This document shows positions 1 to 64,000 of a DNA stretch of 64,000 nucleotides, in pieces (within the stretch, counting starts at the first letter, position 1; every line of letters begins with the position of its first letter). Origin of the DNA: JAGLHV01 sp023143305 [NCBI: Clostridia bacterium] (lineage in GTDB: Bacteria; CBDUZB01; JAGLHV01). Location: positions 7,331-71,330 of the forward strand of contig DAOVVV010000008.1 in assembly GCA_030637025.1 (NCBI GenBank), in the 5' to 3' direction. The notes under the pieces were generated by a model, which saw only the letters and a list, made by a program, of their open reading frames with translations, ran no database searches and was not told the DNA's origin. A program made the translations under genes and the position numbers.

Positions 1-232
1 AGAGAAGAATTTGTACAATTTAAGTGCGGAAGAGAGAAAAGATTTAGGAGTGGCGTCTCTGCCGGATAGTTTGGGAGAAGCAGTTAATCTATTGGAGAAG
101 AGCGATTTTATAAAAAAAGCTCTAGGTGAGCATGTATTTTCTCGTTTTGTAACTTTAAAAAGAAAAGAATGGGATGATTATCGAATTCAATTGACCAAAT
201 ATGAATTAGATAAGTTACTTCCCATACTCTAA
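1..232 (+). CDS. glnA: glutamine synthetase, C-terminal end (5' cut by window)
   Basis: The frame is open from base 2 to the left edge and ends with TAA at 230-232, so this is the last 76 residues of a longer protein. The tail reads like the C-terminus of bacterial type I glutamine synthetase: a LYNLSAEERKDLG stretch, then SLPDSLGEAVNLLEKSDF, then a conserved helix ending EWDDYRIQLTKYELDKLLP. The family joins ammonia to glutamate using ATP and is cytosolic. The catalytic part lies outside the window. Its position before amidotransferase, gltBD and carAB genes fits a nitrogen assimilation block. The TTG at 11 is only an internal leucine codon. Confidence 0.9.
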   Translation, partial: EKNLYNLSAEERKDLGVASLPDSLGEAVNLLEKSDFIKKALGEHVFSRFVTLKRKEWDDYRIQLTKYELDKLLPIL

Positions 233-252
233 AATAAGGGAGTATATACACA

Positions 253-286
253 ACCTTGGTTTTCTATTTAAATAGGGAACCAAGGT
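253..286. terminator. 34-nt perfect-fold hairpin after glnA
   Basis: A 17-nt left arm (253-269) pairs with 270-286 over its whole length, with two G-U wobbles at the internal tt/gg positions. The fold is very strong, but no T-run follows on either strand. It may be a terminator, an RNA-stabilising 3' end or a processing site for glnA mRNA. Confidence 0.45.
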
Positions 287-312
287 GATGTGTTATATTA
301 GATTAAACGGTT

Positions 313-1020
313 ATGGTTTTAATTATAAAACATGTTACAGTAGAAGGTCCGGGGTTAATTGGTGATTTTTTTCAAGCTAGCAAATGGCAGATAAAAACGG
401 TTGAATTGGGGAATGGGGATAAATTACCCGAAGACCTTCAAGGAATCAAAGGGATTATTGTTTTAGGTGGACCGATGAATGTGGATGAAGAGAAACAATA
501 TCCTTTTTTGAAAGAGGAAAATAAGTTCTTAAAAAAAGCAATGATATTTAATATTCCTCTTTTAGGCATATGTTTAGGTTCGCAGCTTCTGGCTAAAGCA
601 ACAGGAGCGAAAGTGCGAAAAGGTGTGGCGAAGGAAATCGGATGGTACAAAATTAATTTAACCGAAGAAAGTAAAAAAGATTTACTTTTTGAAGGTTTAG
701 GAAAAAATTTGGAAGTATTTCAATGGCACGAAGACCAATTTGACTTACCGCAAGGAGCTTTATTATTAGCAAGATCTAAAATTTGTCCGAATCAGGCATT
801 TAAGATAGGAAAGAATGCTTATGGCTTGCAGTTTCATATAGAAATTACTCCCGGGATGATTGAATCTTGGGTAAAGAAATATTATGTAGAGAATGGTAAG
901 CAGTCGATTAAAATAACAGATGTGCAAAAGATGCTTATAGATACATATAGAAAAAAAGGACAATTAACGAGACAGACAAAAAAAATTCTTTCCAATTTTT
1001 CTCAAATAATAGCAGGGTAA
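313..1020 (+). CDS. class I glutamine amidotransferase domain protein
   Basis: This 235-residue cytosolic protein is a stand-alone class I (triad) glutamine amidotransferase of the GMP-synthase-like type. It hydrolyses glutamine to release ammonia; the acceptor is not known. The nucleophile elbow is GICLGSQLLA with Cys87, and the other triad residues are His175 and Glu177 in QFHIE. The oxyanion-strand motif VLGGPMNV is at 50-57. Length is usual for the family (about 230-250). The ATG at 313 lacks a clear ribosome binding site. It follows glnA by 80 bp across a hairpin. Related proteins include gamma-glutamyl-amine hydrolases and GuaA-like domains, so the substrate is undecided. Confidence 0.85.
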   Translation: MVLIIKHVTVEGPGLIGDFFQASKWQIKTVELGNGDKLPEDLQGIKGIIVLGGPMNVDEEKQYPFLKEENKFLKKAMIFNIPLLGICLGSQLLAKATGAKVRKGVAKEIGWYKINLTEESKKDLLFEGLGKNLEVFQWHEDQFDLPQGALLLARSKICPNQAFKIGKNAYGLQFHIEITPGMIESWVKKYYVENGKQSIKITDVQKMLIDTYRKKGQLTRQTKKILSNFSQIIAG

Positions 1021-1021
1021 A

Positions 1022-1266
1022 AGTGGCAGTCGCAACCTTTAGGTTGCGTTCTCAGAGGAGATTTTCCGCAGGCTTTAGCCTGCGACTACCAAAAAGGGAG
1101 TTATGACACACTCTGTTCGCAGGAATCCATTTTGTCGACGATATCCTGGATTCCCGCTTTCGCGGGAATAACAACAATAGGACTTTGGCAATAAATTCAT
1201 AGTCTTCCGAATATTAAAAAAGGAATATGCTGAAAAATGAAAGTCAGGATCTATCTTGACACTACT
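1022..1266. mobile_element. composite palindromic repeat (B-type inside C-type ends)
   Basis: The gap after the amidotransferase gene is almost entirely repeat. It holds an AACCTTTAGGTT hairpin, the GCAGGCTTTAGCCTGC palindrome seen in other copies, and the right end of element B (GTTATGACACACTCTG, ending at 1115). That end runs directly into TTCGCAGGAAT, the second half of palindrome P. The right margin TTGACACTACT (1256-1266) matches the ends of element C. The left margin AGTGGCAG at 1022 is a poor C end, so the outer boundary is uncertain. Confidence 0.5.
1147..1171. repeat. palindrome P copy
   Basis: The sequence GATTCCCGCTTTCGCGGGAA is a GC-richer version of palindrome P, followed by TAAC instead of the usual TGAC. 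It is the right member of a P pair whose left member is interrupted by element B. Confidence 0.65.
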
Positions 1267-1281
1267 TTAGAAAAAGACAAT

Positions 1282-1310
1282 TTGACAGGTGTTTTTTTTT
1301 GATGTATAAT
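1282..1310 (+). promoter_or_regulatory. consensus sigma-70 promoter for the HTH gene and nadE
   Basis: TTGACA at 1282-1287 and TATAAT at 1305-1310 are separated by exactly 17 bp, a perfect housekeeping match. The predicted start site near 1317 gives a short leader to the ATG at 1332. It should drive the overlapping HTH-nadE pair. Confidence 0.85.
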
Positions 1311-1331
1311 GCTTAAAATTTAGGCAGAATA

Positions 1332-1703
1332 ATGATTAATATTTCCATAATCGATAAAGAAAGAAAAGTATCCTTACTAATTATTAAAGCCCTTAATGAT
1401 GCTGGGTATTGCATAAAAAAAATAGATACTGAACAGGAAAAACAAATAATAGAAATAGAAGAGAAAAAAGTTTCTTTTGAACGATCAGTTAAAGAGCTGG
1501 AGGATTTTTTTATCCGCAGTAAAGAAAAAGAGCTTTATAAATTTATTTTAACTGCAATAGAAAAACCTTTAATTGAGGATGTTTTAGAAAAATGTAGCGG
1601 AAATAAAGTGCAAGCAGCACAAATTTTAGGTATAAATAGGAATACTTTACATACTAAAATTAAAAAGTTAGGGATTAAAATAGAAAAATGGAAAAAAGAA
1701 TGA
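1332..1703 (+). CDS. Fis-type helix-turn-helix protein
   Basis: The last 50 or so residues of this 123-residue protein match the HTH_8 (Fis) family that ends NtrC-type activators. A helix, PLIEDVLEKCSGNKVQAAQI, is followed by the recognition part LGINRNTLHTKIKKLGI. The first 60 residues are lysine- and glutamate-rich and not recognised; no AAA+ or receiver domain is present. It probably binds DNA as a dimer. Its last bases overlap the start of nadE (ATGA at 1700-1703), so the two are co-translated from the 1282 promoter. What it regulates is not shown by the sequence. Confidence 0.75.
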   Translation: MINISIIDKERKVSLLIIKALNDAGYCIKKIDTEQEKQIIEIEEKKVSFERSVKELEDFFIRSKEKELYKFILTAIEKPLIEDVLEKCSGNKVQAAQILGINRNTLHTKIKKLGIKIEKWKKE

Positions 1704-3376
1704 GAATAGCTCTGGCCCAGATTAATTCTGTAGTGGGGGATTTAGAGGGAAATGTAAATAAAATTGTTCATTTTGTGAAAAAAGCGCAAAAATTCAAAGC
1801 GGATATAGTAACATTTCCGGAATTAGCTATATGTGGATATCCCCCTGAAGATTTATTATTAAAAGAACATTTTGTGAAAGATAATCTAAAAGCATTAAAT
1901 TCATTAGTAAGGAAAATTAGCAATATTGCAGTAATTGTCGGATTTGTAGATAGGGATAAAAAGGGTTATTTATATAATGCAGCAGCTGTAATTAGTAAGG
2001 GGAAAATAAAAGGAATTTATCACAAGGTCAAGTTACCTAATTACGGAGTTTTTGATGAGAAAAGATATTTTCAACCAGGCAAAGAATTTCCTTTGTTTGA
2101 ATTAAATCAGGTTGTTTTCGGAATTAATATTTGTGAAGATATCTGGGAACTAAAAGGAGTAGCGAAATTACAGGCGGATGAAGGAGCACAAGTAATTATA
2201 AATATTTCCGCTTCTCCGTATTATGCCGGAAAAGAAAATTTAAAAAAGAAAATATTAACTAAGCAGGCAAAAGAAACAAGAACTTATCTTTGTTATAATA
2301 ATTTAGTAGGAGGACAGGACGAACTTGTTTTTGACGGAGGCAGTGTTGTTTTTGATTTTGCGGGGAAAGAAATAATAAGGGGTAAACAGTTTGAGGAAGA
2401 TTTAATTATTGCTGATTTGCCAATAAAAAAAATAACAAATAAAATTAGAGGTAAAAAGTGTATTAAAATAAGTATCCCGGAAAATATTAAAAAACCTGTT
2501 TTACCAGAAAGTAAAGTAAAAAAATCAAAACAAATAAATAAAATTTATTCTGCTTTAGTTTTAGGAACGCAGGACTATATAAGAAAAAATGGTTTCCAGA
2601 AAGTAGTTGTTGGATTAAGTGGGGGAATAGATTCTGCTTTAACTGCGGTAATTGCCAGAGATGCAATAGGTAAAGAAAATGTTATTGGTATTTCAATGCC
2701 TTCCCGTTATTCATTAATGGAGACACAAAAAGATGCCCGTATTTTAGCTAAAAATTTAGGGATTAGATTTATTACCATATCAATAGAAGATATTTTTAAA
2801 GTTTATTTAAGGGTACTGGAAAAGGAGTTTTTAGGGTTAAAAAATGATGTTACCGAAGAGAACTTACAGGCCAGAATAAGAGGAAATATCTTAATGGCTT
2901 TTTCTAATAAGTTTAATTGGCTGGTACTTACTACCGGAAATAAAAGTGAGACATCTGTTGGGTATTGCACCTTGTATGGTGATATGGCCGGCGGATTTGC
3001 CGTAATAAAAGATGTTCCGAAAATAATGGTTTACCGGTTAGCTGAATTTGTAAATGAAAAAGAAAATGAAAGTTTAATACCGGAAAGTATTCTGGTTCGG
3101 GAGCCATCGGCGGAATTGCGGGAAAATCAAAAAGACCGGGATAGTTTGCCTCCTTATACGATTTTAGATAAAATCATAAAGGGTTATGTGGAAGAAGACA
3201 AAAGTTCCAAAAAAATAACTACTAATAAAATCAGTATTGGTACGGTAAGAAAAATTATCCGGATGGTTGATAAAAATGAATATAAACGCAGACAATCTTC
3301 TCCGGGGATAAAAATTACTTCCAAAGCATTTGGTAAGGACAGAAGATTTCCTATTACTAATAAATATAAAGAGTAG
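1700..3376 (+). CDS. nadE: glutamine-dependent NAD+ synthetase
   Basis: This enzyme amidates deamido-NAD+ to NAD+ with ATP, using ammonia from glutamine. The N-terminal nitrilase (CN-hydrolase) domain covers about residues 1-255 and has the Glu-Lys-Cys triad (numbered from 1700): Glu41 in FPELAICGYP, Lys109 before LPNYGVFDEKR, and Cys145 in NICEDIW. The C-terminal synthetase domain has the PP-loop SGGIDS at 307-312 and TGNKSE. I chose the ATG at 1700 because it gives the usual start MRIALAQIN and an ATGA overlap with the upstream stop; an in-frame ATG at 1688 would add four residues. Length (558) is somewhat short for the two-domain form but complete. Confidence 0.93.
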   Translation: MRIALAQINSVVGDLEGNVNKIVHFVKKAQKFKADIVTFPELAICGYPPEDLLLKEHFVKDNLKALNSLVRKISNIAVIVGFVDRDKKGYLYNAAAVISKGKIKGIYHKVKLPNYGVFDEKRYFQPGKEFPLFELNQVVFGINICEDIWELKGVAKLQADEGAQVIINISASPYYAGKENLKKKILTKQAKETRTYLCYNNLVGGQDELVFDGGSVVFDFAGKEIIRGKQFEEDLIIADLPIKKITNKIRGKKCIKISIPENIKKPVLPESKVKKSKQINKIYSALVLGTQDYIRKNGFQKVVVGLSGGIDSALTAVIARDAIGKENVIGISMPSRYSLMETQKDARILAKNLGIRFITISIEDIFKVYLRVLEKEFLGLKNDVTEENLQARIRGNILMAFSNKFNWLVLTTGNKSETSVGYCTLYGDMAGGFAVIKDVPKIMVYRLAEFVNEKENESLIPESILVREPSAELRENQKDRDSLPPYTILDKIIKGYVEEDKSSKKITTNKISIGTVRKIIRMVDKNEYKRRQSSPGIKITSKAFGKDRRFPITNKYKE

Positions 3377-3380
3377 TGAA

Positions 3381-3555
3381 AGTGTCAAAAAAGGAATGGC
3401 AAGAAAAACAGAAAGAAGTTTGTAGATAAAGAGAAAATCGGGGGGTAGCCGCAGGCTTTAGCCTGCGTTATCGTTGGAGATTTTACGCAGGCTAAAGCCT
3501 GCGACTACAAAAACAGAAATCAGAACAGAAATATGCAGATATTTTTGACAATACT
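3381..3555. mobile_element. element C copy with two GCAGGC palindromes
   Basis: The left end AGTGTCAAAAAA (3381) and right end TTTTTGACAATACT (3542-3555) form an inverted repeat. Inside are two inverted copies of the GCAGGCTTTAGCCTGC palindrome (3451-3466 and 3487-3502), framed by GGTAGCC and GACTAC as in element B. The unit fills nearly the whole gap between nadE and gltB, and its right end lies 25 bp before the gltB start. The outward-facing TTGACA at 3545-3550 resembles a -35 box, but no -10 is in register. Confidence 0.5.
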
Positions 3556-3580
3556 AAAGGAATATTGAAAGAGATAAAAA

Positions 3581-6500
3581 ATGAAAAATACATTTTTTCC
3601 TAAAAAACAAGGATTATATGATCCACAATTTGAAAAGGATTCCTGTGGTGTAGGATTTGTGTGTGATATAAAAGGCAGGCAATCTAACGAAATGTTGCAT
3701 TTGGGGATACAATCTCTTAATCGCCTCCTACATCGTGGTGCTACCGGCGCAGATCCTGAAACCGGAGATGGTGCGGGTATTCTTATTCAAATCCCCGATG
3801 AATTTTTCCAAAAAGAAACTCAAAAAATAGGAATTGATTTACCCCCATTAGGTGAATACGGTACAGGTTTAATATTTTTACCTCCGGATAAAAAAGAGCG
3901 GCAGTTTTGTAAAGATATTTTTACAAAAATAATCAAACAGGAGCAGCAAAAACTTTTAGGATGGCGCAGGGTTCCGGTGGATGATTCCAGTATCGGTAAA
4001 ACTGCCCGCCAGACTCAACCGGTGATTGAACAAATTTTTATTGCTAAAGACCCGAAGGTCAAAAAACAGATATATTTTGAAAGGCGCCTTTATGTAATTA
4101 GAAAACAGATAGAAAATATTATTCGTGCTTCTAATTTAAAACAAAAATCATATTTTTATGTTAATAATATTTCCTCTCGTACTTTTGCTTATAAAGGGCT
4201 ATTAATTTCTAATCAATTGGAAAACTTTTTTCTGGATCTTAAAGATAAAAGCTTAAAAACCGCTCTTTGTTTAGTACATGCGCGCTATAGCACCAATACT
4301 TTTCCTACATGGGATTTGGCTCAGCCATTTAGGTTCTTAGCTCATAACGGAGAGATTAATACCTTACAGGGTAATATTAATTGGATGCGGGCCAGAGAAG
4401 GTTTACTACAAAGTGAAGTGTTTAGCGATCAAGATATTGAAAAAATAAAATCCATAATTGTTCCGGGTGGAAGTGATTCTGCAACTATTGATAATGTATT
4501 TGAATTACTTGCTTTAACCGATAAGTCCCTTCCACATGCGATGATGATGCTTATTCCCGGTGCCTGGCAGGAAAATAAATTAATGGATAAAAAATTAAAA
4601 GATTTTTATAAGTATCATGCCTGCTTTATGGAACCGTGGGATGGACCGGCTGCTATTGCTTTTACGGATGGGGTTAAAATCGGTGCTGTATTAGACAGGA
4701 ATGGTTTGCGCCCGGCACGTTATATTGTAACTAAGAAAAATTTTGTGGTTATGGCGTCAGAAGTAGGGGTTTTAGATATAGCTCCGGAAGATATTCTTTT
4801 ATCAGGAAGGTTAGAGCCGGGTAAAATATTTTTTATCGATACGGAAAAGGGGGAAATTGTCGAGGATAATGAAATAAAATTGGAAATGGCAGAAAGGCAT
4901 CCCTATGGTCATTGGATGAAAGAACAGATGGTTGATCTTGATAAAATGCCGGCAGTTAAAAATACCCAAAAAATTATGCAGGATAGAGTAACATTTTTAA
5001 AAGCCTTTGGTTATACCCGCGAAGACTTAAAGTTTATTATCAAATTTATGGCTGAAAACGGAGAGGAACCTACAGGTTCAATGGGGGATGATACCCCTCC
5101 TGCAATTTTATCTAAAGAACCGGAGCTTCTTTATAATTATTTTAAACAACTTTTTGCCCAGGTAACTAATCCGGCCATTGATCCTATAAGAGAAAACTTA
5201 GTAATGAGCCTGGAAAGTTATATCGGTTCTGAAAAGAATATTTTAGCAGAGACATCTTTACATTGTCATAAATTAAGAGTAAAGAAACCTGTTTTGAGTA
5301 ACGAAGATTTAGAAAAAATACGCAACATAAAAAAGAATGATCTTAAAACAAAGACTATTTCCGTTTTGTTTTCCACTAAGAACAAAGATAATAAGGAATT
5401 TATAAAAGCCCTGGATAAAATATGTGCAGAGGCAGTTATGGCAATCAAAGAAGGGTATACTTTTATTATTTTAAGTGACCGGGGTGTTAATAAAGAATAT
5501 GCGGCAATACCGATTCTTTTAGCTCTGGGGGCCGTACATCATTTTTTAGTAAAAAAGGCTTTGCGTTCTCAAATTGGAATTATAATAGAAAGTGCGGAAC
5601 CACGCGAAGTTCATCACTTTGCTCTTCTTTTTGGATACGGTGCTGATTGTATTAATTCTTATTTGGCCTATGATGCAATTAAATATTTAATAGATGAGAA
5701 CCGGATAGAATTAGATTATGATATTGCTTTGAGTAATTATAGAAAAGCTGTTGATAAAGGAATATTTAAAATCCTTTCGAAGATGGGGATATCAACCTTA
5801 CAAAGTTACAAAGGTGCTCAGATATTTGAAGCCCTGGGTTTAAAGGAAGAGATAATTAACAGGTGTTTTTTAGGAACGGTTTCCCGTATTGGCGGAGCAG
5901 GGTTTGATGTTATTATTAAAGAAACTCTTTTGCGCCACGAAAAAGCCTATTCCCAAAAAGAAACAACAACTTCTTCTTATCTGGATGCCGGTGGTGTGTA
6001 CCAATGGAAAAGAAACGAAAAGTTTCATTTATGGAATCCCCAGACTATTTCTGCTTTACAGAATGCAGTCAGACAAAATAGTTATTCCGGGTATAAAGAA
6101 TTTGCCCGTACGATAAATGACCAATCAGAAAATCCTGCTACTCTACGCAGTTTATTTAAATTTAAAAAAACCGGAGCGATACCAATAAACAAAGTAGAAC
6201 CGGCAGAAAAAATCCTAAAACGTTTTGTTACCGGGGCAATGAGCTTTGGTTCTATTTCCAAAGGAGCGCACGAAAGTATTGCTATTGCGATGAATCGATT
6301 AGGTGCCCGTTCCAATACAGGGGAAGGGGGTGAAGATCCTGCACGGTTTAAGCCGTCGACTAATGGTAATTTTAAGCGTAGTGCAATAAAACAGGTTGCT
6401 TCAGGAAGATTTGGAGTAACTACGAATTATTTGGTAAATGCTGATGAGTTACAAATAAAAATAGCACAAGGGGCAAAACCCGGGGAAGGGGGGCAGCTTC

Positions 6501-8122
6501 CCGGGCATAAAGTAAGCCCGGCTATTGCCCAAATTCGTTATACTACCCCGGGAGTAATTTTAATTTCTCCTCCACCCCATCACGATATTTATTCTATTGA
6601 AGATTTAGCTCAATTAATCTTTGACTTAAAAAATACTAATCCCGGTGCCCGGATAAGCGTTAAACTTGTTTCTGAAATGGGGGTAGGAACAGTTGCGGCC
6701 GGAGTAGCTAAGGGACATGCCGATATGATTTTAATTTCCGGAGGAGATGGGGGAACCGGTGCTTCTCCCCGGAGTTCTATAAGGTATGCCGGTCTTCCCT
6801 GGGAATTAGGTATTTCAGAAACACATCAGACCCTGGTTTTGAATGATTTGCGTTCAAGGGTACGTTTACAAACCGACGGACAAATGCGTACGGGGCGGGA
6901 TATAGCCATTGCAGCCCTTTTGGGAGCAGATGAATTTGGTTTCGGTTCAGTTGTTTTGGTTGTTTTGGGATGTATGATGCTCAGGCATTGCCATCTTAAT
7001 AATTGTTCGTTAGGTGTTGCTACTCAAGACGAAGTTTTACAGGAAAGATTTAAAGGTAAACCTGAACACATTGAGAATTATTTTCGTTTTGTAGCTGAGG
7101 AGATACGAGAAATTATGGCTGAGTTAGGATTTAGTAAAATGGATGAAATGGTCGGACGAACAGATTTATTAGAAATAAACCAAAATATTATTCCATGGAA
7201 AGCTAAAAATATTGATTATTCCGGTATTCTTTATCAGCCGCAAGGAGCTCATAAATTTTCAGGTTCGATTGAGCAGGATCACGGAATTGAGTACGTTTTG
7301 GATAAGAAACTTATTGAATATGCCCGGCCGGCTTTAGAGCAAGCACAAAAAGTTAGCATGGAGTTGAAAATCAAAAATGTAAATAGAACCACCGGGGCAA
7401 TGTTGAGTGGAAAGGTATGTAAAAAATATGGGGAAAAAGCCCTTGCAGAGGATACTATTTGTTTTAAGTTTAAAGGTGTCGCCGGTCAGAGCTTTGGTGC
7501 CTGGTTGGCTAAAGGGATAACCTTTGAATTGGAGGGTTTGGCTAATGATTATATCGGGAAAGGTATATCCGGAGGAAAAATAATTGTTTATCCGGATAAG
7601 AAATCGGATTATAAACCGGAGGAAAATATTATTATTGGGAATACGACTTTTTATGGTGCAATAGCAGGAGAGGCTTATATTTGCGGGGTTGCCGGGGAGA
7701 GATTTTGTATAAGAAATTCCGGTTTATACGCAGTGGTAGAAGGAGTGGGAGATCACGGTTGTGAATATATGACCGGGGGAAGAGTGGTTATTTTAGGTAA
7801 AACAGGAAGGAATTTTGCTGCCGGAATGTCAGGTGGGATTGCCTATGTTTACGATGAAAAAAATAATTTTAAAGATAAATGCAATTTGAATATGGTAGAG
7901 TTGGAAAAAATAGATAAAGAAGATGAAAAAACCGTTTATGATTTACTGAATAGTCACTATATTTATACGCAAAGTTCCCGGGCAAAAACGATTTTAGATA
8001 ATTTTAAAAATAAAATTAAAAAGTTTATTAAAGTAATGCCTGTAGAATACAAGCGTGTTTTAGAAGAAAAGAGAAAAAAAGAGACATTAGATTTGGAGGG
8101 GGTTTCAAATGGGAGATCCTAA
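3581..8122 (+). CDS. gltB: glutamate synthase (NADPH), large subunit
   Basis: The large subunit of GOGAT makes two glutamates from glutamine and 2-oxoglutarate. At 1513 residues it has the full family length. The N-terminal class II amidotransferase starts at Cys22 (SCGVGFV), which should become the N-terminus after propeptide cleavage. A central domain follows, then the FMN domain with HKVSPAIAQIRYTTPG and SGGDGGTGASPRSS. The [3Fe-4S] ligands are Cys1131, Cys1137 and Cys1142 (CMMLRHCHLNNC). The C-terminal GXGXG helix contains GGRVVILG and MSGGIAYVYD. The 3' end overlaps gltD by 14 bp, so the subunits are translationally coupled. Confidence 0.97.
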   Translation: MKNTFFPKKQGLYDPQFEKDSCGVGFVCDIKGRQSNEMLHLGIQSLNRLLHRGATGADPETGDGAGILIQIPDEFFQKETQKIGIDLPPLGEYGTGLIFLPPDKKERQFCKDIFTKIIKQEQQKLLGWRRVPVDDSSIGKTARQTQPVIEQIFIAKDPKVKKQIYFERRLYVIRKQIENIIRASNLKQKSYFYVNNISSRTFAYKGLLISNQLENFFLDLKDKSLKTALCLVHARYSTNTFPTWDLAQPFRFLAHNGEINTLQGNINWMRAREGLLQSEVFSDQDIEKIKSIIVPGGSDSATIDNVFELLALTDKSLPHAMMMLIPGAWQENKLMDKKLKDFYKYHACFMEPWDGPAAIAFTDGVKIGAVLDRNGLRPARYIVTKKNFVVMASEVGVLDIAPEDILLSGRLEPGKIFFIDTEKGEIVEDNEIKLEMAERHPYGHWMKEQMVDLDKMPAVKNTQKIMQDRVTFLKAFGYTREDLKFIIKFMAENGEEPTGSMGDDTPPAILSKEPELLYNYFKQLFAQVTNPAIDPIRENLVMSLESYIGSEKNILAETSLHCHKLRVKKPVLSNEDLEKIRNIKKNDLKTKTISVLFSTKNKDNKEFIKALDKICAEAVMAIKEGYTFIILSDRGVNKEYAAIPILLALGAVHHFLVKKALRSQIGIIIESAEPREVHHFALLFGYGADCINSYLAYDAIKYLIDENRIELDYDIALSNYRKAVDKGIFKILSKMGISTLQSYKGAQIFEALGLKEEIINRCFLGTVSRIGGAGFDVIIKETLLRHEKAYSQKETTTSSYLDAGGVYQWKRNEKFHLWNPQTISALQNAVRQNSYSGYKEFARTINDQSENPATLRSLFKFKKTGAIPINKVEPAEKILKRFVTGAMSFGSISKGAHESIAIAMNRLGARSNTGEGGEDPARFKPSTNGNFKRSAIKQVASGRFGVTTNYLVNADELQIKIAQGAKPGEGGQLPGHKVSPAIAQIRYTTPGVILISPPPHHDIYSIEDLAQLIFDLKNTNPGARISVKLVSEMGVGTVAAGVAKGHADMILISGGDGGTGASPRSSIRYAGLPWELGISETHQTLVLNDLRSRVRLQTDGQMRTGRDIAIAALLGADEFGFGSVVLVVLGCMMLRHCHLNNCSLGVATQDEVLQERFKGKPEHIENYFRFVAEEIREIMAELGFSKMDEMVGRTDLLEINQNIIPWKAKNIDYSGILYQPQGAHKFSGSIEQDHGIEYVLDKKLIEYARPALEQAQKVSMELKIKNVNRTTGAMLSGKVCKKYGEKALAEDTICFKFKGVAGQSFGAWLAKGITFELEGLANDYIGKGISGGKIIVYPDKKSDYKPEENIIIGNTTFYGAIAGEAYICGVAGERFCIRNSGLYAVVEGVGDHGCEYMTGGRVVILGKTGRNFAAGMSGGIAYVYDEKNNFKDKCNLNMVELEKIDKEDEKTVYDLLNSHYIYTQSSRAKTILDNFKNKIKKFIKVMPVEYKRVLEEKRKKETLDLEGVSNGRS

Positions 8123-9554
8123 AGGTTTTTTAAAAATTAAAAAACAAAATAGTCAATACAGGCCAGTCAAAGAACGAATTGAAGATTTTTGTGAAGTAAC
8201 AATTTTACCTGATGTTTCCCATTCTCAGGAACAGGCAGCACGTTGTATGGATTGTAGCACTTCCTTTTGTCATTGGGGATGTCCGTTGGGAAATTATATT
8301 CCGGAATGGAATGACTATGTTTTTAACGGTCATTGGAAAAAGGCATTTGAATTGCTTACGGCTACTAATAATTTACCTGAAATTACCGGGAGACTATGTC
8401 CTGCTCTTTGTGAATATGCATGTGTTTTGGGATTTAATGACGATGCGGTAACTATAAGAGAGAATGAATTAGCTGTAGTTGAATATGCTTTTAACACAGG
8501 ATTAATAAAACCTTCGCTTCCTTTAATGCGAACAGAAAAAAGGGTTGCTGTTGTTGGCTCAGGCCCGGCAGGATTATCCTGTGCTGTCCAATTAAATCAA
8601 GCCGGCCATAAAGTAGTTGTTTTTGAAAAAAACAATAAAATCGGAGGAATTTTACGTTACGGTATTCCTGATTTTAAACTGGAAAAAGAAATAATAGACC
8701 GGCGACTGGCAATTTATGAAAAAGAGGGAATTGAATTTATCACCGGGGTAAATGTAGGGAATGACTTATCCGCAGAAAAACTTTTAGCAGAATATGATGC
8801 AATATGCCTTGCCGGCGGAAGTTCTGTTCCCCGTGATTTAAAAATCGAAGGCAGGAAAATGGAAGGTATTCATTTTGCTATGGATTATTTAGTGCAAGCC
8901 AATAAGAAGGTTTCCGGAGAAAAAATTGTTGACGAAAAATTAATTAATGCTAAGGGGAAAAAGGTAGTAGTTATCGGAGGTGGTGATACCGGTGCTGATT
9001 GTGTCGGAACAGCTCATCGGCAGGGTGCAAGGAAGATAGTACAAATTGAGCTTTTACCTAAACCTCCCGAATCGCGTAGTCAGGATTTTCCGTGGCCGGT
9101 ATATCCGGTAATTTTAAAAACTTCTACTTCACATCAGGAAGGTGGAAAACGCTGCTGGTCGGTTTTAACTAAAAAATTTATAGGAGAAAAAGGGGAAGTA
9201 AAAAAAATTATCTGTGTAAAAGTAGAGTTTATTAAAAAAGATGAACATTCTTCTCCGATAATGAAAGAGATTCCAGGCAGTGAATTTGAAATAGAAGCGG
9301 ACTTGATAATTTTAGCAATAGGTTTTATTGGTCCTCAGCAACAGGGATTATTAAAAAAACTCAGCATTGAACCGGATAATCGGGGGAATGTAAAAAGCGA
9401 TGAAAAACAAATGACCTCAAGAAAAGGAATATTTGCTGCCGGTGATATAAGGAGGGGACAATCACTTATTGTCTGGGCTATATTAGAGGGTAGACGGACC
9501 GCTTATTTTATTGATGAGTATCTTATGGGTAAAAGTTGTTTGCCATTTATTTAG
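8109..9554 (+). CDS. gltD: glutamate synthase (NADPH), small subunit
   Basis: The 481-residue small subunit takes electrons from NAD(P)H through FAD and passes them via Fe-S clusters to GltB. N-terminal cluster cysteines are at 46, 49, 54 and 58 (CMDCSTSFCHWGC) and at 97, 101 and 105. The FAD site GSGPAG is at 150-155, and the NADPH Rossmann motif GGGDTGAD starts near 290. The C-terminal FAD motif is GIFAAGDIRRGQSLIVWAI. The start lies within the last codons of gltB, with GGAGGGGG just upstream. The gene is complete and normal in length. Confidence 0.96.
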   Translation: MGDPKGFLKIKKQNSQYRPVKERIEDFCEVTILPDVSHSQEQAARCMDCSTSFCHWGCPLGNYIPEWNDYVFNGHWKKAFELLTATNNLPEITGRLCPALCEYACVLGFNDDAVTIRENELAVVEYAFNTGLIKPSLPLMRTEKRVAVVGSGPAGLSCAVQLNQAGHKVVVFEKNNKIGGILRYGIPDFKLEKEIIDRRLAIYEKEGIEFITGVNVGNDLSAEKLLAEYDAICLAGGSSVPRDLKIEGRKMEGIHFAMDYLVQANKKVSGEKIVDEKLINAKGKKVVVIGGGDTGADCVGTAHRQGARKIVQIELLPKPPESRSQDFPWPVYPVILKTSTSHQEGGKRCWSVLTKKFIGEKGEVKKIICVKVEFIKKDEHSSPIMKEIPGSEFEIEADLIILAIGFIGPQQQGLLKKLSIEPDNRGNVKSDEKQMTSRKGIFAAGDIRRGQSLIVWAILEGRRTAYFIDEYLMGKSCLPFI

Positions 9555-9573
9555 TTGTGCTTAAATTGGATAT

Positions 9574-9603
9574 TTGACATAAAGATGGAAAATGAAGTAT
9601 AAT
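9574..9603 (+). promoter_or_regulatory. sigma-70 promoter after gltD
   Basis: TTGACA (9574-9579) and TATAAT (9598-9603) are 18 bp apart. It points toward the GIY-YIG gene at 9720, and the predicted leader of about 110 nt contains the left P palindrome. Confidence 0.7.
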
Positions 9604-9677
9604 ACAGCGCTGAAAGATAGAAGACACCTAAATCTCTATGGTTACATAGTGCAATTATGGGAAAAAATGGATAATTT

Positions 9678-10036
9678 GTCATTCCTGCGAAAGCAGGAAT
9701 CTAAAAAAAAAGAATAAACATGAGAGATTATTATATTTATATATTAGCCAGTAAAAAGAATGGGACATTGTATCTTGGAGTTACGAATAATCTTGTAAAA
9801 AGAGTATATGAACACAAACAAAACTTTGTAGAAGGATTTACTAAGAAATATAACATTCATAGTTTGGTATATTATGAACAGACCAATGATAGCTACAGTG
9901 CTATTCAACGCGAAAAAAGGATGAAAAGATGGAAGAGGGAGTGGAAGATAGAATTAATTGAAAGATTTAATCCTGGATGGAAAGATTTACATTATGATTT
10001 GATATAATTATGGATTCCTGCTTTCGCAGGAATGAC
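9678..10036. mobile_element. P-palindrome pair enclosing a GIY-YIG gene
   Basis: A P palindrome at 9681-9700 (preceded by GTC) and another at 10014-10033 (followed by GAC) face each other as an inverted pair. The only thing between them is the GIY-YIG gene: its start is 19 bp from the left palindrome and its stop 6 bp from the right one. The same P-pair arrangement without a gene occurs elsewhere in the window. This looks like an enzyme-carrying member of a short palindromic mobile family. Confidence 0.55.
9720..10007 (+). CDS. small GIY-YIG nuclease domain protein
   Basis: This 95-residue protein is a single GIY-YIG domain of the UvrC/YhbQ-like small type. Tyr5-Ile6-Tyr7 and Tyr18-Leu19-Gly20 stand in for the GIY and YIG strands, separated by the usual spacing. 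Arg28, His32 and Glu65 (in QREKRMKRWKREWK) fit the catalytic arginine, helix histidine and metal-binding glutamate, and the NPGWKDL tail is typical. The family cuts DNA; the target here is unknown. No partner domain is present. The ATG at 9720 has only a weak AAAAGAA ribosome site. It is tightly enclosed by inverted P palindromes, so a role in moving or maintaining those repeats is an inference worth testing. Confidence 0.85.
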   Translation: MRDYYIYILASKKNGTLYLGVTNNLVKRVYEHKQNFVEGFTKKYNIHSLVYYEQTNDSYSAIQREKRMKRWKREWKIELIERFNPGWKDLHYDLI

Positions 10037-10196
10037 AGAATGGAAAAAGGAATGACAGAATAAGAACAGGAATGACCCTCCTTATTCTCCGCCTCAGGCG
10101 GATGAGGCGGAACGGAGAGGCACGTAGAATAAGAATAGAATCAGTGCGGAATGATTTGCATTTTTGACATTACTAATATTTAGAGAAAGGATTGTA

Positions 10197-11273
10197 ATGA
10201 AAGCAATAATTGCTCTGGAAGATGGAACTATATTTGAAGGTAGTTCCTTTGGTGCATCCGGTGAAAGGACAGGAGAAATAGTTTTTAATACCAGTATGAT
10301 GGGATACCAGGAAATTTTAACCGATCCTTCCTATAAAGGACAAATAGTTGCTATGACTTATCCTTTAATCGGAAATTACGGAGTAAATAAAGAGGATTAT
10401 GAATCAATAAGGCCTTTTATGGAGGGATTTGTAGTTAAAGAATGCAGTCAGGTTACCAGTAATTGGCGGGCACAAGACAGTTTAATTAATTTCCTTAAAA
10501 AGCACAATGTTATGGGAATAGAAGGGATTGATACCCGCGCACTGACTAAACATATACGTGATAAAGGAGCAATGAAAGCAGTCATATCTACCGAATGCCT
10601 GGATAAGAGTTTTTTAGTGGAAAAAGCAAAAAAATCCCTCTCTTTAATTGGGAGGGATTTAGTAAAAGAAGTTGCTGCCCAAAAACCTTATGAATGGGAG
10701 AAAAAAGGGAAATATAAAGTAGTAGTTATTGATTGTGGAGTGAAATATAATATATTACGGGAATTGGCATTACATGACTGTGCGGTAAAAGTTGTTCCGG
10801 CTAAAACAAAAGCTGCTGATATATTAAAATTAAAGCCGGATGGATTATTGATTTCTAATGGTCCGGGTGATCCGCAGGGGGTTCCCTATGTAATAGAGAC
10901 AGCAAGGCACTTACTGGATAAATTACCTATTTTTGGAATTTGCCTGGGACACCAAATCTTAAGTTTAGCTATGGGTGGAAAAACTTATAAACTTAAATTC
11001 GGCCATCGGGGGGGAAATCATCCGGTGAAGGATTTAAAAACTAACAAAATAATTATAACCGTCCAAAATCATGGTTTTTGTGTAGATATAGAATCATTGA
11101 ACAAGGAAGTGGAAATGACCCATATAAATCTTAATGACCGGACTTTAGCCGGAATACGACATAAAAAACTTCCTGTATTTTCTGTTCAGTTTCATCCGGA
11201 AGCTTCTCCCGGTCCGCAGGATGCGCAGTATTTATTTAAGGAATTTATTGATTTAATTTCTTTTTCGGTCTAA
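10197..11273 (+). CDS. carA: carbamoyl-phosphate synthase, small subunit
   Basis: CarA hydrolyses glutamine and channels ammonia to CarB for pyrimidine and arginine synthesis. The N-terminal CPSase domain begins [14 protein letters not shown]. The C-terminal class I amidotransferase has Cys249 in [15 protein letters not shown] and His333/Glu335 in [13 protein letters not shown], so it is catalytically complete. I chose the ATG at 10197 because AGAAAGG lies 7 bp upstream and the protein then starts [11 protein letters not shown]; an upstream in-frame TTG at 10164 would add an unlikely 11-residue tail. Length 358 is normal. The TTTTTGACATTACT motif at 10161-10174, like an element C end, lies just upstream. 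Confidence 0.96.
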
Positions 11274-11290
11274 TTCCCCGCGGCTTGTGG

Positions 11291-11510
11291 TAGTGTCAAA
11301 AATTAGATGAAAGAATGTGAAAGGCTTACGATAAGTAATTAGAAAATAGGAGTATTTGTCATTTCCGTGTAAACGGGAATCCTTGAGTAAATATTAGCAA
11401 AAGAATAGATTCCTTCTTTCGCAGGAATGACAGAATAAAAAAAGAAAAAGCACTTATTTTAACATAAATGAAAAATCATAAACTAAATGTCAAAAATATT
11501 TGACATTACT
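11291..11510. mobile_element. element C copy between carA and carB
   Basis: TAGTGTCAAAAAT at 11291-11303 and ATATTTGACATTACT at 11496-11510 are inverted ends of a 220-bp unit. Inside is a decayed P pair (GTCATTTCCGTGTAAACGGGAA at about 11358 is shown in part; the right member ends GCAGGAATGACAG at about 11434). The unit occupies most of the 320-bp carA-carB gap. Confidence 0.5.
11486..11507. promoter_or_regulatory. perfect inverted repeat upstream of carB
   Basis: AATGTCAAA and TTTGACATT form a perfect 9-bp inverted repeat around a 4-bp AATA spacer, 86 bp before the carB start. It could be an operator, but it overlaps the right end of element C, so it may simply be the mobile end sequence. 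Confidence 0.35.
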
Positions 11511-11593
11511 TAGCTTGCGGTAGGAAGCTACGAATAAATAAAATAGTTGGGAATGGAATACAAATATAAACCTTTACATTAAGGACGATAAAA

Positions 11594-14500
11594 ATGCCTA
11601 AAAGAACAGATATAAAAAAGATATTAATTATTGGGTCGGGACCGATTATAATTGGTCAGGCCTGTGAGTTTGATTATTCCGGAACACAGGCATGCAAAGC
11701 ATTAAAAGCGGAAGGATACGAAGTTGTTTTAGTCAACAGTAATCCGGCAACGATTATGACCGACCCTGAAATGGCTGATCATACTTATGTTGAAGCAATA
11801 GTTCCTGAAATGATAGAAAAAATTATTGCCCAAGAAAAACCGGATGCCGTACTGCCTACATTGGGGGGACAAACAGCACTTAATGTGGCAATAAAATTAG
11901 AAGAAAAAGGTGTTTTTAAAAAATATAACGTAGAAATGATTGGAGCAAATTGTGAGGTAATTAAAAAGGCGGAAGACAGAAAATTATTTAAAAAAGCAAT
12001 GGAAAAAATTGGTATGGATTTACCGAAAAGCGGACCGGCGTATAGTTTAAACGAAGCTGAAGAAGTAGCGGTAAAGATAGGTTTTCCGGTGATTATTCGT
12101 CCCAGTTTTACCATGGGGGGAACCGGTGGAGGGGTGGCATATAATATTGAAGAATTCAAAGAAATGGCAATTAAAGCTTTAGATAGTAGTTTAATTAATG
12201 AGATATTGATAGAAGAGTCAGTAATTGGTTGGAAAGAATTTGAATTAGAAGTAATGAGGGATAGAAAAGATAATGTAATTATTGTTTGTTCTATAGAAAA
12301 TTTAGACCCTATGGGAGTTCATACCGGGGACAGTATTACTGTTGCCCCTATCCAAACTCTCACCGATAAAGAATATCAACAGATGCGTAATGCGGCGATA
12401 AAAATAATCAGGGAAATCGGGGTGGAGACAGGGGGGTCTAATGTACAGTTTGCGGTTAATCCGGAAGACGGAAAAATGGTAGTGATTGAAATGAACCCGC
12501 GTGTATCACGTAGTTCCGCTCTAGCTTCTAAAGCAACCGGTTTTCCCATAGCTAAAATAGCAGCTAAATTAGCCGTAGGATATACTCTGGATGAAATACC
12601 TAACGACATTACCCAAAAAACGCCTGCTTGTTTTGAACCGACTATCGATTACTGTGTAGTTAAAATTCCCCGTTTCAATTTTGAAAAATTTCCTTCCGCG
12701 AGTAAAATATTAACTACTTCTATGAAAGCAGTAGGCGAGGTTATGGCTATCGGAAGGACATTTAAAGAAGCATTGCAAAAGGCTTTGCGTTCTATGGAAA
12801 CAGGAAGTTATGGATTAGATAAAAAGTTCAACTCTTTAACCAGGGAAAAAATATCGGAGAAATTGGGAATTCCTTCCACGGATAGAATTTTTTATATAAA
12901 AAGTGCGTTGGATGAAGGTTTTAGTATAGAAGAAATTTACGATTTGTCGAAAATAGATAAATGGTTTTTATATAATATTAAACAAATTGCCGATTTGGAA
13001 GAAGAAATTATTAATTATTCCAATCAGGATAAGTTCCCTCTTGATTTATTAATAAAAGCAAAAAAATATGGTTTTTCCGATAGACAATTAGCCTTTCTTT
13101 TAAAAAAAGATGAAAGTTATATCCGCAACTTACGCAAAGAAAAAAATATTTTTCCTACATTCAGACAGGTGGATACCTGTGGGGCGGAATTTGAAGCGTA
13201 TACACCATATTATTATTCTACTTACAATGCAAAAGCTGAGGATAAAGTTTCGGTTTCCTTAAATAAAAAAGTGATGATTTTAGGTGGTGGTCCGAATAGA
13301 ATCGGGCAGGGTATAGAATTTGATTACACCTGTGTGCATGCGGCTTTTGCTCTGGGTGATGAAAAATATGAGTCAATTATGGTCAATTGTAACCCTGAAA
13401 CAGTATCCACTGATTATGACACTTCCGATAGACTTTATTTTGAGCCGCTGACCGTTGAAGATGTTCTGGCAATTTATGAGAAAGAAAAGCCGGAAGGGGT
13501 GATTGTTCAGTTTGGCGGGCAGACTCCCTTGAATATTGCTAAGGAATTAGAAAATAACGGAGTGAAAATTTTGGGCACATCACCGGAGAGCATTCATTTA
13601 GCCGAAGATAGAGAACATTTTTGTAAAAAAATGATTGTTCTTGGTGTTCCCCAACCGGAAAGCGGCATAGCCCGTTCATTGGAAGAAGCTGTTACTATTG
13701 CCGGAAAAATAGACTATCCCCTAATGGTAAGGCCTTCTTTTGTATTAGGCGGTCGAGGTATGGAGATTATTTATGATGAAACTATGCTGCTAAAGTATGC
13801 CCGGGAAGCGATTAAGGTTAGCCCGGAATATCCGATGCTTATTGACCGATTTCTTGAACAGGCCATTGAAATAGAAGTTGATGCTCTTTCCGATGGAGAG
13901 AATACATTTGTTGCTGCCATTATGGAGCACATAGAGTTGGCCGGTGTTCATTCAGGAGATTCTGCCTGTGCTATTCCCACCAGAACGATTAAAGAAAAGT
14001 GTTTAAGGACAATAGAAAAATATACAGTTCAAATTGCAAAAGAATTGAAGGTTGTGGGTTTAATGAATATCCAATATGCTATCTGTGATGATAAGGTCTA
14101 TATTCTTGAAGCAAATCCCAGAGCTTCGCGTACAGTTCCTTTTGTTTCCAAAGTTACGGGAATTCCTATAGCCCGTATAGCAACTCAGGTCATGTTAGGT
14201 AAAAAAATTAAAGATTTACCTGGGTTAAAAAAACATAAACTTCCTTATGTAGGAGTAAAAGAAGCGGTTTTTTCTTTTAATATGTTCCCCGAGGTGGATC
14301 CGCTGTTAGGGCCGGAAATGAGGGCTACCGGGGAGGTGATGGGAATTGCTGAAACCTTTGGACTTGCTTTCTATAAAGCACAAGAAGCTGCAGGCACTAA
14401 ACTTCCCCTGGAAGGAAATGTTCTTTTAACCGTAGCCGATAAAGATAAAAAGGGTTTGGTTTCCATTGCCCGACAGCTTAAGAAAATGGGGTTTAATATT

Positions 14501-14815
14501 TATGCTACAGGAGGTACCAGCTGTTTCTTAAAAGAAAAAGGTATAGAGAATATAACGGTAAAGAAATTACATGAAGGCAAACCCAATATCACCGATGCGA
14601 TTAAAAACAAAAAAATCAATCTTATAATAAATACACCTATTGGCCGCAGCAGCAAATACGATGATAGTTTTATTCGTATAAAAGCGATACAATATAAAAT
14701 TCCTTATATTACTTCATTAATGGCTGCTCAAGCTAGTGTTGAAGGTGTTCAAGCTGTAACTAAAGCCAAAAATTCACCTAAGTCCCTGCAAAATTATTAC
14801 ACGAAACTTATTTAA
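11594..14815 (+). CDS. carB: carbamoyl-phosphate synthase, large subunit
   Basis: CarB makes carbamoyl phosphate from bicarbonate, ammonia and two ATP. The protein is 1073 residues, the normal length. It has the expected two homologous halves, each beginning with a Rossmann-like motif ([18 protein letters not shown] and [18 protein letters not shown]) followed by an ATP-grasp domain with [12 protein letters not shown] or [12 protein letters not shown]. The last 140 or so residues form the MGS-like allosteric domain ([13 protein letters not shown]), where UMP or ornithine bind in relatives. AGGACGA precedes the ATG. The carA-carB gap is filled by repeats, so the two may not be on one tight transcript. 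Confidence 0.97.
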
Positions 14816-14842
14816 AAAAAATCATAACTTACTCATATTTAT

Positions 14843-14970
14843 ATGTGGTAGCCGCAACCTTTAGGTTGCGTTATCGCCGGAGATTTTCCGCAGGCTACTT
14901 GTTCGCTCCGCCTCAGGCGGATTTGGAGGAAAGCCTGTGACTACCAAAAAGGGAGTTATGACACAGTCTG
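14843..14970. mobile_element. element B copy with internal hairpin insertion
   Basis: It carries the GGTAGCCGCAACC hairpin, a GCAGGCT...AGCCTGTGACTACC pair split by a CCGCCTCAGGCGG hairpin, and the B right end ACACAGTCTG at 14961-14970. It is followed directly by TTTGCAAGAATGAC, which resembles the second half of palindrome P. The left end is not sharp. Confidence 0.5.
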
Positions 14971-15120
14971 TTTGCAAGAATGACGCAGCAAGCTGCAGAT
15001 AATTAGACCCAAAGAGAAATTATTAAATTTCATTAAGTATAATTTAGCAGGCTTACAGTCTGCCATTATGTTTGGTGGAAAGATGAAAATATTGCAAGAG
15101 AAATTTGGGTGATTAAAAGC

Positions 15121-15149
15121 TTGACAATGTTACATTTAATATTTATACT
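15121..15149 (+). promoter_or_regulatory. sigma-70 promoter before the FMN protein gene
   Basis: TTGACA (15121-15126) and TATACT (15144-15149) are separated by 17 bp. The leader to the start codon at 15427 would be about 270 nt and would include the short frame at 15180 and element A. Confidence 0.75.
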
Positions 15150-15179
15150 AAGACATATTTTGAAGAATAAAATGGCACA

Positions 15180-15248
15180 ATGATGTGCATTATAAGGACA
15201 AAGGGGTCCGATATTAAAGGGGCACCTTTTATTTTTTTAAAGGTGTGA
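15180..15248 (+). pseudogene. 22-codon frame, possible amidotransferase start remnant or leader peptide
   Basis: From ATG at 15180 the frame reads MMCIIRTKGSDIKGAPFIFL and stops at TGA 15246-15248. A Met-Cys start followed by a beta-strand-like run resembles the N-terminus of class II glutamine amidotransferases, whose Cys2 is the nucleophile. Such a subunit accompanies stand-alone FMN glutamate synthase domains in archaeal-type systems. The frame overlaps a CACCTTT/AAAGGTG hairpin. It could equally be a leader peptide or chance. Confidence 0.3.
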
Positions 15249-15256
15249 AGTTAAAG

Positions 15257-15395
15257 AGTTCTGCAAAATACAATATTCTGTCATTTCGCTCTGCCTGAGG
15301 CAGATGATGCGGAATCTATAATGTTTTTAAATATCAATAGATTCCTGTTTTCGCAGGAATGACAAAAAAGATAAAAAGCTATTTTGCAGAAGTCT
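15257..15395 (+). mobile_element. element A copy 1 (139 bp)
   Basis: The left end GTTCTGCAAAATA (15258-15270) is the inverse of the right end TATTTTGCAGAA (15380-15391). Between them lie ATTCTGTCATT, a CTGCCTGAGGCAG hairpin, GATGCGGAATCTATAATG, an AT-rich turn and a complete P right half ending GCAGGAATGAC. A strong AAAGGAGG site follows 26 bp later, and then a start codon. Confidence 0.65.
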
Positions 15396-15426
15396 ATGTG
15401 AAGTTATTAAAAGGAGGAAAGGAAAA

Positions 15427-17016
15427 ATGAATTTACAACAACCAAATGCAAATGAAGCAATACAGACCTCAAACCGGTCAAGAAATGTTTCTCCGGTATC
15501 GGGACTTTGTACCCGTTGTATTGACGGATGTCGTGGTAACTGCGATGTTTTTAAAGCAACATTTAGAGGACGGGAAGTAATTTATCCGGGACCTTTCGGA
15601 GATATTACTGCAGGAGGAGATAAAGAGTATCCTATAGATTATTCACATCTTAATATTTTAGGATATGCAATGGGTGCGAAGGGACTTCCCGAAGGAGTCG
15701 AAGCCGGACCGGATACGGCAACTTTTCCGGCTGTAAAAACTGAAACCGAATATGGTTGGGACAAGAAAGTAAAACTGAAAGTACCTATTTTTACCGGGGC
15801 ATTAGGTTCTACGGAAATTGCCCGCAAAAATTGGGAACATTTTGCCATTGGGGCCGCAATTTCCGGGGTAACCCTGGTTTGCGGAGAAAATGTCTGTGGA
15901 ATTGATCCAAAACTCGAGTTAGATGCTAAAGGTAAAGTTAAAAATGCTCCTGATATGGATCGTAGAATCGAAACTTACAGAAGATTTCACGGCGGCTATG
16001 GTGAAATATTAGTTCAAATGAATGTAGAAGATACCCGTCTGGGTGTTGCCGAATATGTGTTAAATAAACATAAATTGGAGACGATTGAGCTGAAATGGGG
16101 ACAAGGGGCAAAATGTATCGGTGGAGAAATTAAAGTAAAAAGTATTGAAAGGGCATTGGAACTCAAAAAACGCGGGTATATTGTTACGCCGGATCCAACA
16201 GTTCATTCAGTGAAAGAAGCATATAAAGTTGGAGAAATTAAGGAATTTGAACGGCATTCCCGTCTTGGATTTGTTTCCGAAGAAGGTTTTTTGGCTGAGG
16301 TAGAACGTTTAAGAAAAATTGGTTTTAAACGTGTTACTTTAAAAACAGGTGCTTATCCAATGAGAGAACTGGCCATGGCGATTAAATACTGTTCAATTGC
16401 TAATATTGACCTCTTAACCATTGATGGTGCTCCGGGTGGAACAGGAATGAGCCCCTGGAGAATGATGCAGGAATGGGGTATTCCCACATTCTATTTACAG
16501 TCGATGACCCAGGAGATTTGTGAGAAGTTAACTAAAAAAGGAATGCGTGTTCCTGATATTGCTATCGCCGGTGGTTTTTCTACTGAAGATCATGTATTTA
16601 AGGTGCTTGCTATGGGTGCGCCTTATACAAAAGCTGTTTGTATGGGTAGAGCACTAATGATTCCCGGAATGGTAGGTAAAAATATTGGCCAATGGATGAA
16701 AGAAAACAACTTACCCAAAACAGTTTCTCAATATGGAAAGACAGCAGAAGAAATCTTTGTTTGTTATGAAGAGCTGGTTGATGAATATGGGAAAGACATG
16801 AAAGATATTCCATTAGGTGCTATTGGTATTTATTGCTTTTCACAGAAAATAAAAGTAGGGCTACAGCAATTAATGGCTGGTACCCGAAATTTTAAACTTT
16901 CAACTATTACCAGAAAAGATGTTACCGCTCTTACTCAGGAAGCAGCTAAAGTATCGGGAATACCTTATGTGATGGACGCTTATCGTCAGGAAGCAGAGGC
17001 TATTCTGGAAGGTTAA
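15427..17016 (+). CDS. FMN-binding glutamate-synthase-like protein
   Basis: This 529-residue protein is the central FMN domain of glutamate synthase without the amidotransferase or GXGXG parts. The core motifs LLTIDGAPGGTGMSPWRMMQEWG and IAIAGGFSTEDHVFKVLAMGA match the Glu_synthase barrel and its phosphate-binding loop. An N-terminal cysteine cluster, Cys28, Cys31, Cys35 and Cys39 (CTRCIDGCRGNC), probably binds an Fe-S centre. Relatives are annotated as archaeal-type glutamate synthase or as the FMN subunit of N-methylglutamate synthase. The electron donor and amine source cannot be read from the sequence. AAAAGGAGG precedes the ATG. A full gltBD is also present, so this is a second system. 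Confidence 0.85.
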   Translation: MNLQQPNANEAIQTSNRSRNVSPVSGLCTRCIDGCRGNCDVFKATFRGREVIYPGPFGDITAGGDKEYPIDYSHLNILGYAMGAKGLPEGVEAGPDTATFPAVKTETEYGWDKKVKLKVPIFTGALGSTEIARKNWEHFAIGAAISGVTLVCGENVCGIDPKLELDAKGKVKNAPDMDRRIETYRRFHGGYGEILVQMNVEDTRLGVAEYVLNKHKLETIELKWGQGAKCIGGEIKVKSIERALELKKRGYIVTPDPTVHSVKEAYKVGEIKEFERHSRLGFVSEEGFLAEVERLRKIGFKRVTLKTGAYPMRELAMAIKYCSIANIDLLTIDGAPGGTGMSPWRMMQEWGIPTFYLQSMTQEICEKLTKKGMRVPDIAIAGGFSTEDHVFKVLAMGAPYTKAVCMGRALMIPGMVGKNIGQWMKENNLPKTVSQYGKTAEEIFVCYEELVDEYGKDMKDIPLGAIGIYCFSQKIKVGLQQLMAGTRNFKLSTITRKDVTALTQEAAKVSGIPYVMDAYRQEAEAILEG

Positions 17017-17056
17017 TTTTTGGAGAAAAAACCTGAAATTGAAACTTTAATTTAAT

Positions 17057-17087
17057 CGGGGTAACTGGATAGTATTCGGTTACCCCG
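17057..17087 (+). terminator. GC-rich hairpin after the FMN protein gene
   Basis: CGGGGTAAC (17057-17065) pairs with GTTACCCCG (17079-17087) around a 13-nt loop. No strong T-run follows, so it is a likely 3' end but not a textbook intrinsic terminator. Confidence 0.55.
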
Positions 17088-17217
17088 GTAATATGTATAT
17101 TAAGATAGTAGACATTGATTTGTTTCCTCTGGTTGCCATTGTTTGTTTCTGACCGTTATTTATTAAATATTTTCACCTAAAATATAATCAATTCTTAGCA
17201 AGCAAAGGAGAAAACTT

Positions 17218-17931
17218 ATGAATTTGTTATTGTTTTTAGTTACTCTTATTGTATCTTTTATTGTGATAAAAATAGGTGCTATTGCTTTTCAATTGACCGG
17301 GTTAGAATGGTCTTTAGCTCAATTTCAAGCTTTATCCTGCTTTACCGGAACCGGTTTTACTACCAAGGAATCAGAACTAATTACCGGTAATCTTCAAAGA
17401 AGACGCATTGCTTCTGTTCTTATTATTTTGGGTTATGCCGGATTAGTTACCATAATTGTCACTTTTGCTAATTCTTTAAGGCCGTCTCCTACCTTTGATG
17501 TTCCTTTTTTATCCTCATTTTTTTCGCCGGGGGTGTTACCATGGATAAATTTCGTTATCATCATTATCTCTGTATATATTATTTATAAAATCGCTACTTA
17601 CGCTAAATTTACTAAACGATTAACCGATATTTTAAGAGCGCGTATGGTAAAAAAAGAAATTATTAAAGCGGTATCCTTTGAAGAATTAATGGTTGCTACA
17701 GGTGGTTACGGAGTATCCAGCATAGAAATTTGTAAGGGCAGTCCTATATTAAATAAAACTATGATTGAAGCGGCCTTAAGAAAACAGGATATTACAATTT
17801 TGGCCATAGAGAGAGCAGGGGAAATAATTCCTAATCCTTCTGCAAAAATTAAATTTCTTTTAGGTGATAAACTGGTGTGTTTCGGAAAGTTAGAAAATAT
17901 TAGAACTAAGCTGTGTTTAATCCCTGAATAA
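17218..17931 (+). CDS. membrane protein with C-terminal TrkA-C (RCK_C) domain
   Basis: The 237-residue protein has three membrane segments (about 1-24, 63-86 and 106-126). Between the first two lies a re-entrant-looking stretch, SCFTGTGFTTKESE at 40-53, similar to the pore loops of Trk/Ktr potassium transporters. A C-terminal TrkA-C domain spans about 152-237. Such domains bind ligands such as cyclic-di-AMP or nucleotides and gate cation transport. No complete Trk or channel core is present, so it may be a minimal channel, a regulatory subunit or a sensor. AAAGGAG precedes the ATG. Identification beyond the TrkA-C domain is tentative. Confidence 0.7.
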   Translation: MNLLLFLVTLIVSFIVIKIGAIAFQLTGLEWSLAQFQALSCFTGTGFTTKESELITGNLQRRRIASVLIILGYAGLVTIIVTFANSLRPSPTFDVPFLSSFFSPGVLPWINFVIIIISVYIIYKIATYAKFTKRLTDILRARMVKKEIIKAVSFEELMVATGGYGVSSIEICKGSPILNKTMIEAALRKQDITILAIERAGEIIPNPSAKIKFLLGDKLVCFGKLENIRTKLCLIPE

Positions 17932-17980
17932 ATTTCAAAAAACAATTAACCTCCCCACAAAAAGCTATGGGGTATCAATC

Positions 17981-18042
17981 AATGTCACTCCTGCGAAAAC
18001 AGGAGTCTATCCCTGTAGATTCCCTCCTTCGCGGGAATGACG
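17981..18042. repeat. P-palindrome inverted pair
   Basis: ATGTCACTCCTGCGAAAACAGGAG on the left is shown here only by position (about 17982-18005). It faces GATTCCCTCCTTCGCGGGAA at 18018-18037, which is followed by TGAC. The two halves are inverted, with about 12 bp of turn, giving the minimal doublet form of the repeat, with some decay. Confidence 0.6.
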
Positions 18043-18081
18043 CAGCAAGCTGTGGGAAATTAGCCACAAAAAGAAATTAAA

Positions 18082-19098
18082 ATGAATGACAAAAATATTA
18101 ATGATTGGGAAAATTTAAAAGATGAGGAATTACTGGATTTTCGACTTTGTGATTTTCATTTAAATATTAAGGGAACAGAGCTGGAAATTTATGTACAACA
18201 ACTTTATCGGGAACTTACCCAAAAAAATATCATTTTTCATCCTGCCTGTTATTTAGCAGATGAATGGCTCTGTCCTGACCTGGAGCCGGTAATTGGAATT
18301 CCTTTCTATCTGGCTCATCCCCGTTTAAAAAAAATAGAACATAAAATAATGCTGGATGTAGAGGGGGAAACAAAATCTTCCTGTATGCGCCTTTTAAGGC
18401 ACGAAGCCGGACATACTATCAACTATGCTTATCGTTTATACCGAAGAAAACGATGGAAAGAATTATTTGGTTTGTTTTCTAAAGACTATCCGGAAAAATA
18501 CCGCTTTCGGCCTTATAGCAAAGGTTATGTGCGACATTTAGAAGACTGGTATGCTCAGTATCATCCTGATGAGGATTTTGCTGAAACCTTTGCTGTATGG
18601 CTGACTCCTAAAAGTAAATGGAGAGAGGAATATCTCGGATGGAAAGCCCTGGAAAAACTGGAATATGTTGATCATTTAATGAAAGAAATCAGCAATAAAC
18701 AGCCCTTAATAAAAACAGGTAAAAAATTATGGCAGGTTTCCCGGCTGACATTAAAATTAAAAACTTATTATCGACGAAAAAGGAAACTTTACGAAGAAGA
18801 ATACCCGGATTTTCATGATTCCAATCTTAAAGAAATATTTTGTCCTACCGTAACTGCCGGAAAAGCATCATCATTTTTAAAACATCATCAAAAACAAATC
18901 TTAGATAATGTTTCTATGTGGACCGGAGAAAAAAAATATATAATCAATCGTATTATAAAAGATTTAATTAAACGTTGTAATGAATTAAATTTATATACCG
19001 GAAATAACGAATGTAATACAGTTTCTAAAGTAACGGCTTACATAACAACATTAATTATGAATTATCTTTATACCGGAGGATTTAAAAAAAGACGATGA
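18082..19098 (+). CDS. putative zinc metallopeptidase (HEAGH) paired with ATP-grasp ligase
   Basis: The 338-residue soluble protein carries an HEXXH zinc site at His107-Glu108-His111 (RHEAGHTINYAY). Glu168 in DEDFAETFAVWLTP is a likely third ligand, as in the putative zinc-binding metallopeptidase (Peptidase_Mx-like) group. No signal peptide or membrane segment is seen, so it should act in the cytoplasm. The C-terminal half is basic and not recognised. Its stop overlaps the start of the next gene by 4 bp (ATGA), so protease and ligase are co-translated. The substrate is unknown; peptide or protein-tail processing linked to the ligase is an inference. Confidence 0.75.
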   Translation: MNDKNINDWENLKDEELLDFRLCDFHLNIKGTELEIYVQQLYRELTQKNIIFHPACYLADEWLCPDLEPVIGIPFYLAHPRLKKIEHKIMLDVEGETKSSCMRLLRHEAGHTINYAYRLYRRKRWKELFGLFSKDYPEKYRFRPYSKGYVRHLEDWYAQYHPDEDFAETFAVWLTPKSKWREEYLGWKALEKLEYVDHLMKEISNKQPLIKTGKKLWQVSRLTLKLKTYYRRKRKLYEEEYPDFHDSNLKEIFCPTVTAGKASSFLKHHQKQILDNVSMWTGEKKYIINRIIKDLIKRCNELNLYTGNNECNTVSKVTAYITTLIMNYLYTGGFKKRR

Positions 19099-20111
19099 GA
19101 AAAAAATTAAAAATTTTAGTTTTATTTGATAGTGCCGGTTCTCCGCCACCGGACCAGAATTTCAAGGAAGCGTTAAAAACGGAAGGATGGGAAACAGAAG
19201 CAGAAGTTATTAATACTCTAAAAAAATTAAGCTATGAAGTAAGGATATTAGGAATTTATGATGATGTAAGTTTAATTATCAAAGAAGTTGAAGAGCATAA
19301 ACCAGATGTAGTTTTTAATCTGGCTGAAGTTTTTTTAGGTAAAGCTCGTTTTGACAAAAATGTCCCTTCTATTCTGGAAATGTTACCAATACCTTATACC
19401 GGTTCAGGCCCGGTAGGTATGATGTTATGTAACAACAAAGCAATTAGTAAAAAAATACTAACTTTTCACCGGATTAAAGTACCCGGTTTTTATGTGTTTC
19501 AGAGAGGAAAACGCATATGGCAACCTAAAAAATTACGCTTTCCTCTTATCGTTAAACCTTTACGAGAAGAAGCTTCTACAGGCATTGTTCAGGCTTCTTT
19601 TGTAGAAAATGAAAAGGAACTTTGTGATAGAGTCGGATTTACTCACGAACAACTTAAAATGGATGCTATTGCCGAAGAATATATTGAAGGCCGTGAATTG
19701 TATGTAAGTATTCTGGGCAGTAAAAAATTAATGGTTTTTCCTTTGCGTGAGATAAAATTTACTCAAGTAAATGATAATGAACATAAAATAGCTACTTATA
19801 AAGCAAAATGGGATGAAGAATATCGAAAAAAATGGGGCATTAAAAATGAATTTGCCGGGCGTCTTCCTGCGGATATCCCGGAAAAAATAGAGGAAATTTG
19901 TAAAAAAGCCTACCGGGTTTTACAACTCCAGGGATATGCCAGATTTGATATAAAACTGACTCCGGAAAATGAAATTTTTATTCTGGAAGCAAATGCCAAT
20001 CCTTCACTGGCCCCGGATGATGAATTTGCCTTATCTGCGGAAAAGGCAGGTATTTCTTATACGCAGTTAATCCGGAAAATATTGTATTTTGCTTTCAAAC
20101 GGAACAGATAA
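19095..20111 (+). CDS. D-Ala-D-Ala-ligase-like ATP-grasp protein
   Basis: The 338-residue protein has the D-alanine-D-alanine ligase fold. The N-terminal domain contains DVVFNLAEVF and the loop PYTGSGPVGMMLCNNKAISK. The ATP-grasp part has FPLIVKPLREEASTGI, EEYIEGRELYVSILG, and the metal-binding end FDIKLTPENEIFILEANANP. It should form an acid-amine bond using ATP. The usual Ddl residues for D-Ala recognition are not obviously kept, and the gene is coupled to a metallopeptidase rather than to cell-wall genes, so a different peptide-like substrate is likely. It is cytosolic and complete. Confidence 0.8.
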   Translation: MRKKLKILVLFDSAGSPPPDQNFKEALKTEGWETEAEVINTLKKLSYEVRILGIYDDVSLIIKEVEEHKPDVVFNLAEVFLGKARFDKNVPSILEMLPIPYTGSGPVGMMLCNNKAISKKILTFHRIKVPGFYVFQRGKRIWQPKKLRFPLIVKPLREEASTGIVQASFVENEKELCDRVGFTHEQLKMDAIAEEYIEGRELYVSILGSKKLMVFPLREIKFTQVNDNEHKIATYKAKWDEEYRKKWGIKNEFAGRLPADIPEKIEEICKKAYRVLQLQGYARFDIKLTPENEIFILEANANPSLAPDDEFALSAEKAGISYTQLIRKILYFAFKRNR

Positions 20112-20616
20112 AAGATAAAGACGGTGCATTGGTTATATTGGTTTCTATTGGTTAGATTGGTTGAAAGATAAAAGAGAAAAGACAGGCATCCGCCTTAAAG
20201 ATTGGCGGACTTCCGTTTTGCTTCAGCAGTCGATAGTCCATAGACAACAAACAACAGAAAGTTATAAGTTAATAGTTATGAGTTATAAGTTAAAAGAAAA
20301 TTGAAAGACAAGAATAAAAAACAGGCACAAAGGCATCAAGGCACAGAGGCACAAAGTAAAAGACAAGACAACAGATAGTCCATAGACAACAAACAACAGA
20401 AAGTTATAAGTTACTAGTTATGAGTTATAAGTTAAAAAAAAATTGAAAGACAAGAATAAAAGACAGGCACAAAGGCATCAAGGCACAGAGGCACAAAGTA
20501 AAAGACAAGACAACAGATAAAAGATAAAAGAAAGTTATTAGTTAATAGTTATGAGTTATAAGTTAAAGAAATAAAAAACAAAGACAAAGACAAAAGAAAA
20601 AAGACGGGAGAATATA
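20112..20616. repeat. tandem direct repeat region, 142-bp unit
   Basis: This 505-bp gap contains a 142-bp unit at 20232-20373, repeated almost exactly at 20374-20515, and a partial third copy to about 20566. Each unit contains GATAGTCCATAGACAAC, two or three AGTTATAAGTTA/AGTTATGAGTTA variants and a run of GGCACAAAGGCATCAAGGCA type. The + strand is strongly A- and G-rich. No open frame is supported. A GCATCCGCC...GGCGGA hairpin lies at about 20187-20210. Confidence 0.8.
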
Positions 20617-20952
20617 ATGTTTTGTCCAGAGTGTCGAGCTGAATTCATAGAGGGAATAACCGTTTGCAGTGATTGTGGAATTACCTTAGTCGAAGAATTA
20701 TCTCCCCAGCCAAAACCGGAATATCATAAATTAGTGAAAGTTTTTTCCACCGGAAAAAGTATCGAAGCGGGATTTGTTAAATCATTGTTAGAGGCAAATG
20801 AGATTAATTGTTTCATTAAAAATATGCATTATCCTTCGCTTATACCTGTAGGAATTGCAGCTGTTCCGATAAAAATAATGGTAGAAGAAAAAGACAAAGT
20901 TAATGCGGAAGAAATTATTAATCAATATTATAAAGATTTGAAAAACGAGTAA
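20617..20952 (+). CDS. zinc-ribbon plus DUF2007 domain protein
   Basis: The 111-residue protein begins with a zinc ribbon, CPEC at 3-6 and CSDC at 17-20. It continues with a DUF2007 (putative signal-transducing protein) domain, recognised from VKVFSTGKSIEAGFVKSLLEANEI and the closing VEEKDKVNAEEIINQY. The function of this domain is unknown; it resembles PII-like and ACT-like small folds. It is cytosolic. GGGAGAA lies before the ATG. The gene stands alone after a repeat region. Confidence 0.75.
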   Translation: MFCPECRAEFIEGITVCSDCGITLVEELSPQPKPEYHKLVKVFSTGKSIEAGFVKSLLEANEINCFIKNMHYPSLIPVGIAAVPIKIMVEEKDKVNAEEIINQYYKDLKNE

Positions 20953-21054
20953 GAATATTTTTGGGAAATAATAATTTTTATAATTTTATTGGTTTTTATA
21001 AATAGGGTATATAATTTAATAATATAAGACTTGTATAGATATAGTGGGAATAAA

Positions 21055-22416
21055 ATGAACAATAATAATTTGCGTGATAAAAATAATAATTTCCATTTAA
21101 TTAATGGAAATATTCATAAAAGCGTACTTTCCATAGCTTTGCCTTTGATAGTTGTGAATACCTTTAATATTGCCCTGGAACTTATTGATGCCTTTTTTGT
21201 GGGGCGTTTAGGTGCGGAAGCACTGGCGGCTATTGCCCTGGCCAGTGTGATAATGTTTTTTTTAGCCACTTTTGGAATAGGTTTAGGAATAGGGACAATA
21301 GCTTTGGTATCTGCTGCCTTTGGAGAAGGAGACTTTGAAAAGGGAGATAAGATTGCCCTGCAATCTTTATATTTAGGGATAGTCGTTTCGCTTGTTTTAG
21401 GAGCACTTGGTTTCTTCTTTTCGCCATGGTTGCTAAATTTTCTGGGAGCAAAGGGGAATGTTCTCATAATCGGGAGCAAATATCTTAAAATTTTATTTAC
21501 GGGAATATTGGCAATGTTTTTTATGTTTTTGGGTAACGCTGTTTTTCAGGGAGCAGGGGATACTAAAATCCCGATGAAAATCGGAGCGATAACAGTCATA
21601 ATAAATATTATACTTGATCCGTTAATGATATTTGGGTTGTTAGGTTTTCCGCGACTGGGAATTTCCGGAGCAGCATGGGCTACAGTTATAGCACGTACTA
21701 TAGGTGGTATAATAATGCTAAGTATTTTTTTTAGAGGGAAACATTTGGTACAAATAAAATTAGATGATTTAGGTTTGAATTTTAAAATAATTAAGAAAAT
21801 ATTATTGATTGGTTTTCCCGGTTCTATTCAAATGTTACTGAGAAGCTTTTCAGCCGTGGTACTAATTAAAATAGTTGCTGTGTTTGGCACTACCGTAATA
21901 GCTGCTTACGGAATAGGGGGGAGAATATTTCATTTTTTTCTTTTGCCCGGGTTTTGTTTTGGCGGGGCAGCAGCGACTTTAGTGGGACAAAATTTAGGGG
22001 CAAAAAATCCTCACCGAGCTTACAAAAGTGCTTTGTTATCTTCTTATTATTACCTTGTATTTTTATTAATAAGCGGCACAATTGTTTTTATTTTCTCTTC
22101 TCCCATCGCTGCTCTTTTTAATCCGGATAAAGAATTTGTAAAGGTTTGTTCCTTATTTCTTAAATATCTGTCGGTTGGCTCTGTTTTTCTTAGTTCCGGG
22201 GTAGTATTTTCCCGGGCATTACAAGGAGCAGGAGATACAATTTCTCCGATGTTAATGACCGGACTTTCTTTGTATATATTTCAAATACCCCTTGCTTATT
22301 TTTTGTCTACGCATTTAAGATTTAACGAAAGAGGCATCTGGATGGCCGGTCTGATAGGAAGTCTTATCCATGGATTATTAATGGCCGTTATTTTTTTAAA
22401 TGGTAAATGGAAATAG
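21055..22416 (+). CDS. MATE family efflux transporter
   Basis: The protein of 453 residues has twelve predicted membrane segments in two similar halves, as in multi-antimicrobial extrusion transporters. Recognisable family features are the first-helix run SIALPLIVVNTFNIALELIDAFFVGRLG (positions 21127-21210), the FQGAGDTKIPM loop of the first half and the matching LQGAGDTISPM loop of the second. It should export cationic compounds using Na+ or H+. I chose the ATG at 21055 with GTGGGA upstream; an in-frame TTG at 21031 would add eight residues. A weak -10 (TATAAT at 21010-21015) lies upstream. Confidence 0.9.
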   Translation: MNNNNLRDKNNNFHLINGNIHKSVLSIALPLIVVNTFNIALELIDAFFVGRLGAEALAAIALASVIMFFLATFGIGLGIGTIALVSAAFGEGDFEKGDKIALQSLYLGIVVSLVLGALGFFFSPWLLNFLGAKGNVLIIGSKYLKILFTGILAMFFMFLGNAVFQGAGDTKIPMKIGAITVIINIILDPLMIFGLLGFPRLGISGAAWATVIARTIGGIIMLSIFFRGKHLVQIKLDDLGLNFKIIKKILLIGFPGSIQMLLRSFSAVVLIKIVAVFGTTVIAAYGIGGRIFHFFLLPGFCFGGAAATLVGQNLGAKNPHRAYKSALLSSYYYLVFLLISGTIVFIFSSPIAALFNPDKEFVKVCSLFLKYLSVGSVFLSSGVVFSRALQGAGDTISPMLMTGLSLYIFQIPLAYFLSTHLRFNERGIWMAGLIGSLIHGLLMAVIFLNGKWK

Positions 22417-22478
22417 CGAAAGGTTGGAGTGAAAATAAATTAAATTATAATATAATTTAATTTTAAAAAAAACATAAA

Positions 22479-23750
22479 ATGTTTAAAAAATTCTACGATG
22501 TAATTGTAATTGGCGGCGGTGCTTCAGGAATGTTTGCTGCCGGATGTGCAGCAGCTAAGGGTGCTGATACTCTCTTGTTAGAAAAAACTAATCAATTAGG
22601 TAAAAAATTAAGCATTACCGGAAAAGGCAGATGTAATCTTACTAATATTGGCGAGGTAAATGATTTTATTGAAAGTTATGGAAAAAACGGCAAATTTTTA
22701 TACCGGTCTTTTAAAAACTTTTTCAACCAGTCTTTAATTGCCTTTTTTAATAGTTATGGTATTGAAACGAAAGTAGAAAGAGGAGGAAGGATTTTTCCGG
22801 TTAGTGATAATTCTGAAAGCATTGTAAATGCTTTAAGAAATTATCTTAAAGAAAACAAAGTGACTTTAGGTTTAAATCTACAAGTTAAAGAAATTGTACT
22901 TGGCGACAATAAAACAGATAGAAATAATAAAGTCATAGGAATAAAACTAAGTGAAAGAAAAGAAATTATAAAAACAGATAAAGTTATTCTGGCTACCGGC
23001 GGACTTTCTTATCCTAAGACAGGGGCTACCGGAGATGGGTACCGAATGGCAAAGAAATTAGGGCACAGTATTGTTTCTCTTACGCCGGCACTGGTGCCTT
23101 TAGAAACTAAAGAAGATTTTGTTAAAGACTTACAGGGATTAGCCTTAAAAAATGTCAGTGTTACTGTTTTTACTAACGGCAGGAAGATTGGTGAAGACTT
23201 TGGTGAAATGTTATTTACTCATTTTGGTCTTTCAGGTCCGATTATATTAAAAATGAGTAGTTTAGTCATTGAACATTTAAACAAAAACCAAGAAGTAAGT
23301 ATTGTAATTAATTTTAAACCCGCATTAGATGAAAAGAAGCTTGCAGACCGATTATTACGTGAAACTAAAAATTTTGGTCTTAAATCAGTCAATAATGTAA
23401 TGAAAAATTTCCTTCCCCGAAAACTTGTTCCTGTCTTCCTGAAATTAGCTAATATAAATACTGATAAAAAATTCAAACAAATCACTCATCAGGAAAAAGA
23501 AAAAATAATCAATCTTTTAACTAATTTTAGTTTAAAAATAACTAAATCCAGACCAATTGATGAAGCTATTATTACCAAAGGAGGGATTTCTTTAAAAGAA
23601 ATCAATCCTTACACTATGGAATCGAAAAAAATTAAAGGGCTATATTTTTGTGGAGAAATAATTGACCTTGACGGTAAAACCGGAGGATATAATCTGCAGT
23701 TAGCCTTTTCTACCGCACACCTTGCCGCACAATCAGCATTCAACCCTTGA
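22479..23750 (+). CDS. HI0933/BaiN-type flavoprotein, FAD-dependent oxidoreductase
   Basis: The 423-residue protein starts with an FAD Rossmann motif, VIVIGGGASGMFAAGCA, and the family signature KLSITGKGRCNLTN. ATGGLSYPKTGATGDGYRMA and the C-terminal YFCGEIIDLDGKTGGYNLQLAFSTA are also typical. The family (YhiN, BaiN) is of uncertain function; BaiN has been linked to bile acid reduction, while most members are unassigned. It is cytosolic and complete. Its TGA stop lies within the -35 box of the next promoter. A short 62-bp AT-rich gap separates it from the MATE gene; co-transcription is possible. Confidence 0.88.
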   Translation: MFKKFYDVIVIGGGASGMFAAGCAAAKGADTLLLEKTNQLGKKLSITGKGRCNLTNIGEVNDFIESYGKNGKFLYRSFKNFFNQSLIAFFNSYGIETKVERGGRIFPVSDNSESIVNALRNYLKENKVTLGLNLQVKEIVLGDNKTDRNNKVIGIKLSERKEIIKTDKVILATGGLSYPKTGATGDGYRMAKKLGHSIVSLTPALVPLETKEDFVKDLQGLALKNVSVTVFTNGRKIGEDFGEMLFTHFGLSGPIILKMSSLVIEHLNKNQEVSIVINFKPALDEKKLADRLLRETKNFGLKSVNNVMKNFLPRKLVPVFLKLANINTDKKFKQITHQEKEKIINLLTNFSLKITKSRPIDEAIITKGGISLKEINPYTMESKKIKGLYFCGEIIDLDGKTGGYNLQLAFSTAHLAAQSAFNP

Positions 23751-23776
23751 CATAAGATAAAGTAGAAATATATAAT
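23747..23776 (+). promoter_or_regulatory. sigma-70 promoter overlapping the upstream stop codon
   Basis: TTGACA at 23747-23752 includes the TGA stop of the flavoprotein gene. TATAAT is at 23771-23776 with an 18-bp spacer. It should start transcription near 23783 for the radical SAM gene at 23926, giving a leader of about 140 nt. Confidence 0.75.
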
Positions 23777-23925
23777 ATTACACAGAATAAAAATATTATC
23801 TAAAAAAAAGAAGATATTTTCTCGATTTAAAAAAAAACACGACTAAACTCCTTTCCTTTATAAGTATCGGGAAGTAATAAAAATAGATAAGGATTTTAAA
23901 AGATTCGACTTTGAGGGTTTTAAAA

Positions 23926-25062
23926 ATGGCCTGGATTCAAAAAACTTTAGATATAAACGAAAAACTTTCAGTTTTATCACATGATTCACAATACGATCTG
24001 GCATGTTCCTGCAGTATAAATGATGATGATCGCCGGCATCGCTCAAAAGAGGACAAGTGGATATATCCGGTTACTTTTCCTAATGGCGGCCGGTCTTTTT
24101 TGTTTAAGACTTTAATTTCTAATGTATGTGTTAATGATTGTAAATATTGTCCTTTGCGTGAAGGACAGAATACCAGAAGATGTACACTGCAGGCATATGA
24201 ACTGGTAAAAGCCTTTCTTCAGTATTATCAAAAAGGTAAAGTGATGGGGCTTTTTTTAAGTAGTGGCGTAATGGGTAATCCCGATAAAACAATGGAGCAA
24301 ATAAATAAAATTGCTCTTATTTTAAGAAAAAAACATTTTAAAGGATACATTCATCTAAAAGTTATTCCCGGTGCTTCTAATGCAGCGATAGAGGAAACTG
24401 TTTCTTTAGCCAGTGCAGTTTCAATAAATATCGAAACTGCCGGCGAAAAGAATTTTAACCAACTTTCTAACAGCAAAAACTATTTACAGGATATTATTAG
24501 GCCGCTTAAATTAATCAGCCGGCTTACCGGAAAAGGTTCTCGTTATAGTAGAGTAAAAAAAACGACGCAATTTGTGGTTGGTGCATCTGAAGAAACTGAC
24601 CAGGAAATTATTAAATATTCCTGGAACTTATACCGGCGATTGGGTTTAAACCGTATTTATTTTAGTGCTTATCAACGGGGTTTAGGCGAACCTGATTTAC
24701 CCGGGGAGATTTCCGGTCAAAGCAATAATGATATTTTAACTCGAGAGCATCGTTTATATCAGGCGGATTGGTTAATCAGAAAATATGGTTTTACGGAAAA
24801 AGAAATTCTTTTTCAAGCTGATGGTAATTTATCATTGACTCTGGACCCCAAGGAAACTTGGGCTAAGAATCATCCGGAATTTTTTCCGGTTGATATTAAT
24901 AAAGCAGATAAGTTAAAATTACTACGGGTCCCGGGTTTAGGATTGGTTACCGTTAATTATATACTTAAATACAGGGAAAAGGGTGGATATATTCGTTATC
25001 TGGAAAACTTAGGAAAATTAGGAAAAAGACTGATCAAGGCAAAACAGTATTTAAAAATTTAG
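23926..25062 (+). CDS. radical SAM protein, putative DNA modification/repair type
   Basis: The 378-residue protein carries the radical SAM cluster motif Cys68, Cys72, Cys75 (CVNDCKYC), which has the standard CX3CX2C spacing. It ends with a helix-hairpin-helix DNA-binding unit (DINKADKLKLLRVPGLGLVTV). This combination matches the putative DNA modification/repair radical SAM family that often neighbours a uracil-DNA-glycosylase-like gene; no such partner is in this window. Other conserved parts are SSGVMGNPDKTMEQ and YFSAYQRGLGEP. I chose the ATG at 23926 because GAGGG lies 9 bp upstream; a TTG at 23911 is in frame but lacks a site. Confidence 0.85.
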   Translation: MAWIQKTLDINEKLSVLSHDSQYDLACSCSINDDDRRHRSKEDKWIYPVTFPNGGRSFLFKTLISNVCVNDCKYCPLREGQNTRRCTLQAYELVKAFLQYYQKGKVMGLFLSSGVMGNPDKTMEQINKIALILRKKHFKGYIHLKVIPGASNAAIEETVSLASAVSINIETAGEKNFNQLSNSKNYLQDIIRPLKLISRLTGKGSRYSRVKKTTQFVVGASEETDQEIIKYSWNLYRRLGLNRIYFSAYQRGLGEPDLPGEISGQSNNDILTREHRLYQADWLIRKYGFTEKEILFQADGNLSLTLDPKETWAKNHPEFFPVDINKADKLKLLRVPGLGLVTVNYILKYREKGGYIRYLENLGKLGKRLIKAKQYLKI

Positions 25063-25065
25063 ATA

Positions 25066-25207
25066 GACTTCTGCGGAATGACACATTCTGTCATTCCGCT
25101 CCGCCTCAGGCGGATGATGCGGAATCTATAATATTCTTAAATATCAATAAATTCCTGCTTCCGCAGGAATGACAATAAAAGGAAAAAGGTTGTTTTGCAG
25201 AACTCTT
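25066..25207 (+). mobile_element. element A copy 2 (142 bp)
   Basis: The left end GACTTCTGC and right end TTTTGCAGAACTC are inverted. Inside are CATTCTGTCATTCCGC, a CCGCCTCAGGCGG hairpin, GATGCGGAATCTATAAT and a P right half ending GCAGGAATGAC. The unit fills the gap after the radical SAM gene and ends 29 bp before the next start, with AAAGGAGGGGG between. Confidence 0.65.
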
Positions 25208-25236
25208 AAAAATTCAGAAATAAAGGAGGGGGAATT

Positions 25237-25959
25237 ATGCGTACAGGCAATCCGGCTTTAAAATCTAATGTTTTTACTTCTGCTGCTTCTTTTGGTTCAG
25301 CAGAGGTGATGAGTATTCAGGGAACAGTAAACAAAACAATGTTTTTACTTTTACTTACCCTGGTTAGTGCTTCGTGGGTATGGAGCAATGCCGCCCAGTG
25401 GATGCCGTTTATGTTTCCGTTGGTTATTGGTGGGTTCATTGTAGCCTTAATAACAATTTTTAAAAAAGAATGGGCAATGATAACTGCACCTGTTTATGCA
25501 GTAGTAGAGGGACTGTTTTTAGGGGTCATTTCAGCTTTTATGGAAAGGGCATATCCCGGTATTGTTATTCAGGCAGTAGCTTTAACTTTTGGTACATTAT
25601 TTTGTTTGCTTATTGCTTATAAATCAAAGTTGATTAAAGTTACTGATAATTTTAGGCTTGGCGTGGTTTCGGCAACAGGAGCTATAGCGTTAATATATTT
25701 TGTTACGATTATTTTGGGTTTTTTTGGTATTCGAATGCCTTTTATCCATGAAAGCGGACTTATTGGCATAGGATTCAGTTTGTTTGTAGTGGTGATTGCT
25801 TCCCTTAATCTGGTGCTTGATTTTGACTTCATTGAAAAGGGAGCAGAATCAAATGCACCCAAATATATGGAATGGTATGCAGCATTTGGATTAATGGTTA
25901 CTCTTATCTGGCTTTATCTTGAAATGTTGAGGTTGTTAAGTAAAATGAGAAGGAGATAA
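25237..25959 (+). CDS. Bax inhibitor-1/YccA family membrane protein
   Basis: The 240-residue protein has seven predicted membrane segments starting near residue 33, after a soluble N-terminal part (RTGNPALKSNVFTSAASFGS) typical of the DUF4199-like and YccA-related Bax1-I proteins. Conserved family points are VEGLFLGVISAFMERAYPGIV and the acidic-rich end LNLVLDFDFIEKG followed by PKYMEWYAAFGLMVTLIWLY. Bacterial members are pH-sensitive calcium leak channels or modulators of FtsH; which applies here is not known. A strong AAAGGAGGGGG site precedes the ATG, right after element A. Confidence 0.88.
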   Translation: MRTGNPALKSNVFTSAASFGSAEVMSIQGTVNKTMFLLLLTLVSASWVWSNAAQWMPFMFPLVIGGFIVALITIFKKEWAMITAPVYAVVEGLFLGVISAFMERAYPGIVIQAVALTFGTLFCLLIAYKSKLIKVTDNFRLGVVSATGAIALIYFVTIILGFFGIRMPFIHESGLIGIGFSLFVVVIASLNLVLDFDFIEKGAESNAPKYMEWYAAFGLMVTLIWLYLEMLRLLSKMRRR

Positions 25960-26004
25960 TCCTATTTAAGATAATATTAAATCTAAAGAAAAGGGGTAAT
26001 AACA

Positions 26005-26169
26005 GTGAAAACAAAAGTGTTGTTTATTCTTACAATTTTTTTTGCAATGGCAATTATCAGTGCTTGCAGCAGAAGTGATAAAACAACCGAAGAGATGCAA
26101 AAAAAAATGGAAGTAAGATGTGGTATCCGAAATGCACCGGATTTTATTCCTGCACCAGGTACGGAATAA
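26005..26169 (+). CDS. small lipoprotein (54 aa)
   Basis: A GTG at 26005 has AAGGGG 8 bp upstream and opens a 54-codon frame. The product starts KTKVLFILTIFFAMAIISAC, a clear lipoprotein signal with lipobox Ile-Ser-Ala-Cys and mature N-terminal Cys21. The mature 34 residues are charged and end PDFIPAPGTE. No family was recognised. It lies between the Bax-inhibitor-1 gene and the glycosyltransferase gene. Confidence 0.7.
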   Translation: MKTKVLFILTIFFAMAIISACSRSDKTTEEMQKKMEVRCGIRNAPDFIPAPGTE

Positions 26170-26227
26170 TATGATATAATATTAAATCAGTTTTTAATCT
26201 TATAAAAAGGAGAATTAAAATAACATA

Positions 26228-27307
26228 ATGGATTACCGGATTTTACACGTAAATACAGCAAATACCTGGAGGGGTGGAGAACAACAGGTAGTTTATCTGG
26301 TTGAAGGGTTACAATCAAGAGGACACAATAATTTTGTTGTCTGCCAACCAAAAAGTGTTCTGAGGGAAAAATTATTTTCTTCGAAAACACCTGTTTTCCC
26401 CTTAGCAATGCACGGAGAGTGGGACTTAATTGCGGCTATTAAATTAGCCATGATTATAAAAAAAAATAATATCCAAATTCTTCATCTGCATACTGCACAT
26501 GCTCATACATTAGGATTGTTAGCGGCAAAATTTAATCCCGCTTGTAAGGTAATTGTATCCCGCCGGGTTGATTTTCATATTCATTCCCGGTTCAAATATA
26601 AAAGGGGAATTAATAAAATAATTACCGTTAGTGAAAGAATCAGGCAGGTACTGATAGAAGATAAAATAGACGCAGAAAAAATTGTTGCTGTACATAGCGG
26701 GGTTGATTTAGAAAGATTTAATGGAATAAAAAGCAACGGTTATATTTATAAAGAATTCAAACTTGATGGTAAAACCCCTATAGTAGGAATTGTGGCTGCT
26801 TTAGCTCCTCATAAAGATCATCAGAACTTTTTATATGCAGCCGGAAAGTTAAAAGAAAAATATCCTAGGGTAAAGTTTTTAATCGTAGGAGAAGGAGAAT
26901 TAAAACAAGATTTAAAAATTTTAACCCGGCAGCTGGGACTGGAAAAAGAAGTAATTTTTACCGGCTTTAGAAAGGATTCTTTAGAAATTATATCAACCTT
27001 TGATGTTTTTGTTTTAAGTTCTTGTCTGGAAGGAATGGGTAGTGTTTTACTGGAAGCAATGGCTTTGGCTAAACCTATTGTTGCAACCAGAACCGGTGGC
27101 ATTCCGGAAGTTGTTTTAAACGGAGTAACCGGTATTCTTGTTTCTCCGGGAGATTCCGGAGAATTAGCAAATGGGATTATGCAATTGCTTGGAGATAATG
27201 CTTTAGCTAAAGAGATGGGTCTAAAGGGAAAGGAAAGAGTAAAAGAATTTAGTAAAGATAAAATGGTAGAAAAAACCGAAGGGATATATAAAAAAATAAT
27301 GAGTTAA
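26228..27307 (+). CDS. GT4 family glycosyltransferase
   Basis: The 359-residue protein has the two-domain GT-B fold of family GT4. The N-terminal domain starts ILHVNTANTWRGGEQQVVYL. The C-terminal donor-binding domain has VGIVAALAPHKDHQNFLYA, FLIVGEGELKQDL, and the E-x7-E motif SCLEGMGSVLLEAMALAKPIV followed by TRTGGIPEVV. It transfers a sugar from a nucleotide donor with retention, probably at the inner face of the membrane for surface glycans. It does not look like a trehalose synthase despite its trehalose neighbours. Complete; the start at 26228 has AAAAGGAG 11 bp upstream. Confidence 0.87.
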   Translation: MDYRILHVNTANTWRGGEQQVVYLVEGLQSRGHNNFVVCQPKSVLREKLFSSKTPVFPLAMHGEWDLIAAIKLAMIIKKNNIQILHLHTAHAHTLGLLAAKFNPACKVIVSRRVDFHIHSRFKYKRGINKIITVSERIRQVLIEDKIDAEKIVAVHSGVDLERFNGIKSNGYIYKEFKLDGKTPIVGIVAALAPHKDHQNFLYAAGKLKEKYPRVKFLIVGEGELKQDLKILTRQLGLEKEVIFTGFRKDSLEIISTFDVFVLSSCLEGMGSVLLEAMALAKPIVATRTGGIPEVVLNGVTGILVSPGDSGELANGIMQLLGDNALAKEMGLKGKERVKEFSKDKMVEKTEGIYKKIMS

Positions 27308-27463
27308 GACAAAAACTTAATCTTTCTTCAATTGTCAAGAAAAAAAATGGCAATCTAAAAAAAACAAAGGGATTATGACTTGTTTTATCCATTAAAAAAT
27401 AGTAAAATAAATTGTATTAATTTAAAAATAAAAGCTTTTGATAAATTCTGGAAAGGGGAGATT

Positions 27464-29077
27464 ATGCAGAAATATTCTTTTGATGCTGTTATTTTTGACT
27501 TGGATGGTGTTGTTACTAAAACAGCCCTTCTACATTCTGAAGCATGGAAAGAAACTTTTGATCAATATTTACAACAAAGAAAAAACAAGAACAATAAACC
27601 TTTTCGCGAGTTTACCCATGAGGATGATTATCTTCCTTTTGTTGATGGTAAACCTAAATACGAGGGGGTTAAGAGTTTTTTTCAATCACGCGGAATTAAT
27701 ATTCCCTTTGGTGACCCCTCCGATACTGCCGATAAAAATACTATTTGTGGTGTTGGCAATAAAAAAAATATTCTTTTTAGACAATTACTTAAAAAAAGGG
27801 GAGCAGAGACTTATCCTAGTACCATTCAATTTATAAAAAATCTGAAGGAATCAGGCATCAGAGTAGGGGTTGCTTCGTCTTCGAGAAATTGTGAAACCAT
27901 TCTGGAATCCGTAGGTTTAGAAAAATTGTTCGAGACAAGAGTTGACGGGGTAGTTTCTGCACAACTTAAGCTTAAAGGTAAACCGGAAGGAGATATTTTT
28001 GTTAAAGCGTCACGTAATTTAAATGCCGTCCCATCCAAAACTGTTATAGTGGAAGATGCTATTTCAGGAATTCAGGCAGGAAGAAACGGAGGATTTGGAT
28101 TGGTTCTTGGTGTAGCAAGGAACAATAATGAATCTGAGCTTATTGAAAACGGGGCAGATATTGTAGTTAGCGATTTAGCAAAAATAAGCATGGAATATAT
28201 TGAAAAGTGGTTTCACCGCAAGCCGTTATCTTTACCTTCTTTTTTAGAAAGCAACAAAGAAACAATAAATAATTTATCCGAAAACAGAACGAATGGAAAA
28301 GATGTAATTATTAATTCCCACTATAATCACAATAATATATCCACCCTTTTTAACAAAAAAAAAGTTGTATTTCTGGATTATGACGGCACTTTGACTCCCA
28401 TTGTAGAACGGCCGGAACTGGCTGTTTTGTCATCGGAAATGAGAGCGGCGATAAAACATCTTGCTGAAAAATATACTGTTGCTATTGTTAGCGGAAGAAT
28501 GAGAGAAGATGTAGAAAAACTTGTTGGAATTAAGGGGATTTTTTATGCAGGAAGTCATGGTTTTGATATTATGGGCCCCGGTTTTTCTATGATGCATCCT
28601 AAAGTTAAAGAAATTATGCCGGTTATTTCGCAAATAATCAAACAGCTTTCTGAAAAATTGAGTGATATACAGGGGATATTAATTGAAGAAAAAAAATTTA
28701 GTGTAGCTGTTCACTATCGTCTTGTTGAGCAACAATATTTGCCTCGGATTAAAGAAATTATCGATGAGATTATTAAAGACCAAAATAAAATTTGTTTAAT
28801 GAGCGGGAAAAAAGTTTTTGAAATTTTACCTGATATTGATTGGGATAAAGGCAAGGCAGTACGATGGATTATAGACGCTTTAAAAGTTTCCTGGCAAGAT
28901 GTCTGTGTGGTCTACATCGGAGATGATGTTACCGATGAATATGCCTTTAGAACGCTCCGTACAAGAGGGTTTGGAATTTTAGTTTCTAACGAATCTAAAG
29001 AATCGGCTGCGGATTTTAGACTATCTTCAACAGAAGAAGTAAAAAAATTGTTTGAGAAGGTTGTTGCTCATGCCTGA
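27464..29077 (+). CDS. beta-phosphoglucomutase / trehalose-6-phosphate phosphatase fusion
   Basis: Two HAD phosphatase-fold modules are joined in 537 residues. The first (about 1-260) is beta-phosphoglucomutase-like: nucleophile motif VIFDLDGVVTKTA, then GVASSSRN and VVEDAISGIQAGRNGGFG. The second (about 295-537) is trehalose-6-phosphate phosphatase-like: VFLDYDGTLTPIVERPELA, VSGRMREDV and YIGDDVTDEYAF. It could convert beta-glucose-1-phosphate to glucose-6-phosphate and dephosphorylate trehalose-6-phosphate. I chose the ATG at 27464 after GAAAGGGGAG; the upstream TTG at 27380 gives a non-family tail. It overlaps the GH65 gene by 8 bp, supporting one trehalose route. Confidence 0.88.
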   Translation: MQKYSFDAVIFDLDGVVTKTALLHSEAWKETFDQYLQQRKNKNNKPFREFTHEDDYLPFVDGKPKYEGVKSFFQSRGINIPFGDPSDTADKNTICGVGNKKNILFRQLLKKRGAETYPSTIQFIKNLKESGIRVGVASSSRNCETILESVGLEKLFETRVDGVVSAQLKLKGKPEGDIFVKASRNLNAVPSKTVIVEDAISGIQAGRNGGFGLVLGVARNNNESELIENGADIVVSDLAKISMEYIEKWFHRKPLSLPSFLESNKETINNLSENRTNGKDVIINSHYNHNNISTLFNKKKVVFLDYDGTLTPIVERPELAVLSSEMRAAIKHLAEKYTVAIVSGRMREDVEKLVGIKGIFYAGSHGFDIMGPGFSMMHPKVKEIMPVISQIIKQLSEKLSDIQGILIEEKKFSVAVHYRLVEQQYLPRIKEIIDEIIKDQNKICLMSGKKVFEILPDIDWDKGKAVRWIIDALKVSWQDVCVVYIGDDVTDEYAFRTLRTRGFGILVSNESKESAADFRLSSTEEVKKLFEKVVAHA

Positions 29078-31922
29078 AAAAGCGAATGAGGATATTAATA
29101 AAACTTCTAATTGGAAATTATCTTATAACCAATTTCAACCGGTGCAGGAGGGACTAAGAGAATCGCTTTGTACTCTGGGGAATGGTTATTTAGGAACCAG
29201 GGGAGCTATTTATGAATCTCCTGCTTCCAGGGTACATTATCCGGGTACTTACATTGCCGGAGTTTATAACGAATTGCCTACAATTATTGCCGGGAGAAAA
29301 ACATTAAACGAAGATTTTGTTAATTGTCCTAATTGGTTGTTTTTAACTTTTAAAAATGAAAAAGGAAATTGGGTTTCTCTTTCCACCAGTAAAATTCTTT
29401 TTTATCATCAAGAACTTGATTTTCGCCGGGGAGTTCTTATAAGAAAGGTCCGGCTTCAGAATGATAATGGACAAATAACCACTATTGAAACAGAAAGGAT
29501 TGTCCATTTAGTATATCCGCATTGTGTTGCAATTAAATATACCGTTATTCCTGAAAATTATGAAGGTTTCATAACAATAAAATCAGCACTTGATGGAACA
29601 GTACAAAATACCGGTGTTCCTAGATATAGACAATTAAACTCTAAACATCTGATGCCTTCTTCCCTGGGAAGCTTTGATAATAACGGGGTTTATCTGGCAA
29701 TGAAAACGACCCAATCCAATATTAAAATTTGCCAGGCAGCAAAAGTGCTGATATCTATTAACGGCAAAAAAATTAAATCAGTAAATAAAGTTTCGACTAA
29801 AAAGAAAGAAAAAATTGAGCAGGAATTTAAAGTATTTGTGCGTCAACAACAACGCTGTGAGATTGAAAAAATCGTTACTATTTATACCTCTAAAGATAAA
29901 GATATTAGTAATCCGCTTTCTTCCGCTATTAATTCAGTAAAAAAACATCCCGGATTTGATGTGCTTTTTAAAACTCATCAATCTGCGTGGAAAGATTTAT
30001 GGAAAAAATTTGATATTCAAATTAACGGTGATGCTTTTTCCCAAAAAGTACTAAGACTGCATATTTTCCATTTATTGCAAACAGCCTCTATTCATAATAC
30101 TAAGATTGATGCCGGACTTCCAGCCAGAGGATTACATGGAGAAGCTTATCGCGGGCATATTTTTTGGGATGAACTTTTTGTTATGTCTTTTTTTGATTTC
30201 CATAGTCCGGAAATATCAAAAGCATTGCTTTTATATAGATACCAGCGTCTTATACCTGCCAGAAAATCTGCGAAAAAAAGCGGATATAAGGGAGCAATGT
30301 TTCCCTGGCAGAGCGGTTCTGACGGCAAGGAAAAAACTCAGTTTATTCATTTGAATCCAATGTCAGGTAAATGGGGGCCCGATCATACTTATGTGCAAAG
30401 GCATGTTTCCTTTGCTATTGCTTATAATGTATGGCAATATTGGAAAAAATCTAACGACCTGGATTTTCTTGTAAATTACGGGGCTGAAATAATACTGTCA
30501 ATTGCTCAATTCGGAGCCAGTCTTGCCCAATATGACGTTGAAGATAGTAGATATCATACCCATGACCTTATGGGCCCCGATGAATTTCACGAAAAAGTTT
30601 CTAATTCACAAAAGCCCGGATTTAAAGATAATGCTTATACTAATTTGTTAATTGTGTGGACATTACTTAAAGCAAAAGAAGTTATTGCTATTTTACCTCC
30701 ACAGCATCGAACCAAGATAATTAAGAAATTAAAACTTGATCAAACTGAATTACTGCGATGGAAAGATATTACCCGTAAGATGAAGATATCTATCAATAAT
30801 GAAGGCATTATTGGCCAGTTTGACGGATATTTTAAATTAAAAGAATTAAATTGGGATGCTTACAGAAGAAAATATGATAAAATCGAACGTATGGATAGAA
30901 TTTTAAAAGCGGAAGGAAAATCACCGAACGATTATAAAGCAGCCAAGCAAGCAGATGTTTTGATGCTCTTTTACTTATTTCCTTTATTTGAAATAAAAGA
31001 TTTGTTTCATCGGTTAGGATATAGGTTTGATCGGTACGTTTTGAAAAGAAATTATGAATATTATATAAAAAGAACTTCACATGGCTCAAGTTTGAGTAAA
31101 GTTGTTCACTGTTACATTTCTTATTTATTAGGAAAGTCAAAAGAAGGATGGCAGTGGTTTTCCAGTGTTCTCAAATCAGATATTTATGATGTTCAGGGAG
31201 GAACAACTGTTGAGGGTATTCATACCGGCATAATGGGTGGTTCCATTGATATGGTGGTAAGAGGATTCGCCGGAGTATATATGGGGGAGCAGATAATTAA
31301 TATTACTCCTAATCTTCCTCCTCATTGGCAAAGTCTCAGGCTTAAATTTTGTTATAGGAGAAATTGGTTTTCTTTATTTATAACTAAAGAACAAATTACT
31401 ATTTCTATAGCCGGATCCAAATCCAAAGAATTTGCTGTTCCCGTTAAAATCCATGGAAAATTATATCATTTCTTTTTTGGAAAAAAATATAGTATTTCTC
31501 TTGAAAAAAATATTAAGGGGAAAGGGAATTCGAAAATGATACAAAAAAGGATATTAATTGTTGACGGAAATATTACTCAAACGGAAATACTAAAAACAAG
31601 ATTACAAGCTATGGGTTATTTAATAGATTGTGCCCACACGGGTAAAGAAGCTTTGGATGTTTTAGAAACCAAATGGGTAGATTTAATTATATCTGCTATT
31701 ATTTTTCAAGGAGGAATGAACGGTTTTCAATTTTTTAAAGAAGTAAAAAAGAGGAAACGGCTTTCAAAAATACCTATTGCTATGCAAAGCAGTAAAGCTG
31801 CAATGAAAAAAATATTTGAGATAATGGGAGTAGATATCTTTTTTGTTAAACCGTATTCTGTAGATTTATTTTTGAACGAAGTAAAAAATATTTTAAATAA
31901 AGAAGATATTTGTTCTCAGTAG
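29070..31922 (+). CDS. GH65 disaccharide phosphorylase with C-terminal degenerate receiver domain
   Basis: The first 820 or so residues are a GH65 phosphorylase (trehalose, kojibiose or maltose type): N-terminal ETLGNG-like motif CTLGNGYLGTRGA, catalytic acid Glu505 in LMGPDEFHE, DNAYTN, and VQGGTTVEGIHTGIMGG. Its reaction is phosphorolysis to beta-glucose-1-phosphate plus a sugar, matching the upstream mutase. The last 128 residues are a receiver-like fold (IQKRILIVDGN...FFVKPYS) joined without a stop. Its phosphate-accepting Asp position is Ala (IISAIIF) and the acidic pair is weakened, so it cannot be phosphorylated normally. An in-frame ATG at 31536 after AAAGGG could also start it separately. 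Confidence 0.88.
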   Translation: MPEKANEDINKTSNWKLSYNQFQPVQEGLRESLCTLGNGYLGTRGAIYESPASRVHYPGTYIAGVYNELPTIIAGRKTLNEDFVNCPNWLFLTFKNEKGNWVSLSTSKILFYHQELDFRRGVLIRKVRLQNDNGQITTIETERIVHLVYPHCVAIKYTVIPENYEGFITIKSALDGTVQNTGVPRYRQLNSKHLMPSSLGSFDNNGVYLAMKTTQSNIKICQAAKVLISINGKKIKSVNKVSTKKKEKIEQEFKVFVRQQQRCEIEKIVTIYTSKDKDISNPLSSAINSVKKHPGFDVLFKTHQSAWKDLWKKFDIQINGDAFSQKVLRLHIFHLLQTASIHNTKIDAGLPARGLHGEAYRGHIFWDELFVMSFFDFHSPEISKALLLYRYQRLIPARKSAKKSGYKGAMFPWQSGSDGKEKTQFIHLNPMSGKWGPDHTYVQRHVSFAIAYNVWQYWKKSNDLDFLVNYGAEIILSIAQFGASLAQYDVEDSRYHTHDLMGPDEFHEKVSNSQKPGFKDNAYTNLLIVWTLLKAKEVIAILPPQHRTKIIKKLKLDQTELLRWKDITRKMKISINNEGIIGQFDGYFKLKELNWDAYRRKYDKIERMDRILKAEGKSPNDYKAAKQADVLMLFYLFPLFEIKDLFHRLGYRFDRYVLKRNYEYYIKRTSHGSSLSKVVHCYISYLLGKSKEGWQWFSSVLKSDIYDVQGGTTVEGIHTGIMGGSIDMVVRGFAGVYMGEQIINITPNLPPHWQSLRLKFCYRRNWFSLFITKEQITISIAGSKSKEFAVPVKIHGKLYHFFFGKKYSISLEKNIKGKGNSKMIQKRILIVDGNITQTEILKTRLQAMGYLIDCAHTGKEALDVLETKWVDLIISAIIFQGGMNGFQFFKEVKKRKRLSKIPIAMQSSKAAMKKIFEIMGVDIFFVKPYSVDLFLNEVKNILNKEDICSQ

Positions 31923-31973
31923 AATAAAAATATCTTAAAACAGAATAATTTTTTTCTAAAGGAGGTTTTTAAA

Positions 31974-32450
31974 ATGATAAAAAGCACAAAATTCAGATTA
32001 AAAGATTTAACCAAGAAATTAAAAGCAATTAAAGCAGAAGATATTATGACTAAAAAAGTTATTACCACGACGGAAAGCACAACTTTAGCCGATATTGCTG
32101 AAATAATGATTAAAGAAAAAATAAACGGGATACCGGTAATAGGAAAAAAAGGTAAAATAATCGGGTTAATTACTAATACTGATCTTTTTCTGGTGATGGA
32201 TATGATAAAGTCAGGAGAGGTTATAAAAAACGGAATGGAACCGATTTCTAATCCAACGGTAAAATTTGCTATGTCCACCGAAGTTATTAAGATAAAAAAA
32301 GACACAACCCTGGATGAAATTCTTACCTTAATGAAATACAAAAATGCACATACTTTTCCTGTTTTTGAAGGAAGTAAAATGGTTGGAGTAATTGGAAGAC
32401 GCGATGTTTTTAAAAACTTTTACGCTATAGAAAAAGATTTGTATCTATAA
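31974..32450 (+). CDS. two-CBS-domain protein
   Basis: The 158-residue protein is built of two CBS domains. The first begins AEDIMTKKVITTTESTTLADIAEIMIKE with the closing IGLITNTDLF. The second is FAMSTEVIKIKKDTTLDEILTLM, closing VGVIGRRDVFKNF. CBS pairs bind adenine nucleotides and act as energy or redox sensors. No effector domain is attached. A strong AAAGGAGG site precedes the ATG. It lies 6 bp before the frame of the protease gene, so the two are probably co-transcribed. Confidence 0.85.
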   Translation: MIKSTKFRLKDLTKKLKAIKAEDIMTKKVITTTESTTLADIAEIMIKEKINGIPVIGKKGKIIGLITNTDLFLVMDMIKSGEVIKNGMEPISNPTVKFAMSTEVIKIKKDTTLDEILTLMKYKNAHTFPVFEGSKMVGVIGRRDVFKNFYAIEKDLYL

Positions 32451-32498
32451 AAAAACATGGTAAATCAATTCAATAAATTTAAGTTTACGGGGAAAAAA

Positions 32499-33965
32499 AT
32501 GAAAATTTCAGTAAAAATAATATTGTCAATGATTTTATGCTGCCTGGCTACTGTTAATGTACAGGCCAAAACTAATATAAAAGAAGCTATCGTAAAAATA
32601 TATACTGTTTGCAACCGATATAATTATTATGAACCATGGCAAATGCGCGGTCAAAGAAGAGGAACGGGTTCAGGGTGCATAATTAATGGCAACAGAATAT
32701 TAACTAATGCTCATGTAATTGCGGACCAAACCTTTATCCAGGTAAAACGGGCCGGACAATCAAAGAAATATACAGCAGAAGTAGAAATTGTAGCTCACGA
32801 ATGTGACCTTGCTATTTTGAAGGTTAAAGACGATTCATTTTTTACAGGGGTTAAACCGTTGCAGATTGGGAAATTAGCAGAAGTGAGAGATAAAGTTGCT
32901 GTTTATGGTTTTCCGGTAGGTGGTGATGAATTGTGTATTACCGAAGGGGTAGTTTCTCGCATAGAACATCAGGCATATACTCATAGTAAGGCCCATTTAT
33001 TAACCTGTCAAATTGATGCTACCATTAATCCCGGGAATAGCGGGGGACCTGTAGTCAAAAATAATAAAATAGTTGGAATAGCCTTTCAAGCAGGTGCAGG
33101 TGAAAATATTGGATATATGGTTTCTGTGCCGGTTATTAATCATTTTTTACAGGACATAAAAAATAATAAGTACGATGGAATCCCTGATATTGGTATTTCC
33201 TGTCAAAAAATGGAAAATTATGCCCTCAGAAAAAAATATAATATGAACTCTAAACAAACAGGATTGTTGATAAATAAAATTTATCCCGGCTCTTCTGCCG
33301 AGGGAAGATTAAAATCCGAAGATATAATCCTTGCTGTAGACAATAAAAATGTCGAAAATGACGGAACAATAGAATTCCGAGAAAATGAAAGAACATTTTT
33401 TATATATGTAATTCAAAATAAATATATCAATGATACTGTTAATTTTAATATTCTAAGAGAGAGTAAAATTATTAATGTAAAAATAAAATTGACCACCCCG
33501 GTAAATTTTTGGCGGTTAGTTCCGCATCAACAGTATGATATTGCTCCGACTTATTATATTTTAGGCGGATTGGTGTTTGAACCTTTAACTCTGGATTTTT
33601 TAAATGAATGGGGTGGAGATTGGAATAATGATGCCCTTAAGAATTTAATCAACTATTATTATTCCGGAGAAATATTATCCGAGCGAAAAGAAATAGTCAT
33701 ACTGGTGCAGGTTTTAGCCGATGAAATTAATACAGGCTATCATGATTGGAAATATAATGTAATTTCTTATGTTAATGGCCAAAAGGTAAGCATCATAAGT
33801 GATTTGGTGACCGCGATTGAAAAACATAAAGGAAAATATCATACAATAGTAGATGAACGCGGATATAAAATAGTTTTAGATAAAAATGAAGTTGATAAGA
33901 ACAATCAAAGAATTTTAAAAAAATATAAAATTAATTTTGACCGTTCGGAAGATTTAAAAAAATGA
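32499..33965 (+). CDS. Deg/HtrA-type secreted serine protease
   Basis: The 488-residue protein starts with a Sec signal peptide (MKISVKIILSMILCCLATVN, cleavage near VQA). The trypsin-like domain has the triad His in TNAHVIA, Asp in HECDLAILKV and Ser in INPGNSGGPV. A PDZ-like domain follows with GLLINKIYPGSSAEGRLKSEDIILAV. The remaining C-terminal part, about 150 residues, resembles the extended Deg9-type ending and may be a second PDZ. It acts in the periplasm or outside. I chose the ATG at 32499 because the signal peptide then starts correctly; an in-frame ATG at 32457 adds 14 residues without a site. Confidence 0.88.
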   Translation: MKISVKIILSMILCCLATVNVQAKTNIKEAIVKIYTVCNRYNYYEPWQMRGQRRGTGSGCIINGNRILTNAHVIADQTFIQVKRAGQSKKYTAEVEIVAHECDLAILKVKDDSFFTGVKPLQIGKLAEVRDKVAVYGFPVGGDELCITEGVVSRIEHQAYTHSKAHLLTCQIDATINPGNSGGPVVKNNKIVGIAFQAGAGENIGYMVSVPVINHFLQDIKNNKYDGIPDIGISCQKMENYALRKKYNMNSKQTGLLINKIYPGSSAEGRLKSEDIILAVDNKNVENDGTIEFRENERTFFIYVIQNKYINDTVNFNILRESKIINVKIKLTTPVNFWRLVPHQQYDIAPTYYILGGLVFEPLTLDFLNEWGGDWNNDALKNLINYYYSGEILSERKEIVILVQVLADEINTGYHDWKYNVISYVNGQKVSIISDLVTAIEKHKGKYHTIVDERGYKIVLDKNEVDKNNQRILKKYKINFDRSEDLKK

Positions 33966-33969
33966 ATAG

Positions 33970-34197
33970 AGTTCTGCAAAATAACGCATTCTGTCATGCG
34001 GAATCTGTAATGTGTTTAAAATATCAATAGATTTCTGCTTTCCAGACTGTGTCGCAATCCCTTTTTTGGTAGTAGCAGGCTTTAGCCTGCGGCTACCACA
34101 TGAAAATATGAGTTATGACACAGTCTGTTCGCAGGAATGACTTGCCTTATCCGCCAGTCTTTAAGGCGGAGCGGGCAGGCAAACTACTTCGCAGAAA
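33970..34197 (+). mobile_element. element A copy 3 with element B inserted
   Basis: The left end AGTTCTGCAAAATA (33970) and a decayed right end CTACTTCGCAGAA (34184-34196) frame element A. Its P palindrome is interrupted at the centre by a complete 85-bp element B (34043-34127). After the right P half a CCGCCAGTCTTTAAGGCGG hairpin is present. The next start codon at 34231 follows AAAAGGAGG. Confidence 0.65.
34043..34127. mobile_element. element B, complete 85-bp copy with TTC target duplication
   Basis: The ends CAGACTGTGTC (34043-34053) and GACACAGTCTG (34117-34127) are perfect 11-bp inverted repeats. The interior is a nested hairpin of GGTAG/CTACC and GCAGGCTTTAGCCTGC. TTC occurs at 34040-34042 and again at 34128-34130; removing the unit and one TTC restores the standard P palindrome of element A. 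Confidence 0.75.
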
Positions 34198-34230
34198 GAT
34201 TAAAAAATAAACTAAAAGGAGGAAATTAGT

Positions 34231-34407
34231 ATGACAAAACCTGTAAGTGATTTGATTAAAGCAGTATTTAGAGTTCTGGCTTTTTTGGGCCTATATTTTT
34301 TAATAGCCGGTACATTGCTAAATACACTGGCTCTAATTTTAATCGGAGGAGTATTAATGACTGCAGGAGCAGTCCTCGGTTGGATGAATGAAAAAATAGA
34401 AAAATAG
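34231..34407 (+). CDS. small two-helix membrane protein (58 aa)
   Basis: An ATG with a strong AAAAGGAGG site 9 bp upstream opens a 58-codon frame. The product has two hydrophobic segments, about 13-30 and 32-50, joined by a short turn (GTLLN), with a charged C-terminal tail NEKIEK. No family was recognised. It follows element A directly. Confidence 0.65.
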   Translation: MTKPVSDLIKAVFRVLAFLGLYFLIAGTLLNTLALILIGGVLMTAGAVLGWMNEKIEK

Positions 34408-34517
34408 GAACTAATTTCCTGGAATGATTAAATTTATTTATATAAGTCGGAATATAAAAAATTGGGATGTAAATGCCAGGAAATAATTGTGTATTGTCAA
34501 CACTGCCCGGAGTGTGA

Positions 34518-34604
34518 CCGATAGTAGATCATTGGCAAAATTGGGTTTTAAAAGGGTTAAAACCTGGTGGTAAAATTATTACCTGGAAAAAAGTAGGTCT
34601 TTAA
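34518..34604 (+). pseudogene. possible methyltransferase C-terminal remnant
   Basis: A 28-codon open stretch without a start reads PIVDHWQNWVLKGLKPGGKI and ends KKVGL-stop. The LKPGGKII run resembles the post-motif III strand of class I methyltransferases. An upstream in-frame TGA cuts it off. It may be chance. Confidence 0.2.
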
Positions 34605-34644
34605 GTCATATCCGGAGGAAAGCAAGATTAGAGAAGAACAAATT

Positions 34645-35289
34645 ATGCTTGAGAAAACGGCAACAATTCGATTCGTTTTTTACAGATATGACTTAAACAC
34701 AAATTATGATAAAAATTTGTTTTGTCCTTTTGAAATATTTATCGATGATAAACTGGTTCTTGATAAAACCCTGGGTTGTACGATAAAACCCGGTTCTGAT
34801 CCGATAATAAATGTAACTACAGGAACAGAACACACTTTAACTGTAAAGTTAAAAGAAACGGATGTTGTTAAAAAAATTAAAAGGGTGTTCAATAAGAACG
34901 CTACCTTAGTAATATTCTACGATTTAAATGCTAAGGATTTAGTAATCAAGATTATCCCAGATAAAGTAAAAATTAAAATTGATTTTTCAAATGAAATATG
35001 TTTTCAATTCGAAGATTCTATTAAAATATTTCTTGATAATGAATTAGTTTTTGACAAAATTTCATTAAATAAAAATCAAAATAATAAAATACAGGAGCAC
35101 AGTTCTCAGCCGGTATTGATATTAGAATTAAAACAAGGGGAGCACTGTATAGCTGTAAAATCAAAAAAAAATAAAATCACTAAAAAAATAAAAAGAATTT
35201 TTCATAGAAACGGAACTCTATATATTTCTTATGCGGAAAAAGATACTAAAAGCGGCAAAAAACAATTGATAGTTGATTTTAATTATTAA
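34645..35289 (+). CDS. unknown protein with internal duplication
   Basis: No family was recognised in this 214-residue protein. It consists of two similar halves of about 100 residues. FEIFIDDKLVLDKTL, TLTVKLKETDVVKKIKRVF and NATLVIFYDL in the first correspond to IKIFLDNELVFDKIS, CIAVKSKKNKITKKIKRIF and NGTLYISYAE in the second. The strand-rich pattern suggests paired beta-sandwich domains. No signal peptide is seen. The start is uncertain: GGAGG at 34614-34618 is 26 bp from the ATG at 34645 but only 8 bp from an in-frame ATT at 34627. Confidence 0.6.
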   Translation: MLEKTATIRFVFYRYDLNTNYDKNLFCPFEIFIDDKLVLDKTLGCTIKPGSDPIINVTTGTEHTLTVKLKETDVVKKIKRVFNKNATLVIFYDLNAKDLVIKIIPDKVKIKIDFSNEICFQFEDSIKIFLDNELVFDKISLNKNQNNKIQEHSSQPVLILELKQGEHCIAVKSKKNKITKKIKRIFHRNGTLYISYAEKDTKSGKKQLIVDFNY

Positions 35290-35304
35290 AAGGAAAACAT
35301 AAAA

Positions 35305-35721
35305 ATGCAGGTAAAAAAAGGCAGATTGTTTATGGGAAGATTTAAATCAAAAGTAGATCTTTTAGCTTCTTTAACTGAATTTTGTAAAGAAAAAAATATA
35401 AAATTAGGCACATTTTCCGTTATCGGAGCTTTAACTCAAGTAAAATTAGGATATTATGATCAGGACAATAAAAAATATACCGGGTGTGTAAGTTTAAATA
35501 AAAAATTGGAAATAACCACCTGTGTAGGCAACATATCCTTAAAAGATTCGGAAATTTTTGTTCATGCCCACATAACCTTAGCTGACCATCAGGGACAATG
35601 TTACGGAGGACATCTTATGCCTGAATCGGTTGTGTTTGCTGCTGAATATTATATTCAGGAACTTATCGGCGGCAAATTAGAAAGAAAAAATGACTCGGAA
35701 ACAGGGCTGAGTTTATGGTAA
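35305..35721 (+). CDS. PPC/DUF296 domain protein
   Basis: The 138-residue protein matches the PPC (DUF296) family by IKLGTFSVIGALTQVKLGYYD, VHAHITLADHQGQCYGGHL and the end GGKLERKNDSETGLSLW. The three-histidine metal-site region of the family (HAH and GGH) is kept. Bacterial members form trimers; DNA binding shown in plants is attached to AT-hooks, which are missing here. The role is unknown. It starts 15 bp after the unknown gene, so the pair may be one operon. Confidence 0.82.
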   Translation: MQVKKGRLFMGRFKSKVDLLASLTEFCKEKNIKLGTFSVIGALTQVKLGYYDQDNKKYTGCVSLNKKLEITTCVGNISLKDSEIFVHAHITLADHQGQCYGGHLMPESVVFAAEYYIQELIGGKLERKNDSETGLSLW

Positions 35722-35743
35722 ACTATAAAAAGCAGAGGGTGAA

Positions 35744-36484
35744 GTGAATAGAAAAAGTATTTTAATTATGATGATAATACTTTGTTTTTTAAGTGGTTGC
35801 AAAGGAGAAACAAATAAAATGCAAGAATTTAATAGGAGTGAAGAAACGATTTTTGCTCAAGCCAGAAAAGAAATGATAGAAACCCAGATAAAGAGAAGAG
35901 GAATTAAAGACCAACGCGTGCTGGAAGCAATGTTTAAGGTCAAAAGGCATAAATTTGTTCCTCAAAGTGAACAAAAACTTGCTTATGAAGATTATCCTTT
36001 ACCCATTGGGAAAGAACAAACCATTTCTCAGCCGTATATAGTTGCCTTAATGACTGAATTATTACAGCTGGAGGGCAAAGAGAAGGTTTTGGAAATTGGA
36101 ACAGGTTCCGGGTATCAGGCGGCTATATTAGCGGAATTAGCTAATGAAGTTTATACTATTGAAATATTAGAACCCTTAGCCATAAATGCGGAAAAAGTAC
36201 TCCGGGAACTGGATTACAGTAATGTTACTGTAAAATGTGGTGACGGCTATTTGGGCTGGGAAGAATATGCTCCTTTTGATAGTATTATTGTCACCTGCGC
36301 TCCACCCTATATTCCCCAACCTTTAATTGACCAATTAGCTGAGGGCGGAAAAATGGTTATTCCGGTGGGAATACACTATCAGGAATTAAAATTGTTAAAA
36401 AAAATAAAGGGAAAAATAAAAACCACTAATATCATCCCGGTCAGGTTCGTACCAATGACCAGGGAAAGTGATGAAGATAATTAA
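35744..36484 (+). CDS. pcm: protein-L-isoaspartate O-methyltransferase with lipoprotein signal
   Basis: The catalytic part is a normal PCMT: ARKEMIETQIKRRGIKDQRVLEAM, QTISQPYIVALMTELL, SAM motif VLEIGTGSGYQAAIL and the C-terminal VPMTRE. It methylates damaged isoaspartyl residues. Unusually, it begins with a lipoprotein signal, MNRKSILIMMIILCFLSGC, with lipobox Leu-Ser-Gly-Cys. This would place it on a membrane outside the cytoplasm, where SAM is not expected. The GTG start at 35744 has AGGGTGAA upstream; an internal ATG at 35819 would give a cytosolic form. It ends 25 bp before phoB. Confidence 0.87.
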   Translation: MNRKSILIMMIILCFLSGCKGETNKMQEFNRSEETIFAQARKEMIETQIKRRGIKDQRVLEAMFKVKRHKFVPQSEQKLAYEDYPLPIGKEQTISQPYIVALMTELLQLEGKEKVLEIGTGSGYQAAILAELANEVYTIEILEPLAINAEKVLRELDYSNVTVKCGDGYLGWEEYAPFDSIIVTCAPPYIPQPLIDQLAEGGKMVIPVGIHYQELKLLKKIKGKIKTTNIIPVRFVPMTRESDEDN

Positions 36485-36509
36485 TCAATACAGAAGAAAG
36501 TTAATTTAA

Positions 36510-37199
36510 ATGTCTAAAGAAAAAATCTTAGTTATTGAGGACGATAAACATCTTTCCAAACTTATCAAGTATAACATGGAAAAGGCTGGTTTTGACTGTG
36601 TAGCAACTCCAACCGGAGAAATAGCATTAAAAACCTTAGACAGACAACCAGTTGATTTGATTATATTGGATATAATGCTTCCTAAAATGGACGGACTTCA
36701 GGTTTGTAAACAAATAAAACAAGATAAAAAATTAGCTGCCATTCCCATCATTATGTTAACCGCCAAAGGTGAAGAAATAGATAGGATTGTCGGATTTGAG
36801 CTGGGTGCGGATGATTATATAGTTAAACCGTTTAGTGTGCGGGAATTAATTTTGAGAATAAAAGCAATCCTGAAACGAAATAAAAAAGAAAAAACTCTGC
36901 AAAACATATTAACTGCAGGCAAACTAACCATTGATATTCCCCGGCATAAAGTAATGGTAAATAAAAAAGAAATAGAATTAACCCTGATTGAATTTAAGCT
37001 TTTAGTTACTCTTATAGAAAGAAAAGGCAGGGTTCAATCACGGGATCGATTATTAGATGATGTATGGGATATATCCTCTGAGGTTACTACCCGAACTGTA
37101 GATACGCATGTTAAAAGGCTAAGACAAAAATTAGGCCCGGCGGGAAACTTAATTGAAACTGTGAGGGGAATCGGATACAGGTTTGCTGACGGGGGATAA
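36510..37199 (+). CDS. phoB: OmpR-family response regulator, PhoB-like
   Basis: The 229-residue protein has a receiver domain with acidic residues Glu10-Asp11-Asp12, phosphate acceptor Asp54 in LIILDIMLPKMDG, the Thr in IMLTAKGE and the Lys in YIVKPFS. A winged-helix DNA-binding domain follows (about 133-229) with TRTVDTHVKRLRQKLG and ETVRGIGYRF. It should act with the next gene, a PhoR-type kinase, to turn on phosphate-starvation genes; the pst genes and Pho-box-like sites downstream support this. Confidence 0.93.
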   Translation: MSKEKILVIEDDKHLSKLIKYNMEKAGFDCVATPTGEIALKTLDRQPVDLIILDIMLPKMDGLQVCKQIKQDKKLAAIPIIMLTAKGEEIDRIVGFELGADDYIVKPFSVRELILRIKAILKRNKKEKTLQNILTAGKLTIDIPRHKVMVNKKEIELTLIEFKLLVTLIERKGRVQSRDRLLDDVWDISSEVTTRTVDTHVKRLRQKLGPAGNLIETVRGIGYRFADGG

Positions 37200-37204
37200 T
37201 TATT

Positions 37205-38977
37205 TTGAAAATTAATATTCATTATAAAATTACAATTATTTTTACTATAATTCTGGCGATTATTCTTTTTGGTATTTACTTATCTCTTAATGATAATTTA
37301 AAGACTAATACTTACCAACGGATTAAAACAAATCTGTTTAAAGAAACTGCTTTATGCAAATCCTTTATAGAACAACACTATATTCAAAACCTTCAATCTC
37401 AGGAATTAGATAATTTTTTACATGAAATAGCTGATGATTTAAATTTAAGGGTCACTATTATCAACCTGGAAGGAACTGTTTTGGCTGATTCGGAAGTAAA
37501 CCGGGATATTCTGGGTAAAGTGGAAAATCATCTCTATCGGCCTGAGATTCAACAGGCTCTGCATTCCGGCATTGGAGAAAGCAGGCGTTTCAGCACCACG
37601 GTAAAAAAAGATATGCTTTATGTTGCCAGTACTATTGGCCGAAATAAGCCGGAGGGAATAATCAGATTATCTATGCCTCTAGCTGAAATTGAATTAATAT
37701 CCAATCATTTAAAGAAATTGTTGATTGTTTCTCTTTTATTTGCTTTTTTTCTGGCAATTATAATTAGTTTTGCTGCTTCTATGTTTATTTCTCAACCAAT
37801 AAAAAAGATGTCTTTGTTTGCCCAAGATATAGCCAAAGGTGATTTTTCTAAAAGAATTTTAAATTTAACCAACGACGAATTCGGTGACATGGCTAAAGCT
37901 TTTAATTATATGTCTGAGCAAATTAAATTAAAAATTAACGAAGTCAACTTGAGCAAATCAAGATTTGAAGCAATTCTTTTGAGTATGTTTGAAGGGGTAA
38001 TGGTTGTTGATACAAAGGGAACTATTTTATTGATGAACCGGGCACTAAAAGATTTATTGAAAGTTAAAGACGAATTTGTAAATAAAAAACCATTGGAAAT
38101 ACTTCGTAACATCGAAATTCAGGAAATAGTTGATAATACATTAAAATTAAAACAGGGGGTTGAATCCCGCGAAATATCTGTTTTATTCCCGGAAGAAAAG
38201 ATTTTGTTAATTCATGCAACACCGGTGGTTCGGGAAAATGAGACAGAAGGGGCTGTTTTAGTATTTCATGATATAACAAGTTTGCGAGAGCTGGAAAAAA
38301 TCCGTAAGGATTTTGTAGCTAATGTTTCCCACGAATTAAGGACCCCTGTAGCCAGCATTAAAGGTTATGCAGAGACATTATTGGATGGAGCACTGGAAGA
38401 TAAAAATAATGCTAAAGATTTTTTAAAAATAATTTATACTGATATCGACCGCCTGGCAAGATTGATTGACGATTTGCTTAATTTATCCAGGATAGAATCA
38501 GGTAAATTCAAAATGAATTTACAACTCTGTGCTATTGCTCCCATAATTAAAGGCGTTGTTTCCAGATTGAATAAACAAGCCCGGGATAAATCCATTACTA
38601 TTAAAACAAATATTCCTGAAAAGCTGGATTCTCTTTTAATTGACGAAACAAGAATTGCCCAGGTTTTATTCAATCTTATTGATAATGCCATCAAATATAT
38701 ACCTGAGAAGGGGAATATTATTATTTCAGTTAATGAAAAAGATGGTTTTATTCAAATAAATATTGCTGATACCGGATCCGGCATTGCTCAGGAACATATT
38801 CCCCGGCTTTTTGAACGATTTTACCGGGTAGATAAATCCCGTTCCCAGGAATTAGGGGGAACAGGATTGGGATTGGCTATCGTTAAACACATTATTCAAG
38901 CTCATCAGGGAGAAGTTTTTGTACAAAGCATTTTAGGACAGGGTTCTGTTTTTAGTTTTACTCTGCCTAAGGCTTAG
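37205..38977 (+). CDS. phoR: PhoR-like sensor histidine kinase
   Basis: The 590-residue kinase has an N-terminal membrane helix (about 7-26), a periplasmic sensor part, a second helix (about 172-195), then HAMP, a PAS domain (about 250-360), the HisKA motif with His376 in NVSHELRTPVAS, and the ATPase domain with N-box DNAIKYIPEKG, DTGSGI and GGTGLGLAIV. It should phosphorylate PhoB when phosphate is low. The start is a TTG at 37205 with GGGGG 8-9 bp upstream; no ATG is near. The 5-bp gap from phoB shows one operon. Confidence 0.93.
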   Translation: MKINIHYKITIIFTIILAIILFGIYLSLNDNLKTNTYQRIKTNLFKETALCKSFIEQHYIQNLQSQELDNFLHEIADDLNLRVTIINLEGTVLADSEVNRDILGKVENHLYRPEIQQALHSGIGESRRFSTTVKKDMLYVASTIGRNKPEGIIRLSMPLAEIELISNHLKKLLIVSLLFAFFLAIIISFAASMFISQPIKKMSLFAQDIAKGDFSKRILNLTNDEFGDMAKAFNYMSEQIKLKINEVNLSKSRFEAILLSMFEGVMVVDTKGTILLMNRALKDLLKVKDEFVNKKPLEILRNIEIQEIVDNTLKLKQGVESREISVLFPEEKILLIHATPVVRENETEGAVLVFHDITSLRELEKIRKDFVANVSHELRTPVASIKGYAETLLDGALEDKNNAKDFLKIIYTDIDRLARLIDDLLNLSRIESGKFKMNLQLCAIAPIIKGVVSRLNKQARDKSITIKTNIPEKLDSLLIDETRIAQVLFNLIDNAIKYIPEKGNIIISVNEKDGFIQINIADTGSGIAQEHIPRLFERFYRVDKSRSQELGGTGLGLAIVKHIIQAHQGEVFVQSILGQGSVFSFTLPKA

Positions 38978-39186
38978 TAAAAAAGGAGATATTTTATTAA
39001 TTGTAATAGGAACAAAAATAATAAGTCCTTTATGCCGTAAAATATATATATTTCTAACTGCGTAATTTTTTTGGAGTGCATTAACCCTGTTAATGTATGC
39101 ATCGTTAGGAACAATGTATTGCACACATACAGATATTTTTTTCACCTCGACAAATCTTTTCTGTAAACCAAATCACAAAAAAACAT

Positions 39187-39203
39187 TTCACAAAAAATTC
39201 ACA
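39187..39203 (+). promoter_or_regulatory. Pho-box-like direct repeat upstream of the porin gene
   Basis: TTCACA occurs at 39187-39192 and 39198-39203, an 11-bp period as in PhoB/PhoP boxes, in an A-rich context. A -10-like GATAAT lies at 39228-39233. The nearest downstream gene is the porin at 39538. Confidence 0.5.
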
Positions 39204-39280
39204 CAAATGCTCTTTTTTTGCCACACCGATAATATATACTTTTCTTGAAAATAAAAAAAATTAAAGTATAAATATTTTTT

Positions 39281-39448
39281 AAATTCCTGTTTTCCAGACT
39301 ATGGCACAACTCTGATTTTTAAAGCAATTGTAGGGGCAACATTTATGACGCCCGTCGGAAAAAGTATTCATCAGCCCAATCCTCCAAATCCGCCTGAGGC
39401 GGAGCGGGCAGGCAATAAAGGTAGAAAGGCTATTTTACAAAAGATTTA
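39281..39448 (+). mobile_element. degenerate element A with partial element B (copy 4)
   Basis: AAATTCCTGTTTTC (39281-39294) is a left P half and is directly joined to CAGACTATGGCACAACTC, the left end of element B (39295). The right B end is missing. A CCGCCTGAGGCGG hairpin follows, and the right end CTATTTTACAAAAGA (39430-39444) matches element A. AAAGGAGG follows. Confidence 0.5.
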
Positions 39449-39475
39449 AAGTTAAAAATAAAGGAGGACAAGAAA

Positions 39476-39481
39476 ATGTAA
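39476..39481 (+). other. start-stop codon pair behind a strong ribosome site
   Basis: AAAGGAGG at 39460-39467 is spaced 8 bp from ATG at 39476-39478, which is immediately followed by TAA. It lies 57 bp before the porin start, which has its own AAAGGAG. It is either a gene remnant or a minimal regulatory frame. Confidence 0.4.
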
Positions 39482-39537
39482 AACATAAGCGGTATAAAGA
39501 AGTAGAAAACAAAAACGATAAAAAGGAGAATTGAAAA

Positions 39538-40770
39538 ATGAAAACAAAATTTTTAATTTTAATGGCAGGAATATTATTAACGGTTACATTTGGTTCCATC
39601 CACTCTTTTGCCGGTGAAGTTGAGATTTTAGTAAATAAACTGGTAGAGAAAGAAATACTTAATCCGGTAGAAGCACAAATTATTATGGATGAAACTAAAC
39701 AAGCGATAGCTAATGAATTAAGTCAGGGTAAATCAGTTAGTACTCCCGGATGGGTTCAGAAAATGACCTTTAAAGGGGATTTGCGTCTGCGTTACCAATG
39801 GAACAAAAAAGAAGCAAAGGTTGAACGTCATCGGGGAAGATACAGATTTAGACTTGGTGCAAAAGCAAATGTAGTGGATAAAGTCAAAGTAGGATTTGGA
39901 TTTTGCTCCGGGGGAACGGATCCCCGTTCTACTAACCAGACCATGACTAACACCTTTGAAACTCCGGATTTGCGATTGGATTATGCCTATATGCAATGGT
40001 CACCTAAGACATGGCTTGATTTTTATGGTGGTAAATCTAAGAGAAAAGCAATAATTCGACAAAATTCCGACCTTTTGTGGGATTCCGATATTAATATTGA
40101 GGGGGGTGCTTTTGTTATCAATAAATCCTGCGGAATGAAAACAGATTTATTGATAAGTTTTGGAAGTCTTGTTTTGGATGAATCAAGTAGTGATATATCC
40201 GATCCTGTAATGTATTTTAGTCAGGCAGGAATAAATTGGAAAACAGGAAATTCTTTTTCTTTAAAGCCCACAATTACTTATTATGATGCATATAACGTAA
40301 AAGACGATTCGCTTGACCATTCTGAAGGAACTAACAGTTTGGACAGCAATGATTGTTTTATCTATGATTATAATGTCGTTAATCCGGAATTGGAATTAGC
40401 TGTTAAAACATCTTGTAGTAAAGTGCCTTATTTTTCCTTATTCGGTGGATATGCTTCTAACCTTGATCCGGATGAAGATAATGAGGGGTATCTTTTCGGA
40501 TTGAAATTCGGAGATAAAAAAGTAAAAAAGAAAGGGCAATGGCAATTCAAATACACCTGTCGCCAACTGGAAAAAGATGCCTGGCTGGATACATTTCCTG
40601 ATTCTGATTTTCATGGCGGAAAAACAGGTGTAAAAGGTTCAGAAGTAATATTACAGTATGCACTAGCGAAAAATGTAATTTTAGGGTTTGATTATTATTG
40701 CAGTGAAAAAATAAACGCTCCGGTAGTAACCGAAGAGATACTGCAGGTTGATTTATTGTTGAAATTTTAA
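39538..40770 (+). CDS. putative outer-membrane porin
   Basis: The 410-residue protein has a Sec signal peptide (MKTKFLILMAGILLTVTFGS, cleavage near SFA). A helical stretch rich in Glu and Lys (about 25-70) is followed by many amphipathic strands, starting GDLRLRYQWN and ending with a terminal strand VDLLLKF with C-terminal phenylalanine, the usual barrel-assembly signal. It resembles the putative porin family common in diderm candidate phyla. Its place between phoR and pstS, with a Pho-box-like site upstream, suggests a phosphate-starvation porin; the transported anion is an inference. AAAAGGAG precedes the ATG. Confidence 0.8.
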   Translation: MKTKFLILMAGILLTVTFGSIHSFAGEVEILVNKLVEKEILNPVEAQIIMDETKQAIANELSQGKSVSTPGWVQKMTFKGDLRLRYQWNKKEAKVERHRGRYRFRLGAKANVVDKVKVGFGFCSGGTDPRSTNQTMTNTFETPDLRLDYAYMQWSPKTWLDFYGGKSKRKAIIRQNSDLLWDSDINIEGGAFVINKSCGMKTDLLISFGSLVLDESSSDISDPVMYFSQAGINWKTGNSFSLKPTITYYDAYNVKDDSLDHSEGTNSLDSNDCFIYDYNVVNPELELAVKTSCSKVPYFSLFGGYASNLDPDEDNEGYLFGLKFGDKKVKKKGQWQFKYTCRQLEKDAWLDTFPDSDFHGGKTGVKGSEVILQYALAKNVILGFDYYCSEKINAPVVTEEILQVDLLLKF

Positions 40771-40812
40771 ACAATATAATGCTTAACTAAAATTTACATA
40801 GAGTTTGCTAAG

Positions 40813-40830
40813 TTGTCACAAAATTGTCAT
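40813..40830 (+). promoter_or_regulatory. Pho box upstream of pstS
   Basis: TTGTCAC (40813-40819) and TTGTCAT (40824-40830) are direct repeats with an 11-bp period and an AT-rich spacer. This matches the CTGTCAT-type PhoB half-sites closely. It lies 43 bp before the pstS start codon. Confidence 0.7.
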
Positions 40831-40872
40831 ATTTGAATGTTATTGTTTATTAAACAAAGGGAGGAATTTAAA

Positions 40873-41751
40873 ATGAAAAAGCGTTTACAGGTTTTAACAG
40901 GAATTGGATTGGGATTGATTTTAACTACAAGCCTTTATGCCCAGGAAATGGTGCAAATAAAAGGTTCGGATACGTTGATTAATCTTGTACAACGATTATC
41001 TGAAGTATATATGGAAAAAAATCCGGGCAAATTTATTGCCATAACCGGTGGAGGTTCGGGAACAGGAATTGCAGGATTGATTAACGGAAAGTGTGATATT
41101 GCCAATGCTTCCCGTTTGATGAAATCCAAAGAAATAAAGCAAGCCAACAGCAGAAAAATAACACCTAAAAGAATCGTAATTGCTATGGATGGTTTAAGTG
41201 TTATTGTTAATGACCGGAATCCGGTTGATAAATTAACCAAGGATGAACTCGGCAGAATATTTCGTGGAGAAGTTACTAATTGGAAGGAAATCGGCGGAAA
41301 AGATATGTCCATTACTCTTTACGGCAGGCAATCTAATTCGGGAACTTTTGTTTTCTTTAAAGAAGCAATATTAAAAGCTGATTATTCACAGAAAATGAAT
41401 CGTATGAATGGTAACGCACAAATAGTAGAAGCAGTAAAGCAGGATGTTAGCGGCATTGGTTATGTCGGAGTAGGGTATGTAAAAAAAGTAACCGGACTTA
41501 CTGTTGTAAGGGTTGCTTCTGCTTCCGAAAAAAAATACATCAGCCCGCTTGATGCCGAAGATGTTAAAAGCGGAAAATATCCTATTACCCGTCCGCTTAA
41601 TCAGTATCTAAATGGCATACCTAAAGGTGCGGTTAGTCATTTTATTGCTTTTGAATTGAGTAAAGAGGGACAAAGAATCGTGGAGGAAGAAGGATTTTTC
41701 CCTATACCTTCCGAATATAGAGATTTTAACAATAAAAATTTGGGAATGTAG
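40873..41751 (+). CDS. pstS: phosphate ABC transporter, substrate-binding protein
   Basis: PstS captures phosphate outside the inner membrane. A signal peptide MKKRLQVLTGIGLGLILTTS is cleaved near LYA. The mature protein has the PstS motifs IKGSDTLINLVQRL, GGGSGTGIAGLINGKCDIANASR, YGRQSNSGTF and GIGYVGVGYV. I chose the ATG at 40873 because AAAGGGAGG lies 9 bp upstream and the signal peptide then starts properly; an in-frame ATG at 40837 would add 12 residues. Length 292 is normal for the short PstS type. A Pho box lies upstream. Confidence 0.94.
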   Translation: MKKRLQVLTGIGLGLILTTSLYAQEMVQIKGSDTLINLVQRLSEVYMEKNPGKFIAITGGGSGTGIAGLINGKCDIANASRLMKSKEIKQANSRKITPKRIVIAMDGLSVIVNDRNPVDKLTKDELGRIFRGEVTNWKEIGGKDMSITLYGRQSNSGTFVFFKEAILKADYSQKMNRMNGNAQIVEAVKQDVSGIGYVGVGYVKKVTGLTVVRVASASEKKYISPLDAEDVKSGKYPITRPLNQYLNGIPKGAVSHFIAFELSKEGQRIVEEEGFFPIPSEYRDFNNKNLGM

Positions 41752-41781
41752 ATAAAATAAAAACAAGAGGAGAAAGAGGTT

Positions 41782-42666
41782 ATGAATATGAATAAATTTA
41801 AAGAAAAAGTAATCCATAGCCTCTTTTTCTTTAATGGATTATTAGTGGTATTAGTACTCTTGGGAATATTTGCTCTTTTGGTTTTTACGGCTCTTCCCGG
41901 GTTTAAAGAAATAAAAGTAACCGAGTTTTTATTTAAATCACATTGGAATCCAACGTCTTACATTAAATCATCTTATGGAATTGTTTCTATGCTGGTAAGC
42001 ACCTTAATGGTTACTTTCGGAGCACTTTTAATTGCTATTCCTTTAGGTATCGGAACTGCCGCTTACTTAACGGATTTAGCCAGTCCCAGGGTAAGAGAAA
42101 TTGCTAAGCCCATTATTGAAATATTAGCGGGAATTCCATCGGTGGTTATCGGTTTTCTGGGCATTCTTCTGATAGGACCTTTTATTGCCCGGCTTTTTGG
42201 TTTACATAATGGACTTAACGCAATAAATGGGTCCGTTCTTCTGTCAATAATGGCTTTACCCACTATTATCAGTTTGTCCGAAGATGCTTTAAAAAGCGTT
42301 CCTAAATCGTATACGCAAGCCTCTCTGGCACTGGGGGCAACTAAATGGCAAACCCTGGTAAAAATAAAAATCCCGGCGGCCTGTTCAGGGATATTAGCGG
42401 CATGTATGTTAGGGATGGGCAGGGCAATAGGGGAAACAATGACGGTTCTTATGGCTACAGGGTGTGCACCTGCAATGCCTAAAAGTTTTTTGGGTTCAGT
42501 GCGGACAATGACTTCTACCATTGCCATTGAATTGGGAGAAGTACCTTATAATACCACTCATTATTATGCCCTTTTTGGTATTGGTCTGGTATTATTTGTG
42601 ATAACTTTTATTGTCAATATGATTTCCGATATTATTTTGCATAGGCACGAAAGGAAAACAAGATGA
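41782..42666 (+). CDS. pstC: phosphate ABC transporter, permease PstC
   Basis: The 294-residue inner-membrane protein has about six membrane segments and the ABC permease loop [27 protein letters not shown], which contacts PstB. GIPSVVIGFLGI and GRAIGETMTVLMATG are characteristic of PstC. GAAAGAGG precedes the ATG at 41782; a second ATG two codons later is possible. It overlaps pstA by 4 bp. Confidence 0.95.
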   Translation: MNMNKFKEKVIHSLFFFNGLLVVLVLLGIFALLVFTALPGFKEIKVTEFLFKSHWNPTSYIKSSYGIVSMLVSTLMVTFGALLIAIPLGIGTAAYLTDLASPRVREIAKPIIEILAGIPSVVIGFLGILLIGPFIARLFGLHNGLNAINGSVLLSIMALPTIISLSEDALKSVPKSYTQASLALGATKWQTLVKIKIPAACSGILAACMLGMGRAIGETMTVLMATGCAPAMPKSFLGSVRTMTSTIAIELGEVPYNTTHYYALFGIGLVLFVITFIVNMISDIILHRHERKTR

Positions 42667-43517
42667 AAAACAAAGAATTGCAGGAAATATTAGGCTTTAA
42701 TCTGTTAAGAATATGTGTGGGGATTGTCGGCATAATCCTGGCAATTATTTTATATGATTTAACCAGCAAAGGGATAAGTAAAATAAGCTGGGAATTTTTT
42801 ACTGCGATGCCCCGTAAGGGAATGACAGAGGGGGGTATCCTACCTGCCATTATCGGCACTTTTCTGGTAACCGTTATTACAGCAGTTTTAGCTATACCGT
42901 TAGGTATGGGGTGTGCTATATACTTGAATGAATACGCTAAAAAAAATAAAATAACCCGGATTATTCGGATGTCGATCAGAAATCTATCCGGAGTTCCTTC
43001 CATAGTGTATGGATTATTCGGGGTGATATTATTTGTGCAGTTAATGCACCTTGGTACTTGTGTTTTATCAGCTGGTTTGACTTTAGGATTAATGACTCTT
43101 CCCTGGACTATTACTGCCAGCGAGGAATCTTTAAAGAATATACCAAATTCTTATCGGGAAGGTTCTTTGGCTTTGGGTGCCACCAAATGGCAAATGATTA
43201 AAACCAATGTGTTACCTTATGCTGCCGGAGGGATGCTTACCGGAACGATTCTTGGTTTGGCCCGTGCTGCCGGAGAAACAGCTCCCATTCTTTTTACCGG
43301 GGCTGCTTTTTACCTTCCTTTTATTCCGAAGTCACTATTCAGTCAGTTTATGGCATTACCTTACCATCTTTATATAATGTCCACTCAACACCATGCAATA
43401 ACTAAAGTGCGGCCGATCGCTTATGCAACGGCTCTGGTATTAATAATGTTAGTATTAACTATAAATCTATCAGCCGTAATTTTAAGATATCGTTTACGAA
43501 AACTTAAAAGGGAGTAA
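42663..43517 (+). CDS. pstA: phosphate ABC transporter, permease PstA
   Basis: The 284-residue partner permease has six membrane segments. The coupling loop is [25 protein letters not shown], and [12 protein letters not shown] and [17 protein letters not shown] are typical of PstA. The start overlaps the pstC stop (ATGA), so the permeases are co-translated. It ends 4 bp before pstB. Confidence 0.95.
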
Positions 43518-43521
43518 TCAT

Positions 43522-44280
43522 ATGAATGACACGAAAATCGATGTAATTAATTTCAATTTTTATTATAGCGGAGAGAAAGCCTTAAACAATGTAACAATTA
43601 GTATACAACAAAATATGGTTACCGGAATAATCGGTCCTTCAGGATGTGGAAAGTCTACTTTTTTACGCTGCCTTAATCGGATGAATGATGTTATTCCAGG
43701 AATAAAAGTAGAGGGGGAAGTTTTGCTGGATAACGAAGATATTTATGCTTCGAATGTTGATGTAGTGAAGATAAGAAGACAAATAGGGATGGTTTTTCAA
43801 AAATCTAATCCTTTTCCTAAGTCAATCTTCGATAATGTTGCTTATGGTTTAACTATAAATGGAATAAGGGATAAAAATTATATTGTTGAGAAGGTAGAGA
43901 AAAGTCTGAAAGATGCTGCTTTATGGGATGAAGTTAAAGACAGATTGAATAAAAGTGCTTTTGATTTATCAGGCGGGCAGCAACAAAGATTATGTATTGC
44001 CCGGGCTTTGGCGGTAGAACCGGAAGTATTGCTTATGGATGAACCGGCTTCAGCTTTGGACCCTAAAGCTACTTTAAAAATAGAAGAACTTATTCAGGAA
44101 TTAAAGAAAAAATATACCATAATTATTGTTACTCATAATATGCAGCAAGCGGCACGTATTTCGGATTTTACTGCTTTTTTTATGATGGGAGAATTAATTG
44201 AATATGATACAACAAGCAAAATTTTTACTACACCCTCGATGAAAGTTACTGAGGATTATATTACAGGTAGGTTTGGATAG
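43522..44280 (+). CDS. pstB: phosphate ABC transporter, ATP-binding protein
   Basis: The 252-residue ATPase has Walker [11 protein letters not shown]-loop [21 protein letters not shown], signature LSGGQQQR, Walker [14 protein letters not shown] and the switch His in [16 protein letters not shown]. These are the standard PstB motifs. It powers phosphate import by PstCA. AAAAGGGAG precedes the ATG. Confidence 0.97.
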
Positions 44281-44318
44281 ATTTTAAATTTGAATTAAAT
44301 TGAAGGGGGAGGAAAAAA

Positions 44319-44993
44319 ATGGAACGGCATTTTGATGAGGAATTAAAAAATTTAAAAGAGTTATTATTGAAAATGAGTATTTTAGTAGAAAAAGCAATTA
44401 ATTATTCAATAAAAGCTTTAGTTGAACGCAAAACGAAATTGGCTGAAAAAGTGATTAAGTCTGATAATGCCATAAATATGATGGAAATAGAAATAGATGA
44501 TTTTTGCCATATGCTTTTGGCTCTTCGCCAACCGGCAGCAATTGATTTGAGATTTATTACTGCGGCAATGAAAATTAATAATGATCTTGAACGCATAGGA
44601 GATCAAGCAGTTAACATTGCTGAACGTACCCGTGAAATAATCAAAGAACCCTTACTTAAACCTTTGATAGATATCCCCCTCATGGCCACCCTGGCTAAAA
44701 AAATGATTAAGGATTCCATTGATGCTCTGGTAAATAAAGATGAATCGTTAGCCAGGGATATATGTAAAAGAGACGATAAAGTCGATGATTTAAACAATCA
44801 GATATTTAGAGAATTATTAACCTATATGATGCAGGATCCTAAAACAATTACCAGAGCTGTGGAACTTATTTTAGTCGGAAGGCATTTAGAACGAATAGCA
44901 GACCATGCTACTAATATCTCGGAAGAAGTTATTTATTTTCTGAGCGGAAAAACTATAATGCATCATATGGAAGATATTAAAAAACAGCAATAA
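44319..44993 (+). CDS. phoU: phosphate signalling protein PhoU
   Basis: The 224-residue all-helical protein has the two metal-binding PhoU repeats, each with E(D)xxxD-type motifs: DLRFITAAMKINNDLERIGDQAVNIAER in the first half and RAVELILVGRHLERIADHATNISEE in the second (full motifs lie at 44544-44630 and 44856-44930). PhoU links Pst to PhoR and represses the regulon when phosphate is high. AGGGGGAGG precedes the ATG. It closes the pst operon. Confidence 0.95.
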   Translation: MERHFDEELKNLKELLLKMSILVEKAINYSIKALVERKTKLAEKVIKSDNAINMMEIEIDDFCHMLLALRQPAAIDLRFITAAMKINNDLERIGDQAVNIAERTREIIKEPLLKPLIDIPLMATLAKKMIKDSIDALVNKDESLARDICKRDDKVDDLNNQIFRELLTYMMQDPKTITRAVELILVGRHLERIADHATNISEEVIYFLSGKTIMHHMEDIKKQQ

Positions 44994-45111
44994 AATGGTA
45001 AATGTCTATCCTTGATAATTGGCCACATACGATATTCTTTATTTATCCGAACGAATAAAAATTTCTATTTTTTAATTGCATATTTAAAAATATTTTATTA
45101 AAATAAATATC

Positions 45112-45136
45112 AACAAAAATAAATAATATTTTTGTT
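45112..45136. terminator. AT-rich inverted repeat after phoU
   Basis: AACAAAAATA and TATTTTTGTT are perfect 10-bp inverted repeats around AATAA. It might end the pst-phoU transcript, but all but two pairs are A-T, so the fold is weak. Confidence 0.3.
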
Positions 45137-45228
45137 AAAGAGTTATGACGAAATTTTGATTATATTTTTAGGAAATAGAATATTGTATTTTGCAGAATTA
45201 TTTTTTAGAAAACAAAAAGGAGGAAAAA

Positions 45229-45438
45229 ATGTTAGGATATTGGTCAGTAATAATTCTTTTGGGTATTCTTATGTGTTATAATTTAATTAATGCTTACAAG
45301 GATTATACTTCAGATAATAAAACATTAAAATTTGCCGGTCATTTAATTCTTTTGTTGGTGCTTTTTATTATCATCTTAAATTCTCTTTTTACTGTAATGG
45401 AATTCGGTCTCGAAACAACAACAATTTTCTCAAAATAA
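45229..45438 (+). CDS. small membrane protein (69 aa)
   Basis: The ATG at 45229 has AAAAGGAGG upstream. The 69-residue product has two hydrophobic helices (about 4-20 and 36-60) separated by a charged loop NAYKDYTSDNKTLKF. No family was recognised. It stands alone between phoU and a convergent gene; an upstream in-frame TTG at 45190 has no ribosome site. Confidence 0.6.
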   Translation: MLGYWSVIILLGILMCYNLINAYKDYTSDNKTLKFAGHLILLLVLFIIILNSLFTVMEFGLETTTIFSK

Positions 45439-45496
45439 AAGTTGAATAAATTTAACGCAAGTTTTTTTTAACCGGGAATAAATAAACATAAGCAAA

Positions 45497-46606
45497 TTAG
45501 CTTTTATTGTTTGAAATTAAAATAATTTTTACGATTTCTGAACGGGAAAAGAGACGCATTGGAGGGCCCCAGGTTCCTGTACCACAGGTTGTATAAATAT
45601 AAGAATCTTCAAATTGATATAATCCCCATGGGTATTTAAAGGCTAACCAGACTATCAAATCCAGTGGGGGAATTTGTCCTGCGTGAGTATGTCCGGATAA
45701 TTGTAAATCAACACCTTTTTTAACTGCCTGCCGGAAGTATTTTGGTTGGTGAGAAAGAAGAATAACCGGTTTGTTTAAATTGCAATTTTTCATTGCTTTT
45801 TTAAGATTCGGACCGGCAAGAGAAAACCTTTTCCCTGTTTCATCATCAATGCCGATTATTTCAACTGTATCGGCAATAGTTATTTTTTCATTTCTTAAAA
45901 CAGTGATATTCGATTGTTCGGCAATTTCCAGAAAATGACTGACTCCGGCATAAAACTCATGATTTCCGGTAATAGCCAGCACCCCGTGTTTTGATTTTAA
46001 TTCTTTCAATATAGGATAGAATTTTTCAAAATTGTGAACACTCTGATCTATCAAGTCTCCGGTAATAACTATTAAATCCGGATTTAATTTATTTGTTTTA
46101 TCTACTATAGATTTTAACCATCGGGTCGAGGTTAAGGAATCTAAATGTAAATCGGATAATTGAACAATAGAAAATCCTGATTTTTCAAAGGGTAGTTTTT
46201 TTGTTGTTATTCGAATTTCTTTTATTTTTACTTCTCTGGCGGCATTATAAAGTGAAAATACACTGCTGAATAAAACAAGAATAAGAGTAATCATAGTCCA
46301 AACTTTGTTGTGATGGATAAAAAATAATCCTGCAATATCTTTAAGAAAAAACAGAAAAAAAGCAATAGATATTACCCCTAACCAGACAGAACTAAAATAA
46401 ACCAGCAAATAAACTAAAAAATATCTACTTAATAGTTTTCCCAACACAAACGATAATGCGGCAAACAAGAAAAAAAGTCTCAGATAATTACCAATTAAAG
46501 GAGAAAGGGCTAATCCTTTTATGATACGCATACAAATATAGTAATGCATTCCTAAGTAAAAAGAAGCAGCTATTAAAATAAAAATAAAAAGATACAGGAT
46601 ATTCAT
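45497..46606 (-). CDS. membrane-anchored metallophosphoesterase (YaeI/YkuE-like)
   Basis: This is the only gene on the minus strand. The 369-residue protein has four membrane helices in its first 125 residues, then a calcineurin-like phosphoesterase domain. The metal-site motifs are SDLHLDS, ITGDLID, ITGNHEFYAG, LLSHQPKYF and LQLSGHTHAGQI. Relatives act on phospholipids such as UDP-2,3-diacylglucosamine or are unassigned. I chose the ATG at 46606 because AAGGTG lies upstream and the first helix then starts the protein; an in-frame start at 46690 would add 28 hydrophilic residues. Confidence 0.88.
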   Translation of the reverse strand: MNILYLFIFILIAASFYLGMHYYICMRIIKGLALSPLIGNYLRLFFLFAALSFVLGKLLSRYFLVYLLVYFSSVWLGVISIAFFLFFLKDIAGLFFIHHNKVWTMITLILVLFSSVFSLYNAAREVKIKEIRITTKKLPFEKSGFSIVQLSDLHLDSLTSTRWLKSIVDKTNKLNPDLIVITGDLIDQSVHNFEKFYPILKELKSKHGVLAITGNHEFYAGVSHFLEIAEQSNITVLRNEKITIADTVEIIGIDDETGKRFSLAGPNLKKAMKNCNLNKPVILLSHQPKYFRQAVKKGVDLQLSGHTHAGQIPPLDLIVWLAFKYPWGLYQFEDSYIYTTCGTGTWGPPMRLFSRSEIVKIILISNNKS

Positions 46607-46705
46607 TTTTGTAACACCTTGATTTATTTGTTCAGTTATAGATAATAAAAATGTTTTTATGATTTTACAAAAAACGAGCATTTTTTGCAATTAAATAAAA
46701 TTGTA

Positions 46706-46735
46706 TTGAAGTGAATAATAAAAAATTTGTATAAT
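46706..46735 (+). promoter_or_regulatory. sigma-70 promoter for mtnA
   Basis: TTGAAG (46706-46711) and TATAAT (46730-46735) are 18 bp apart. The start codon follows at 46776. Confidence 0.65.
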
Positions 46736-46775
46736 ATGTTATATTAAAAAAAATATTGTTTAATCTGGTATAAAA

Positions 46776-47828
46776 ATGAAAGTTAACGGTAAACATTACA
46801 GAACTGTCTGGATGAAAGATTCATCCGTGTTTTTAATCGAACAAAATCTCCTGCCTTTTGATTTTAAAATTTATGAAGCAAAAAATTATCCGGATACTTG
46901 CCGGGCAATTAAAACAATGATGGTAAGGGGTTCTATGGCTATTGGTGCAGCAGCGGGATTTGCTATGGCACAAGCTTTCTTAGAAGCCCCTGAAAAAAAT
47001 TTCTCCCAATTTATTGAAAAGGCTAAAAGAGACATCGAGTTAACACGGCCCACTGCTCAGAATTTATTTCATGCAGTGAATCATGTTTATAATGCTGCAA
47101 AAAAATCAAAAAAACCAAGAGAAACCGCAATGTTTACCGCACAAAAATTTGCTGATGATGATGCTGCCGCTTGCAGGAAAATAGGTGAACATGGAAACAC
47201 TTTAATCAAAGATAATTATAATATTGAAACCCATTGTAATGCCGGCTGGCTTGCCTGCGTTGATTATGGTAGTGCTTTATCTCCCATATATATTGCTCAT
47301 CAAAACGGAAAAAAAGTTTTTGTCTATGTTGATGAAACAAGACCCCGAAATCAAGGGGCAAAGCTTACTGCCTGGGAACTTAAAAACGAAGAAATACCAC
47401 ATCTTATTTTGCCTGATAATGCCGGAGCTTATTTAATGTCACAGGGAAAAGTAGATATGATGATTGTCGGGGCAGACAGGATTGCCCAAAACGGTGATGT
47501 AGCAAATAAAATCGGTACACTGGAAAAAGCCATTGTGGCCAAAGAATTTGATGTACCATTTTATGTTACTGCCACAATTCCGACGTTTGACCTAAATTGT
47601 AATTCTGGCAGGGACATTCCCATTGAAGAGAGAAGTGAAGAGGAAGTTTTGTATCAAACCGGTCGCTCGATAAAAGGAAAGTTAGAAAAAATTTTGGTGT
47701 GCTCACCCGGGTCAAAGGCTATAAACCCGGCTTTTGATATAACCCCGGCAAAATATATTACCGGATTTATTACTGAAAAAGGAATAATTAAACCGGATGC
47801 ATCTGCCATAAAAAAATTATTTGCTTAA
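46776..47828 (+). CDS. mtnA: S-methyl-5-thioribose-1-phosphate isomerase
   Basis: MtnA converts 5-methylthioribose-1-phosphate to the ribulose form in methionine salvage; many members also accept 5-deoxyribose-1-phosphate. The 350-residue protein has the catalytic Cys154 in ETHCNAGWLA and Asp234 in VGADRIAQNGDVANKIGT, with the N-terminal RGSMAIGAAAGFAMA typical of MtnA rather than eIF2B-like relatives. It is cytosolic. The adjacent class II aldolase 18 bp downstream suggests the anaerobic DHAP-shunt version, in which the sugar is split to DHAP and an aldehyde. Confidence 0.93.
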   Translation: MKVNGKHYRTVWMKDSSVFLIEQNLLPFDFKIYEAKNYPDTCRAIKTMMVRGSMAIGAAAGFAMAQAFLEAPEKNFSQFIEKAKRDIELTRPTAQNLFHAVNHVYNAAKKSKKPRETAMFTAQKFADDDAAACRKIGEHGNTLIKDNYNIETHCNAGWLACVDYGSALSPIYIAHQNGKKVFVYVDETRPRNQGAKLTAWELKNEEIPHLILPDNAGAYLMSQGKVDMMIVGADRIAQNGDVANKIGTLEKAIVAKEFDVPFYVTATIPTFDLNCNSGRDIPIEERSEEEVLYQTGRSIKGKLEKILVCSPGSKAINPAFDITPAKYITGFITEKGIIKPDASAIKKLFA

Positions 47829-47846
47829 CTAAAGGTTAAAGGTTAT

Positions 47847-48431
47847 ATGATTTACCAAGGTATAAAGTTTAAAACTAAAATTATCAATAAAGAAATTCCA
47901 AAACATCCCGGACTGGAAGAGTTAAAATACTGGTGTAGGGAATTTCACAAGTTTCATCTGGCACCACCATATAGTGGTGGTTCTTATGGTAATTTAAGTT
48001 TTCGGGTAAAAAAGGGGGAGGATTCTTTTATAATTACCGGGTCCAAAATCGGTTTAAAAGAAAAATTATCCGATGATTGTTTTGTAAAAGTTCTCTCATC
48101 TAATTTAAAAGCAAAAACTATTTTTATCTCAGGCATAAAAGAACCTTCTTCTGAAAGCAAGCTTCATTTAGCTATTTACCGGCAAAGAAAAGATATAAAT
48201 GCCATATTTCACGGACATTGCAAAAAAATTTTATCTAATGCAGACAGATTAAAAATACCCCAAACCCAAAAAGAAGAACTCTATGGAACAATGGAATTAG
48301 TTCAGAGGGTTTTGGAGATATTAGATGATAAATCTTTCCTGATAATGAAAAATCATGGATTTATTTCTTTAGGTAAAACAATGGAGAAAGCAGGAAAATT
48401 AGCTTTGGAAATTCATAAAAAATGTTTATAA
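47847..48431 (+). CDS. class II aldolase/adducin family protein
   Basis: The 194-residue protein matches class II aldolases by GGSYGNLSFRV, FIITGSKIGLKEKL, SSESKLHLAIYRQR, the zinc histidines in FHGHC and the third in MKNHGFISLGKT. Family members cleave fuculose- or ribulose-type phosphates, or dehydrate methylthioribulose-1-phosphate (MtnB). Coupled to mtnA and without other methionine-salvage genes nearby, an aldolase of the methylthioribulose/deoxyribulose shunt is the best guess. It has no good ribosome site and probably depends on mtnA translation. Confidence 0.8.
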   Translation: MIYQGIKFKTKIINKEIPKHPGLEELKYWCREFHKFHLAPPYSGGSYGNLSFRVKKGEDSFIITGSKIGLKEKLSDDCFVKVLSSNLKAKTIFISGIKEPSSESKLHLAIYRQRKDINAIFHGHCKKILSNADRLKIPQTQKEELYGTMELVQRVLEILDDKSFLIMKNHGFISLGKTMEKAGKLALEIHKKCL

Positions 48432-48447
48432 AAAAGGAGGAATAATT

Positions 48448-48849
48448 ATGCGAGTAGCAATATCTACAGATGCAGACTCTGTATCTGCTCATTTTGGTCG
48501 ATGTCCGTCTTTTACTATTGTGGACATTGAAGAGGGGAAGATTATAAAAAAAGAAGTTATTGATAATCCGGGGCATCATCCCGGGTTTATCCCGCAGTTT
48601 TTAAACGAAAAAGGGGTTAAATGTATTGTTGCCGGGGGTATGGGAATGAGAGCAACCGGACTTTTTAATGAATTCGGTATTCAGACTATTATCGGTATAA
48701 GTGGAAAAATTGATGAAGTTATCGATAAACTACAAAAAGGGACCCTGCAAAGCGGTGAAAGTCTATGCCGGCCTGGTGCAGGAAAGGGTTATGGTTTGGA
48801 TAAAACTGAATGTAACCACCCTGCCGAAGATGATTGTGACCACAAATAA
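48448..48849 (+). CDS. NifB/NifX-type dinitrogenase Fe-Mo cofactor family protein
   Basis: The 133-residue protein starts RVAISTDADSVSAHFGRCPSFTIVD, followed by CIVAGGMGMRATGLFNEFGI, the typical fold of NifX/NafY-like and MTH1175-like proteins that carry Fe-Mo or other Fe-S precursors. The C-terminal tail is rich in Cys, His and Asp (CNHPAEDDCDHK) and may bind metal. No nitrogenase genes are seen, so a general metal-cluster role is more likely. AAAAGGAGG precedes the ATG. Confidence 0.85.
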   Translation: MRVAISTDADSVSAHFGRCPSFTIVDIEEGKIIKKEVIDNPGHHPGFIPQFLNEKGVKCIVAGGMGMRATGLFNEFGIQTIIGISGKIDEVIDKLQKGTLQSGESLCRPGAGKGYGLDKTECNHPAEDDCDHK

Positions 48850-48912
48850 AAGAAAAATTCAAGATAAAAAAATCCGGATATAAAAATAAGCAACAGAATA
48901 ATAGGGGGAATT

Positions 48913-49515
48913 TTGGAAAAAGAGGTAATAGAAAACCATCAACGGTATTTAGAGAGAATAAATGTTTATAAAAAATTTGGCTATGATAATGAAAAAGAAA
49001 GGGATTTTATTATCCAAAAAGCACAACCTATAGGTGGTCGTATATTAGAGGTTGGCACAGGGAAGGGACATCTAAGCATTGCTTTAGCCAAGAAGGGCTA
49101 TAGCTTTGTTAGTGTTGATATTTCAAAAGAAGAGCAAGAGTTTGCCCAACTGAGCATTCAATATTTAGAGTTGAATAAACAAGTAGATTTTAAAATAGAA
49201 AGTGCCAAACATTTAAATTTTGACAACGGAAGCTTTGATACAATTATTTCCGTTAATTTAGTTCATCACCTTACAAATTTGTTTGAAGTTGTAGATGAAT
49301 GGCTCCGAATTGTTTCTTCGGACGGTAAGATTATTTTAAGTGATTTTACCCGGGAGGGGCTGGAAGTAATCGATAAAGTTCATTTAAATGAAGGAAGAAA
49401 ACACCCTGTTGGTGAAATTAATTTAACAGATATAGATAATTACTTAATAGCAAAAAAAATCAGGGTAGAAAAGTATAGAAGCAAATTTCAGGAAATATCG
49501 ATAATAAAAATTTAG
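48913..49515 (+). CDS. class I SAM-dependent methyltransferase
   Basis: The 200-residue protein has the SAM-binding motif ILEVGTGKGHLSIALAK, the acidic loop VSVDIS, and LNFDNGSFDTIISVNLVHHL, ending with a DGKIILSDF strand. It methylates an unknown small or large molecule in the cytoplasm. The TTG start at 48913 has AGGGGGAA upstream. It is 8 bp before the next gene and probably co-transcribed with it. Confidence 0.85.
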   Translation: MEKEVIENHQRYLERINVYKKFGYDNEKERDFIIQKAQPIGGRILEVGTGKGHLSIALAKKGYSFVSVDISKEEQEFAQLSIQYLELNKQVDFKIESAKHLNFDNGSFDTIISVNLVHHLTNLFEVVDEWLRIVSSDGKIILSDFTREGLEVIDKVHLNEGRKHPVGEINLTDIDNYLIAKKIRVEKYRSKFQEISIIKI

Positions 49516-49523
49516 GGTTAAGA

Positions 49524-50102
49524 ATGAATATACTGGCAATTAACGGTAGTCCGAAAAAAAATGGGAAGATAAGTAGAATAGTTAAGGAAATCATAAAAGG
49601 AGCATCAGAAGAAAACAATAAATGTGAAATTTTATATTTATCAGATATTAAAAACATAAATGATTGTAAGGGTTGTATGCAATGCCAGGAACAAGGAAAA
49701 TGCATAATAAGAGATGATATTCTGATTGTTGAAGAGGCGATAAAAAGAAATGAAGTAATAATATTTGCTACGCCAACACACTGGGGAAATGTTTCCGGAA
49801 TAATGCTGCGAATGATAGAACGATTATTCGGTTTTTTAATCGAAGAAAAACCATTAGGATTTCCTGTTGCTAAGGCAGGAAAGGGAAAGAAGGCTATATT
49901 GGTTACTGCCTGCAGTACATCCTGGCCGTTTAATTGGATATTTAATCAATCACGAGCTTGTTTTGGCCGGTTAAAGGAAGTTTGTAAATACAGCGGCATA
50001 AAGATAATAAAAACTTTTACTTTGCCTGGAACAACAAAGATGGATAAAATACCGCAAAAATATTTAATTAAAGCTTTTATGCTCGGAAGAAAGATTAAAT
50101 AA
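49524..50102 (+). CDS. Fe-S flavoprotein, NADPH-dependent FMN reductase family
   Basis: The 192-residue protein has the flavodoxin-like start ILAINGSPKKNGKISRIV and the cysteine cluster CKGCMQCQEQGKC (52-64 or so), typical of iron-sulphur flavoproteins of anaerobes. FATPTHWGNVSGIMLRMIERLF forms the FMN contact. It probably transfers electrons for oxygen or peroxide detoxification or for unknown reductions. It overlaps in context with the methyltransferase before it; a new promoter follows for the Rrf2 gene. Confidence 0.85.
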   Translation: MNILAINGSPKKNGKISRIVKEIIKGASEENNKCEILYLSDIKNINDCKGCMQCQEQGKCIIRDDILIVEEAIKRNEVIIFATPTHWGNVSGIMLRMIERLFGFLIEEKPLGFPVAKAGKGKKAILVTACSTSWPFNWIFNQSRACFGRLKEVCKYSGIKIIKTFTLPGTTKMDKIPQKYLIKAFMLGRKIK

Positions 50103-50122
50103 AAATATGTTTTATTTTTTTA

Positions 50123-50150
50123 TTGACAAATGATATTAATTTAGTATCAT
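50123..50150 (+). promoter_or_regulatory. promoter of the Rrf2 gene
   Basis: TTGACA at 50123-50128 and TATCAT at 50145-50150 are separated by 16 bp. The -10 forms the right half of a palindrome (50130-50150), so bound regulator would block the promoter. Confidence 0.65.
50130..50150. promoter_or_regulatory. 21-bp operator-like palindrome in the Rrf2 promoter
   Basis: The halves ATGATAT and GTATCAT are inverted around an A/T core; only two symmetric pairs and the centre break the symmetry. It covers spacer and -10, as expected for autoregulation by the Rrf2 protein encoded 19 bp downstream. Confidence 0.6.
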
Positions 50151-50168
50151 AAAGTAAAGGAGACAAAC

Positions 50169-50570
50169 ATGATGCTGATTAACAGGGATACAGACTATGC
50201 CGTTAGGGCCCTTTGTTTTATTGCGCAGAGTAAAAAAAACAAAGTGTCAGTTGGTGAATTAGTGAAAGAGTTAAAAATACCCAGGCCCTTTTTAAGAAAG
50301 ATACTTCAAATTTTAAACAAGAAAAAAATGCTCAAATCATCCAAAGGACCACACGGTGGCTTTATCCTGGCTAAACCCGGCAATAAAATCCTTTTAACTG
50401 ATTTAATGAAAATCTTCCAGGGGGTGCTAAAACTAAATAAATGTATTTTTAAAAAACAAGTTTGTCCGAACATGAAAACTTGTAAACTCAAAAAGAAAAT
50501 TGACAAAATAGAAAAACATGTTATTTCCGAATTAAAAGGCATTACATTAGAACAGTTATCAGAAAAATAA
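50169..50570 (+). CDS. Rrf2 family transcriptional regulator
   Basis: The 133-residue protein has the Rrf2/IscR winged helix: NRDTDYAVRALCFIAQ, the recognition helix PRPFLRKILQIL, and SSKGPHGGFILAK. Three cysteines at the end of the dimer helix (CIFKKQVCPNMKTC) match the Fe-S or redox-sensing position of IscR, NsrR and RsrR. It should sense Fe-S, NO or redox state. Its promoter contains a palindrome that fits self-repression. AAAGGAGA precedes the start. It lies before D-lactate dehydrogenase and the oxygen-defence block, which are possible targets. Confidence 0.88.
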   Translation: MMLINRDTDYAVRALCFIAQSKKNKVSVGELVKELKIPRPFLRKILQILNKKKMLKSSKGPHGGFILAKPGNKILLTDLMKIFQGVLKLNKCIFKKQVCPNMKTCKLKKKIDKIEKHVISELKGITLEQLSEK

Positions 50571-50588
50571 AGATATAAAGGGATAAAA

Positions 50589-51638
50589 ATGGATACACTA
50601 AAAATTGCTTTTTTTGATACAAAACCATATGACCAAAAATTTTTTGATCTGGTAAATAGCGATTATAATTTTGAACTAAAATATTTCAAAAATCACTTAA
50701 GCAAAGAAACTGTTGAACAGGTGCAAGGATTTAACGTCGTATGTGCATTCGTTAACGATACTGTTGACAAAGATGTTATAAGGATACTAAAACAAGAAGG
50801 TGTTAAATTAATTGCTTTGCGTTGTGCCGGATATAACAACGTTGATTTAAGAGCGGCATTTAAAAATATTCATATTATGCGCGTACCGGAATATTCTCCT
50901 TATGCAGTTGCTGAACATGCGGTAGCCTTGATGTTGGGATTAAACAGAAAAATCTATCGGGCTTATTATCGTACCCGGGATAATAATTTTAGTATCAACG
51001 GATTACTCGGTTTTGATATGCACGGCAAAACAGCAGGCATTATCGGAACAGGAAAAATCGGAAAATGTCTGATTTCTATTCTTAAAGGCTTTGGGATGAA
51101 TATTATTTGTTTTGATCTTCATCCGGATGAGTCATATGCAAAGGCTGTGGGGATTAATTATGTTCCTCTTGCTCAGCTTTATAGTCAATCGAATATTATT
51201 TCTTTACATTGTCCCTTAACCCCTCAAACCCAGTATATGATTAATCATGAAAGTATTGCCCAAATGAAAGAGGGAATAATGATTATAAATACGGGTAGGG
51301 GAAAATTGATTAAGACACAGGCATTGATAGAGGGTCTTAAAAGCGGAAAAATCGGGGGAGCGGGGCTTGATGTATATGAGGAAGAAAGTAATTACTTTTT
51401 CGAGGACTTTTCTGCTTCAATGATCAGTGACGATGTATTAGCACGGCTACTGACTTTTTCCAATGTGCTGATAACTTCCCATCAGGGTTTTTTTACCAAA
51501 GAAGCATTGACTAATATAGCTCAGACAACTTTTGATAATATTGTTGAATTTTTTAACGGCGGATATTTAAAAAATGAGATTTGTTATCATTGCGGAGAAA
51601 CATGTATAAAAAAAGATAAAAAACGTTGTTTTGATTAA
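50589..51638 (+). CDS. D-lactate dehydrogenase / D-2-hydroxyacid dehydrogenase
   Basis: The 349-residue NAD-dependent enzyme matches D-lactate dehydrogenase: LIALRCAGYNNVD, PEYSPYAVAEHAVAL, Rossmann GIIGTGKIGKCL, catalytic Arg in NTGRGKL, Glu in LDVYEEES and His in TSHQGFF. It would reduce pyruvate to D-lactate during fermentation. The C-terminal tail carries four cysteines (CYHCGETC and a later C), which is unusual and could bind metal. It begins 18 bp after the Rrf2 gene, so the regulator may control it. Confidence 0.9.
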   Translation: MDTLKIAFFDTKPYDQKFFDLVNSDYNFELKYFKNHLSKETVEQVQGFNVVCAFVNDTVDKDVIRILKQEGVKLIALRCAGYNNVDLRAAFKNIHIMRVPEYSPYAVAEHAVALMLGLNRKIYRAYYRTRDNNFSINGLLGFDMHGKTAGIIGTGKIGKCLISILKGFGMNIICFDLHPDESYAKAVGINYVPLAQLYSQSNIISLHCPLTPQTQYMINHESIAQMKEGIMIINTGRGKLIKTQALIEGLKSGKIGGAGLDVYEEESNYFFEDFSASMISDDVLARLLTFSNVLITSHQGFFTKEALTNIAQTTFDNIVEFFNGGYLKNEICYHCGETCIKKDKKRCFD

Positions 51639-51724
51639 AATTGTAATAAAGGGTAATGTCAAAAATAAAATGATAAATACTCAGAGAAGGGTTATAAATA
51701 AAAAAGAATTTTTTCATAATGTAG

Positions 51725-51844
51725 GACGGAAAGCGTATAATCTATACTTTGGATACTTCCATAAGAAAAGGTTTAATTGATAATTGGAAAGAGTATGTGT
51801 TTAAATGTTCGTTGGATTTTGATTTAGAAGGAATTATTAAATAA
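51725..51844 (+). pseudogene. possible gene remnant between ldh and rubrerythrin
   Basis: A 39-codon open stretch without start or ribosome site reads in part DTSIRKGLIDNWKEYVFKCS and ends TAA at 51842-51844. It is coding-like in composition but not recognised. An element C-type left end (TAATGTCAAAAAT at 51654) and a partial element B (GCAGGCTAAAGCCTGC at about 51851) flank it. Confidence 0.25.
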
Positions 51845-51845
51845 A

Positions 51846-51873
51846 AACGCAGGCTAAAGCCTGCGACTACCAA
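51846..51873. repeat. partial element B (GCAGGC palindrome)
   Basis: AACGCAGGCTAAAGCCTGCG followed by ACTACC is the central hairpin of element B without its ends. It lies just before the ribosome site of the rubrerythrin gene. Confidence 0.6.
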
Positions 51874-51889
51874 AGAAAGGAGGAAAAGT

Positions 51890-52399
51890 ATGCAAGTGTA
51901 TCGTTGTCGTGTATGTGGAGAAGTGTATATCGGAGATGAAAAACCCACAAGTTGTCCTTTTTGCGGTGCTCATGAGGGGTATTTTGTTTTAGCTAAAGAA
52001 TGGAAATTAATACATAGTGAGGTCTTATCCGATACAAGTAAAGAAAATTTAAAAAAAGCATTGGATTTGGAAATAAATAATACTAATTTTTACAAAGCCG
52101 CTTCGGAAAAAAGCAAAGATGTACATTTTTCCAGTATGTTTAAAGGTTTGTCCAAGGTGGAAAGAGAGCATGCTTCAACTATATGTAAACATCTTAGAAT
52201 AGCCAAACCGGAATCGAGTGTAGGAGCGGATAAGGCAGTTGATTCCGACCGGGCAAATATAGAAGAAGCTAATCGCAGGGAAAAAAGTGCGGTTAAATTT
52301 TATGGGGAAGCAATTAATCAGGCACCGGAAGAAGCCATTAAAGAGTTTTTTAAAGCATTAATGCAGATAGAATCAGACCATATAGCTTTAACCGACTAA
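51890..52399 (+). CDS. rubrerythrin with N-terminal rubredoxin domain
   Basis: The 169-residue protein begins with a rubredoxin-like FeS4 site (CRVCGEVYIGDEKPTSCPFC), then a four-helix ferritin-like di-iron domain with LEINNTNFYKAASEK, KVEREHASTICKHL, ANIEEANRREKSAVKFYGEA and MQIESDHIAL. Domain order is reversed relative to classical rubrerythrin (reverse rubrerythrin). It reduces hydrogen peroxide or oxygen in anaerobes. AAAGGAGG precedes the ATG. Confidence 0.9.
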   Translation: MQVYRCRVCGEVYIGDEKPTSCPFCGAHEGYFVLAKEWKLIHSEVLSDTSKENLKKALDLEINNTNFYKAASEKSKDVHFSSMFKGLSKVEREHASTICKHLRIAKPESSVGADKAVDSDRANIEEANRREKSAVKFYGEAINQAPEEAIKEFFKALMQIESDHIALTD

Positions 52400-52409
52400 A
52401 AATATTTAA

Positions 52410-52562
52410 GAGTTATGCAAAATACAATATTCTGCCTGCCCGCCAGTCTTTAAGGAGGGTCATTCCGCACTTGATGCGGAATCTATAATGTTTTTAAATA
52501 TCAATAGATTCCTGCTTTCGCAGGAATGACAAAAAAGATAAAAAGCTATTTTGCAGAAGTTT
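52410..52562 (+). mobile_element. element A copy 5 (153 bp)
   Basis: The left end GAGTTATGCAAAATA and right end TATTTTGCAGAAGTTT are inverted. The interior has CCAGTCTTTAAGGAGGGTC, ATTCCGCACTTGATGCGGAA, TCTATAATG, the AT-rich turn and the complete P right half. AAAGGAGG and the start of desulfoferrodoxin follow within 30 bp. Confidence 0.65.
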
Positions 52563-52591
52563 AAAAAATCTTTAATAAAGGAGGGAAGAAG

Positions 52592-52972
52592 ATGACTAAA
52601 TTAAGAGAGCTTTACCGTTGTAATATTTGTGGAAATGTTGTGGAAATAACCCATGAAGGGGCACCGGCACTGGTATGTTGTAATCAGCCAATGGTAAAAC
52701 TGGAGGCCAAAACCGAGGATACCGGAAGCGAAAAACATGTTCCGGTAATAGAAGAAATCGATGGTGGAACCACCATAAAAGTAGGAAGTATTGCCCATCC
52801 TATGGAGGAAAAACACTATATCAAATTTATCGAAGTCCTGACCAAGGATAAAGTTTTACGGATAGAATTAAAACCCGGACAAAATCCCGAGGTTCAATCT
52901 TGTGTATCAAAAGAGGATATATTAGAAGTACGGGAATTTTGTACTGTACATGGCCTATGGAAGAATAAATAA
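52592..52972 (+). CDS. dfx: desulfoferrodoxin (superoxide reductase)
   Basis: The 126-residue two-centre enzyme reduces superoxide to hydrogen peroxide. Centre I is the desulforedoxin site with Cys10, Cys13, Cys29 and Cys30. Centre II is the catalytic Fe(His)4(Cys) site with His49 (in EKHVPVIE), His69 and His75 (AHPMEEKHYI), Cys117 and His120 (CTVHGLW), and Lys48. All catalytic residues are present. AAAGGAGG precedes the ATG. Rubrerythrin genes on both sides would remove the peroxide made. Confidence 0.96.
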   Translation: MTKLRELYRCNICGNVVEITHEGAPALVCCNQPMVKLEAKTEDTGSEKHVPVIEEIDGGTTIKVGSIAHPMEEKHYIKFIEVLTKDKVLRIELKPGQNPEVQSCVSKEDILEVREFCTVHGLWKNK

Positions 52973-53017
52973 AAAGGCTAAAATCTTTTAACTATTAATC
53001 TAAAGGAGGAATTTAAA

Positions 53018-53593
53018 ATGGGAAGTATAAAAGGAACAAAAACAGAAAAAAATCTTTTGGCATCTTTTGCCGGAGAATCACAAGCAAGAAATCGTTATAC
53101 TTATTTTTCTTCTGTCGCCAGAAAAGAAGGATATGAACAAATAGCAGCGATATTCTTAGAAACTGCGGACAATGAAAAGGAACATGCTAAAAGATTCTTT
53201 AAATTCCTGGAAGGCGGGGAAATAGAAATTGCAGCAAGCTATCCTGCCGGAGTTATTAATGATACCGCAGCTAATCTGGAAGCTGCCGCAGCAGGGGAAA
53301 ATATGGAATGGACCAAACTTTATAAAGAAGCGGAAAAAACGGCCGGAGAGGAAGGATTTGAAGAAATAGCTGATTTATTTAAAGAAATAGCTGAAGTAGA
53401 AGAAGAGCATGAAAAACGCTACCGAAAATTACTTAAAAATATAAAAGAATGCAAGGTTTTTCAAAAAGATACCGTGGTTAAATGGAAATGCCGCAATTGT
53501 GGATATGTTCACGAAGGAAAAGAGGCCCCTCAACTATGCCCGGCTTGTGCCCATCCGCAAAGTTATTACGAATTGCTCTGTGAAAATTATTAA
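53018..53593 (+). CDS. rbr: rubrerythrin (classical)
   Basis: The 191-residue protein starts [22 protein letters not shown], the classical di-iron helix start, with [13 protein letters not shown] and [14 protein letters not shown] supplying further Glu and His ligands. The C-terminal rubredoxin domain has [10 protein letters not shown] and [12 protein letters not shown]. It is an NADH-linked peroxidase in anaerobes. It lies 45 bp after desulfoferrodoxin with AAAGGAGG upstream, and is part of one oxygen-defence operon with glutaredoxin and thioredoxin reductase-like genes downstream. Confidence 0.96.
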
Positions 53594-53616
53594 AAATCTT
53601 CTCAAAGGAGAACAAA

Positions 53617-53847
53617 ATGGAGATAAAGATTTATTCTACACCAACCTGTCCTTATTGCAAAATGGCTAAAGAATATCTTTCTTCTAAAGGGATTGCTTAC
53701 CAGGATTTAGATATTTCTGCTAATAATGTTGATAAGGAAGAAATGCTAAAAGTATCAGGACAAATGGGGGTTCCTGTTATCGTGATTAACAGTGAAGTAA
53801 TTGTTGGATTTGACCGAGCCCGTATAGATTCTCTTATCGGTAAATAA
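53617..53847 (+). CDS. glutaredoxin-like protein (NrdH/YruB type)
   Basis: The 76-residue redoxin has the active site CPYC at 11-14 within YSTPTCPYCKMAKEYL, the cis-Pro region GVPVIVINSEVIVGFD and a C-terminal helix. It is typical of glutaredoxin-like proteins reduced by thioredoxin reductase rather than by glutathione in anaerobes; the reductase-like gene 15 bp downstream fits. AAAGGAG precedes the start. Confidence 0.92.
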   Translation: MEIKIYSTPTCPYCKMAKEYLSSKGIAYQDLDISANNVDKEEMLKVSGQMGVPVIVINSEVIVGFDRARIDSLIGK

Positions 53848-53862
53848 AAAGAGGATATTTTT

Positions 53863-54777
53863 ATGAGTAAAATTTATGATTTAATAATTTTAGGAGCAGG
53901 TCCTGCCGGAATAACTGCTGCGGTGTATGCAGCAAGAAAGAAATTAGATTTTTTGTTAATTACTTTGGATATCGGCGGTCAGGCTGCGTTAAGCGGATAT
54001 ATTAAAAATTATACCGGTTATCAGTTTATTAGCGGACCGGAACTTGCTTTAAAATTTCAGGAACATATGAATTCTTTTGCAATAGAAATAAAAATGCCGG
54101 AAAGAGTAAAGGAAATAAAACAGGAAAATAATTTAATAAAAACAATCACCGAAAAGGAAACGTATGGGTCAAAAACTCTCATTGTGGCTACCGGAAAACG
54201 GTCAAGGGAATTAAATGTAGAAGGAGAAAAGGAGTTTAAAAACAAAGGAGTTACTTATTGTGCTACTTGCGACGGACCTATATTTAAAGAAAAAAATGTA
54301 GCGATAATCGGGGGGGGAAACTCCGGGCTGGATGCCGCCCTGCAAATGATGAAAATTTCTCCCAAAGTATATTTAATTAATGCCACAGCCCAACTTACCG
54401 GTGATGAGGTAATGATAGAAAAAGTAAAAGAAGCCGATAATGTGGAAATATGGAATAATTCTCAAGTAAAGAAAATTTACGGGAATGTTTTTGTAAGAGG
54501 AATAGAAATAGATAAAGAAGGTAAATTATACAATTTTAATGTAGAAGGCATTTTTGTAGAAATTGGTTTGATTCCCAGCTCGGAATTTGCTAATTGTCTA
54601 AAACAAAATCAGTGGAAAGAAATACTTATTGATTGTTATAATAAAACAAGTATAGAGGGTATTTTCGCTGCAGGAGATGTGACTAATGTACCGGAAAAAC
54701 AAATTATTATTGCTTGCGGCGAAGGTTCTAAATCTTGTTTGTCAGCCTTTAAATATTTATCAACCCGTAAATTCTAG
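53863..54777 (+). CDS. thioredoxin reductase-like flavoprotein
   Basis: The 304-residue enzyme has the FAD motif LIILGAGPAGITAAVYAARK, the redox-active CATC in GVTYCATCDGP, NAD(P)H motif VAIIGGGNSGLDAALQM and C-terminal GIFAAGDVTN. It should reduce the preceding glutaredoxin-like protein and similar redoxins. Domain order and length match bacterial TrxB. The start follows a GAGG site. Confidence 0.93.
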   Translation: MSKIYDLIILGAGPAGITAAVYAARKKLDFLLITLDIGGQAALSGYIKNYTGYQFISGPELALKFQEHMNSFAIEIKMPERVKEIKQENNLIKTITEKETYGSKTLIVATGKRSRELNVEGEKEFKNKGVTYCATCDGPIFKEKNVAIIGGGNSGLDAALQMMKISPKVYLINATAQLTGDEVMIEKVKEADNVEIWNNSQVKKIYGNVFVRGIEIDKEGKLYNFNVEGIFVEIGLIPSSEFANCLKQNQWKEILIDCYNKTSIEGIFAAGDVTNVPEKQIIIACGEGSKSCLSAFKYLSTRKF

Positions 54778-54785
54778 AGGATAAT

Positions 54786-55829
54786 ATGCAAATTATCTTA
54801 AATATTATTAAAGAAGCATATTTTTTATTAAACCAAATGTCAGTATATCTGGTTTTTGGTTTTTTATTTGCCGGGATTTTACATATTTTTATACGAGAAG
54901 AAATAATTGCTAAACATCTGGGTAAAAATAATTTTCTGTCGGTAATAAAAGCATCTCTATTTGGTATTCCTTTACCTCTTTGCTCCTGTGGGGTAATTCC
55001 TGCAGCGTTGTCTTTACGCAAAAGCGGAGCAAGCAGGGGGGCGGTACTTTCTTTTTTGATTTCCACTCCCACCACCGGAATTGATTCTATTTTTGCTACC
55101 TACGCTTTGCTGGGTGGAGTTTTTACTGTTTATCGGGTATTGGCTTCTTTTGTCATTGCCGTATTTGCCGGGATATTGGCCAATTTATTTTTAAAAAAAG
55201 AAGAGCCCCCTTTTAATTCCAGCGATAATAAATATAAGTGCAAACTTTGTCATAATAATGAGCATTCTCCGTTAAAACATAGTATTTCAAAGAGAATTAA
55301 AGGTGTTTTTACTTACGCCTTTGGCGATCTTTTAGGGGATGTTAGTAAATGGCTGCTAATCGGTATTTTAATTGGCGGAATAATATCATATCTTATTCCG
55401 GAAACATTGGTTATGCGTTATCTTGGCTCCGGATGGCAATCGATATTTATTATGCTTTTGGTGGGAATACCAATGTATGTATGTTCTTCCGGTTCCCTGC
55501 CTATAGCAGCAGCATTAATCTTAAAAGGAATGAACCCCGGAGCAGCCTTTGTCTTTCTTTTAGCCGGTCCGGCTACAAATTCAGTAGCTCTCACCGTTAT
55601 TGCTAATCAGTTTGGAAAAAAAACTGTTTTTATTTTTTTAATTTCAATTATCGGATGCGGGCTGGGATTGGGTTTTTTGTTAAATTATGTATGGGGTTTT
55701 TTAAATATTGATATCACCCAACACATAGCACAGCATACTGCTATGATTCCTTTCTGGATGAGCACCATAGCCAGTATTTTTTTATTATCAGGTATGTTAT
55801 TTAATATCATCAAACAAAAAAAACAATAA
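54786..55829 (+). CDS. SO_0444-type metal efflux permease (DUF318)
   Basis: The 347-residue membrane protein has about nine helices and the DUF318 repeats GIPLPLCSCGVIPAALSLRK (residues 59-78) plus GASRGAVLSFLISTPTTG, and GIPMYVCSSGSLPIAAALIL plus GAAFVFLLAGPATN. The paired cysteines (CSC and CSS) are thought to bind metal or arsenic. A cytosolic loop with CKLCHNNEH may bind metal too. Relatives export Cu or Zn, or organoarsenicals (ArsP). It is 8 bp after the thioredoxin reductase-like gene, suggesting the thiol system supports metal defence. Confidence 0.88.
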   Translation: MQIILNIIKEAYFLLNQMSVYLVFGFLFAGILHIFIREEIIAKHLGKNNFLSVIKASLFGIPLPLCSCGVIPAALSLRKSGASRGAVLSFLISTPTTGIDSIFATYALLGGVFTVYRVLASFVIAVFAGILANLFLKKEEPPFNSSDNKYKCKLCHNNEHSPLKHSISKRIKGVFTYAFGDLLGDVSKWLLIGILIGGIISYLIPETLVMRYLGSGWQSIFIMLLVGIPMYVCSSGSLPIAAALILKGMNPGAAFVFLLAGPATNSVALTVIANQFGKKTVFIFLISIIGCGLGLGFLLNYVWGFLNIDITQHIAQHTAMIPFWMSTIASIFLLSGMLFNIIKQKKQ

Positions 55830-55843
55830 TTTTATTAATTGTA

Positions 55844-55872
55844 TTGCAAACAATAACAAAAGCTTGTATAAT
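55844..55872 (+). promoter_or_regulatory. sigma-70 promoter for a tiny membrane peptide
   Basis: TTGCAA (55844-55849) and TATAAT (55867-55872) have a 17-bp spacer. The -10 is preceded by CTTG. The predicted leader is short, ending at the ATG at 55906. Confidence 0.65.
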
Positions 55873-55905
55873 GCACTACATGTAAAAAAAAAGGAAAATC
55901 TAATT

Positions 55906-55977
55906 ATGATGGTAATTATTGTATTAATATTAATTATTATTGGGATCATTTTGTTTTTACAACAAAAGAAGGATTAG
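55906..55977 (+). CDS. single-helix membrane peptide (23 aa)
   Basis: Two adjacent ATGs (55906, 55909), with AAAAAGGAAAA upstream and the promoter at 55844, start a frame that encodes a hydrophobic helix (VIIVLILIIIGIILFL) and a short QQKKD tail. Such peptides are common as regulators of membrane complexes, but this one is not recognised. Confidence 0.45.
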   Translation: MMVIIVLILIIIGIILFLQQKKD

Positions 55978-56046
55978 CTTTTTCCCTGGCATTCTCATAT
56001 TTATTTTTAAATTTTAAATAAAATAATAGGAAGGAGTAAATTGTAG

Positions 56047-57393
56047 ATGCGTAAAGAAACAGATGTTTTAGTCTTAGGAGGAGGTCCTGCCGGAATAATA
56101 AGCGCGGTTACTGCCCGAAAATATTATCCCAACAAGAAAATTGTAGTAATCAAAAGTATAGAAAAAGGCGTTGTCCCCTGTGGTATTCCCTATATGTTTT
56201 CTACCTTAAAAAATCCGGAAGAAAATAAACTGGGTAATGCCGCACTGGAAAAAAACAATGTTGAAGTATTCGTAGATGAAGCGGTTAAAATAGAACGCAA
56301 AGATAGAGTTGTTACTACTAAAAAGAAAGATACCTATCATTATGAAAAATTAATTTTAGCAGTTGGTTCAGACCCGATTGTACCACCTATTCCCGGTATT
56401 GATAAAAAGGGTATTTATCCTGTGTATAAAGAAATGGATTATCTTAAAAATGCTGTGGAAACTTTTAAAAAAGCAAAAAATATTTTAGTCCTGGGTGGGG
56501 GATTTATCGGCATAGAATTTGCTGATGAATTGGCTAAATTAGATGGAGTTAATGTTTGCTTAGCAGAAATGTTACCCGATTTATTAAATAATTCTTTTGA
56601 TAGCGAATTTTCTGAATTAGTAGAGGAGAAGTTAAAAGCAAACGGGGTAAAAGTATTGACTAATGTAAAGGTGGAAGGTTTTTTAGGCAATGACGCAGTA
56701 GAAAAGGTTAAATTATCTAATGGGAGCGAAATAGCCGTTGATTGTGTTGTTTTAGGCATTGGGGCCTTTCCCAATACAAAAATAGCTAACGAAGCAAACT
56801 TAAGATTGGGTATGGGTAAAGGAATATGGGTAGATGAATATATGAGAACGGTAGATTCAAATATTTTTGCAGTAGGGGATTGTGCCGGAAAAAGAGATTT
56901 TTTTACGCGCAAAGATGCTCCGGTAATGCTTGCTTCAACCGCAACTGCAGAAGCCAGGATCGCAGGCTCGAATCTCTATCAATTAAAAGTTGTTCGTGAA
57001 ATTAAAGGAACAATTGCTATATATTCAACGTATATCAATGATTTAGCCTTAGCTTCAGCCGGCCTTACCGAAAATAATGCCAGAAAAGAAGGTTTTGAAA
57101 TTGTAGTGGGTATGGCTAATAGCGTTGATAAACACCCGGCTACTATGCCTGATGCAAGTAAACTGAAAGTCAAATTGATTTTTTCCAGACAATCGGGAAT
57201 TATAATGGGTGGACAGGTTGCCGGAGGAATATCCTGTGGTGAAATAATTAATATTATTGGAATAGCAATACAAAAAAGGATTTCTTTAACCGAATTGGAA
57301 ACATTACAAATGGCTACTCATCCTTGTTTAACCAGTGCCCCGACGATGTATCCGCTGGTATTAGCTGCCCAGGATGCAACAAGCAAAATTTAA
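56047..57393 (+). CDS. CoA-disulfide reductase / NADH oxidase-type flavoprotein
   Basis: The 448-residue FAD enzyme has VLVLGGGPAGIISAVTARK, a single redox Cys in VVPCGIPYMF, NAD motif ILVLGGGFIGIEFADEL, IFAVGDCAG and the dimerisation domain starting near 320. It belongs to the group of CoA-disulfide, sulfane-sulfur and NADH oxidase/peroxidase enzymes. Which electron acceptor is used cannot be told. It follows the redox block and may act on persulfides or oxygen. AGGAAGGAG precedes the ATG. Confidence 0.88.
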   Translation: MRKETDVLVLGGGPAGIISAVTARKYYPNKKIVVIKSIEKGVVPCGIPYMFSTLKNPEENKLGNAALEKNNVEVFVDEAVKIERKDRVVTTKKKDTYHYEKLILAVGSDPIVPPIPGIDKKGIYPVYKEMDYLKNAVETFKKAKNILVLGGGFIGIEFADELAKLDGVNVCLAEMLPDLLNNSFDSEFSELVEEKLKANGVKVLTNVKVEGFLGNDAVEKVKLSNGSEIAVDCVVLGIGAFPNTKIANEANLRLGMGKGIWVDEYMRTVDSNIFAVGDCAGKRDFFTRKDAPVMLASTATAEARIAGSNLYQLKVVREIKGTIAIYSTYINDLALASAGLTENNARKEGFEIVVGMANSVDKHPATMPDASKLKVKLIFSRQSGIIMGGQVAGGISCGEIINIIGIAIQKRISLTELETLQMATHPCLTSAPTMYPLVLAAQDATSKI

Positions 57394-57477
57394 ATTGTTC
57401 ATTAAAAAATTTAAAAATAAAATTATTTTTGAAAAAGGCATATAATGTGCAACGCATATAAAAAGAGGGATTTAGTA

Positions 57478-57537
57478 TGAACAAAGAATATATTCAAGTA
57501 ATTACTACTACAGAAAAAAGTAAGGGGAGAAAGTGAA
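57478..57537 (+). pseudogene. 19-codon frame resembling the start of CutA
   Basis: ATG at 57478 with GAGGG 7 bp upstream encodes NKEYIQVITTTEKSKGRK and a stop. The EYIQVITTTEK run is like the first strand of CutA divalent-ion proteins (YIxVFTTxx). The rest is missing; the stop overlaps the GTG of the next gene. It may be a remnant or a leader. Confidence 0.35.
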
Positions 57538-58060
57538 GATTTTTAAATTTATATTCGGCACAGTGATTTTATTGTTAATCTTTAGTATGGTTATTTTACC
57601 CCAAAGCCGGCAAATTATCGCAAAAGAAACAATAACCGATATCATTAATCCTTCGGAAAAAATCAATGAAGTATTAGATTGGTTCAGGGATGTTTATCTT
57701 AAACAACAGGATAAATTAGAAGAGGCTATTACTAAACTGAAAAATCGCACAATAGGTAAAACAGATAAAGCAAAAAGAAAAGAAATAAAAACGATTGTTA
57801 GTAAAAAAGAATTAGTAAATTTAAACAAGTTAACATGGGAATATACAAATGTTGGTATTCCTAACGCTTTAATCAAGATAGAAACTGTTTTTTTAAAGCA
57901 GGAAGAAAAAATCGCAAAACTGGAATATTTATTAATAAAAGAAAAATCCGGAAAATCTAAAAAAAATATGAGCAAAGAAATAAAAGAAAAAAAGAAAGCA
58001 TATAAAGAAGCAAAGAAAAAATATAGGGAATTTTTAAAAAAAGCAAGACAGATTGATTAA
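57533..58060 (+). CDS. lysine-rich helical protein with signal anchor
   Basis: The 175-residue protein starts with an N-terminal hydrophobic segment (IFKFIFGTVILLLIFSMVIL) that is a signal peptide or anchor. The rest is predicted helical and rich in Lys and Glu, with a likely coiled coil in the last 60 residues. No family was recognised; IINPSEKINEVLDWFRDVY may be a short conserved part. The GTG start follows AAGGGGAG. It is probably located in the periplasm. Confidence 0.6.
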   Translation: MKIFKFIFGTVILLLIFSMVILPQSRQIIAKETITDIINPSEKINEVLDWFRDVYLKQQDKLEEAITKLKNRTIGKTDKAKRKEIKTIVSKKELVNLNKLTWEYTNVGIPNALIKIETVFLKQEEKIAKLEYLLIKEKSGKSKKNMSKEIKEKKKAYKEAKKKYREFLKKARQID

Positions 58061-58211
58061 AATAATAATAAAAATCTTTACTGAAACGTTTTTATATAGT
58101 ACAATCAAAAAGAGGTTTTTGTATTTGGGATTTACTTATAATTATATTTAAAAATCTATTTAGATTTATTCCGGTAATTACGGAAAACCAAAAAAAGAAG
58201 GGGGTGTAAAA

Positions 58212-58346
58212 ATGCATAATCAAGCTTATATGATGGGCGGATTTATGATCATTGTATGGTGGGCAGTTTTTACTTGGTTGGTCATATTTACTATAATGGT
58301 TGTTAAGAAATTAGATAAAATTGTTAAGTTACTTGAAAAAAAATAA
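58212..58346 (+). CDS. small membrane protein (44 aa)
   Basis: The ATG at 58212 has GAAGGGGGTG about 7 bp upstream. The 44-residue product has one hydrophobic helix (about 9-31, with WW at 16-17) and a lysine-rich amphipathic tail KKLDKIVKLLEKK. The pattern resembles small SHOCT-less or YtxH-like membrane peptides, but no family is clear. Confidence 0.6.
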   Translation: MHNQAYMMGGFMIIVWWAVFTWLVIFTIMVVKKLDKIVKLLEKK

Positions 58347-58360
58347 TTTTTAGTAAAATA

Positions 58361-58449
58361 AAAAGGGGCGTTCACAAAAGTATAAATTTATAGAGTTATT
58401 AATTAATCCTATTTTTTTTATTATTTATACTTTTATTAACGCCCCTTTT
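58361..58449. repeat. long imperfect inverted repeat, 27-bp arms
   Basis: AAAAGGGGCGTT at 58361-58372 plus AAAAGTATAAAT form the left arm (to 58387). The right arm, ATTTATACTTTT then AACGCCCCTTTT, ends at 58449. Only three positions break the pairing. The 35-bp centre is AT-rich with a T-run. It follows the small membrane gene and could be a strong terminator or a tiny palindromic element. Confidence 0.6.
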
Positions 58450-58552
58450 ATAGCCTTCGTGAATTCTTTCTTAAAGTTATACAGGTATAGGAAATAAAAT
58501 TGATTTGGTTCATATAGTAAAAAATATTTACTTTTAAAAAACCTTTTAATAA

Positions 58553-58969
58553 ATGAAAAATAAAGAATGTACTAATTGTGCGGAATATAAACGCTGTAAA
58601 GATAATCATACTTCCTGGATATTTTTTATAATAGGGATAGTTGCTACAATATCTTTACGGGTTGTTACGGTTTTAATTTATATTAATCCTCTTTATGGAA
58701 AAATTGCATGGTATGTCGGTGTCGGAGGATTCTTTATTTTTTTCGTTTATAAATTCAAGGTGACGCAAACAAGGGCTAAACTGATTAACCAACAGAATAT
58801 AGTCAATAAAATTAGACAAGAAGAACAGTTAACAAAAGAAGACTACTCTCTGATAGGGAATATTTTATGCAGCATAAGTTCTAATAAAGATAGAATAAAT
58901 TATTTTTTTATATTTGTTTTATCGGCACTGGCTTTAATAATAGCTCTCTATTTCGATTTTGTAAAATAA
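58553..58969 (+). CDS. small membrane protein with N-terminal cysteine cluster
   Basis: The 138-residue protein starts with Cys6, Cys9 and Cys15 (ECTNCAEYKRC), then two adjacent hydrophobic segments (about 21-41 and 49-67), a soluble helical stretch with IRQEEQLTKEDYSLIG, and a final membrane segment (about 116-134). No family was recognised. It lies 43 bp before another membrane protein gene, so they may be one unit. Confidence 0.6.
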   Translation: MKNKECTNCAEYKRCKDNHTSWIFFIIGIVATISLRVVTVLIYINPLYGKIAWYVGVGGFFIFFVYKFKVTQTRAKLINQQNIVNKIRQEEQLTKEDYSLIGNILCSISSNKDRINYFFIFVLSALALIIALYFDFVK

Positions 58970-59012
58970 GTCAATTCCAATGCAGGTTTGAAAGAGGATT
59001 TTAGGAAAGTAA

Positions 59013-59756
59013 ATGAAACGCATTTTTAACCGGCAAATTATTTTAGGTTTGGTTTTAGTGATATTATCTGCAGTAGTTTATCTTGTTCATTATTTAGTTT
59101 TCAGGGATGCTCATCATATTTTTATCTATCTAGTGGGGGATGTTGCTTTTGTTTTCCTGGAAGTTTTACTGGTTTCTCTGATTATTCACAGTATACTTGT
59201 TTATAGAGAAAAGCAGGTAATGTTAAAAAAGCTCAACATGGTAATCGGTGTTTTTTTTAGTGAAATAGGGACCATCTTACTTAAAAAACTTTCCGATTTT
59301 GATTTGGAAGCTTTTAAAATTACCAAAGAACTGATTATTACTAATGATTGGTCTAATCAAGAATTTTTAAGAGCGCATAAATATCTCAAGGAACATACAA
59401 TTAATATCGATACTAAAAAAGGAGAATTAGAAGAAATAAAAAAAAATTTGTTAGGAAAAAGGAATTTTTTACTTAATCTATTGGAAAATCCCAATTTATT
59501 AGAACATGATTCTTTTACCGACCTTCTTTTTGGAGTATTCCATTTAACGGACGAACTGGATAAAAGAAAAGATTTAAAACACCTGCCTCAAACGGATTAC
59601 AAACATCTCGCCGGGGATATTAAAAGGGCATATCATTTGTTGATTTTTGAATGGTTAAATTATATGAAACATTTAAAATACGATTATCCCTATCTTTTCT
59701 CTTTGGCTATAAGAACAAATCCTTTTGATGCTAAAGCTACGATAGAAGTAAAATAA
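59013..59756 (+). CDS. two-helix membrane protein with large helical cytosolic part
   Basis: The 247-residue protein has two membrane helices (about 9-29 and 38-61) separated by RDAHHIFIYLVGD, then a soluble, mostly helical region of 180 residues with NMVIGVFFSEIGTILLKKLSDFD, LFGVFHLTDELDKR and an end rich in Tyr (YDYPYLFSLAIRTNPFD). It looks like a conserved hypothetical protein of diderm anaerobes; no function is known to me. Possibly a sensor or scaffold. Confidence 0.65.
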   Translation: MKRIFNRQIILGLVLVILSAVVYLVHYLVFRDAHHIFIYLVGDVAFVFLEVLLVSLIIHSILVYREKQVMLKKLNMVIGVFFSEIGTILLKKLSDFDLEAFKITKELIITNDWSNQEFLRAHKYLKEHTINIDTKKGELEEIKKNLLGKRNFLLNLLENPNLLEHDSFTDLLFGVFHLTDELDKRKDLKHLPQTDYKHLAGDIKRAYHLLIFEWLNYMKHLKYDYPYLFSLAIRTNPFDAKATIEVK

Positions 59757-59898
59757 AGATTATTAACACGATTAATAAGGAATAATCTTAAGACCGTCCT
59801 TCAAATTCCCATTTATAGAGGTTATCACTTCAAATAACTAAGTTATCATTAGAATGTCAAATTTTCTTTATTCATTGTAACTTTCCTGTTTTTCATCG

Positions 59899-60030
59899 GA
59901 GAGTGTTCCGGAAGATATTATGGATTTTACATTTTCTACACCTTTAAAAAAGTCCCCCGAGTAGACAAATAGTTTAAAATTTTATTTTTTTTACTTGACT
60001 GTTTTGTATTAAAATGTTAAAAACAGATTT
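59899..60030. repeat. copy 1 of a direct repeat flanking serC-serA
   Basis: GTTCCGGAAGATATTATGGA, a TTTACATTTTC block, ACACCTTTAAAAAAGT, GAGTAGACAAATAGT and TTTTGTATTAAAA occur in the same order and orientation here and at about 62937-63062. Similarity is high except for a 16-bp insertion in copy 2. Confidence 0.7.
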
Positions 60031-60296
60031 CATTTAATATCAGATTTAGAAAGCAAGTTATACCGAAGAAGGGAAGAAGTAACTAAAAACAAATAAAAAG
60101 TAATACAAATAATAATTAGTTAATAAGGACACAATGTTCCCTGTGTTCTATTCAGTAAAAGTCCGATTAGTGAATTTTTGAGATAAAAAACTAATGTAAA
60201 AAGAAAATTAAAAACGTTTGAAAATAAATTAGGATTAACAGATTAACAGGGGGAAGAGAAGTTTTTTAGAGAAAATTGTTTTAACTTAAGAATATT

Positions 60297-60312
60297 GTTA
60301 AAAGATTTTAAC
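60297..60312. promoter_or_regulatory. 16-bp palindrome upstream of serC
   Basis: GTTAAAA-GA-TTTTAAC is a perfect inverted repeat 29 bp before the serC start. It could be an operator; no regulator is identified. Confidence 0.35.
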
Positions 60313-60341
60313 ATTATCACCAAATATTAAAGGAGATAGGT

Positions 60342-61439
60342 ATGACACGCGTTTACAATTTTAGTGCAGGTCCGGCGGTTTTACCGGAAGAGGTTTTGCT
60401 AAAAGCGGCTCAGGAGATGTTGGATTATAAAGGATCAGGAACGTCTGTGATGGAAATGTCTCATCGGGGCAAAGAATTTAAACAAATTATTGAAACTGCG
60501 GAGGCGAATTTAAAAGACTTGATGAATATTCCTAAAAATTATAAGGTGTTGTTTCTTCAGGGTGGTGCGTCTTTACAGTTTGCTATGGTACCATTAAATT
60601 TAATGAAAAAAAATAAAAAAGCTGATTTCGTTCATACCGGACAGTGGACAAAAAAGGCAATAGCGGAAGCTAAAAAATTTGGTGAGGTAAACATTGTCGC
60701 GAGTTCCGAGGAGGATAATTTCACCTGCATTCCGAAACTGGATCCGGCAACCTTTTCAAAGGATGCGGATTATTTTCATATTGCGACCAATAATACTATA
60801 TACGGAACGGCATATAAAGATATGCCTCAAACAGGGGATGTTCCTCTTGTTGCAGATATGTCTTCCAATATTTTGTCGGAGCCGATTGATGTATCTAAAT
60901 TCGGGATAATATTTGCGGGTGCTCAGAAAAATATCGGGCCGGCAGGGGTGACTATAGTGATTATCCGTGAAGATCTTGTTGGCGGAGCAGCCAAGGATAT
61001 TCCAACTCTTTTGAATTATCAAACTCAGGTTGACAATGGTTCTCTATACAATACGCCGCCGTGTTATTCGATTTATATAGCCGGATTAGTTTTTGAATGG
61101 ATCAAGCAAAACGGTGGTCTGATTGGTATGCAAAAGAGCAATAAAGAAAAAGCTCAAATTTTGTATGATTATTTGGAGCATTCAACCCTTTTCAGCAGTC
61201 CCGTCCAAAAGATGAGTCGCTCAATGATGAATATTCCTTTTGTAACCGGAAACAAAGAGGTTGATGCGGAATTTATTGAACAGAGTGCTCAACACGGATT
61301 GAAGACTCTAAAAGGGCACCGGACAATAGGGGGGATGCGGGCAAGTATTTACAATGCAATGCCGATAGCAGGGGTTAAGGCTCTTGTTTCGTTTATGAAA
61401 GAATTTGAAACTAATAAAGGAGGAGGGAATAATGTATAA
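60342..61439 (+). CDS. serC: phosphoserine aminotransferase
   Basis: SerC transfers the amino group of glutamate to 3-phosphohydroxypyruvate in serine synthesis. The 365-residue PLP enzyme has the N-terminal NFSAGPAVLPEEVL, VMEMSHRGKEF, LFLQGGASLQFAMVPLNL, and the PLP lysine Lys196 in GAQKNIGPAG. The tail GGMRASIYNAMPIAGVKALVSFMKEF is typical. Full length. AAAGGAG precedes the ATG. It overlaps serA by 8 bp, so they form one serine operon. Confidence 0.96.
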   Translation: MTRVYNFSAGPAVLPEEVLLKAAQEMLDYKGSGTSVMEMSHRGKEFKQIIETAEANLKDLMNIPKNYKVLFLQGGASLQFAMVPLNLMKKNKKADFVHTGQWTKKAIAEAKKFGEVNIVASSEEDNFTCIPKLDPATFSKDADYFHIATNNTIYGTAYKDMPQTGDVPLVADMSSNILSEPIDVSKFGIIFAGAQKNIGPAGVTIVIIREDLVGGAAKDIPTLLNYQTQVDNGSLYNTPPCYSIYIAGLVFEWIKQNGGLIGMQKSNKEKAQILYDYLEHSTLFSSPVQKMSRSMMNIPFVTGNKEVDAEFIEQSAQHGLKTLKGHRTIGGMRASIYNAMPIAGVKALVSFMKEFETNKGGGNNV

Positions 61440-62607
61440 AATTTTAAAACTCAATAAGATTTCAGCAGACGGGCTGGCTGTTTTTCCTTTGGATAGATAT
61501 GAAATCGGGACAGAAATTATAAATCCGGATGTAATAGTGATACGAAGCTCTAATATGTGCGATATGGATTTACCAGAAGCATTACTATCCGTAGGACGGG
61601 CTGGTGCGGGAGTGAATAATATCCCTGTTTCACGATGCTCAGAGAAAGGGATTGTCGTTTTTAATACTCCGGGGGCAAATGCCAACGCAGTTAAGGAAAT
61701 GGCGATAGCCGGTTTATTTTTGGCGTCTCGAGATATTGCAGAAGGAATCAGTTTCTCACAATCTCTAAAAGGAAAAGGAGCTGAAGTTCCCGCTCTCGTT
61801 GAAGGGAACAAAAAAAAGTTTGCAGGGCAGGAGATCAAGGGAAAAACTCTTGGCGTGATTGGGCTTGGAAAGATTGGTGTAATGGTTGCCAACAGTGCTA
61901 TTGATTTAGGGATGCGTGTAATCGGATATGACCCGTTTCTTTCAGTAGAATCCGCATGGGGATTGTCCAGGGAAGTTCAGCGTGCGGACGGAATGGATGC
62001 GTTGATAAGTGATGCCGACTATATTTCGGTACATACTCCTTTAACGGATAAAACCCGCGGGATGATTGATGCTAAAAAATTTGCTCTCATGAAAAAAGGG
62101 GTGCGTCTTTTAAATTTTTCGCGAGGGGGAATTATTAACAATGACGACTTGCGGGCGGCTATTAATAATGGGACGGTTTGGCGTTATGTAACGGATTTTC
62201 CTGATGACAAACTTCTTAATATGGAAAATGTTATCGCGATTCCGCATTTAGGTGCGTCAACCCAAGAGGCTGAAAGGAATTGTGCCGTTATGGTTGCTGA
62301 ACAGATTAAGGATTTTATCGAGAATGGAAATATCAGAAATTCGGTAAATTATCCTGACAGCAAGTTGGCAATAAATTCCGATTTTCGTTTAATGATCATG
62401 AACAAAAATATTCCCAACATGGTCGGGCAGATTTCCACAATTCTTGCGACAGCCAATATTAATATTGTTGAGATGTTAAATAAAAGTAAAGGGGATTACG
62501 CTTACAATATTATTGACGTTTCTACTATGCCGGATGAGGAAACATTAAAGGCGATGTACAGTATTAAAGGTATTGTGAAAGTCAGAGCTTTACGCCTAAA
62601 AAAATAA
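61432..62607 (+). CDS. serA: D-3-phosphoglycerate dehydrogenase
   Basis: SerA oxidises 3-phosphoglycerate to 3-phosphohydroxypyruvate with NAD+. The 391-residue protein has the Rossmann motif GVIGLGKIGVMVANSA, catalytic Arg in NFSRGGIINND and His in IPHLGASTQEAE, and a C-terminal ACT domain (about 320-391, NMVGQISTILATANINIVEM) that usually senses serine. It is the short ACT-type of anaerobes. GGAGGAGGG precedes the ATG at 61432; an ATG at 61405 is in frame but inside serC without a site. Its end is followed by a hairpin. Confidence 0.94.
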   Translation: MYKILKLNKISADGLAVFPLDRYEIGTEIINPDVIVIRSSNMCDMDLPEALLSVGRAGAGVNNIPVSRCSEKGIVVFNTPGANANAVKEMAIAGLFLASRDIAEGISFSQSLKGKGAEVPALVEGNKKKFAGQEIKGKTLGVIGLGKIGVMVANSAIDLGMRVIGYDPFLSVESAWGLSREVQRADGMDALISDADYISVHTPLTDKTRGMIDAKKFALMKKGVRLLNFSRGGIINNDDLRAAINNGTVWRYVTDFPDDKLLNMENVIAIPHLGASTQEAERNCAVMVAEQIKDFIENGNIRNSVNYPDSKLAINSDFRLMIMNKNIPNMVGQISTILATANINIVEMLNKSKGDYAYNIIDVSTMPDEETLKAMYSIKGIVKVRALRLKK

Positions 62608-62629
62608 TTTAGGTTCATTAGGTGCCCCC

Positions 62630-62662
62630 CTTTGTTTTCTGTGAGTTTTGGGAAAAACAAAG
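62630..62662 (+). terminator. hairpin after serA
   Basis: CTTTGTTTT (62630-62638) pairs with AAAACAAAG (62654-62662) around a 15-nt loop. It lies 23 bp after the serA stop. The T-run is only partial. Confidence 0.4.
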
Positions 62663-62801
62663 AAGCGTAATTTTAATTAAATTTATTTTGTAAGTTTTAT
62701 TTTTTTATTTCAATATAAGTTTTTTTACGATACTTAAATATTTACCGATTTTGGGGTTATCCTTTATCAATCTGAAATAATCACTGCTTAAAAACTTTAT
62801 T

Positions 62802-62960
62802 TACGGTGTTTTCTTATCTTTGTCCGGTAAATATTCAGTATCGTAGTAATATCTGTTTTTTTGAAAAATAAATGTCTTATCGCCAATGGTTAACATTGCC
62901 TGTTTTAATTTTTCTTCAAGCTTTCCATCGAAGATTGTTCCGGAAGATATTATGGAAGGC
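62802..62960 (-). pseudogene. C-terminal gene remnant
   Basis: On the minus strand an open frame without start ends at about 62802. It reads in part IISSGTIFDGKLEEKLKQAM and then GDKTFIFQKNRYYDTEYLPD. The copy 1 repeat before serC contains the matching IISSGT stretch after LFVYSGDFFKGVENVKS, whereas copy 2 is frameshifted at that point. This suggests two decayed pieces of the same gene. The family was not recognised. Confidence 0.4.
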
Positions 62961-63062
62961 AGGAGACATCTTACATTTCCACACCTTTAAAAAAGTTCCC
63001 TGAGTAGACAAATAGTCTAAAATTTTAATTTTTTTACTTGGCTCTTTTGTATTAAAACACTA
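62937..63062. repeat. copy 2 of a direct repeat flanking serC-serA
   Basis: It matches 59899-60030 in order and orientation, from GTTCCGGAAGATATTATGGA to TTTTGTATTAAAA, with an extra GGCAGGAGACATC-type insertion after the first block. Confidence 0.7.
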
Positions 63063-63133
63063 AAAACAGCTTCTATTTTATTTAGTTGTTCGCTTTAGTA
63101 TAATTTAGTATAATAACTAATAAAGTCCGGAGG

Positions 63134-63169
63134 GTAGAAGTTCAAAAATAAAACATTTTTGATACTACT
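63134..63169. repeat. compact inverted repeat with element C-type arms
   Basis: GTAGAAGTTCAAAAAT faces ATTTTTGATACTAC across AAAAC. The arms resemble element C ends (TAGTGTCAAAAA/TTTTTGACATTAC), without interior. It lies 23 bp before the PEBP start. Confidence 0.45.
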
Positions 63170-63192
63170 TAATTTAATCAGGGGATGGTAAT

Positions 63193-63630
63193 ATGAAATT
63201 AACCAGTTCCGCATTTGTTGACGGGGGAAATATTCCTTCAAAGTATACTTGTGATGATAAAAATATATCCCCACCGTTAGAAATAAGTGATGTCCCTAAA
63301 AACGCTGAGATATTAGTCCTTATTATGGATGATCCTGATGCACCTATGGGGACGTTTGTTCACTGGGTGGTATGGAATATTCCTAAGGATACCGTAAATA
63401 TCCCGGAAGGGACTGAACCGGCGGGGGTACAGGGTATAACAGACTTTGGCAAAACAGGATATGGCGCACCTTGTCCACCTTCAGGAACCCATTCTTATAG
63501 GCTCAGGTTATATGCTTTAAATAAAAAGTTGGAACTGAAGGAAAAGTCAGGGAAGAAAGATGTAGAAATAGCTATGGAGGAATATATCATTGAGAGCGTT
63601 TTATTAACGGGGAAATATAAGAGAAGCTGA
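63193..63630 (+). CDS. PEBP family protein (YbhB/YbcL type)
   Basis: The 145-residue protein matches the bacterial phosphatidylethanolamine-binding (Raf kinase inhibitor-like) family: KLTSSAFVDGGNIPSKYTCDD, NISPPLEIS, MDDPDAPMGTFVHWVVWNIP, and the anion pocket residues in YGAPCPPSGTHSYRLRLYAL. The ligand is unknown in bacteria. It has no signal peptide. The start has a weak GGGGA site. A SufC-like gene follows 41 bp later. Confidence 0.92.
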   Translation: MKLTSSAFVDGGNIPSKYTCDDKNISPPLEISDVPKNAEILVLIMDDPDAPMGTFVHWVVWNIPKDTVNIPEGTEPAGVQGITDFGKTGYGAPCPPSGTHSYRLRLYALNKKLELKEKSGKKDVEIAMEEYIIESVLLTGKYKRS

Positions 63631-63671
63631 ATTAAAAGGAAAATATGATTCAAAAAGGGGATAGATTTTAA

Positions 63672-64000
63672 ATGTTAAGGATAGAAAATTTAAGTGTTTC
63701 AGTATCGGGAAAAGAAGTCTTAACTGATATAAACCTTGAAATTAAGAAGGGTGAAAGACTTGCCGTTCTTGGCCCGAATGGTTCGGGTAAAACTTCCCTT
63801 CTTATGGCCATAATGGGTTTTTCCGATTATAAAATTACCCGGGGAAATATTATATTTAAAGGAAAACAAATAAATGGTTTATCTATTGATGAGCGTGCTC
63901 GTTTAGGCATGGGAATTATATTCCAGAGGCCGCCTACGATAAGAGGGGTTCGGCTTAGGCAGATGGTAAATATGATAAAGCATAATGATTTTGACACTGA
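63672..64000 (+). CDS. sufC: SufC-like ABC ATPase, N-terminal part (3' cut by window)
   Basis: The ATG at 63672 with AAAAGGGGATAG upstream opens a frame to the window end (109 codons). It starts LRIENLSVSVSGKEVLTDIN, then Walker A GPNGSGKTSLLMAIMG and the Q-loop GMGIIFQRPPTIRGVRL, which resembles the SufC type (FQxPxxIxGV). SufC helps assemble Fe-S clusters. The signature, Walker B and partner genes lie outside the window, so the assignment to SufC over other soluble ABC ATPases is likely but not certain. Confidence 0.8.
   Translation, partial: MLRIENLSVSVSGKEVLTDINLEIKKGERLAVLGPNGSGKTSLLMAIMGFSDYKITRGNIIFKGKQINGLSIDERARLGMGIIFQRPPTIRGVRLRQMVNMIKHNDFDT

What the first reader, a model, noticed from the sequence alone, without database searches (positions are those of the whole stretch)
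9678..10036. GIY-YIG nuclease gene enclosed by an inverted pair of P palindromes: a possible REPIN-like mobile system
The 95-aa nuclease gene has P palindromes 19 bp before its start and 6 bp after its stop, facing each other (GTC-P ... P-GAC). Gene-less P pairs in the same orientation occur at about 11358-11434, 17981-18042 and inside every element A. In REP/RAYT systems a transposase gene is flanked by inverted REPs and mobilises the short doublets. Here the enzyme would be a GIY-YIG nuclease instead, which would be a different chemistry. The arrangement is seen; mobilisation is inferred.
Basis: partly seen in the sequence, partly recalled or inferred. Interest (0 to 1): 0.78.

Follow-up and report, generated by a model that had tools for sequence, protein, structure and literature searches.

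The report
Nuclease gene framed by its repeats
A small DNA-cutting enzyme gene sits between two mirror-image copies of a short hairpin repeat, and because the same pairing recurs in many bacteria and the gene is present at some and missing from other matching sites, the enzyme is a candidate for the missing partner of a widespread repeat family.

Summary
P fits the CGTC-1 REPs (dRS3 in Neisseria), described in 2013 as apparently lacking a dedicated transposase. The pairing is general. Of 80 relatives chosen by protein alone, 75 have full flanks: 45 have an inward GTC-hairpin on both sides, 68 on at least one, against 3 and 37 of 303 control ORFs. At one Bradyrhizobium site read in 48 genomes, 35 carry the gene (6 broken); 13 lack it and hold another REPIN, their own REPIN, a fused solo palindrome or no REP. 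Sister genome G002 lacks gene and P at the window's site. Against strict dependence: P also occurs in 36 of 253 Burkholderiales genomes without the gene, flanking is weaker there, and no transposition event or clean junction was seen. Best reading: a REPtron-like unit of the CGTC type whose enzyme is an Ssn-like, site-specific single-strand nuclease acting on its own flanking hairpins. Ssn is recalled; its paper is not held. Cutting of P and mobilisation are inferred.

The parts
9678..9700 (+). left CGTC-type REP copy (P): GTC tag 9678-9680 plus 20-nt palindrome 9681-9700
   Evidence: folds as a DNA hairpin, -7.8 kcal/mol, z -4.9
9720..10007 (+). 95-aa GIY-YIG nuclease gene (Ssn-like by sequence; Ssn recalled)
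   Evidence: conserved residues in an alignment of 36 sequences; AlphaFold2 mean pLDDT 93.9; nearest solved folds UPF0213 and Slx1
10014..10036 (-). right P copy, inverted, GAC at its outer end
11358..11431 (.). gene-less P doublet (REPIN-like), left half degenerate; the stretch around it is absent from sister genome G002
15280..15363 (.). gene-less P heterodoublet inside element A
17984..18041 (.). gene-less P doublet
25090..25173 (.). gene-less P heterodoublet inside an element A copy
52459..52530 (.). gene-less heterodoublet: left copy with another loop, right copy identical to P
1149..1172 (-). P-like copy with GCGGGAAT stem; partner doubtful

Best explanation
P is a CGTC-type REP and the gene encodes a small GIY-YIG nuclease, most likely a site-specific single-strand nuclease of the Ssn type, whose target is the hairpin that frames it. 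P-gene-P is a REPtron-like selfish unit, and gene-less P doublets are its non-autonomous relatives (REPINs). Proposed mechanism: when a strand is single (lagging strand, repair, DNA uptake) P folds; the enzyme recognises GTC plus stem and nicks there; the cut is repaired or recombined against another P-bearing copy, so that a P site can gain, lose or exchange what lies between two P arms, as in homing. Shown here: anatomy, family-wide association, different palindromes with different enzyme branches, presence and absence at matching sites. Inferred: that this protein cuts P, that cutting drives spread, and the repair route.
For: Relatives picked by protein only: of 75 with full flanks, 45 have an inward GTC-hairpin within 200 bp on both sides and 68 on at least one, against 3 and 37 of 303 control ORFs of the same loci. 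Inverted-pair score >= 14 in 53 of 75 genes against 5 of 293 control ORFs. Palindromes differ between loci with both arms changed while GTC stays (listing); protein and palindrome similarity correlate (rho 0.29, p 0.001, 999 permutations). A second gene in G003, 52% identical and interrupted by a stop, is framed by GTCATTGCGA-type repeats instead. The N. gonorrhoeae homologue (52%) lies between CGTC-type doublets. Occupancy varies: G002 lacks gene and P between gltD and carA; A. lipoferum has doublet-gene-doublet between sufB and sufC, absent from the four other Azospirillum read; one Bradyrhizobium site has 35 of 48 with the gene and 11 changes on the flank tree (shuffled labels 11.6). In 300 Burkholderiales genomes one P pattern is in 27 of 47 gene-bearing and 36 of 253 other genomes (odds ratio 8.1, p 1.4e-9; mean copies 12.3 and 2.0). 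Of 12 Y1 transposase loci read in G002 and G003, none has an inverted P pair; 2 have a GTAG pair and 2 a looser GTAG-like pair.
Against: No insertion event, target duplication or sharp junction was found; junctions are blurred. P persists without the gene: 36 of 253 Burkholderiales genomes, four of them with 43-86 copies. G003 has 18 P copies by exact pattern but no intact window-type gene found. In 18 Bradyrhizobium genomes, copies of the type c palindrome range over 2-63 in the 8 with a type c gene at the site and 0-28 in the 10 without, with wide overlap. 20 of 47 gene-bearing Burkholderiales genomes lack the P pattern searched, and 13 of 28 loci there show an inverted pair. Hairpins facing the other way are also enriched near the genes (18 and 22 of 75 against 12 and 15 of 266). 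Flanks taken from different loci also match (116 of 400 at score 14), so the pair score partly reflects a shared repeat type. Two of 8 more distant GIY-YIG genes also have inverted palindromes. The Burkholderiales comparison is not corrected for kinship; the flank tree rests on about 1.2 kb. A hydrolytic nuclease cannot by itself insert DNA (recalled). Binding and cutting were not tested.
Confidence: 0.6

Rival explanations
1. The gene is a resident site-specific single-strand nuclease with a cell function (control of DNA uptake or recombination, as recalled for Ssn and its NTS repeat in Neisseria). P copies are its targets and perhaps its regulators. Gene and P come and go by ordinary recombination and slippage between repeats; nothing is transposed.
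For: The same association data. The solo palindrome GTC-stem-loop-stem-GAC at the site in G380 looks like collapse between two P copies. P persists without the gene. Six of 35 copies at one site are broken, so loss is common.
Against: The gene lies between sufB and sufC in one of five Azospirillum read, which suggests gain rather than four losses. Gene-less doublets have the same inward geometry as the gene-bearing unit.
Confidence: 0.3
2. P doublets are moved by another enzyme, such as a RAYT or another transposase, and the GIY-YIG gene is a passenger caught between two P copies.
For: Y1 transposase genes exist in G002 and G003. One Y1 gene in G003 has a single P about 236 bp upstream.
Against: None of 12 Y1 loci read (of 16 matches in G002 and G003) has an inverted P pair; 2 have a GTAG pair and 2 a looser GTAG-like pair. 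G001, which has the window's gene and 19 P copies by exact pattern, gave no Y1 match (94% complete). A passenger would not be expected between such repeats in most members of one gene family.
Confidence: 0.06
3. The palindromes are only transcription terminators or mRNA hairpins that happen to bracket a short gene.
For: P folds stably and lies between genes.
Against: One copy stands 19 bp before the start codon; both copies carry the GTC tag on the outer side; 3 of 303 control ORFs of the same loci have such a pair on both sides; the stem differs between branches of the enzyme.
Confidence: 0.03

Closest known systems
Ssn, site-specific single-strand nuclease family of the GIY-YIG superfamily, with its NTS repeat in Neisseria (recalled: Chenal and colleagues, Nature Communications 2025; nothing of it seen; not held or not found)
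   Same: Small single-domain GIY-YIG protein; a Neisseria open frame is 52% identical and lies among CGTC-type repeats.
   Different: The window's protein is untested.
CGTC-tagged REPs, family CGTC-1 (dRS3 of Neisseria, RPE-6 of Rickettsia conorii), Di Nocera et al. 2013, PMC3733652
   Same: CGTC or TGTC tag, 8-bp stem starting AT, 4-nt loop, CCA-like tail, mostly head-to-head dimers (abstract, section 6 and passages seen).
   Different: That paper found no dedicated enzyme for CGTC REPs; here a gene family framed by them is found.
REP/RAYT (REPtron) and REPIN systems
   Same: A small enzyme gene framed by inverted REPs, with gene-less doublets elsewhere.
   Different: The enzyme is GIY-YIG, not a Y1 (HUH) transposase; the tag is GTC/CGTC, not GTAG; strand transfer is not expected from the enzyme (recalled).
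GIY-YIG homing endonucleases
   Same: Same catalytic domain; the gene borders its presumed target; presence varies between matching sites.
   Different: 95 aa, one domain and no intron; the target is a repeated hairpin. Similarity to homing-endonuclease models is weak (TIGR01453 E 0.001, below its cut-off; phrog_5123 E 6e-4).
UPF0213 proteins and Slx1
   Same: Nearest solved folds (UPF0213 BH0048 E 6e-4; Slx1 E about 0.01).
   Different: Identity 20-24%; Slx1 acts on branched DNA with a partner protein (titles; function recalled).

Membership tests
CGTC-1 REP family | CGTC or TGTC tag, 8-bp stem beginning with AT, 4-nt loop, tail near CCA | tested here: met
   TGTC-ATTCCTGC-GAAA-GCAGGAAT-CTA at 9677-9703 (definition read); the tail is CTA, not CCA
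CGTC-1 REP family | many dispersed copies, mostly head-to-head dimers | tested here: met
   10 places in the window, several as inward pairs; 19, 2 and 18 copies by pattern in G001, G002 and G003, reversed-pattern control 0
GIY-YIG superfamily | GIY-YIG domain with conserved Tyr, Tyr, Arg, Glu, Asn | tested here: met
   PF01541 E 4e-13; R28, E65, N84 invariant and Y7, Y18 nearly invariant in an alignment of 36 sequences; fold. The catalytic role of these positions is recalled
Ssn nucleases (recalled) | sequence relationship to the Neisseria enzyme | tested here: inconclusive
   52% identity over 90 residues to a N. gonorrhoeae open frame; that this open frame is Ssn is recalled and could not be checked
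Ssn nucleases (recalled) | sequence-specific cutting of single-stranded repeat DNA | not testable with these tools
   needs purified protein
REP/RAYT REPtron | gene framed by inverted REPs | tested here: met
   window; 45 of 75 relatives on both sides
REP/RAYT REPtron | enzyme is a Y1 (HUH) transposase and tag is GTAG | tested here: not met
   GIY-YIG protein, GTC tag; hence not a member, only works-like
mobile element | occupied and empty versions of the same site | tested here: met
mobile element | insertion with defined junctions or target duplication | tested here: inconclusive
   junctions blurred in the sites compared

The most novel reading that the evidence does not exclude
The GIY-YIG (Ssn-like) enzyme is the missing dedicated partner of the CGTC REP superfamily: it drives a REPIN-like economy in many phyla by a hydrolytic, homing-like, hairpin-directed mechanism unrelated to HUH transposition, in the same genus as GTAG REPs with their Y1 transposases.
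Probability: 0.4. Interest if true: 0.85.

Novelty: new variant of a known kind. Interest (0 to 1): 0.66.

Why it matters
The 2013 survey found CGTC REPs in five phyla and left open what spreads them. This names a concrete enzyme family, suggests the target of each enzyme from its own flanks, and supplies related genomes with occupied and empty sites for direct tests. If the enzyme drives spread, REPIN-like elements work with at least two unrelated kinds of enzyme. It would also point to a large set of single-strand nucleases with predictable targets.

Tried and rejected
Phage origin: no tblastn match at E 1e-5 in 50,697 phage records. Defence system: no PADLOC model at E 0.01. A RAYT as mobiliser of P: put behind because none of the 12 Y1 loci read has a P pair. 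Strict dependence of P on the gene: rejected. Further copies of each palindrome inside the longer loci gave a modest signal: 15 of 63 loci of 6 kb or more hold another copy of their own palindrome, against 9.7% for palindromes of other loci. The multiple alignment of the gltD-carA gap was misleading and was replaced by pairwise alignment. A self-palindrome score (13 of 53 pairs) was too crude for short stems and was replaced by a hairpin detector. In one search the best inverted pair of the Neisseria locus is a whole doublet, not a single P; settled its layout.

The 48 Bradyrhizobium genomes are not a random draw from the 117: 30 best matches plus 20 picked for split flank matches, less one weak flank and one genome met twice. 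'Intact' there means one profile hit of at least 100 bits.

Papers: PMC3733652 seen as abstract, section 6 and passages; PMC8263058, PMC12306157, PMC5082802, PMC10928387 and PMC7318869 as passages; others as search listings. In the listings I saw, no paper links GIY-YIG with these repeats: 0 papers, 5 papers, by title on restriction enzymes, 6 papers, none holding 'GIY-YIG'; one search listed 20 of 280, and the two that hold both 'GIY-YIG' and 'rayt' match an author name. This says nothing about papers that are not held, the Ssn paper among them.

Full report
What is there. The window encodes a 95-aa GIY-YIG protein at 9720-10007. A 20-nt palindrome with an outer GTC ends 19 bp before the start codon and an identical inverted copy begins 6 bp after the stop. 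P-like places number 10 in the window at up to 5 substitutions and 0 in each of 20 dinucleotide shuffles. Gene-less pairs with the same inward geometry occur at 11358-11431 and 17984-18041 and, with a differing left partner, at 15280-15363, 25090-25173 and 52459-52530.

What P is. TGTC-ATTCCTGC-GAAA-GCAGGAAT-CTA fits the published description of CGTC-1 REPs: CGTC or TGTC tag, 8-bp stem starting with AT, 4-nt loop, mostly CCA tails, mostly head-to-head dimers (PMC3733652, abstract, section 6 and passages). In Neisseria these are the dRS3 repeats. [quoted passage not shown] As single-stranded DNA, P folds with -7.8 kcal/mol (z about -5).

What the protein is. Pfam GIY-YIG, E 4e-13. In an alignment of 36 sequences R28, H32, E65 and N84 are invariant and Y7 and Y18 nearly so. 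The AlphaFold2 model (mean pLDDT 93.9) is nearest to UPF0213 and to Slx1 among solved structures. A Neisseria gonorrhoeae open frame is 52% identical. From memory, the Neisseria enzyme is Ssn, a GIY-YIG nuclease that cuts single-stranded DNA at a repeated sequence called NTS; the paper is not held or was not found, so this identity and its biochemistry are recalled, not checked.

Is the flanking general? Five of the 80 have short flanks. In the other 75 an inward GTC-hairpin within 200 bp is present on both sides in 45 and on at least one side in 68; of 303 control ORFs in the same loci, in 3 and 37. With 150 bp, inward hairpins stand upstream in 51 and downstream in 57 of 75, outward ones in 18 and 22; in 266 controls 11, 15, 12 and 15. 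An independent score, the best inverted match between the two flanks, reaches 14 in 53 of 75 genes and 5 of 293 control ORFs; flanks from different loci reach it in 116 of 400 draws, because many loci share one repeat type. Of 12 plasmid-collection loci fetched, 10 reach it, one with a non-CGTC repeat. In 28 Burkholderiales loci 13 do. Of 8 more distant GIY-YIG genes (below 65 bits) 2 do, with other palindromes. In N. gonorrhoeae the gene lies between CGTC-type doublets in a cluster of such repeats, not between two single P copies.

Do enzyme and palindrome belong together? The stems differ between loci with both arms changed and the GTC kept (listing). Protein and palindrome similarity correlate (rho 0.29, p 0.001), which shared descent alone could give. 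More telling, a second gene in sister genome G003, 52% identical to the window's and interrupted by a stop, is framed by GTCATTGCGA-type repeats rather than by P. In two Bradyrhizobium genomes with several of these genes the palindromes around them differ (G005: L139, L151; G012: L140, L145).

Is the unit labile? The window and G001 carry P-gene-P between gltD and carA; G002 has that stretch without gene or P, and G003 has other repeats in its place. The carA-carB stretch with the doublet is likewise missing from G002. Azospirillum lipoferum 4B has a doublet, the gene and another doublet between sufB and sufC; A. ramasamyi, A. oryzae, A. sp. B510 and A. thermophilum, 90-96% identical in the matched pieces, have none of it. 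At one Bradyrhizobium site, 117 of 117 genomes matched some of the query and 48 were read. Thirty-five hold the gene, 29 intact and 6 broken, and 30 of these 35 have an inverted pair of score 14 or more. Thirteen lack it: 9 with a doublet of another family, 1 with its own doublet, 1 with a fused solo palindrome GTC-stem-loop-stem-GAC and 2 with no REP. On a tree of the flanks presence changes 11 times, about as often as with shuffled labels (mean 11.6); the 48 are not a random sample. Two layouts occur: gene inside one doublet (window; Bradyrhizobium type c, with inverted ends of about 40 bp) and gene between two doublets (Azospirillum, N. gonorrhoeae, Bradyrhizobium type b).

Does P follow the gene? 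In the same 300 Burkholderiales genomes the gene (E <= 1e-20) is in 47 and one P pattern in 63. P is present in 27 of 47 gene-bearing and 36 of 253 other genomes, odds ratio 8.1, p 1.4e-9, mean copies 12.3 and 2.0. This is not corrected for kinship, and only the best 17 candidates of some genomes were scored. P without the gene is real, up to 86 copies. In 18 Bradyrhizobium genomes counts of the type c palindrome overlap widely between those with a type c gene at this site (8 genomes, 2-63) and those without (10 genomes, 0-28).

A control inside the genus. The window also holds GTAG-tagged palindromes, 8 places with 0 expected, partly as doublets. G003 has 13 and G002 3 Y1 transposase matches; G001 none. 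Of the 12 Y1 loci read (10 in G003, 2 in G002), two have a GTAG pair, two a looser GTAG-like pair, and none a P pair. So in these samples the GTAG/Y1 and the CGTC/GIY-YIG pairings coexist and do not mix.

How it most likely works. The enzyme recognises its own framing hairpin in single-stranded DNA and nicks it; repair from another P-bearing copy lets the unit enter, leave or swap at P sites. Alternatively it cuts such DNA for a cellular purpose and P turnover is a by-product. A GIY-YIG enzyme hydrolyses DNA and lacks the covalent intermediate of HUH transposases (recalled), so host repair would have to do the joining.

Verdict. The finding is real, general and bears on a stated gap in the literature. 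The analogy to REP/RAYT is good for anatomy and behaviour and fails for enzyme class and tag, so this is a REPtron-like system of another kind rather than a member. If Ssn is as I recall, the enzyme family and its repeat specificity are already known. The link to the CGTC REP superfamily and the occupied and empty sites did not appear in the listings I saw, which cover only the held library.

Noticed in passing
window 1026-1089, 3445-3508, 14848-14870, 34069-34096, 51848-51870: GTAG-tagged palindromes (8 places, 0 expected), the first two places as inverted doublets: the RAYT-type REP beside the CGTC type. In G003 two Y1 transposase genes have such a pair.
   Followed up: partly
window 15259-15391, 25065-25195, about 52410-52560: Element A looks MITE-like: the 15259 copy is about 133 bp with 12-bp inverted ends and a P heterodoublet inside; the ends are degenerate in the other two copies.
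   Followed up: no
G373:C1 near 829503-830041 and 1148502-1149546: Type c palindromes of Bradyrhizobium repeated with a period of about 170 bp.
   Followed up: no
L148, L149, L153 (Kordia and Ignavibacteriales genomes): More distant GIY-YIG genes with other inverted palindromes nearby, suggesting further enzyme-palindrome pairs.
   Followed up: no
window 20232-20571: 142-bp tandem duplication, 98% identical, plus a third partial copy.
   Followed up: no
G380, locus L220: Solo palindrome with GTC at one end and GAC at the other at a site that carries P-gene-P in relatives: a likely collapse product or pre-insertion state.
   Followed up: partly
CP090106.1 (W03) and a Legionella gresilensis genome (G007): Intact copies of the gene family beside short or stop-interrupted remnants in the same genome, as expected of an element with frequent loss.
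   Followed up: no
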